Shown: positions 1-25,896 of the stretch, piece after piece | How positions within the stretch are numbered: the stretch's first letter is position 1 | Layout of the letters: the number at the start of each line of letters is the position of its first letter | DNA from: a virus | Strand: one strand, 5' to 3' | DNA length: 25,896 nucleotides | Virus record (IMG/VR): IMGVR_UViG_3300017773_000118 | Span: 1 to 25,896 of that record | Made by a program: the position numbers and the translations under genes | Notes under the pieces: generated by a model | Seen by the model: the letters and a program-made list of their open reading frames with translations, nothing else | Database searches by the model: none | Told to the model about the DNA's origin: nothing

Positions 1-1171
1 AGCAGGAGCCATGATAGCGGCGGCGATAGCTCTCGGGCGTGGGAACGCTGGCGTCGCGAAGTGGATGAGGGACAACGGCATCCCAGAGGATGCGATCTAC
101 AAGAGGCCGGGCCGGGTGTGCTGCATCTCGCTGACGTCGAACGAATCGATCAGGGTCCAGCGTCCCAAGGTCGAACAGTTCTTGCCGGTCGGCACATACT
201 GGAAGAACAGGCACGGAGCAGGCGAGGCAGTCGCACAGCTGCCGAACGGGGGCGTCGTCCTCTTCAAGACGGTAGACCAGGGGGCTCGAAGCTTTCAGGC
301 AGACGCCTGGGACGCGGCTCTCTTCGATGAAGACCCAGAAGATGAGGCCGTCTTCAATGAGGCCCGGATGAGGCTCGTGGATAAGCGGGGGCGGTGCCTG
401 ATTACGATGACACCTCTTCGAGGGCTGACGTGGATCTGGGATCGCTTCGTCAAGGATCCAGAGCCCGGGAGCCTGTGCAAGTGGATCCACGGTGCCGATA
501 ATCCCCACATCCCACGCGATGAGCTTGAGACCATCCTGGCGAGCTATGGCAGCCACGAGAAGGCAGCCCGCGCCCGTGGTGAGTTCACTCAGCTGGAAGG
601 CCGCGTCTATCAGGACTGGAGCAGAGAGCTGCACGTCGTCGAGCCCTTCGAAGTACCAGAGCACTGGAATCGACTATGTGGAATTGATTTCGGCGTACGC
701 AACCCTTTTGCGGCTCTGCTCGCAGCGGTCGATCCTGCCGATGACGTGGTGCACATTATCGCCGAGCATTTACAATCTGAGTGGACGCTATCACGCCACG
801 TCACAGCGCTGCGCGAGATGTTCTCCGAGTACGGGGAGCCGGCTGTAATCGTGGCAGACCCAGAGGACAGGGGGTCGCGTATCTCGATGGCGAGAGACCA
901 CGACATGCCGACAGTCAAGGCTAAGAAAGAGATCCGAGCCGGCATCAGCTCAGTCGCTGAGAGGCTGGCACCGGACGCGGAGGGTAGGCCTCACCTCGTC
1001 GTGCACTCCAACTGCGTCAACGTCATCAGAGAGATCGAGGGCTATGTCTGGGACACGCGCCGCAGCAAGGCAGACCAGAAGGAGCGGCCCCTCAAACGAG
1101 ATGATCATTGCATGGACGCGCTTCGCTATTCGCTGCACCATCTCAACCGCGCCACGTTTGAGGCCGGATAG
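1..1171 (+). CDS. terL: Terminase large subunit, 5'-truncated by window edge
   Basis: DNA-packaging motor: ATPase plus nuclease that docks on the portal and cuts and pumps genome DNA. The reading frame is open to the first base, so the start and the Walker A loop lie outside; the first visible residues (AGAM) fit the segment that follows GKTR in terminases of this type. Counting from the ATG at 11, the Walker B-like strand is AALFDEDP (D106, E107), then a coupling motif TMTPLRG near residue 131. The C-terminal RNase H-fold nuclease shows GIDFG (D226), VADPED (D283) and DDHCMDALRY (D369), the expected acidic triad. The portal gene lies 1 kb downstream, separated by two small unrelated genes, which is less usual than direct adjacency. 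Family identity is secure; the packaging strategy (cos or pac) cannot be read here. Confidence 0.93.
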   Translation, partial: AGAMIAAAIALGRGNAGVAKWMRDNGIPEDAIYKRPGRVCCISLTSNESIRVQRPKVEQFLPVGTYWKNRHGAGEAVAQLPNGGVVLFKTVDQGARSFQADAWDAALFDEDPEDEAVFNEARMRLVDKRGRCLITMTPLRGLTWIWDRFVKDPEPGSLCKWIHGADNPHIPRDELETILASYGSHEKAARARGEFTQLEGRVYQDWSRELHVVEPFEVPEHWNRLCGIDFGVRNPFAALLAAVDPADDVVHIIAEHLQSEWTLSRHVTALREMFSEYGEPAVIVADPEDRGSRISMARDHDMPTVKAKKEIRAGISSVAERLAPDAEGRPHLVVHSNCVNVIREIEGYVWDTRRSKADQKERPLKRDDHCMDALRYSLHHLNRATFEAG

Positions 1172-1278
1172 ACGCGCGCGCCGCGAATAAATGCCGATCG
1201 ATCAGACACGATCAAAATAATATTAGAGCGCAGTGGTGCGATCAACCCTCTCTGCCCTATATATTTCTGAGCTATAAC

Positions 1279-1344
1279 TTGTGCACAGGTTACAGTGTAT
1301 CCATGAGGCGGGACACAAACCAGCCCCCTCCAAGGAGCGACACC
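1279..1344 (+). promoter_or_regulatory. Promoter-like leader, copy A
   Basis: TGTGCAC at 1280-1286 is followed after 15 bases by CATGAGGCGGG (1302-1312) and then by the early-type ribosome site before the ATG at 1345. The same order and spacing recur upstream of 21760, and a diverged version upstream of 25265. A -10-like TATCCA lies at 1298-1303; no convincing TTGACA box sits 17 bases upstream, so TGTGCAC may instead be an activator or operator site. The preceding 1172-1278 is an AT-richer stretch with no gene and contains AGCGCAGTG (1227-1235), the reverse complement of an element near the other two copies. The promoter role is inferred from repetition and position. Confidence 0.55.
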
Positions 1345-1716
1345 ATGAGCAAGGTCTACAGAGCACAGAACGGCTGCATTCTTCGAGTGAGCGCAGATGG
1401 CGAGAGCTACATCTTCTCCGGTGGGCGGACCGGGCAGTATAGCCTCAGCGTAGAGCACACCGATGAGGCGCGGCTGAATGCTCACTGGGAGGGCTACCTC
1501 GCCGTCAACGAGCCCATCAAGTACCGGGTGAACTACATCCGAGAGAACTGCTACCGAGAGTGGAACGCGAAAGGCGAGAAGGTCGCCAAGCGGCGCAGAG
1601 CCTCTAAGACGGTGATCGCAGCTAACGAGATCGACGCCGCAAACAAGGCGAGAGACTATTGCAGCAAGCTCTACCCGCAGACGCACTTTAGCCTTGTTTC
1701 TGTAGAGTCCGCCTAA
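1345..1716 (+). CDS. Hypothetical protein, early-type gene between terL and portal
   Basis: 123-residue protein that I do not recognise. The start was chosen at the ATG right after CAAGGAGCGACACC; the frame is open back to 1279, but that upstream part overlaps the promoter-like leader. It begins MSKVYRAQNG, has a middle region rich in Tyr, Arg and Glu, a basic patch KRRRASK near residue 90, and a C-terminal helix-strand unit (ANEIDAANKARDYCSK then FSLVSVESA). No signal peptide or membrane segment is seen. It forms a two-gene unit with the ORF at 1754, controlled by its own leader and carrying the ribosome-site style of the early genes, not the overlapping junctions of the late genes around it. 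This suggests early expression and an accessory role; nothing in the sequence defines the function. Confidence 0.75.
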   Translation: MSKVYRAQNGCILRVSADGESYIFSGGRTGQYSLSVEHTDEARLNAHWEGYLAVNEPIKYRVNYIRENCYREWNAKGEKVAKRRRASKTVIAANEIDAANKARDYCSKLYPQTHFSLVSVESA

Positions 1717-1721
1717 CCACC

Positions 1722-1753
1722 ACCAGCCCCCTACGAGGGCAAGGAGCGACACC
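1722..1753 (+). promoter_or_regulatory. Hairpin plus early-type ribosome site
   Basis: After the stop of the preceding gene comes CCACCAGCCCCCTACGAGGGC, in which CCCT/AGGG can pair around ACG, and then AAGGAGCGACACC before the ATG at 1754. This is a weaker version of the hairpin-plus-ribosome-site modules at 22174-22201 and 25483-25511. It decides the start of the next gene. Confidence 0.5.
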
Positions 1754-2095
1754 ATGAATGCGCTAAATATAAATCGATGGACACAGACCCTAATCTGCGG
1801 AGCCGTGGGAATTCGCATCTTCAGCGATGGGGAAGACATTGAGCCTAACCGCTGGAGTGTGACGATCAGGCAGAGGATCCCTGGCAGCCGCAATGCGATG
1901 GTCATCGGCGTCGAGATCTGGGACGGCGAGCTGATGCTATCCGGGCAAGAGGACGCCTCGGTACTTCGGTCGCTCTCCGAGCTTGAGCGGGTGCTCTCAG
2001 AGATGGTGATACCATACTGCGAAGAGCCGAGCATGAAGACAGGTCACCCGCTGCGCTCAGAGGTGTTCGTCAGGTCATGGCATGAGCCAGCATAA
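1754..2095 (+). CDS. Hypothetical protein, second gene of the terL-portal insert
   Basis: 113-residue protein that I do not recognise. The start is the ATG directly after AAGGAGCGACACC. The protein looks like a small mixed alpha/beta domain: strands around LICGAVGIRIFSDGE and WSVTIRQRIPG, then MVIGVEIWDGELML, a helix SELERVLSEMVIP and a polar tail ending in SWHEPA. There is no signal peptide, membrane segment or recognisable motif. It is co-directional with the gene at 1345 and is followed by a perfect GC hairpin that may end or separate the unit from the portal operon. Its position and ribosome site suggest an early-expressed accessory gene; an anti-defence or host-takeover role is possible but is only inference. 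Confidence 0.72.
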   Translation: MNALNINRWTQTLICGAVGIRIFSDGEDIEPNRWSVTIRQRIPGSRNAMVIGVEIWDGELMLSGQEDASVLRSLSELERVLSEMVIPYCEEPSMKTGHPLRSEVFVRSWHEPA

Positions 2096-2111
2096 CAACT
2101 AGCGACCACCA

Positions 2112-2127
2112 GCCCCCGCAAGGGGGC
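2112..2127 (+). terminator. GC hairpin with GCAA tetraloop
   Basis: GCCCCC-GCAA-GGGGGC is a perfect 6-bp stem capped by a GNRA tetraloop, 16 bases after the stop of the gene at 1754. No U-run follows, so it is not a classical intrinsic terminator. The same stem and loop occur at 22174-22189. It may act as a transcript 3' end, a barrier against RNA decay or a protein-binding element. Confidence 0.45.
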
Positions 2128-2153
2128 GCCCCTCGTCCGTGTCGATAAATATA

Positions 2154-2187
2154 CGGGACAGATCGTGCCGATTCTGATACGGTCCCG
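2154..2187. promoter_or_regulatory. Inverted repeat upstream of the portal gene
   Basis: CGGGAC (2154-2159) and GTCCCG (2182-2187) are reverse complements, separated by 22 bases and ending two bases before the portal ATG. ATACGG also occurs directly repeated (from 2151 and 2177). The stretch has an AT-rich centre (AAATATACGG) that could hold a late promoter, but no clear -35/-10 pair was found. There is no Shine-Dalgarno sequence before the ATG, so pairing here could also influence translation. Confidence 0.35.
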
Positions 2188-2189
2188 GC

Positions 2190-4445
2190 ATGGGCGAGGA
2201 GTACCTCACAGTCAGGCCGTCGTGGTTCACCCGGTTACTCCGTGGGGTGGGCCTTCTGCCGTCTGGTGAGGTGGCCTTCGAGGCTGGAGCTGACTTCGCA
2301 GCGAGCCAGCCCGCGCACCCCGGCTATCCGAAGGGGGACGCGCTTTCTGCTTACGCGGCTTTCCCTTGGGTATATTCCTGCGTCGACGCCATCAGCTCAG
2401 ACTTGGCTGGGCTCCCTTTGATGGCTGTCCGTGGGACGGGGGCCGATGCGGAGAAGCTCGATAGTCACCCAGTGCTGGATCTCCTCGCTCAACCCTCGAC
2501 ACGTGTGTCTGCTCAGCTCTTCCGGAAGCAGCTGGTAACGGACTACATCCTGACCGGTGACGCCTATGCCTTGATCGCGGGAGAGCGCGAGCCCGTCGCA
2601 CTGCTTCGAATGATCCCGCAGCGCGTCACCGTAAAGCCGTGGGCAGATGGTCAGCCGGGGCAGTACCTCTACGACAGCAGCGGCAAGACCAGAGACTACA
2701 CCTTCGAGGAAGTGCTGCACCTGCGATCGCCATCGTGGGAGGATGACCCCAGCAACCTCTACGGGACGGGGGCTGTGCGGCCTCTGGACCACGACCTTCG
2801 CACAGAGCTGGCGAGCATCAAGAGCGCAGAGCAGACAGCCAAGACTGGCCGCCCATCGGGCATCATTAGCCCGAGCGAGCCGGACGCTGTCTGGGGCAAG
2901 GAGCAGATCTCACGCATCCGCAAAGGCTACGAGCGCCAGATGAACGGGCAGAGCGGGCTCCTCATCCTCGGAGGTCCTGCCAAGTTCGACTCGCTCCAGA
3001 TGACTCCGCGAGACCTTGAATTCAGCCAGCAGCGCGAGATGACTCGCTCTGCTACTCTTGCAGTCTTTAGCGTGCCACCCACACGGGTCGGGCTCCCAAC
3101 TGCAAACTATGCCACAGCACGCGAGCAGGCCAAGGTGTATTGGCAGACGCTACAGTCTCGGGCGGCCTTCATCGATGTGGAGTATACGAGGTTGGCTCGT
3201 ATGTTCCCGGGTTCCGAGTCGGTGAGGGTCGTTCATGACTTCTCAGCCGTCGAGGCACTGCAGGAGAGCCGCTCAGACCGAGTGACCCGCGTGCGTCAGT
3301 GGTACGACATGGGGCTATCGCTCGCAGACGCTGCGGCCTTCGAGGGCTTCGAGGAGCTACCTGATCAAGAGTTCGCCGAGGAGCTTGACGCAGCCTCAGA
3401 AGTACCAGAGGCGGACGAGGCAGAGGCCGAGAACCTGAGAGGGCTATTCGGAGCCGTTAAGAAGCAAGCCCCAGAGCCAGCGCTACAGCCTGAAGAGGCT
3501 CGCTCTGTCTTTGCGTTATGGTACGACGACGACGAGGACGACGAGAAGCGGAGAGAGTACATCATCCCGCAGACGAGAGAGGAGCGCGTCGAGGTCTGGA
3601 AGGGCTACATCGAGCGGCTCCACGACCCGGCAGAGCGCAAGATCAAGATCCTCATGCGGGGCTTCTTTGCGAAGCAGAGCAAGCGCTACGCGTCAAGGCT
3701 GCGCCGATTCTACAATCAGAAGGGCATCACGAAGGCGCCCCCCACAGAGCAAGAGCTGACGCAGATTATCGCATCTGAGAAGGAGAAGGCAGCGCTCAGA
3801 CAGCTGGTGCTCCCGATCTTCTCGTCGCTGCTGGAGCAGTCCTACAAGCTTGCGATCCGTCAGATGGACGCAGGCGATCGAGTCTTCGACCCTCTCCGCC
3901 TCGACGGCGCCATCGCAGCCGCGACAGGCCAGATGGTTACAGACGTGAGCGAGACGACAGAGCGAGCCATCCGCAAGATCATAATCGAAGGACTCGCCGA
4001 GGGTCAGACGACAGCACAGGTCCAGCGCAGGCTGATGGACTCTAAGGCATTCAACGCCTCGCGGGCTCTCATGATCGCACGAACTGAGGCGACAAGGAAC
4101 ACCAACGCGGGCGCCCTCGCAGCGTTCGCGAGCGCAGCCAATGAAGGCGTGCCCGTTCAAGTGATGTGGATCACAGCTGGCGACAGCGAAGTCAGAGACG
4201 CCCACAGAGAGCTGGACGGTATACACGTCCCAGAGGGCGAGGCCTTCAGCTCAAGCGGTGGCAGCCCTGTCGGCCCGGGCCAGTTCGGAAGCGCAGGCGA
4301 GGACATTAACTGTCGCTGCAATTTGATCCCGTTTATCGACAAAGAGGACGCGGAGGACTTCAGCAGCGAGCGCGAGCCCTTCAGGCTTCCAGAGGGCGAC
4401 CCGGGCCGCATAGACACATTCTACCCAGAGGACGCAGATGGCTGA
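2190..4445 (+). CDS. HK97-type portal protein fused to MuF-like domain
   Basis: The portal forms the 12-fold ring at the capsid vertex through which DNA enters and leaves; MuF-type proteins are minor head proteins in many phages. At 751 residues this is far longer than a usual 400-450 residue portal. Residues 1 to about 390 match the portal family (AYAAFPWVYSCVDAISSDLAGLPL, then LTGDAYALI and FSVPPTRVGL). An acidic linker with DDDEDDEKRR lies near residue 446, followed by long charged helices. The MuF-like region occupies roughly residues 560-720: MIARTEATRNTNAGA, WITAGDSEVRDAHRELDG, and INCRCNLIPF with its paired cysteines. The start is the first ATG after an in-frame stop at 2175 and has no visible ribosome site. 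The 3' end overlaps the protease gene by 8 bases. The identification of both halves is strong. Confidence 0.92.
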   Translation: MGEEYLTVRPSWFTRLLRGVGLLPSGEVAFEAGADFAASQPAHPGYPKGDALSAYAAFPWVYSCVDAISSDLAGLPLMAVRGTGADAEKLDSHPVLDLLAQPSTRVSAQLFRKQLVTDYILTGDAYALIAGEREPVALLRMIPQRVTVKPWADGQPGQYLYDSSGKTRDYTFEEVLHLRSPSWEDDPSNLYGTGAVRPLDHDLRTELASIKSAEQTAKTGRPSGIISPSEPDAVWGKEQISRIRKGYERQMNGQSGLLILGGPAKFDSLQMTPRDLEFSQQREMTRSATLAVFSVPPTRVGLPTANYATAREQAKVYWQTLQSRAAFIDVEYTRLARMFPGSESVRVVHDFSAVEALQESRSDRVTRVRQWYDMGLSLADAAAFEGFEELPDQEFAEELDAASEVPEADEAEAENLRGLFGAVKKQAPEPALQPEEARSVFALWYDDDEDDEKRREYIIPQTREERVEVWKGYIERLHDPAERKIKILMRGFFAKQSKRYASRLRRFYNQKGITKAPPTEQELTQIIASEKEKAALRQLVLPIFSSLLEQSYKLAIRQMDAGDRVFDPLRLDGAIAAATGQMVTDVSETTERAIRKIIIEGLAEGQTTAQVQRRLMDSKAFNASRALMIARTEATRNTNAGALAAFASAANEGVPVQVMWITAGDSEVRDAHRELDGIHVPEGEAFSSSGGSPVGPGQFGSAGEDINCRCNLIPFIDKEDAEDFSSEREPFRLPEGDPGRIDTFYPEDADG

Positions 4446-5118
4446 TCCTATCGTAAGAGAGTACCGCATCGAAGCCAGAGAAGCCGAGAACGGACAGATC
4501 ACAGTCATCGCCAGCGCTCCCACAGTGGATCGCATGGGCGACATCGTCGAAGCCCCATGGAACCTCCAGCGCTTCGCGTCAAACCCTGTCATCCAGTGGG
4601 CTCACAGGTACGACATCCCGCCCGTGGGCCGCGCCACATCTGTAACGGTAGACGCTGACGGTGTCCTGATGATGGATATTGAATTCGACGAGAGCCCAGA
4701 GAACCCGCTCGGGCGCACTGTAGCCAGCCAGATGCGTCGAGGCTTCTTGAATGCCGTGTCGGTAGGTTTCGCCCCTGGTGAGTCTGTGCGCCGCTCGTCG
4801 CTCCCGAAGGATGATCCCCGCTATGGCGAGGAGGGATACCTCTATCGGAACTCTGAGCTCCTAGAGACCAGCGTTGTGCCTATACCAGCTAACCCCCAAG
4901 CGCTCGCCATTCGTCGCGCCCTCGAAGAGATGGAGCCGATCAAGCGGACTGTAGAAGAGCGGGCAGCTGAGGCGATGGCCGACCCAGAGGTCAAGGCCTG
5001 CATTGAGGCTTGGATCTTGTCCGAGCCCGGCGCGCCCGTCATCAAGGACGCCGCAGACGCGCTCTGCAACCTCTTCGGGCCTGACCCGATTTCTTCCGTC
5101 TTCGGTCATAGTGACTGA
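4438..5118 (+). CDS. HK97-family prohead protease
   Basis: Serine protease that matures the capsid by cleaving scaffold and itself inside the prohead. At 226 residues it fits the family. The catalytic His region is NPVIQWAHRYDIPPVGRA (H56) and the Ser region is GFLNAVSVGF (S108), followed by the typical ELLETSVVPIPANPQALA strand. The tail after about residue 160 is acidic and helical (EERAAEAMADPEVKACIEAW). The ATG at 4438 lies inside the portal 3' end, an 8-base overlap that suggests translational coupling. The capsid gene with its N-terminal helical region follows, the likely substrate. The family call is very secure; the exact cleavage site in the capsid cannot be read. Confidence 0.93.
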   Translation: MADPIVREYRIEAREAENGQITVIASAPTVDRMGDIVEAPWNLQRFASNPVIQWAHRYDIPPVGRATSVTVDADGVLMMDIEFDESPENPLGRTVASQMRRGFLNAVSVGFAPGESVRRSSLPKDDPRYGEEGYLYRNSELLETSVVPIPANPQALAIRRALEEMEPIKRTVEERAAEAMADPEVKACIEAWILSEPGAPVIKDAADALCNLFGPDPISSVFGHSD

Positions 5119-5155
5119 GACGACCCGCAACCGTAGCCCACAAGGACACTTAGCT

Positions 5156-6604
5156 ATGGACTTTCTAGACAATACACCGGATCTGTCCACCCCCGAAGGG
5201 GCACGGAAAGCGATCCACGACGTACACAAGGCCGCGAAGGAACTTCGCGACGAGAACGGCAAGCTTCGAGCCAATATCGGCGCGATGACTACCGACCTCA
5301 AGGCCGCACAGAAGAGCCTCCAAGAGACTCGCGCATCCCTCGCCGCACCTGCCAAGGGTGACAGCGAGCTTGGCCGCTACATCACCTCCAAGGGCATCCG
5401 CACAGTCGGTAAAGAGAATGAGCACGGCGTCTACCTGCCGGGCCTCCTCGATGACACTGCGCGGAATGACTGGCAGAAGGAGTTTCAGAAGAGCTGCGAG
5501 ACATACACCTTCGCATCCGCTGCACTGGGTCGCCCTCACAAGAAGGCTCTTTCTCACGTGCACCACATCATGGCTCAGGCGCCCAGCGCTGTCCGTCGTG
5601 CCTTCGATTCTCAGGCCGGTAGCGGTGGCGAGTTCATCCCCGCCCCAGTGCTGCCCCTTCTGGAGAAGGACGTCATCATTCGCGGACAGGTGATGAGCCT
5701 CTTCGATGAGATCGCCGTTTCGTCGAACTCTCAGACGATGCCTGTGATCAGCAATGGTCTGCGCCCATACCTCAAGGGAAGCGTCACCAGCGACAACCCT
5801 GCACAGTTCGAGGCCTCCAGCCTTAGCACCGCAGAGCGCACCATCGCACCGAAGGGTATGGCAGTTAGAACCGTGCTTTCCGACGATGCCGAGGAGGACG
5901 CAATTTTCGATATGGTGCCTCTGCTGAGGTCCCAAGCGATTGAGGCCCTCGTGTTTGGCGTGGACGATTGCATCGTGAACGGCGACAGCGCTGCGACCCA
6001 TCAGGATGCGATCGCATCTTGGAATACTCGCGGTCTCTGGGGGGCAACCGGTCTCGGTACCTCGATCGATCACCGTCGCGGCTGGCTGGGTCTTCGTGCT
6101 CGTGCCTATGACCAGAGCGCTACCGTCGACCGTTCGACCTACAGCTTCGCTAACTTCCTCGCAGACATGGCAGACCTTGCCACGCCTCGTGGAATCGGCG
6201 GGACTGAAGGGAACTTGATCTACATGATCAGCCCCGAAGGTTACCTCAGCAATATTGCAGGACTCGACCAAGTGGCTTTAGTGTCTTCCTATGGACCACA
6301 GGCAAGCGTGCTCAATGGAGAGATCGCCAAGCTCGGGGGAGCCAGAGTAGTCCTCAGCGACATGCTCACAGCAGACCTCGCAGCCACCGGCCTCTATACC
6401 GGAAGCGGCTCGACGACTGGTGCACTCATCTTCAATGCGTCAAGGCACAAGATGTTCACCCGACGTGGGCAGCGCGTGGAACTTTCGCGCGACGCAACAC
6501 GAGGTATAACCTCCATTATCACGACTTGGCGGGGAACCTTCAAGGCTGTGTCCAGCTCTGCGACCGTCAAAGACGTCATCTACGAGTACAACCTCTCCAG
6601 CTAA
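5156..6604 (+). CDS. Major capsid protein, HK97 fold, with N-terminal scaffold-like region
   Basis: Builds the icosahedral shell. The start was chosen at the ATG at 5156, preceded by CAAGGACAC; the frame is open further upstream but would overlap the protease gene. The 482-residue protein begins with about 65 residues of predicted coiled coil (ARKAIHDVHKAAKELRDENG, then TTDLKAAQKSLQETRASLA), the usual fused delta/scaffold region removed by the protease. The mature part contains GSGGEFIPAPVLPLLEKDVI, the phage capsid phrase around IRGQVMSLFDEIAVSSNSQT, DDCIVNGDSA, and the terminal HKMFTRRGQRVELSRDATRG. Position after portal and protease is canonical. No frameshift or missing segment is apparent. 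Confidence 0.93.
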   Translation: MDFLDNTPDLSTPEGARKAIHDVHKAAKELRDENGKLRANIGAMTTDLKAAQKSLQETRASLAAPAKGDSELGRYITSKGIRTVGKENEHGVYLPGLLDDTARNDWQKEFQKSCETYTFASAALGRPHKKALSHVHHIMAQAPSAVRRAFDSQAGSGGEFIPAPVLPLLEKDVIIRGQVMSLFDEIAVSSNSQTMPVISNGLRPYLKGSVTSDNPAQFEASSLSTAERTIAPKGMAVRTVLSDDAEEDAIFDMVPLLRSQAIEALVFGVDDCIVNGDSAATHQDAIASWNTRGLWGATGLGTSIDHRRGWLGLRARAYDQSATVDRSTYSFANFLADMADLATPRGIGGTEGNLIYMISPEGYLSNIAGLDQVALVSSYGPQASVLNGEIAKLGGARVVLSDMLTADLAATGLYTGSGSTTGALIFNASRHKMFTRRGQRVELSRDATRGITSIITTWRGTFKAVSSSATVKDVIYEYNLSS

Positions 6605-6625
6605 TAGCTAAAGGAATTAACTACC

Positions 6626-7009
6626 ATGTCAGTACAAGAGACAATTGTGATGATGGAGCAGCTAACGCAGGGGACTGCGGGCACTGCCGAGAACCACTAC
6701 CTGACCGTGCCATGTGCCGGCGAGTGGATGCTCAAGAAGGCTTACATCAACGTGAGCACGACTGTGGCAACCAACGGAACCGATTACGCGACGATCGCAC
6801 TGAAGCAAGGAGCCACTACGGTTTCGAGCTTTGCGACCGACGACGGAGCACTGACCGCAGGCACCGCGCAAGCGCTGACCAATGCGACAGCAGGAGCTTC
6901 GGCGGTCTTCGGGCAAGGGGACACGATCCACTTGCACGTTGCCAAGTCGGGAAGCGGTAAGGCTGTAAAGGGGACTGTGACGGTCTCCCTTCAGGCCATC
7001 GTGAGCTAA
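6626..7009 (+). CDS. Small virion protein, probable capsid decoration
   Basis: 127-residue beta-rich protein placed directly behind the capsid gene, where many siphoviruses encode head decoration or stabilising proteins. The start follows AAAGGAATTAACTACC. The protein has repeated Thr/Ala/Gly-rich strands (HYLTVPCAGEWMLKKAYINV, YATIALKQGATTV, DTIHLHVAKSGSGKAVKGTV) and no membrane or signal segment. Its fold plan resembles the small proteins at 16186 and 17685, suggesting a shared type of virion beta-sandwich. A structured noncoding stretch follows. Decoration is inferred from position and composition; it could also be a head fibre base or another minor structural protein. Confidence 0.7.
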   Translation: MSVQETIVMMEQLTQGTAGTAENHYLTVPCAGEWMLKKAYINVSTTVATNGTDYATIALKQGATTVSSFATDDGALTAGTAQALTNATAGASAVFGQGDTIHLHVAKSGSGKAVKGTVTVSLQAIVS

Positions 7010-7018
7010 TGAAGGAAC

Positions 7019-7122
7019 GCCCCCAGGACCGGCCTGTGTCGGCTCTGGGGGCCTCCACCCCCCTCGCAGGTGGGATACCTGCCCCTAAGGTCCACCGGGC
7101 CATCCTGGCGCCTCTCAGGCGC
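7019..7122 (+). promoter_or_regulatory. Three consecutive hairpins in a noncoding gap
   Basis: Between the decoration-like gene and the connector gene lie three perfect stems: GCCCCCAG/CTGGGGGC (7019-7026 with 7045-7052), GCAGGT/ACCTGC around GGGAT (7066-7071 with 7077-7082), and GCGCCT/AGGCGC around CTC (7108-7113 with 7117-7122). No U-run follows any of them. In an otherwise gapless late operon this 141-base gap probably attenuates transcription or protects the abundant capsid mRNA 3' end. Confidence 0.55.
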
Positions 7123-7150
7123 TCTAACCTCGAAGACGAAGAAACGACCG

Positions 7151-7756
7151 ATGGCGATAGCGACAGCGGCACAGATGAAGCAGTACCTAAGGGTGATCAC
7201 CGGGACAACCGAGGACAGCCTATTAGACGCCTTCATCCTGCGCTTTGACCGCATCGGTAGCAGCTACTGCGGGTTTCCTACCAACTCGAACCTGTCGACC
7301 TTCGAGAACAATACATACACGCATTACTTCGACGGTGACGGCACGGGAGTGCTTCAGCTCCGCATCATCCCAGCGAACACGATCACGAGTGTCTATGTAG
7401 ACGTCGAGCGCCTCTATGCAGCCTCCACGCTTGTCGCGGCTTCCGACTACACGCTCGACAGCGACTTAGGCCTGCTCATCCTCGGCACCGATTCCAGTCA
7501 GGGCGCATTTGACAAGGGCTTCCGCTCTGTCAAGGTGACCTATACTGCGGGCTTCACTTCGATCCCAGACGCCATCGTCCACGCGTGCGGGGTCCAGGTC
7601 TCGCACTGGTACCGCAACCGGGACAATATCGGCTTCTCTAACGTCAGCCAGCAGGGCGGCTCTGTGGCTGTGGCAGACCTCGCACTCTTGCCGGCTGTGA
7701 AGGCAGCTCTGAGCCCGTATCGATTCGCGGGTGAGATCGGGGGCTTCATTGGCTAA
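7151..7756 (+). CDS. Head-tail connector (gp6-like adaptor)
   Basis: Forms the first ring below the portal in HK97-like and SPP1-like heads. 201 residues from the ATG at 7151; the frame is open further upstream, but that part would cover the hairpin region and reads as low-complexity sequence. The N-terminus MAIATAAQMKQYLRVITGTTEDSLLDAFIL is the characteristic helical start of the gp6-like family, followed by a beta region (YTHYFDGDGTGVLQLRIIPA, then ITSVYVDVERLY) and a C-terminal helical part (AIVHACGVQVSHWYRNRDNI). The ribosome site is weak (GAAGACGAAGAAACGACC). It is coupled to the neck gene by an overlap. Function call is good; the exact class of adaptor is less sure. Confidence 0.82.
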   Translation: MAIATAAQMKQYLRVITGTTEDSLLDAFILRFDRIGSSYCGFPTNSNLSTFENNTYTHYFDGDGTGVLQLRIIPANTITSVYVDVERLYAASTLVAASDYTLDSDLGLLILGTDSSQGAFDKGFRSVKVTYTAGFTSIPDAIVHACGVQVSHWYRNRDNIGFSNVSQQGGSVAVADLALLPAVKAALSPYRFAGEIGGFIG

Positions 7757-8333
7757 GTCCCGCACACTGCAACAGTTCAGCGACGACCTCAAGAAGGAGG
7801 GCGCCACCGGCCTGGAGAAGCGCTTGCGCGGACTTATGGAGGCGCTGAAGACCGATGTGGAGACCCAGGCCAAGCACGCATACATACGTTCAGGCTTGCG
7901 TATTCGTAGCGGCTCGCTCTTTGGGTCGATAGCTGGGGGGTCTCTTGCGAAGGCAGAAGGGATCGGCCTATTCGTCAGGGCTGGAGGGCTTGATAAGCGC
8001 GGCCAGCCCATACGCTATGCAAAGATCCACGAGTTCGGAGGGGAGATAAGGGCCAAAGGTCGGATGCTCGCCATCCCCCAGGGGCCAGCCAAGACAGCCG
8101 CGAGAGTATCCAAGGCACCGTCCCCGCTTGACTTTAGGGGTCAGCTATTCTTGAGGGCGGATGAGAAAGGTGTAAGGCTGATTAATCAGTCCACTATGAA
8201 GACGTGGTTTATCTTAAAGTCCAAAGTCGATATCCCGGCTCGCCCATATCTGAGGCCAGGACTCAAGGCTGTTAGTCAGCGCATGCCTGACGACCTCCGC
8301 AAGATTGTGAAGCTCTCGATCGTGGGGATGTGA
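7749..8333 (+). CDS. Neck protein, HK97 gp10 / virion morphogenesis family
   Basis: Head-closure or tail-completion protein linking head and tail. The start is uncertain: TTG at 7749, five bases after GGGGG and giving an 8-base overlap with the connector, is preferred; a GTG at 7731 would add MRSGAS but has no ribosome site. The 194-residue protein begins with a helix (LQQFSDDLKKEGATGLEKRL), then shows the family signatures RYAKIHEFGGEIRAKG near the middle and VDIPARPYLRPGLKAV near the C-terminus, typical of gp10-like and gpS-like virion morphogenesis proteins. The order connector, gp10-like, terminator is standard. Confidence 0.8.
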   Translation: MAKSRTLQQFSDDLKKEGATGLEKRLRGLMEALKTDVETQAKHAYIRSGLRIRSGSLFGSIAGGSLAKAEGIGLFVRAGGLDKRGQPIRYAKIHEFGGEIRAKGRMLAIPQGPAKTAARVSKAPSPLDFRGQLFLRADEKGVRLINQSTMKTWFILKSKVDIPARPYLRPGLKAVSQRMPDDLRKIVKLSIVGM

Positions 8334-8815
8334 TGGGCTCAAGAGCGCGATCGATACTGACGAAGATCAAGGCCGACATTCAAGGCATCAACGGGACCGG
8401 GTCTTATAACTACAATCTCAGCGGGTCAGATCAGGTGATCATCGGGTCACAGATGAACCCTGTCCGCGTGCCCTGCGTTTATGTCTACTGCGACACGGAC
8501 ACGGCGTCACAGATAGCAGGCACGACGCCTCTGACCATGTACTCGCGCACCATGCAAGTGATGGTCGTGGGCTATGTGGCGGGCACGGACGACAGCCCCG
8601 AGGAGCTACATCTGCGGACGTGGGATCTATTGGCTGACCTCAAGGTAGCGCTCGAAGCTGACCGCAGCCTGACGGTCTCGGGCGTCGACAAGTGCGACGA
8701 CTTAGAGCTGAGCATGACGAGCACAGACGGAGCGCAGATCGGTCGTCCGTCGCTGGGGATCGCCGTGGTATCGTTGACCGTGAAATATCGTCAGAACTCC
8801 GGGAGCGGGTCGTGA
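8333..8815 (+). CDS. Probable tail terminator protein
   Basis: 160-residue protein in the slot where siphoviruses encode the tail terminator, which stops tail tube growth and joins the tail to the neck. An N-terminal helix (RARSILTKIKADIQGI) leads to strands RVPCVYVYCDTDTA, MYSRTMQVMVVGYVAG, a helix EELHLRTWDLLADLKVALEAD and a final strand IAVVSLTVKYRQ; this alpha/beta order fits terminator proteins of the gpU type. The ATG at 8333 overlaps the previous stop as TGATG, a junction used repeatedly here; a GTG at 8330 is an alternative. The call rests mostly on synteny and secondary-structure pattern. Confidence 0.65.
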   Translation: MGSRARSILTKIKADIQGINGTGSYNYNLSGSDQVIIGSQMNPVRVPCVYVYCDTDTASQIAGTTPLTMYSRTMQVMVVGYVAGTDDSPEELHLRTWDLLADLKVALEADRSLTVSGVDKCDDLELSMTSTDGAQIGRPSLGIAVVSLTVKYRQNSGSGS

Positions 8816-9564
8816 GCTGGTACAATTCAAGCTGGAACTATCGGCTGCCTGTCTCGGTAAACAATCTGAGCGGGGCCTCTACCATCGATGCGACTGTGAG
8901 TTTTGGCGCAGAGGTAGAGCTGTTCTGGGATAACACCCGTGCCGATGGGTTTGACATCCGCTTTACGCAGGCAGACGGTGTCACGGCGTGCGCGTACAAT
9001 CGGCACACATGGAATAGCAGCACTAAGACAGCACGCTTCGACATCGACGGGATCGCAGCGGGCAGCAGTGACGGCACGGTCGTAATCTTCATGTATTTTG
9101 GCAACACGTCGACGACAGACGGCAGCACGAGCCCTACGATATCGAGCGCCAAGACTGGCACGATCGAGCTTGCAGAGCCTGGAATCCCTCGCGTCCTTGT
9201 GGCGCCCTTCAGGCCTGGAGAGACCATCGCACAGCAGAAGGTCACTAAGTCAAGCTCGGGTCAGATCGACGTCTGGCTTGACTGTCGATCGATGCTCCAG
9301 AGGCAGGCTAACAGCTTCAATGACTCGAACCGATACGAAGAGATCGCATGGGCTACCGTCCAGTCTCTATCGGGCGGCAGCGATGACGCGGCCCGCTATG
9401 ACGAGTCTCTTACGACCATCAGCGATCCAGGCTGGATCAAGGTCCGAATCAAGGCCGGATCGTCCGGCACTGACTACACTCTCGCCGTGACCATCGGCAC
9501 ATCTAAACAGCGAGTAATCCAGGCACGCGCCATCGTGGACGTGCAAGATCTCGACGAATCATAG
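8812..9564 (+). CDS. DUF2341-like domain protein in tail operon
   Basis: 250-residue protein starting at GTG (GTGA overlap with the previous gene). Residues 2 to about 95 look like a DUF2341 domain, a beta-sandwich family often attached to carbohydrate-active or surface proteins: WYNSSWNYRLPVSVNNLSG, then GFDIRFTQADGVTACAYNRH and a strand VVIFMYFGNTS. The C-terminal half (from about residue 120) is a second beta-rich domain with DVWLDCRSMLQRQAN and WIKVRIKAGSSGTDYTLAV. There is no signal peptide. It lies between the tail terminator and the tail tube, an unusual spot for a binding domain, so it may be a tube-decorating or adhesion protein. Domain recognition is moderately confident; the role is inference. 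Confidence 0.65.
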   Translation: MSWYNSSWNYRLPVSVNNLSGASTIDATVSFGAEVELFWDNTRADGFDIRFTQADGVTACAYNRHTWNSSTKTARFDIDGIAAGSSDGTVVIFMYFGNTSTTDGSTSPTISSAKTGTIELAEPGIPRVLVAPFRPGETIAQQKVTKSSSGQIDVWLDCRSMLQRQANSFNDSNRYEEIAWATVQSLSGGSDDAARYDESLTTISDPGWIKVRIKAGSSGTDYTLAVTIGTSKQRVIQARAIVDVQDLDES

Positions 9565-9573
9565 GGGGCCGTT

Positions 9574-10527
9574 ATGGCTGTATATCGTGGAATCAATAGC
9601 TCAATCGGCTTCGGCGAGGAATCGACCTGGGGCACGGCCGTCTCACGGACCAACTGGCGACCGCTTGCCAATGTCTCGCTCTATCGGAAGGTCACACAGG
9701 TCCCACGACCCGACCTCAAGAGCGACGCTGGGAGCGCTATGCGCCGGGGCCACTTCGTCAGCGAGGACGCTACAGACGGATCGGCATCTCTGGTCTGCAA
9801 CTATGGATCGATGGGTCTCTTCTTCAAGCATGCGATGGGCACCGCCGCCGCTCCGTCTGGCTCAGACCCTTATACACACGTCTACACCCTCGCAGCCTCT
9901 CAGCCGACCGGCCTGAGTGTCGAGGTGGTGCGCGGCACCTCTACCAAGTCTGAGGTATTCGAGGGCTGCAAGATCAACAGCGCTACCTTCTCCGTCAGCG
10001 CAGGCGATGCGATGATGCTGGACCTTGACTTCATCGGCCAGACCGCAGCCGCACGAGGTAGCGCAGGAACGCCGAGCTATGCAGCCGAGGAGCTTCTCGT
10101 CCTACACAGTCACGCGGGGCAGTTGAACTTCAATTCGGTGAACTACGACCTGAGTAGCATGACTCTCACGATCTCTAACAGCCTCGATCGACGTCAGCTC
10201 CTCGGCTCCGCTGAGACCAAAGAGCCCGTGCGGTCTGACTTCATGTCCGTCACGCTCGACGTCGAACTCGAAGCCGTGGACACCCTCTACGCCGCACAGC
10301 TGGCCGGCACTCAGGGAGACGTCACTATCGCCTTTAGTCACCCCACAGTGTCAAACCGCAGCATCACGTTCTTGATTGAGAATGCCTACCTCGCGACCTG
10401 CGACGATAGCATCAGTGATGCGGGCGTGGTATCACTGTCGGGCCAGTTCATGGCAGAGAGCGACGGCACAAACGAGGGCCTCAAGGTCACCGTGGTCAAC
10501 GGCAACAGCTCGAACACTGGCAACTGA
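9574..10527 (+). CDS. Major tail tube protein
   Basis: Polymerises into the non-contractile tail tube through which DNA passes. 317 residues, in the size range of two-domain tube proteins. The N-terminus GINSSIGFGEESTWGTAVSR is characteristic of the tube family, followed by ATDGSASLVCNYGSMGLFFK, a segment EGCKINSATFSVSAGDAMML, and a C-terminal tube-like second half (DVTIAFSHPTVSNRSITFLI, then GVVSLSGQFMAES). The start follows ATAGGGGGCCGTT. The tail chaperone pair and the tape measure come next, the classic order. No sheath gene is present, which supports siphovirus morphology. Confidence 0.85.
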   Translation: MAVYRGINSSIGFGEESTWGTAVSRTNWRPLANVSLYRKVTQVPRPDLKSDAGSAMRRGHFVSEDATDGSASLVCNYGSMGLFFKHAMGTAAAPSGSDPYTHVYTLAASQPTGLSVEVVRGTSTKSEVFEGCKINSATFSVSAGDAMMLDLDFIGQTAAARGSAGTPSYAAEELLVLHSHAGQLNFNSVNYDLSSMTLTISNSLDRRQLLGSAETKEPVRSDFMSVTLDVELEAVDTLYAAQLAGTQGDVTIAFSHPTVSNRSITFLIENAYLATCDDSISDAGVVSLSGQFMAESDGTNEGLKVTVVNGNSSNTGN

Positions 10528-10548
10528 TCACACATAAGGAGCGACATC

Positions 10549-11061
10549 ATGAGTGTAGTTAAGCTAATCAGCAAGAGCGCATCAAAGGTCATCGAAGCCG
10601 GTGGCCTGCATTGGAAGATCAAGCGTGTCCGGTCCCGCGACGTCCTGCGGGCCGGTCTTGCTACTATGATCCAGTTTGCGCCCGAGGACCTCGCGGACGT
10701 CATGAAGGACGGCGCTGACGCTTCAGAGATGGAGCGACAGCTAACCAGCAATTGGGCCCACAAGATGGCAGCGATGACAGATGTGCAGCAGGCGAAGATG
10801 AGCGACAGCCTCGACGCTCTCGTGTGTGCGGGCGTCATCGAGGCCAGCGAGGACGGGGATACCTGGGAGCCCATTCGCTTTACCATGAACGAGCGAGAAG
10901 CCGACCCAGAGGCTTCCGTCCTCATGGTGGATACTCTGCCGTGGTCAGTGCGCCAGAGTCTGTCTATGGCTGTCCAGAGCCACTCCCGCGAAGGATTGGA
11001 GGCGGAGATCGAATCCGTCGCCACGTTTCGCGAGGGAACCGAATCTCGTGCTTCTGGTTGA
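10549..11061 (+). CDS. Tail assembly chaperone, first ORF
   Basis: 170-residue protein between tail tube and tape measure, where tail assembly chaperones (gpG-like) lie. It is alpha-helical: IKRVRSRDVLRAGLATMIQF, then AEDLADV-type and SEMERQLTSNWAHKMAAMTD helices, with a VCAGVIEASEDGDTWEPIRF segment resembling actinobacteriophage-type chaperones. Its ribosome site TAAGGAGCGACATC matches the early-gene leader, which is the only clear use of that leader inside the structural block. The 3' end overlaps the next ORF by 14 bases. Identity is from position, size and helical content. Confidence 0.7.
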   Translation: MSVVKLISKSASKVIEAGGLHWKIKRVRSRDVLRAGLATMIQFAPEDLADVMKDGADASEMERQLTSNWAHKMAAMTDVQQAKMSDSLDALVCAGVIEASEDGDTWEPIRFTMNEREADPEASVLMVDTLPWSVRQSLSMAVQSHSREGLEAEIESVATFREGTESRASG

Positions 11062-11254
11062 CAGGATCGCGCGGCGCTACAATCGGACGCCCGGTGAGGT
11101 GCTCGACATGGACCCCTATGAGCTGAGCCTCTGTGTCGTCTGTGTCCAGCATGCGGACGCACATCAGGCCGATCAAGTCAAGCGGCTCCAGAGGCATAGC
11201 AAGGGATCGATGGTCCCTGCGCCCGTGCCTGTGATCAACGTTGGGGACATCTGA
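11048..11254 (+). CDS. Tail assembly chaperone, second ORF
   Basis: 68-residue ORF in the +1 frame relative to the gene before it and overlapping it by 14 bases. The start is GTG at 11048 with GAGGGA about 11 bases upstream. The protein VLLVDRIARRYNRTPGEVLD is typical of the C-terminal (T) part of tail chaperones, followed by MDPYELSLCVVCVQHADAH. In many phages this part is made only as a frameshift fusion; here a start codon exists and no clear slippery heptamer was seen in the overlap, so separate translation is the simpler reading. The stop overlaps the tape measure ATG as TGATG. Confidence 0.68.
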   Translation: MLLVDRIARRYNRTPGEVLDMDPYELSLCVVCVQHADAHQADQVKRLQRHSKGSMVPAPVPVINVGDI

Positions 11255-13752
11255 TGGCGTCTAATATCATTCGGATGGTGCTCAAGCTCGACGACAAGGC
11301 GAGCCCAGAACTGAAGAAGACCGGCGACGCTGCGGGCTCTGCTGACACTAAATTCAGCAAGCTCACAACGTCAGCCACAAAGGTTAGTCTTGGTATGGCT
11401 GCGGTCGGAGTGGCTGCGGTCGCTATGACTCGTGCCATGATCCAGATGGGTCAAGAGGTAGCCGACAAGGTCAACCTAATCACAGACATGTCCGTCTCCA
11501 CAGGTCTCGCGGTCGAGAGCTTAGAGAACCTCCAGCTGATGGCGAAGGGCACAGGCGTCAGCATCCAGGGAATGGAGCGCGGGCTCGTCACTTTTGCCCG
11601 CAATCTCGCAGACGCCAGAGAGGACGTCGGCCCTTTGTCTGACGCCATGAATGAGCTGGGCTTCGACGCGAATCAGTTCGAGGACACGGACGAAGCCTTT
11701 CAGGCTGTGATGAAGTCGATTAGCGGAGTTAAGGACAAGGCCCAGCAGGCGCGCCTGATGAATGATGCCTTCGGCATGTCATCGAAAGATCTAGCCAAGG
11801 CCATGCAGATGCAGTTCGGGCAGGCTGGCAAGACGTTAGACGAGATGGGCTTGCGGATAGGTGAGAGCGCAGAGAGCGCGTCACAGGCGCAGCGAGGCCT
11901 TGCACTGTATGAGCTTGTGCTGGACAAGATCAAGCGCGCAGCCTTTGAGGCCTTCTTAGGTGGTGGCGGCTTCGCTACAGGCCTCTCTATTGTCGTGGGT
12001 CTCGCGAAGGGTCTGGGAACGCTTCTCGTCAATATCAAGGAGTTCACGGTCGGCCTCTTCATGGCTGTGGCGAAAGGCATCTACTCGATGCAGCTCTTGA
12101 TCCAGGGTGAGCTTGAGAAGTCAAACAAGGCAGCCAAGGAGGCGCAGGCAGAGATGGCCCGCTATGGCGGGGAAATCGTGTCAGTGCTCAGCGGAGACTT
12201 CATCAAGGACGCTGTCGACGGGGCTGCAGACTTTCAGAAGGGTCTCAACCTGCTCGGCCAAGAAGTCAAGGCAGACGCCGACCTCCTCGCTGAGCTTGAC
12301 AAGCTTCAAAAGAAGTCAGGCAAATCAGCCGGAGAGGCTGGTAGCTCAGCGGGAGAGATGGCAGACGAGTTAGCGCTGGCTCGCAAACAGCTTGAAGCGC
12401 TGACTCTTGCAAATACAGCATTCGCGCAGAGTCTTGCGCAAAGTTCTGGGCAGGGCTTAGTCGCAAGCTTTCAAGTGGACGAGCTGACGGCGGCTATGTA
12501 CGGGCTAACGTCTGGCGCTCTTGCGGACTTGTCGGAAGGCCTGAGCGAGTTCGAAACGGCGCAGATCTTGAAGGTCGTCGGAGCGATGACATCTCTAGTG
12601 GGCGAAGCTGAGGCCGCCGTCAGTCCCCTGTCTCAAGTCCAGCAGCTTCTATTGGATGATGATCCGGTGTCGGTGATCGCAGATATCGCCGCCAGCTATA
12701 AGCGGCTTGCCAGAGACAGCGAGACAGGCTGGCTTGCCGGGGCTGAAGAGGAGATCGAGAACCTGCAAAGCATGCGCGAGCTTCTCGCAGAGATGCTCAT
12801 CACTCAGGATCGACTCAAGATCATAGGCGCGGAGGCGTTTGCGGTAGAGGTCGACCCGTTTATCGAGTCGCTCAAGGCTGCAATATTGGAAGCAGAACAA
12901 GAGCTAAGATCAAGCCGGATGGAGATTCAGGCATCAGTAGATGAGCAGAGCCTAACCGATATTAGAAGCTCTATTTCTCAAGGTGTCGCCGATGGTATTT
13001 ATCTGGGTGCGTCTACGATGCAGAGCCTTGCGGGCGGAGATGTAGCCGGGGCTGCGGGTGGAATCGCGTCAGCGGCTGGGGCTTCTCCTATGGTTGGCGC
13101 GGTCATATCGGCACTCGGCGCAATAGCCGAAATTGGACAGATGACGGTTAAGGAGATCAAGAAAAACGCGAAGGACTTCGCCAAGAATTTAGACAACGGA
13201 TTCAAGGTCATAGTCAAGGCTCTTCCGCATGTAATTCAGACCCTTATAGGGGAGCTTCCGGGCATCCTTATCGATGCTCTATTCACGTTCGGCGAGTTTA
13301 TTCTGTCGGGCGAGCTGGCAAGAGTAATTGCCTTGGGAGTCTGGGAAGGGGTAAAGGGCTTAATCTCGGCTATCAAGTCGATCCTAACCTCCGACGTTCA
13401 GTCTGTTGAGGACGTTAGGCGGAGCGGTACCGGGTTCTGGACCGATATTGCGAGGCTGGGCCTTAACGAAAGGGACAACCGAAAAGACAGAGACAGAGAC
13501 GGGTGGAGCTTCGCCAGTGGAAACGCTAAGGTGGCAAAAACGGGGATGGCTCTAATCCATCGAGGAGAGTCGATTATCCAAGCGGGCGGGCGGGCTGCAC
13601 AAGACCAGCAGCATAGAATGGGCGGCTCTGGAATCACGGTCAACATCTCGACGGCCGTAATGGACCGAGACGTGATACCGCGCCTTGTGCGAGAGATTGA
13701 CAGAGTAGTCGGCACGTATGGTCGCACGACTGCGGCATTTGCTGGGGGCTGA
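11254..13752 (+). CDS. Tail tape measure protein
   Basis: Sets tail length and is ejected with DNA. 832 residues would correspond to a tail of about 125 nm at 1.5 angstrom per residue. The protein starts with a short beta/coiled segment (NIIRMVLKLDDKASPELKKT), then a hydrophobic helix near residue 45 (VSLGMAAVGVAAVAMTRAM), the tape-measure TIGR/PhageMin-like region with QARLMNDAFGMSSKDLAKAM, further hydrophobic stretches near residues 235-260, 610-630 and 660-705, long Ala/Glu-rich helices and a C-terminal ALIHRGESIIQAGG followed by a small beta domain. The section from about 12880 to 13560 uses visibly more A/T-ending codons than the rest. No frameshift is seen. Confidence 0.9.
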   Translation: MASNIIRMVLKLDDKASPELKKTGDAAGSADTKFSKLTTSATKVSLGMAAVGVAAVAMTRAMIQMGQEVADKVNLITDMSVSTGLAVESLENLQLMAKGTGVSIQGMERGLVTFARNLADAREDVGPLSDAMNELGFDANQFEDTDEAFQAVMKSISGVKDKAQQARLMNDAFGMSSKDLAKAMQMQFGQAGKTLDEMGLRIGESAESASQAQRGLALYELVLDKIKRAAFEAFLGGGGFATGLSIVVGLAKGLGTLLVNIKEFTVGLFMAVAKGIYSMQLLIQGELEKSNKAAKEAQAEMARYGGEIVSVLSGDFIKDAVDGAADFQKGLNLLGQEVKADADLLAELDKLQKKSGKSAGEAGSSAGEMADELALARKQLEALTLANTAFAQSLAQSSGQGLVASFQVDELTAAMYGLTSGALADLSEGLSEFETAQILKVVGAMTSLVGEAEAAVSPLSQVQQLLLDDDPVSVIADIAASYKRLARDSETGWLAGAEEEIENLQSMRELLAEMLITQDRLKIIGAEAFAVEVDPFIESLKAAILEAEQELRSSRMEIQASVDEQSLTDIRSSISQGVADGIYLGASTMQSLAGGDVAGAAGGIASAAGASPMVGAVISALGAIAEIGQMTVKEIKKNAKDFAKNLDNGFKVIVKALPHVIQTLIGELPGILIDALFTFGEFILSGELARVIALGVWEGVKGLISAIKSILTSDVQSVEDVRRSGTGFWTDIARLGLNERDNRKDRDRDGWSFASGNAKVAKTGMALIHRGESIIQAGGRAAQDQQHRMGGSGITVNISTAVMDRDVIPRLVREIDRVVGTYGRTTAAFAGG

Positions 13753-13753
13753 G

Positions 13754-14590
13754 ATGGGCAATCCTTCGATCTATTGGTACCCTGACCCGCTGCGGAGCCT
13801 GGAGCGTATCGACTTCGGCGAGTCGCTGTCCGACCTTCAGATCACGCAGATCCGCGATGCCTCAGACGCATATAGCCGCTCTGGTCGCCTCTACCGCACT
13901 CTGGGCGCTTCGAGGCTTCAGATCCGACTCATCCTGGAGAACTTCACCAACGAGGCGCTAAGGCGCGACCTGGAGAGCTTGGTTGCTCACCTCAAGGCAG
14001 GCGGGCCTGTCGGCTTCAGTCTTGACCACGATAAGAGCTGGGCCGGGTTTATCGACTCAATGGCTAGAGAGCCGAGCAGGGGATCAACAGTTCTGAAGAC
14101 GAAGGGGAACCGCTTTACTCGCTGGTCCGGGTCTGCGTCTCTGGGAAGCGGAGAGGAGATCGTGATAGCCAGCGCTCCCCTTGAAGGACTCAAGGAGAAC
14201 CGCGCTCTATCTGGAGCCCTTGCAGCGTCTGCCACGTCGGTGAATATTACATCAGATCCGCTTATCTACTCCTATCGGGCGGACACCGTGGTCGTAAGAC
14301 ATCGGGACTTCTATCCGTGCCTAGTGCTCCCGGAGACCAGCATAGACGATGCGATCGTGGAGACGAATCATCGAATCAGCTACACGCTCGATCTGACTCT
14401 TGACGAGGACTGGGGGACGCTGTCTGCTATCCATACCGGCGGCTATCTGCTGAGGAGCACAGACGCAGAGGCGCCGGAGCTTGGTCACTCTTTGCAGCAG
14501 ATTAGAGACGAGTCTATCTCCACAATGAACGACGCATATATAGCGGCGCCCTTCGACGGACTGCGGACACCCGGCAGCCGGTTCAGCTGA
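13754..14590 (+). CDS. Minor tail protein after tape measure (Dit-like position)
   Basis: 278-residue protein starting at ATG 13754, right after GGGGGCTGAG; the frame is open upstream but that would overlap the tape measure. The N-terminus NPSIYWYPDPLRSLERIDFG is the sort of small beta-domain start seen in proteins that cap the tail tube below the tape measure. The middle has EALRRDLESLVAHLKAGGPV and SLDHDKSWAGFIDSM, the rest is beta-rich. Position directly after the tape measure suggests a distal tail (Dit-like) or baseplate role. No catalytic motif is visible. The stop overlaps the next ATG. Confidence 0.6.
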   Translation: MGNPSIYWYPDPLRSLERIDFGESLSDLQITQIRDASDAYSRSGRLYRTLGASRLQIRLILENFTNEALRRDLESLVAHLKAGGPVGFSLDHDKSWAGFIDSMAREPSRGSTVLKTKGNRFTRWSGSASLGSGEEIVIASAPLEGLKENRALSGALAASATSVNITSDPLIYSYRADTVVVRHRDFYPCLVLPETSIDDAIVETNHRISYTLDLTLDEDWGTLSAIHTGGYLLRSTDAEAPELGHSLQQIRDESISTMNDAYIAAPFDGLRTPGSRFS

Positions 14591-16158
14591 TGACGTGGTC
14601 GGATCAATTTAGCCGCGACATGTCGGCAGGCGCGTCGGCTCCTATAGTCTTGCTTCATGTGATGGACGACATCGGTACATCTGGCCGAGAGTTCTTCTTG
14701 TGCTCTGCTCCTGGCTACGGAGTGCCCGAAGCCATCGGGATCAATGTCCAGATATCTGGAAGCTCTCTGAGCCCGAAGGACTGGAGGTATACGCACGGCA
14801 CGTGCTCAGTGGAGATCGTGGCCGACTCGATATCTAACCTCGCGCACTCAGCAAGGAGGGGGGCGATCTGCGTCGTCAAGATGGGGTTCCCTGGCTACAC
14901 GCTCGGAGAGTTCGAGCCCATCTTCGTCGGCACCGTCAATAACATCTCTGGAAGGGCGCCATCGTGGAGCCTTGTCCTCTGGGACGGGACATCTCTCCTG
15001 TCCTCTCGGCTGAGCTTCGGCGCCTCATTCAGGTCGAATCAAAATAACGTCTTCTACAACGTGGGCAGCGGCATTTCGTACTTGACTACAGTGTCGGGCT
15101 CGGGAAGTCCCCACTTCACCGCCAACAGTAGTACGACCCTCGACCTCACGGACGCCTCGATCCTTGAGAAGCTCAGCGGTGCCGGCACTACAGGCGCTCT
15201 CGTGGCTGATGACGGGACTAATGAACCGTTCGTCCTGCTCTATGACACGGTAGCCGGAAATCAGGTTCAGGGAATATCTACCGCGAACAAGTTTGGCACG
15301 ACTCAGCGCAACCTAACGGCGGGTATGGCTGTCTACAATGCCGCATATCTAGAGGGGGATCCACGCGTGATCCTTCTGCGGATGTTGATCAGCGCCTCGG
15401 GAACCTCGTCTCTATACGACAAGTATCCAGACTCGTGGGGCTATGGGCTTCCTATCGACTTGATCGACGTGGCTGACGTTATCAACATCCAGACCGTATT
15501 GACGGGCGCCCTTGCAAGCGGAAGCTATGTGCTCGAATACGTCCAGTCGTCAGAGGTTACTAATAGCTGGACGTGGCTCTGGTCGTGGTTCAAAAGCCTG
15601 GGGATAATTCCGGTACAGCGCCAGGGCTTGATCACTATGCGAGCCATCCAGGATCCATCGAAGCGGCTCTTCTGGTCTGGCTACCACATCTCAGACGACG
15701 ATATCGAGGACGTGATGAGCTGGAGCGCATATCATCCAGACATGCAGGCGGAGTATCAGCAATCGGAGGTGTTTGCGGGTGCTCACACTGGGCCTTCCGT
15801 CAGCAGCAAGACGTCCTATGCTGTGCCAGAAACGGTCCCGGTAGCTGATACTGTGAGCTACTTGGCAGGGGATAAGATCTACCAGAACCAGACCGCGATC
15901 GCAAACGAGATCAAGTCAAGGGTCGGCCTCTGGGGGCCTAACATCGCCGAGGTTGTCACCCTACAGTGTGCAGGCTTGCGCCTTGCGGGGCTCGCGCCTG
16001 CCGATATGGTCTACCTCTCGACGGAAGCTCTCAAGGGTGGCCGAATCGATGCCACGCGGAGCGGCTACTCTAACCAGCCGTGCATGGTGCTGAAGGTCGC
16101 GACTGACTTCTTGGGCGGTCGTGTGACATTAGACCTCGCCGCGATAGACCCACTCTGA
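14590..16158 (+). CDS. Tail hub / baseplate protein (putative)
   Basis: 522-residue protein, largest of the baseplate genes and beginning at a TGATG junction with the previous gene. It is mostly beta (SAPIVLLHVMDDIG, FEPIFVGTVNNISGRAPSWS, then a long Ser/Thr-rich middle) with a more helical central part YPDSWGYGLPIDLIDVADVI and a segment WTWLWSWFKSLGIIPVQRQG followed by ITMRAIQDPSKRLFW. The final 100 residues (IANEIKSRVGLWGPNIAEVV, then GLRLAGLAPADMVYLSTEAL) look like the C-terminal part of hub-type proteins that form the tail tip. No peptidase or lysozyme motif is evident. Assignment is by order, size and fold pattern. Confidence 0.6.
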   Translation: MTWSDQFSRDMSAGASAPIVLLHVMDDIGTSGREFFLCSAPGYGVPEAIGINVQISGSSLSPKDWRYTHGTCSVEIVADSISNLAHSARRGAICVVKMGFPGYTLGEFEPIFVGTVNNISGRAPSWSLVLWDGTSLLSSRLSFGASFRSNQNNVFYNVGSGISYLTTVSGSGSPHFTANSSTTLDLTDASILEKLSGAGTTGALVADDGTNEPFVLLYDTVAGNQVQGISTANKFGTTQRNLTAGMAVYNAAYLEGDPRVILLRMLISASGTSSLYDKYPDSWGYGLPIDLIDVADVINIQTVLTGALASGSYVLEYVQSSEVTNSWTWLWSWFKSLGIIPVQRQGLITMRAIQDPSKRLFWSGYHISDDDIEDVMSWSAYHPDMQAEYQQSEVFAGAHTGPSVSSKTSYAVPETVPVADTVSYLAGDKIYQNQTAIANEIKSRVGLWGPNIAEVVTLQCAGLRLAGLAPADMVYLSTEALKGGRIDATRSGYSNQPCMVLKVATDFLGGRVTLDLAAIDPL

Positions 16159-16185
16159 TAATATCCCGACCAAGGAGGCCCCCTC

Positions 16186-16533
16186 ATGGCTGAAGATCTA
16201 AGCGCTGTAATCAAGGTGCCCTATGTGCACACCAAGGCCAGCGTCGGAACGACCTGGACACAGATTCTTTTGCCCCGGTGGGTGTGCCGGGTGCTCGTGG
16301 TTAGCTCGAAAGCCGCATGGGTTACCATGCCCAGCTCAGAGACGCCCGCAGACGGCGGTTCTGTGGGTACTCACAAGGCAGCCATTCCGCAGGATAGCGG
16401 CGTCCCGTTCGTCATCAGGGGCCCTGAGAGTAAGCCTGTGATCCCGGGCCTTGAGTATACAAAATCGATCTTCATCGCGGCCCAGTCTGGCACGTGCACT
16501 GTCACCGTGATCCTTGAAGCTGGGGCTTCCTGA
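16186..16533 (+). CDS. Small virion accessory protein, beta-rich
   Basis: 115 residues, unrecognised. The start follows CAAGGAGGCCCCCTC. It has strands IKVPYVHTKASVGTTWTQIL, CRVLVVSSKAAWVTM and a C-terminal TKSIFIAAQSGTCTVTVILE, consistent with a single small beta-sandwich. It resembles in plan the proteins at 6626 and 17685. It sits directly upstream of the tail fibre with a TGATG overlap, so a role at the tail tip or in attaching the fibre is possible. No membrane or catalytic feature is visible. Confidence 0.6.
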   Translation: MAEDLSAVIKVPYVHTKASVGTTWTQILLPRWVCRVLVVSSKAAWVTMPSSETPADGGSVGTHKAAIPQDSGVPFVIRGPESKPVIPGLEYTKSIFIAAQSGTCTVTVILEAGAS

Positions 16534-17675
16534 TGGCTGGATATCGCTGGAGCGGGAGTACTGTATTTACTGATCTGACTGTTGACGGCGATACGATCAT
16601 CGTCGACGAGACGAATAACCGGGTCGGCATCGGCACAGATAGCCCCTCGAAGACGCTCGACGTCGACGGGGATGTGCTGGTCACGGGAGACATCATTCTC
16701 GACGATGGTGGCTCGCTCAAGGAGGCAGGCGGCACGGCTGCGATCACCTTCGACGGCTCTGGGCATGTGACTAAGATCGGCCAAGACTCGATGTCGTCGG
16801 GCGATGTGCTGACCTGGGACGGGTCGAAGTTCGTCGGTGAGGCTCCCACGACTGGAGACGTCACGGGCGTCACCGCTGGTGTAGGCCTCTCTGGTGGAGG
16901 ATCGAGCGGAGCCCTGACGCTAACGCTTGATCTGTCAGAGCTGAGCGCTGTGACGCCCACAGCGACCGATAGCTTCGCGACCTTGGACTCAGACGGGTCT
17001 ACAGAGCAGCGGACGACCATCACGGCTCTCAGCGCCTTCCAGGCGGGCTCAGGGCTATCGGCTTCGAGCGGCGTGCTCTCGGTAGATTCGATCACTTCGG
17101 TCGGCACGATCAGCACCGGTGTCTGGCAGGGTACCGCGATCGCTCAAGCCTACGTCGCGAACGACTCGATCAACGGTGACAAGATCGCAGATGATTCGAT
17201 TAACTCTGAGCACTACGTCGACGGCTCTATCGACACTGCTCACATTGCCGACGATCAAGTCACGCTGGCGAAGATGGCGGGGATTACTCGTGGGTCCATC
17301 ATCATCGGGAACGCGAGTGGCAATCCTGCTCTCCTCGGCATCGGCTCGAACAACTATGTGCTGACCTCAGACGGGACAGACATCGCATGGGCTGAGGCGT
17401 CAGGGGGCGGGAGCACCGACCTCAACGGGCTGAGCGCTGCGACCGTGGATGTGGCTGCCGACAGTCTCGGGATCATCGACGCGAACGACAGCAACGCCAG
17501 CCGGAAAGAGTCGATCGCGGACCTTGTTTCGGCAATAGCTGGAACGGGCTTCAGTGCGTCAAGTGGAGTTCTGAACCTCGACGTCGGAGCCTCGGCTACC
17601 GGCTTTGTGAGCGGCGGCGTTAGAAGCACTCCAGATCAAGCAGGCGAGATCCTCGCTATGCAAGTCTTCAGCTAG
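16533..17675 (+). CDS. Tail fibre protein
   Basis: 380-residue protein with clear fibre character: NRVGIGTDSPSKTLDVDGDV near residue 30 is the repeat used by trimeric beta-helical fibres, followed by Gly/Ser-rich linkers (GGGSSGALTLTLDLSEL, GGGSTDLNGLSAATVD) and a run of short imperfect repeats DDSINGDKIADDSINSEHYV in which DSI(N/D)xxxIADD recurs. Two longer units (LSAVTPTATDSFATLDSDGS and LSAATVDVAADSLGIIDAND) look like internal duplications. ISTGVWQGTAIA is also a fibre-type strand. There is no recognisable C-terminal chaperone domain. It probably forms the shaft, with adhesive parts supplied by downstream genes. Confidence 0.8.
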   Translation: MAGYRWSGSTVFTDLTVDGDTIIVDETNNRVGIGTDSPSKTLDVDGDVLVTGDIILDDGGSLKEAGGTAAITFDGSGHVTKIGQDSMSSGDVLTWDGSKFVGEAPTTGDVTGVTAGVGLSGGGSSGALTLTLDLSELSAVTPTATDSFATLDSDGSTEQRTTITALSAFQAGSGLSASSGVLSVDSITSVGTISTGVWQGTAIAQAYVANDSINGDKIADDSINSEHYVDGSIDTAHIADDQVTLAKMAGITRGSIIIGNASGNPALLGIGSNNYVLTSDGTDIAWAEASGGGSTDLNGLSAATVDVAADSLGIIDANDSNASRKESIADLVSAIAGTGFSASSGVLNLDVGASATGFVSGGVRSTPDQAGEILAMQVFS

Positions 17676-17684
17676 AGGAATACC

Positions 17685-18053
17685 ATGGCAGCAATCACCA
17701 AAGTCATCCTAAGCGGTAGCACTACCGGCTTGGGGATCAAGCTCACCGACACCGCTACCTCGGGCAATACCGACGCGGGCTATCTCATCCACACCGCTGT
17801 GGCTGGAACCACTGACATCGATGAGTGCTGGCTGTTTGCCCATAACAGCTCAACAGCAGGGGTGAAGCTGACTCTGGAGGTAGGCGGGGTGACTGCTCCC
17901 GACAATACGATCGAGGTAACTCTCCCCCCAGAGGAGGGCCTGATGCAGGTTCTTCCCGGCCTTCTGCTCCAGAACGGTCTGCATATCAAGGCATTCGCGT
18001 CAGCCGCAAACGTAGTTACAATCTACGGTTTCGTCAATCGGATCGATTACTGA
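17685..18053 (+). CDS. Small virion protein, beta-rich
   Basis: 122 residues, unrecognised. The start follows AGAGGAATACC. Features: KVILSGSTTGLGIKLTDTAT, a Trp-containing strand DECWLFAHNSSTAGVKLTLE and the segment VTLPPEEGLMQVLPGLLLQN typical of small phage structural sandwiches, ending in VVTIYGFVNRIDY. Similar in plan to the decoration-like protein at 6626. Its place between the fibre and a putative receptor-binding protein, with a TGATG overlap to the latter, suggests a tail-tip component. Confidence 0.6.
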   Translation: MAAITKVILSGSTTGLGIKLTDTATSGNTDAGYLIHTAVAGTTDIDECWLFAHNSSTAGVKLTLEVGGVTAPDNTIEVTLPPEEGLMQVLPGLLLQNGLHIKAFASAANVVTIYGFVNRIDY

Positions 18054-18907
18054 TGGGAAGACGCGAACGAACTCAGCACCTAGTTGGCTTCCGGGGCATT
18101 CGTCCCGATCGGATGTCGCGCTGGCATACCGTGATGGACCTGGACTTCAAGGGCAATTGCTGGGATGCGGGCGCCCTCACGGAGAACGCCGGATCGTTAA
18201 CGGTGCTCAATGGCAACCAGTATCACTGCTATGTGCGGAACACTTCGGACAATAGTTGGACGCAGACCGATGACACCGGAATGGTGGTCGACTTCGGCGG
18301 CGGCACCGCTGGAAAGAACAGGCTCACCATCAAGGTGCCGTATTTCCAGCGAGACAGAGATGGAAGGTGGCCTAGAATACGGGCCTCAGCCAGCTTCAGT
18401 TCGCTAACGACTTCAAATAATGGAGATTATATCGGTGTGGGTGTGACGGGATTCTATGTGAACAACGCGAACCCGAAGAACCCGCACGCCGTCGCCATCT
18501 ATGACGCCAATAACGCTTCGACCCCTACCTTTAAGTATGGAGCCCAGGCTATCAAAGGGACGTGGGGATCTACAGGCTCAGGCATGGAGACAACCGGACT
18601 CGTAGCCCCTGACTCTGCGGGCTCGACGACCGGCGTGATCGTCATCGAAGACGGAGGGCAGGGGCTATGGCTGTGTAGAGGTCACGACGGGGACACGATC
18701 ATTAAGAACGGATCGACCAACGTGGACACGTTTCGATCACAGGTCACTGCTGCCGGGTTCAACGGACACACCTCGGACAAGGCCTACTACAGAGCAGACG
18801 GATCGGCCTACGATGGCCCCTATGTCTCGCTGTGGTGCAATGCTGGAGCGACCTCAGGCTCTCAGGCTGTGACCTGGGAGCGGTTGGTTGTGGAGGTTTA
18901 CTACTGA
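18053..18907 (+). CDS. Putative receptor-binding or fibre-tip protein
   Basis: 284 residues, not recognised as a named family. After a basic start (MGRRERTQHLVGFRGIRPDR) it is a Gly/Asn/Ser/Thr-rich beta protein: TVMDLDFKGNCWDAGALTEN, KNRLTIKVPYFQRDRDGRWP, SLTTSNNGDYIGVGVTGFYV, and a C-terminal AVTWERLVVEVYY. The pattern of a concanavalin-like or jelly-roll carbohydrate-binding fold, together with its place after the fibre and before lysis genes, suggests the distal host-binding part. No enzymatic residues are identifiable. Moderate confidence for structural protein, low for exact role. Confidence 0.55.
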   Translation: MGRRERTQHLVGFRGIRPDRMSRWHTVMDLDFKGNCWDAGALTENAGSLTVLNGNQYHCYVRNTSDNSWTQTDDTGMVVDFGGGTAGKNRLTIKVPYFQRDRDGRWPRIRASASFSSLTTSNNGDYIGVGVTGFYVNNANPKNPHAVAIYDANNASTPTFKYGAQAIKGTWGSTGSGMETTGLVAPDSAGSTTGVIVIEDGGQGLWLCRGHDGDTIIKNGSTNVDTFRSQVTAAGFNGHTSDKAYYRADGSAYDGPYVSLWCNAGATSGSQAVTWERLVVEVYY

Positions 18908-19110
18908 TGGCTGATCTCGCATATATCTCAAGCGTTCGCGTGACCGAATACACGCACTTTCTCGAAGACGGAGACACGCCCCGGATGCCGGGCCGCATGA
19001 TCGAGGTCTTCATCCCTGACGAGCGACGGGCAGATGTCGATCGAAACTCTGACATGAGAGCAGAGCTGTCGTCTATCGTCGACGCTGCGATCGTAGCCTC
19101 TGAGGGTTGA
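18907..19110 (+). CDS. Hypothetical small acidic protein
   Basis: 67 residues, unrecognised. It begins at ATG 18907 in a TGATG overlap with the preceding gene; the frame is open further upstream only inside that gene. The sequence MADLAYISSVRVTEYTHFLE, then GDTPRMPGRMIEVFIPDERR and a C-terminal helix DMRAELSSIVDAAIVASEG suggests a compact cytoplasmic or virion protein with no membrane segment. It lies between the presumed adhesin and the lysis-type genes. Confidence 0.6.
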   Translation: MADLAYISSVRVTEYTHFLEDGDTPRMPGRMIEVFIPDERRADVDRNSDMRAELSSIVDAAIVASEG

Positions 19111-19112
19111 TC

Positions 19113-19361
19113 GTGTCTGAGGCGCAGATCGATAAAGTGTGGGCTGTTACGAACGGTATCAGGCGCGACGTCGGAGAGATTAAGGTCTGCATGGCTCGCC
19201 TCGATGAACGCTCAGCCGCCCGCGAGACTCAAGTGGAGCTCCAGTCGATCCGCCTCGACAAGATGGAGCACCGGCTACAGCGCCTCGACCTGAAGGTAGC
19301 CGCCGCCATGGGTATGGTTGCCCTCATCTCCTATGGTCTTCAGCTGCTGGTGAGCGTGTGA
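19113..19361 (+). CDS. XhlA-like membrane protein, probable holin-system component
   Basis: 82 residues from a GTG start seven bases after GAGGG; a TTG at 19107 is an alternative. The N-terminal 55 residues form an amphipathic coiled coil (IDKVWAVTNGIRRDVGEIKV, then LDERSAARETQVELQSIRLD and KMEHRLQRLDLKVAAAM), followed by one C-terminal membrane segment GMVALISYGLQLLVSV. This is the plan of XhlA/haemolysin-type proteins that help holins permeabilise the membrane. The endolysin gene follows with a GTGA overlap. The topology is visible; the function is inferred from plan and neighbour. Confidence 0.68.
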   Translation: MSEAQIDKVWAVTNGIRRDVGEIKVCMARLDERSAARETQVELQSIRLDKMEHRLQRLDLKVAAAMGMVALISYGLQLLVSV

Positions 19362-19945
19362 GCTATCTTCCGCCGATACTTCGATCTGTCCAGGCTCTCG
19401 GCTATGCCGTCTTCGACGGTCCGCGAGACTTCGATCTGAACATTGTCGCCGTGCGCTCGAAGGAGACCCACCGCAAGCCAGACCTATACCTGGACGATAT
19501 GCACGTCATATGGAAGGAGGGCGGACACTGGCGACAATGGAGCGCCGCTTGCACAACGTCACCCGGGGCCTACTTCCTCTCTCATCCTATGCGACCGTCG
19601 GAGGGGTGCGCCATCATGGCCCCAGGCCAGTACCGAGGAGCCTATAAGCGAGGGCTCCACAAAGGGACTGAGGCTCTTCGACAGCATCGTCCGGTGAAGT
19701 ACTACCGAGACAATGACAGAGACGGAGAGCTGGACCTGGACCCGTCGACGCTTCGCACTGGGGTCGCTTATCTGAACATCCACCGAGGCGGGCGGAGCGA
19801 TCGAGTCGGGAAGTGGTCAGCAGGCTGTCAGGTGCTACACCCCGACGATATGGCGCACTTAATCAAGCTGTGCGACGCGCAGATCTCCCACAATCCCGGA
19901 TGGGACACCTTCACTTACACCCTACTCGACGAGGCGCAGCTATGA
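19358..19945 (+). CDS. Putative endolysin with YkuD-like His/Cys signature
   Basis: 195 residues from GTG 19358 (GTGA overlap). The C-terminal half has YLNIHRGG (H142), a 14-residue gap and then WSAGCQVL (C157), close to the H-x(n)-SxGC pattern of L,D-transpeptidase (YkuD) enzymes, here more likely a peptidoglycan-cleaving lysin since it lies in the lysis cassette. The N-terminal part has GYAVFDGPRDFDLNIVAVRS and a Trp/Cys-rich stretch HWRQWSAACTTSPGAYFLSH; a DxDxDGELD-like acidic loop (DNDRDGELDLD) near residue 119 could bind metal. There is no signal peptide, so export would depend on the holin. The His/Cys signature is seen; peptidoglycan as substrate is inferred. A virion-maturation or other role cannot be ruled out. 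Confidence 0.6.
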   Translation: MSYLPPILRSVQALGYAVFDGPRDFDLNIVAVRSKETHRKPDLYLDDMHVIWKEGGHWRQWSAACTTSPGAYFLSHPMRPSEGCAIMAPGQYRGAYKRGLHKGTEALRQHRPVKYYRDNDRDGELDLDPSTLRTGVAYLNIHRGGRSDRVGKWSAGCQVLHPDDMAHLIKLCDAQISHNPGWDTFTYTLLDEAQL

Positions 19946-20184
19946 AGCTCACCAGAGAACAGAGACGAGCCCGCAGACGTCGGGTCATTACGCGAGCCGT
20001 AGCGCTCGCCCGGGAGCTTCACACCGGAGACGAAGAAGCTCAGAAGGCCTTCGTAGTGGGGATCGTGAACAAAGCGATCGACATTCCAGGACTAACGGAG
20101 GCCGCAGAGCGGCGGCTCCTGATGGGCGTGGCAGAACTATTGATCGACCTCGTGTCGAAGGATGGAGACGACGATGGACAATAA
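19942..20184 (+). CDS. Hypothetical basic/helical protein in lysis cassette
   Basis: 80 residues starting at ATG 19942 (ATGA overlap with the lysin). The N-terminus is very basic (MKLTREQRRARRRRVITRAV) and the rest is helical (VGIVNKAIDIPGLTEAAERR, then MGVAELLIDLVSKDG) with a C-terminal acidic end DGDDDGQ. No definite membrane segment. The DIPGLTE..E pattern resembles small proteins near phage lysis genes, but I cannot name a family. Its overlap with the next gene ties it to the cassette. Confidence 0.6.
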   Translation: MKLTREQRRARRRRVITRAVALARELHTGDEEAQKAFVVGIVNKAIDIPGLTEAAERRLLMGVAELLIDLVSKDGDDDGQ

Positions 20185-20416
20185 AGTGAAAGGCGCACTA
20201 GTGGCTCTCGTGGGCTCGCTCTGCGTGGGTGGCGCTCAGCTAATGGACATGGAGTCGCGGATAGCAGCTCTCGAAGAGGCAGCAGGCATCGAGCCTGAGA
20301 GCGCCGAGGATGACGCTGAAGGCGACGCAGACGCAGAGCCTGAGGCAGAGGCCTCAGAAGAGCCAGAGAGCGCTACAGAGGCCACAGAGGAGCCCGAGAG
20401 CAGCGAGGAGGGATAG
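20174..20416 (+). CDS. Membrane-anchored acidic protein
   Basis: 80 residues from ATG 20174, which follows GGAGACGACG at the usual spacing; ATG 20162 is an alternative adding METT. A single hydrophobic segment near the N-terminus (VKGALVALVGSLCVGGAQL) is followed by a short helix and then a C-terminal half made almost only of Glu, Ala, Ser, Asp, Thr and Pro. The plan is a membrane anchor with a disordered acidic tail. It could be a holin accessory or spanin-like protein. It overlaps the preceding gene by 11 bases. Confidence 0.6.
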   Translation: MDNKVKGALVALVGSLCVGGAQLMDMESRIAALEEAAGIEPESAEDDAEGDADAEPEAEASEEPESATEATEEPESSEEG

Positions 20417-20418
20417 TC

Positions 20419-20748
20419 GTGGACCTGTCGATGATTATGGAGCACATCGACGCGATCGGCCTCGTGCCGCTGCTGCTGGCGCAGTCCTACCACATGAATC
20501 AGAAGATGGATTCTCAAGCCGCAGCCATGGACGCACAGCGCAAGGAGCACGACGAGCGCACCACGGAGATGATCAAGGGCTGGGAGCGTCAGCTGGTGGC
20601 GATGGTTAACAAGTACGAAGACAGGGAAACGGAGATCCGCGCTCGCTACGATAGAGTCGTAGAGACCTACAATACCGAGCGAGACCGGCTATTCCGAGAC
20701 ATGGACCGGAAGCTTGACGACGCTGTGAGATTCTTTCAGGCGAGATAG
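20419..20748 (+). CDS. Coiled-coil protein at end of late operon
   Basis: 109 residues from GTG 20419 preceded by GAGGAGGGA. A short hydrophobic N-terminal stretch (IGLVPLLLAQS) is followed by a long charged coiled coil (QAAAMDAQRKEHDERTTEMI, then QLVAMVNKYEDRETEIRARY and TERDRLFRDMDRKLDDAVRF). It is the last + strand gene before the repeat region, two bases after the previous stop. Plan resembles inner-membrane spanin or coiled-coil holin-antagonist proteins, but the N-terminal stretch is short for a full membrane span, so the role stays open. Confidence 0.6.
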   Translation: MDLSMIMEHIDAIGLVPLLLAQSYHMNQKMDSQAAAMDAQRKEHDERTTEMIKGWERQLVAMVNKYEDRETEIRARYDRVVETYNTERDRLFRDMDRKLDDAVRFFQAR

Positions 20749-20757
20749 CCGCCCGCG

Positions 20758-20792
20758 TCAAGGTGCTCATACAGAATTGATGAGCACCTTGA
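20758..20792 (+). terminator. 13-bp hairpin after the late operon
   Basis: TCAAGGTGCTCAT (20758-20770) and ATGAGCACCTTGA (20780-20792) form a perfect 13-bp stem with a 9-base loop, starting ten bases after the stop of the last structural-block gene. No U-run follows, but the position suggests a transcript end or protection of the late mRNA 3' end. The right arm is also the first unit of a tandem 9-mer repeat. Confidence 0.6.
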
Positions 20793-20816
20793 GCACCTTG
20801 AGCTTCTTGAACACCT
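20781..20816 (+). repeat. Four tandem 9-mers (TGAGCACCT type)
   Basis: TGAGCACCT occurs twice in tandem (20781-20798), followed without gap by TGAGCTTCT (20799-20807) and TGAACACCT (20808-20816). The same AGCACCTTGAGC string appears once again near 25075, in the next control region. The periodicity could bind a phage protein; its meaning is unknown. Confidence 0.7.
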
Positions 20817-20847
20817 TTGGTCGTATGTCGTAACGACGCGCGCTGAG

Positions 20848-20890
20848 TGTGGCGGTGTGGCGGTGTGGCGGATGTGGCGGATGTGGCGGC
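20848..20890 (+). repeat. Five tandem 8/9-mers (TGTGGCGG type)
   Basis: TGTGGCGG is repeated five times: two 8-base units, then three 9-base units ending in A, A and C. Together with the 9-mers just upstream this makes two unlike tandem families in one 239-base gap, an iteron-like layout that could mark a replication origin or a protein-binding array. They could equally be slippage-derived. Confidence 0.7.
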
Positions 20891-20901
20891 AAATACAGGT
20901 A

Positions 20902-20943
20902 GCCCCCGAACACCCCCGGAGCGACTCAGGGGCGAACGGGGGC
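20902..20943. terminator. GC-rich imperfect inverted repeat before the resolvase 3' end
   Basis: GCCCCCG (20902-20908) pairs with CGGGGGC (20937-20943), with an inner CCCC/GGGG continuing the stem across an internal loop. It lies between two convergent transcription units, 45 bases from the resolvase stop codon, so it could end the minus-strand transcript. No U-run is visible on either strand. Confidence 0.4.
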
Positions 20944-20987
20944 AGCCCTGAAGGGCAGAGCGCCCATCCTCGACGCCCCGCGCAAGT

Positions 20988-21497
20988 CTACCCCACAGGG
21001 CCGACGTGAGCCAGCCCGAAGAGGGCGAGACAGCCCGCGTCAGAGAGCCCGTCGTGCGGCTTGCGGCGTCTACCCCAGGTGAGGCTAAGCTCTGGCAGCC
21101 GAGCGCCCACGAGGGCTATAGAGCGCGCCTTCCCCTCACCCTGGAGACCTGCGTACATGCTCCGCGTCCATCGAGCTGACGAGACATCGAGCAGAGGCAG
21201 ACGGAGCGCGTGGACGATGCCGCTCCAGAGTCCCCAGCCGAATCCCGTCGTCAGACAGCTCGATCTTCCTTCGATAGGGCGAGCCTGTTGACGCTCAAGG
21301 ACCACGAGAGCGACCTCTCCGCGCTCGGCTATCTCTTCGAGCACCTGGACCATCCTGCGGACGTTGTAGGCCTTGCCAGCTACGTAGCCCTCCTCTGGAT
21401 GGTCGGCGGCTGTCCACTCTGTAGCCGTGGGTCTGCCTGTGATGTCGAGGGCTACGACGCCCCCTTTCTTGCCTGGGTCGATGCCTATGATCTGCAT
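20988..21497 (-). CDS. RuvC-like Holliday junction resolvase
   Basis: Cuts four-way DNA junctions formed in recombination or replication before packaging. The start was chosen at MQII because it follows AAGGAGCGACAC, the same leader as the + strand early genes; the frame is open further upstream without such a site. 169 residues, matching RuvC size. The RNase H-fold acidic residues are visible: IGIDPGKKGG (D7), LVVLERQQARP (E68) and HDGLSDAGCLALFG (D149, D153). It is the only minus-strand gene in the window and probably works with the ERF annealing and SSB-like proteins encoded to its right. Upstream is a 262-base divergent control region. Confidence 0.85.
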   Translation of the reverse strand: MQIIGIDPGKKGGVVALDITGRPTATEWTAADHPEEGYVAGKAYNVRRMVQVLEEIAERGEVALVVLERQQARPIEGRSSCLTTGFGWGLWSGIVHALRLPLLDVSSARWTRSMYAGLQGEGKARSIALVGARLPELSLTWGRRRKPHDGLSDAGCLALFGLAHVGPVG

Positions 21498-21530
21498 GTG
21501 TCGCTCCTTGATTAGATGTGCCCGCGTAGC

Positions 21531-21575
21531 GGTTCCAACTGGGTGTGGTTTGGTTACCATATCACAGTTGGAACC
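21531..21575. promoter_or_regulatory. 11-bp inverted repeat in divergent control region
   Basis: GGTTCCAACTG (21531-21541) and CAGTTGGAACC (21565-21575) are perfect reverse complements with a 23-base spacer; centres are 34 bp apart, about three helical turns. It lies between the minus-strand resolvase and the + strand early operon. On the minus strand the second arm overlaps TATGGT, a -10-like box also seen in the + strand leader at 21713. It looks like an operator for a dimeric regulator, although an RNA hairpin in the resolvase leader is also possible. Confidence 0.55.
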
Positions 21576-21594
21576 ACCCCCGAAAACACCGCGC

Positions 21595-21759
21595 GCGCCA
21601 CTCGATCAAGGCGATAGGTGCAGATATGATCTTTTCCTATTCGCTGCACTGCGCTTCAGTAGATAAATAAATGATACAAAAGTGGCGCACGTTAGCTGTG
21701 CACGGATTAAGCTATGGTCATGAGGCGGGGAGATAAACCAACCCCACCAAAGGAGCGAC
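21595..21759 (+). promoter_or_regulatory. Promoter-like region, copy B, for the early operon
   Basis: The region starts with GCGCCACTCGATCA (21595-21608), then CCTATTCGCTGCACTGCGCT (21636-21655), both repeated upstream of 25265. TGTGCAC at 21697-21703 is followed after 15 bases (ending in -10-like TATGGT, 21713-21718) by CATGAGGCGGG and the ribosome site AAAGGAGCGAC. The block from TGTGCAC to the ribosome site matches copy A at 1280. No standard -35 is clear. The stretch 21656-21690 is AT-rich. No gene is seen in 21498-21759. Confidence 0.6.
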
Positions 21760-22155
21760 ATGACTACCACGCAAACCACCACATGTGACAAGTGCCTCGG
21801 AAAGGGCTACATCCGCGCCTTTCGCCACATCGCAGGCGGCGACTGCTTCGCTTGCGGTGCTACTGGTCGCGTCGATGCTGCTAAGCAGACCCGATCGGTC
21901 ACGGCCTCGGCCCCGCAGCCGGATGGTCGCATGGTAGACATCGGGATCGCCAGCGTGTGGATGAAAGTCTACAAAGACGGCGGTTTTCAGGCGCAGGTCA
22001 TCGAGATCGAGGACGGTCGCGAGTCCCGAGCTGGAGACATCTACTTTTCAATCCGTCAAGGCCGGGTGGTGGATGTGGAGCTGACGGACGGAATCTGTGG
22101 TCGCTGGACGCGGACAGAAGCGGCAAGCGCTCTCCAAGCGGCCTATCGGGGATAA
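21760..22155 (+). CDS. Zinc-ribbon protein, first gene of early operon
   Basis: 131 residues starting at the ATG after AAAGGAGCGAC. Residues 9-37 have the cysteine pairs CDKCLGKG and CFACGATGRV, a DnaJ-type CxxCxGxG zinc motif with a connecting AFRHIAGGD. The C-terminal part (WMKVYKDGGFQAQVIEIEDG, then GDIYFSIRQGRVVDVELTDG) is a beta domain of unknown type, ending in a helix. Such zinc proteins bind nucleic acid or partner proteins; which one applies here is not clear. A hairpin module and a second zinc-ribbon gene follow. Confidence 0.7.
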   Translation: MTTTQTTTCDKCLGKGYIRAFRHIAGGDCFACGATGRVDAAKQTRSVTASAPQPDGRMVDIGIASVWMKVYKDGGFQAQVIEIEDGRESRAGDIYFSIRQGRVVDVELTDGICGRWTRTEAASALQAAYRG

Positions 22156-22173
22156 TTAAAATTAACCATCACA

Positions 22174-22201
22174 GCCCCCGCAAGGGGGCGAGGAGCGACA
22201 C
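22174..22201 (+). promoter_or_regulatory. GNRA hairpin plus early-type ribosome site
   Basis: GCCCCC-GCAA-GGGGGC (22174-22189) is followed at once by GAGGAGCGACAC and the ATG at 22202. TAACCATCACA precedes the stem, as it does at 25472. Identical in stem and loop to 2112-2127. The stem ends directly beside the ribosome site, so it could modulate initiation or RNA decay between the two cistrons. Confidence 0.55.
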
Positions 22202-22402
22202 ATGCACTATCGAGCCATCATCACAGGCCGACATCCTCATCCATCAGTCAACGGTATCAGCGCGTGCGCTGTCAAGTGTCCCGGCTGCGGCCTCCGTCGC
22301 GTCGTCACTTATGGCGGCTGGAGCGCTCTCGGCTGTCGCTGCGGCGCTACGCTGCACCGCTTCCAGAAGCAGGTAGACGCAGCTCAGAAGGGTGAGGCAT
22401 GA
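22202..22402 (+). CDS. Small zinc-ribbon protein
   Basis: 66 residues from the ATG after GAGGAGCGACAC. It has CPGCGLRRVV (about residue 26) and GCRCGATLHRF (about residue 45), two CxxC/CxC knuckles that form a classic zinc ribbon, with strands between them (VVTYGGWSALG). Basic C-terminus. Family unknown; small zinc ribbons in early phage operons often bind DNA, RNA or host polymerase, but no target can be read here. Overlaps the next gene as ATGA. Confidence 0.65.
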   Translation: MHYRAIITGRHPHPSVNGISACAVKCPGCGLRRVVTYGGWSALGCRCGATLHRFQKQVDAAQKGEA

Positions 22403-22674
22403 AGAACCCTTACCAGGACATCTCGCGGCTCTTCCGTGAGCTTGCAGACGCCTTCGAGGCTCTTGACCAGCAGGTGACACGCCGGCAGGACTACCAGAGC
22501 CGGGGGTACCGCTCTCTGGCCTCTCAGATGGGAATCGGCATCGTACACGACTACGGCGTCAAGCTCACCCCGTCAGAGTACGCACAGCTCAAGCGAGAGG
22601 AGAAGCGGCGAGCCGAGGCAGGACAGCCAGAGCCAGAGCCTCAGACCTTTATTAGCTACGCGGAAACGACGTGA
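22399..22674 (+). CDS. Hypothetical helical protein
   Basis: 91 residues, unrecognised, starting at ATG 22399 in an ATGA overlap. The N-terminal half is an amphipathic helix (YQDISRLFRELADAFEALDQ), followed by SLASQMGIGIVHDYGVKLTP and a very charged segment LKREEKRRAEAGQPEPEPQT. No membrane or cysteine motif. Its 3' end overlaps the small membrane ORF at 22674 as TGATG, so it belongs to the same translated chain. Confidence 0.65.
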   Translation: MKNPYQDISRLFRELADAFEALDQQVTRRQDYQSRGYRSLASQMGIGIVHDYGVKLTPSEYAQLKREEKRRAEAGQPEPEPQTFISYAETT

Positions 22675-22802
22675 TGCGGGCAAATCATGACCTCATCCGC
22701 GAGGCTATCGCGGGTACTATCTTTACGGCTGCCATCCTTGCGGCCATCATCGCAGCCCCGCGCATAGCGTATTGGCTGCACATCAACGGAGCGACACCAT
22801 GA
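22674..22802 (+). CDS. 42-residue predicted membrane peptide
   Basis: Short ORF fitting exactly between neighbours: its ATG overlaps the previous stop (TGATG) and its stop overlaps the ATG of the ERF gene (ATGA). The peptide has a polar start MRANHDLIREA, one hydrophobic segment of about 22 residues (IAGTIFTAAILAAIIAA) and a short tail PRIAYWLHINGATP. Its last codons also contain the GGAGCGACACC ribosome site of the ERF gene, so translating it would couple to that gene. It may be a real membrane peptide or mainly a translation-coupling leader. Confidence 0.6.
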   Translation: MRANHDLIREAIAGTIFTAAILAAIIAAPRIAYWLHINGATP

Positions 22803-23497
22803 CAACCAAGAAGAAGACCACCCTCGCCACGGCGCTGGCTGCGGCTCAAGCGAGCGCAGACAGGATCGACAAGGACAGCCGGAACGACTTTGCTCGCTTC
22901 GACTACACCTCTGCCGAATCTATGATGGCTATGTGGACAGTCATCGGCGAGACTCACGGGCTCAGCCTGTACCCGGCAGCGCTCAATATCGAGGGGGGCG
23001 TCCTTCGCGCCTGCTGGATTCTTGAGCATGCCGAGAGCGAGGGGACGAGGGAAATCCGTATGGACTGGCCTATCGTCGAAGCCAAGGGCAAGCCGATGGA
23101 CAAGGCAGTAGCCAGCGCCCGGACATCGAGCCTAGGCTATCTCATCCGCGACCTACTCATCGCGCCCCGTGTCCATCCGACAGACGACATGGACCACCCC
23201 CGATGGAGCATGGGCGACAAGGAGCCCCAGAAGGCACAGAGGCAGCCCGCAGCCAAGAAGGCGAGCCCTACACCTCCGGCGGACAACGGATGGCCCCACA
23301 GGTATGTGGAGGCGCTTCTATCGGCTCCAGGCCAGCCTACTCCTGACGAGGTCGCACAGATGGTGCGGGAGGTCAGTCGAGGCGGCGACGATGTCGCTAC
23401 TCTGCCGGCTGAGCGAGTAGAGCGCTTGATCGCCAAGTTCATCCCGTCGAAGGCAGGGCAAGAGAAGCTCGCGCAGGTTCGAGGGGGTGCAGCGTGA
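22799..23497 (+). CDS. ERF-family single-strand annealing protein
   Basis: Anneals complementary single strands in phage recombination. 232 residues from the ATG after CGGAGCGACACC. The N-terminal domain has the ERF layout: a helix LATALAAAQASADRIDKDSR, then FARFDYTSAESMMAMWTVIG, GLSLYPAALNIEGGVLRACW and the conserved region KAVASARTSSLGYLIRDLLI followed by an acidic TDDMDHPR. The middle is a Pro/Ala/Lys-rich linker and the C-terminus a small helical region (QPTPDEVAQMVREVSRGGDD, then AERVERLIAKFIPSKAGQEK). The SSB-like and resolvase genes nearby support the role. Overlaps the next gene as GTGA. Confidence 0.78.
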   Translation: MTTKKKTTLATALAAAQASADRIDKDSRNDFARFDYTSAESMMAMWTVIGETHGLSLYPAALNIEGGVLRACWILEHAESEGTREIRMDWPIVEAKGKPMDKAVASARTSSLGYLIRDLLIAPRVHPTDDMDHPRWSMGDKEPQKAQRQPAAKKASPTPPADNGWPHRYVEALLSAPGQPTPDEVAQMVREVSRGGDDVATLPAERVERLIAKFIPSKAGQEKLAQVRGGAA

Positions 23498-23685
23498 GGA
23501 CTCACAGAGCGTCTACGACTCTGAGCGATACAGAGGCCTACCGCCTCGACGGGATGTGCCGAAAGCTCGGCGTCACCCGGTCAGAATTCATCCGTCAGCT
23601 CGTGCTCATCGCCATAGGGGCGCCAGAGCTTCGAGCGACAATCAAAGAGGCTATGAAGGCCCATCTAAGGAGCGACACACCATGA
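23494..23685 (+). CDS. Ribbon-helix-helix DNA-binding protein
   Basis: 63 residues from GTG 23494 (GTGA overlap). A strand STTLSDTEAYRLDGMCRKLG followed by VTRSEFIRQLVLIAI is the beta-helix-helix pattern of CopG/Arc-like repressors that bind DNA as dimers; the protein then ends in a helix APELRATIKEAMKAH. It is placed between the annealing and SSB-like genes and may control the early operon, perhaps through the inverted repeats upstream. The fold is likely; the target is unknown. Confidence 0.68.
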   Translation: MRTHRASTTLSDTEAYRLDGMCRKLGVTRSEFIRQLVLIAIGAPELRATIKEAMKAHLRSDTP

Positions 23686-24026
23686 ACACCACCCAAGGCA
23701 CGATCTACCTAATCGAGGAGACCCGGAAGGTCTCAGAGCGATTCAGAGTCAGAGAGTTCGTCGTCGAGATAGCGGACAATTCCAAGTATCCGCAGCTAGT
23801 CAAATTCCAAGTGACTAACGACCTCTGCGGACTGCTCGACAACTGCAAGTCTGGAGACCTTGTGTCTCTTGAGTTCAACCTGAGAGGGCGCGAATGGACG
23901 AGCCCGAAGGACGGCAAAGTTAAGTATTTTAACTCCCTCGATGTGCGGGCTCTGGAGGTCGTCGCCGACGGTCCCAACGCCCCCGCACCTATCACCAATG
24001 ACCCACTTGAAGACATCCCCTTCTAA
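23682..24026 (+). CDS. DUF3127-family SSB-like protein
   Basis: 114 residues from the ATG after AAGGAGCGACACACC, overlapping the previous gene as ATGA. It matches the DUF3127 OB-fold family: GTIYLIEETRKVSERFRVRE, then VVEIADNSKYPQLVKFQVTN, DLVSLEFNLRGREWTSPKDG and VKYFNSLDVRALEV. The C-terminal tip ends NDPLEDIPF, like the acidic SSB tail (DDDIPF) that recruits other proteins. It probably protects ssDNA and works with the ERF protein. The family call is fairly strong; ssDNA binding is inferred from the fold and the tail. Confidence 0.78.
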   Translation: MNTTQGTIYLIEETRKVSERFRVREFVVEIADNSKYPQLVKFQVTNDLCGLLDNCKSGDLVSLEFNLRGREWTSPKDGKVKYFNSLDVRALEVVADGPNAPAPITNDPLEDIPF

Positions 24027-24037
24027 GGAGCGACACC

Positions 24038-24535
24038 ATGACAAGCCATATTGATTTCTACTTACAGATCAAAGCGAATGCCGATACCCTCGTCAGCCTA
24101 CACGTCCAGATGGACGAGATCACAGCAGCATTCAAGAACCTGAACCGCACGCGCAAGGAGACGAAGGCGCACATCGAGAAGCTCACGGCAAACCTTGAGG
24201 AGATGATGGGGAGCGCTCCGCGAGACTTTCGACCCGCCGTCGTCAATCTCCCGAGGGTGTCTCTTGAGCCTATCGATGTAGAGCCCGAGGACATGCGGAC
24301 GCCGTCGGGGCCGATGCACGACCCGATCAAGATCTGCCATTGGGACTCGGCGAGCTACGTGTCAACGCAGGAGGCCGCAGACCTGCTCGACATGGGGCCC
24401 GACTACATCCGAGGCCTCTACCGCAGCGGAGAGGTCCAGGTATACGTCAGGGAGTACAGGCGAAACGCCCCCTACTTCTACCGCACCGAAGACATAGAGC
24501 AGGCCATTCGCAAGCGGACGGGGGAGGCATCATGA
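24038..24535 (+). CDS. Helix-turn-helix protein with coiled-coil N-terminus
   Basis: 165 residues from the ATG after AAGGAGCGACACC. The first 60 residues form a coiled coil (DTLVSLHVQMDEITAAFKNL, then ETKAHIEKLTANLEEMMG), followed by a proline-rich linker and a C-terminal MerR/excisionase-type helix-turn-helix near residues 105-160: SYVSTQEAADLLDMGPDYIR, then VYVREYRRNAPYFYRTEDIE. Such a domain binds DNA. It could be an early regulator or excisionase-like factor; no integrase is in view. Overlaps the next gene as ATGA. Confidence 0.65.
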   Translation: MTSHIDFYLQIKANADTLVSLHVQMDEITAAFKNLNRTRKETKAHIEKLTANLEEMMGSAPRDFRPAVVNLPRVSLEPIDVEPEDMRTPSGPMHDPIKICHWDSASYVSTQEAADLLDMGPDYIRGLYRSGEVQVYVREYRRNAPYFYRTEDIEQAIRKRTGEAS

Positions 24536-25029
24536 GCACCACGATCCAACTACACCAAGAAGCGCGCGGCATCCTCGATCGAATGATGGACCGGGAGGGG
24601 GCTCTCGATGACGAGGACGAGGTGATCCTTGAGCACTGGGCGAATGCGTCAGGAGACAAGATCGAAGCTCTCAGAGCCGTCTATCACCGCGCATCCGCTG
24701 AAGCTGAGCACTGGAAGCGCGAGGCAGACAAGGCGACAGCTCTGCGGAAGCGGGCCGAATCGCTGATGGTCTGGACGAAGGCTTCAGGGCTCGATCTAAT
24801 GCTCGACCGGCTTGAGCTTGGAGAGAGCACGGCGATCAAGGGTGTCGGATACATGCGCTCCTCACCTGCTCTCGTGGCGCCTGAGAGCCCTCTGGACTGG
24901 CCTGTAGCCTATCTGAGGGAGCAGGAGCCGAAGCCAGACAGACGAGCCGCCCTGCAAGCCCTGAAGGACGGGAAGGACATAGGCGACGGCTTCAGCATCG
25001 AGAGCCGACCTGTCATGGTGTACAGGTAG
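24532..25029 (+). CDS. Siphovirus Gp157-like protein
   Basis: 165 residues from ATG 24532 (ATGA overlap); the frame is open further upstream only within the previous gene. Long N-terminal helices (LHQEARGILDRMMDREGALD, then IEALRAVYHRASAEAEHWKR and ADKATALRKRAESLMVWTKA) lead to a small beta part (STAIKGVGYMRSSPALVAPE) and the terminal element RRAALQALKDGKDIGDGFSI typical of the Gp157 family. Gp157-like proteins are common in siphovirus early and recombination operons and have been linked to phage resistance; the activity is not known here. It ends the operon. Confidence 0.7.
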   Translation: MSTTIQLHQEARGILDRMMDREGALDDEDEVILEHWANASGDKIEALRAVYHRASAEAEHWKREADKATALRKRAESLMVWTKASGLDLMLDRLELGESTAIKGVGYMRSSPALVAPESPLDWPVAYLREQEPKPDRRAALQALKDGKDIGDGFSIESRPVMVYR

Positions 25030-25034
25030 ACCTG

Positions 25035-25047
25035 ACCCTGATAGGGT
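25035..25047 (+). terminator. Small hairpin after the early operon
   Basis: ACCCT-GAT-AGGGT forms a 5-bp stem six bases after the stop of the Gp157-like gene. A second stem CTTGAG/CTCAAG (25080-25085 with 25088-25093) lies 33 bases further. Neither has a U-run, so termination is only suggested by position between two operons. Confidence 0.35.
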
Positions 25048-25125
25048 AGCTCTGCTCATCTGTGGCAGCAGCTCAGCACCTTGAGCCCTCAAGTCTTCAC
25101 CGGCCTGGGGGCTCTTCTGCATTTT

Positions 25126-25264
25126 GCGCCACTCGATCACAGCCGATCGATCGCGCCTATTCGACGCACTGCGCTCTATATGTATATTTGTGTTTGCTTA
25201 TCATGTGCCCATGTAATACTATCGTAGATGTCAGCAGGGGCATCCACCCCGAAGGAGCGACACC
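25126..25264 (+). promoter_or_regulatory. Promoter-like region, copy C
   Basis: Contains GCGCCACTCGATCA (25126-25139) and CCTATTCGACGCACTGCGCT (25156-25175), the latter 18 of 20 identical to 21636-21655. TGTGCCC (25204-25210) is followed by 15 bases ending in the -10-like TATCGT (25220-25225), then a GGGG/CCCC hairpin and GAAGGAGCGACACC. It repeats copy B in the same order and orientation. It starts a new run of small genes. No gene is seen in 25030-25264. Confidence 0.58.
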
Positions 25265-25474
25265 ATGATGACGAACTCAAACGGATACTTCACGCCCTGG
25301 ACTCTTCGCAATAATGGAGCTGCGGTTCGGTTCACTAAGAGCCGCACTGCGGTGCTGGTGGAGTTCAGCGATTCTAACGACTTTTTCTGGAGGTCGGACA
25401 TCATGACTATCGGCGAGGCTCGCAAGGAGTGGGTCCGACTGATGAGGTCAGGATGGGGAACCACTCGAAGCTAA
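25265..25474 (+). CDS. Small phage protein, early-type
   Basis: 69 residues from the ATG after GAAGGAGCGACACC (a second ATG follows at once at 25268). The sequence LRNNGAAVRFTKSRTAVLVE, then SDIMTIGEARKEWVRLMRSG with a WGTTRS end resembles short phage ORFs with an EARKEWxxLxxxGW tail, which are of unknown function. No membrane segment or cysteine motif. A GNRA hairpin module follows it directly. Confidence 0.6.
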   Translation: MMTNSNGYFTPWTLRNNGAAVRFTKSRTAVLVEFSDSNDFFWRSDIMTIGEARKEWVRLMRSGWGTTRS

Positions 25475-25482
25475 CCATCACA

Positions 25483-25511
25483 GCCCCCGAAAGGGGGCAA
25501 GGAGCGACATC
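25483..25511 (+). promoter_or_regulatory. GNRA hairpin plus early-type ribosome site
   Basis: GCCCCC-GAAA-GGGGGC (25483-25498) is followed by AAGGAGCGACATC and the ATG at 25512. The stem is the same as at 22174 but the loop differs (GAAA, another GNRA loop), which suggests that the hairpin itself is kept. TAACCATCACA precedes it as at 22162. Confidence 0.55.
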
Positions 25512-25655
25512 ATGCTATTTCCATTCTTCTTCTCAAAATACATCCTCAGCTCGCACGATAATTACGATCTGAAGTGGGGGCCGTTCAGCCCCTACCCGAG
25601 CCGCAATGTCTACGACTGGGCGTCCACCTGCTACTGGTCTCGGAGGCAGCAATGA
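25512..25655 (+). CDS. 47-residue aromatic-rich protein
   Basis: Short ORF starting at the ATG after CAAGGAGCGACATC and ending in an ATGA overlap with the next gene. The peptide begins MLFPFFFSKYILSSHDN and continues with WGPFSPYPSRNVYDWASTCY, so it is rich in Phe, Tyr and Trp. The short hydrophobic start might touch a membrane. No family recognised. The strong ribosome module and the exact overlap support that it is translated. Confidence 0.58.
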   Translation: MLFPFFFSKYILSSHDNYDLKWGPFSPYPSRNVYDWASTCYWSRRQQ

Positions 25656-25837
25656 GCGACACACCTATGAGGCAGATCTACGACACCATCTCCAGCCTGG
25701 AGAAGCAGGTCGAAGCGGTCCACGTATCGATAGCGGACAGCGTCAGGCGAGCCCGCAATCTACTGCTCGAAGACGAGCCCAACATCACAGAGGCGATCGA
25801 GGCACTCGACGACGCACTCAAGGAGCTGAGAGGATGA
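25652..25837 (+). CDS. Small coiled-coil protein
   Basis: 61 residues from ATG 25652 (ATGA overlap); the frame is open further upstream only inside the previous gene. The sequence RQIYDTISSLEKQVEAVHVS, then RRARNLLLEDEPNITEAIEA and DDALKELRG is a continuous charged helix, likely dimeric. No catalytic motif. Function not recognised. Overlaps the following truncated gene as ATGA. Confidence 0.58.
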   Translation: MSDTPMRQIYDTISSLEKQVEAVHVSIADSVRRARNLLLEDEPNITEAIEALDDALKELRG

Positions 25838-25896
25838 GAGCCGACCGGAGACAATACATCATCGAAGACACTGACCTGATGTGGAGCGACTACACA
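25834..25896 (+). CDS. Hypothetical protein, cut by window end
   Basis: An ATG at 25834 in an ATGA overlap with the previous stop opens a frame that runs off the window: MRADRRQYIIEDTDLMWSDY is all that is visible. The overlap pattern supports a real gene; nothing more can be said about its identity. The bases GGAGCGAC occur within it near 25883, which could be a ribosome site for a following gene or chance. Confidence 0.4.
   Translation, partial: MRADRRQYIIEDTDLMWSDYT

What the first reader, a model, noticed from the sequence alone, without database searches (positions are those of the whole stretch)
20749..20987. Iteron-like region at the late/early boundary
A 13-bp hairpin, four tandem 9-mers and five tandem TGTGGCGG units are packed in 239 noncoding bases between converging genes. 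Two unrelated tandem families side by side are uncommon by chance and could be a replication origin, recombination site or binding array. AGCACCTTGAGC reappears near 25075.
Basis: partly seen in the sequence, partly recalled or inferred. Interest (0 to 1): 0.52.

Follow-up and report, generated by a model that had tools for sequence, protein, structure and literature searches.

The report
Phage spacer with anti-leader RNA hairpin
The repeats are real, but this is not a replication origin: it is a recombination-scarred gap between two converging phage operons, and its best-conserved part is an RNA hairpin whose loop is the exact complement of the short start-site tag that the phage puts in front of many of its genes.

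Summary
In detail: a 13-bp hairpin, four 9-mers and five TGTGGCGG units lie in the 239-bp gap between converging genes. The origin reading is not supported. A near relative whose contig closes into a circle carries a lambda-O-like initiator with five 20-nt iterons inside its gene, in a part of the genome the window lacks. In relatives the TGTGGCGG array has 3 or 0 units, and more distant relatives with the same gene order have none of the repeats. The gap is a gain/loss site for promoter-plus-gene cassettes: one relative carries a 420-bp cassette between two exact 25-bp repeats, and the window has the single-copy empty form.

The constrained part is 20894-20987, the 3' untranslated side of a RuvC-like gene (94/94 and 90/94 identical). 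It folds better as minus-strand RNA, into a hairpin whose loop (GUCGCUCC) complements GGAGCGAC, the leader before at least 11 genes. A second lineage (about 75% protein identity) has a different stem with the same loop. Unrelated cluster K mycobacteriophages show a parallel: a covarying hairpin with an anti-SAS loop, exact in 7 of 17 sampled. I propose a 3'-end hairpin that may also act as a phage antisense RNA on its own start sites; the antisense step is untested.

The parts
20419..20748 (+). last late gene, 109 aa, function unknown
   Evidence: ORF; 94% identical in two relatives, 67-76% in further contigs; no PHROG hit
20758..20792 (.). 13-bp inverted repeat; left arm is an inverted copy of the 9-mer
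   Evidence: fold. In G001 and G002 the left arm keeps full pairing with unit 2 (one G-U) and with unit 4 (one bulged T), by eye from sequences
20781..20817 (+). four 9-mers TGAGCACCT (variants TGAGCTTCT, TGAACACCT)
   Evidence: four units also in G001 and G002 but with different unit sequences
20815..20839 (+). 25-bp element CTTTGGTCGTATGTCGTAACGACGC; one copy here, two copies flanking a 420-bp cassette in G002
20848..20889 (+). TGTGGCGG x5, variable-number tandem repeat (3 units in G002, none in G001)
20902..20943 (-). hairpin in RuvC 3' untranslated RNA: GCCCCCG-UU-CGCCCCUG-loop AGUCGCUC-CGGGGGUG-UU-CGGGGGC
   Evidence: z -3.59 on minus strand against -1.7 on plus (94-nt stretch)
20918..20925 (+). 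orphan copy of the shared start leader GGAGCGAC (no start codon after it); on the minus strand it reads GTCGCTCC, the anti-leader loop
   Evidence: also orphan in the same gap of G001, G002, G003 and G004
20894..20987 (-). constrained non-coding stretch downstream of the RuvC-like gene
   Evidence: 94/94 identical in G001, 90/94 in G002
20988..21497 (-). RuvC-like Holliday junction resolvase, itself preceded by the leader at 21507-21500
   Evidence: PHROG 1770, E 3.4e-14; alignment A1; leader

Best explanation
The gap is the junction between the late operon and the leftward RuvC-like gene. It is a mosaic site where small promoter-plus-gene cassettes come and go; the 9-mers, the 25-bp element and the TGTGGCGG array are lineage-variable remnants (recombination and replication slippage), not an origin. 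What selection keeps is the RuvC side: a strong hairpin at the 3' end of the RuvC transcript. Its most likely basic job is to end and protect that transcript. Because its loop is the exact complement of GGAGCGAC, the start leader shared by many of the phage's genes, it probably also pairs with those leaders and lowers their translation. Shown: sequence, gene order, copy-number variation, cassette and empty site, constraint, the fold, complementarity, and recurrence in a second lineage. Inferred: termination, transcription and processing, pairing in the cell, and any effect on translation.
For: Cassettes: G002 has a 420-nt insert with its own ORF and hairpin between two exact 25-bp repeats; joining the outer flanks gives the window's arrangement. 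G001 has a different cassette at the same place, carrying a homologue of window gene 21760-22155, with no TGTGGCGG array. The phage encodes Erf, SSB and Gam-like proteins; phage Erf recombinases act on short or diverged homology (PMC3945230, passages read). Array variation 5/3/0. Constraint: 0/94 and 4/94 differences against 25/170 and 40/170 at RuvC third codon positions (Fisher p 1.1e-5 and 2.3e-5). Strand: minus-strand z -3.59, -5.04, -3.84 for w, G002, G004; plus strand -1.7, -1.75, -2.46. A stem change in G002 keeps a pair (as U-G) only on the minus strand. Leader: of GGAGCGAC hits on both strands, 11 of 16 (w), 17 of 21 (G001) and 13 of 14 (G002) lie 0-5 nt before an ATG, and the only copy outside genes without a start lies in this gap in all five records. 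G003/G004 have an unalignable 66-nt gap with the same 8-mer in the loop of a different stem. Shuffled gaps contain the 8-mer in 200 of 20,000 and 82 of 20,000.
Against: Only two lineages bear on the loop (w/G001/G002; G003 and G004 are identical here). Against all RuvC codon positions the constraint is weak (p 0.022 and 0.21), and recent recombination could give the same identity. The last bases of the loop motif are often paired in the ensemble. No good U-tract follows the hairpin, and the terminator scan did not pick it. The orphan leader could be a scar of a lost cassette gene. No RNA data exist. Relatives G005 and G006, which use other leaders, show no convincing counterpart.
Confidence: 0.6

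Rival explanations
1. Plain convergent-gene spacer: the hairpins are ordinary terminators or mRNA end protectors, and the leader 8-mer in the loop is the scar of a gene that once followed.
For: Strong hairpins lie on both sides between converging operons. The locus gains and loses genes that carry this very leader. The orphan context CACCCCCGGAGCGACTC resembles the leader contexts elsewhere.
Against: The same 8-mer persists in two lineages whose gaps are otherwise unalignable, each time in a hairpin apex and better folded on the strand where it reads antisense.
Confidence: 0.33
2. Iteron-type replication origin or partition array at the late/early boundary.
For: Two tandem families side by side in non-coding DNA.
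Against: No initiator gene found in the window; no A+T-rich stretch (gap 64% G+C) and a skew maximum. Arrays are changed or absent in relatives. Five 20-nt iterons lie inside the O-like initiator gene of G002, and a like array in G001.
Confidence: 0.03
3. A dedicated site-specific recombination site: the 25-bp element is the target of an integrase or invertase that moves cassettes.
For: Exact 25-bp direct repeats flank the G002 cassette, and the window has the single-copy form.
Against: No integrase or transposase appeared among the proteins scanned (not every ORF was scanned). G001 lacks the right-hand copy. The other two exact 18-mer hits in viral contigs lie in unrelated sequence without alignable similarity to the window. 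Single-strand annealing by Erf suffices.
Confidence: 0.07

Closest known systems
[quoted passage not shown]
   Same: A short asymmetric sequence with an SD core, conserved beyond the SD, a few bases before start codons of mostly non-structural genes; some copies have an inverted repeat just upstream; four K1 phages are reported to have one lone opposite copy with no gene start.
   Different: Different sequence (GGAGCGAC against GGGATAGGAGCCC) in unrelated phages. Here the lone copy is shown to sit in a hairpin apex beside a RuvC-like gene; the paper gives no role for the opposite copies. The ESAS are proposed there to be DNA sites, not RNA hairpins.
6C/B11 small RNA of mycobacteria (PMC10470900, passages read)
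   Same: Hairpin loops complementary to ribosome-binding sites of several mRNAs, proposed to compete with ribosomes.
   Different: Host-encoded, two loops of cytosine runs, generic G-rich targets; here one loop matches a phage-specific 8-mer that includes bases outside the SD.
Lambda O iteron origin (recalled; search listing only)
   Same: Tandem repeats, and the same replication module type in the relatives.
   Different: In the relatives the iterons are inside the O-like gene, not in this gap.
Phage morons and cassettes exchanged by Rad52-like recombinases (PMC3945230, passages read)
   Same: Autonomous promoter-gene-terminator units at operon ends; Erf family recombinase.
   Different: Exchange itself was not observed here, only its products in three contigs.

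Membership tests
Iteron-type replication origin | repeats conserved in number and sequence among close relatives | tested here: not met
   5, 3 and 0 TGTGGCGG units; 9-mers changed; none in G003/G004
Iteron-type replication origin | cognate initiator gene next to or around the repeats | tested here: not met
   initiator is elsewhere in G002 and has its own iterons
Iteron-type replication origin | A+T-rich unwinding region | tested here: not met
   gap 63.6% G+C against 59.0% for the window
SAS-type start leader | asymmetric repeat a few nt before start codons, conserved beyond the SD | tested here: met
   11/16, 17/21 and 13/14 hits lie 0-5 nt before ATG; AGCGACA is also conserved
SAS-type start leader | identity with the cluster K consensus sequence | tested here: not met
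   different sequence; works like a SAS, not a member of the same family
Antisense small RNA acting on start sites | stable hairpin with loop complementary to target start sites | tested here: met
   duplex about -17 to -18 kcal/mol with each leader, against mean -10.0 for 28 starts without the leader, though the lowest of those is -18.7
Antisense small RNA acting on start sites | loop kept while stem changes | tested here: inconclusive
   kept in two lineages with different stems; in cluster K exact in 7 of 17 fetched
Antisense small RNA acting on start sites | expressed RNA that changes translation of targets | not testable with these tools
   no expression data
Intrinsic terminator | G+C hairpin followed by a run of T | tested here: not met
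   hairpin present, no T-run; scan found no site in the gap

The most novel reading that the evidence does not exclude
Phages that tag their non-structural genes with one shared start leader also encode a single hairpin RNA whose loop is the leader's complement: a built-in master antisense switch that can silence the whole tagged set at once (for example at the early-to-late change). It arose independently in this metagenomic phage family and in cluster K mycobacteriophages, where it explains the lone opposite-oriented SAS noted in 2011.
Probability: 0.3. Interest if true: 0.78.

Novelty: new variant of a known kind. Interest (0 to 1): 0.5.

Why it matters
The role of start-associated sequences in phages is an open question in the papers read. 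A matching anti-leader hairpin in two unrelated families makes it directly testable, in laboratory Mycobacterium smegmatis with phages already in hand. It would also show a simple way for a phage to control many genes with one RNA. The finding as first stated (an iteron origin) is ordinary once relatives are compared.

Tried and rejected
Origin reading: rejected. Known RNA family: no Rfam match in the gap, the window, or three cluster K loci and L073. tRNA in the window: none. Annotated phages: no DNA match for 20400-21600 and no match for the 109-aa protein; the RuvC-like protein has only 29 distant matches, all under 60% identity, the 20 listed about 30%. Searching the 18-mer of the 25-bp element over viral contigs gave 4 contigs: two are the known relatives and two show no alignable similarity to the window. 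More distant RuvC relatives (L004-L006 and L085 onward) have other neighbours or gaps and no such loop that I could recognise. G005 and G006 leaders: no supportive orphan. The 9-mer array as coding sequence: a 17-codon ORF is open in three phages (by eye) but has no leader; left as noticed. Skew of the circular relative: weak, no clear origin signal.

Cluster K rows against the reading: of 17 fetched loci 7 have the exact 10-nt anti-SAS loop, 6 a pyrimidine loop with about 7-8 of 10 (counted by eye), and 4 none (Marshawn, Pixie, MacnCheese, Nibb). In the three of the 6 whose SAS was checked (Unicorn, Amohnition, Shandong1) the SAS is unchanged. Pixie, MacnCheese and Nibb were left out of the 14-row alignment for that reason. 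The 17 were chosen by me from 60 rows listed of 177 records.

Full report
WHAT IS THERE. The window is an IMG/VR virus record of 25,896 bp of a tailed phage: portal, tape measure and terminase matches, an endolysin-like gene, then Erf, SSB and Gam-like genes. The stretch 20749-20987 lies between the stop of a 109-aa late gene (+) and the stop of a RuvC-like gene (-). The TGTGGCGG array scores above every one of 300 shuffles of the window; the 9-mer array is matched in 20 of 300.

RELATIVES. A search with the RuvC-like protein found two near relatives (98-99% identical) and more distant ones; a search with the 109-aa gene added four contigs at 70-76% and a later one another at 67%. The contigs behind them were fetched. 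G002 (30,437 bp) has the same about 98 bases at both ends (sequence printed; repeated 25-mers at offset 30,338), so it is most likely a complete circular map of about 30.34 kb. G001 and G002 are rotated relative to the window and contain the roughly 5-6 kb that the window lacks.

NOT THE ORIGIN. That missing part in G002 holds a Mom-like gene, a ribbon-helix-helix gene, a replication initiator of the lambda O kind (PHROG 270, 391, 345), a ParB/methyltransferase gene and terminase. Inside the initiator gene are five 20-nt direct repeats (L070:2413-2512), with a like array in G001. This is the usual lambda layout (recalled). The gap of the finding is 63.6% G+C, its skew is at a maximum, and its arrays are not kept.

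A CASSETTE SITE. In G002 a 420-bp unit (promoter-like sequence, a 62-codon ORF read by me, a terminator-like hairpin) lies between two exact 25-bp copies of CTTTGGTCGTATGTCGTAACGACGC. The window has one copy, with the left flank of the first (18 of 20 bases, by eye) and the right flank of the second (20 of 20). In G001 a homologue of window gene 21760-22155 with its promoter region occupies the gap, and the TGTGGCGG array is gone. The array has 5, 3 and 0 units. In G003/G004 the same two genes converge across about 66 bp without any of these repeats. I read the arrays as by-products of this traffic. Erf-type single-strand annealing on short shared sequences is a sufficient mechanism (PMC3945230, passages read), but the exchange itself is inferred.

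THE CONSTRAINED PART. The 94 nt nearest RuvC are identical in G001 and differ at 4 sites in G002, while RuvC third codon positions differ at 25 and 40 of 170; against all RuvC positions the contrast is weaker (p 0.022, 0.21). As minus-strand RNA, the 3' untranslated side of RuvC, it folds at -57.7 kcal/mol (z -3.59) against -41.0 (z -1.7) on the plus strand. G002 behaves the same (z -5.04 against -1.75), and its one stem change is tolerated as a U-G pair on the minus strand only.

THE LOOP. GGAGCGAC is the shared start leader of this phage group: 11 of 16 hits in the window, 17 of 21 in G001, 13 of 14 in G002, and 4 of 6 in G003 stand 0-5 nt before an ATG. In G004 it is 2 of 5 by script and a third by eye, whose ORF runs off the contig. 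The remaining copies lie in genes, except one orphan per record, always in this gap. On the minus strand the orphan reads GUCGCUCC at the apex of the hairpin: the complement of the leader. In G003/G004 the gap cannot be aligned with the window's, yet it holds the same 8-mer at the apex of another stem, again folding better on the minus strand (z -3.84 against -2.46). Shuffles of the two gaps contain the 8-mer on either strand in 1.0% and 0.4% of cases. The 12-nt loop stretch pairs with each leader at about -17 to -18 kcal/mol; 28 starts without the leader average -10.0, though the best of them reaches -18.7, so affinity alone does not separate targets.

AN INDEPENDENT PARALLEL. Cluster K mycobacteriophages have start-associated sequences, and Pope et al. 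2011 note that four K1 phages have a single opposite copy not tied to a gene start (PMC3203893, section 15 read whole). In Anaya that copy lies in the 385-bp gap between genes 96 and 97; on the strand of the neighbouring genes it is the apical loop of a hairpin. The region has blastn matches in 177 phage records. I fetched 17 loci in all. In 14 aligned rows the stem covaries (8 of 16 pairs with a two-sided change). The loop is the exact 10-nt anti-SAS in 7 of 17, pyrimidine-rich and partly complementary in 6, and absent in 4. The SAS is unchanged in the three phages with imperfect loops that I checked (Unicorn, Amohnition, Shandong1). The parallel is therefore real in one subgroup and imperfect outside it.

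HOW IT MOST LIKELY WORKS. The RuvC transcript ends in a strong hairpin that protects or ends it. The apex presents the anti-leader and can pair with start leaders of the tagged genes, RuvC's own included, competing with ribosomes, as B11 loops are reported to do (PMC10470900, passages read). Expression, processing and effect are not shown. The main rival is a scar: a leader left behind by a lost cassette gene.

NOVELTY. In searches (listings, with passages from PMC3203893, PMC12699233, PMC11373665, PMC10470900; a term search of PMC13402561 found none of its terms) I saw no anti-leader RNA described for a phage with start-associated sequences. Subscription papers are mostly not held, so this is a limited negative.

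Noticed in passing
window 22163-22200 and 25472-25509; L070 641-677 and 903-939: A repeated 37-38-nt intercistronic unit: hairpin CAGCCCCCGAAAGGGGGC directly followed by the leader GGAGCGACA and a start codon.
   Followed up: partly
L070:2143-3180 (iterons 2413-2512); L068 12310-12395: O-like initiator gene with five 20-nt iterons inside it; the likely replication origin of this phage group.
   Followed up: partly
window 21598-21655 and 25126-25175: Two copies of a promoter-region block (GCCACTCGATCA ... CCTATTCG-CGCACTGCGCT); similar blocks precede the cassettes in G001 and G002.
   Followed up: no
window 20780-20833 (+): A 17-codon ORF across the 9-mers (MSTLSTLSFLNTFGRMS) that stays open with the same stop in G001 and G002 (by eye); no leader before it.
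   Followed up: no
L013 about 5900-6250: Four AAAGGTGT-type repeats in the divergent RuvC/early promoter region of the G003 lineage, operator-like (sequence); one variant also resembles the window 9-mer.
   Followed up: no
L166:34826-34928 and 13 other cluster K loci: A covarying hairpin in a long non-coding gap near the right end of cluster K mycobacteriophages, with no Rfam match in the three loci scanned and overlapped by an annotated ORF in some records.
   Followed up: yes
L070:1283-1837 and L070:4152-5711: Mom-like DNA modification gene and a ParB-methyltransferase fusion in the relative G002.
   Followed up: no
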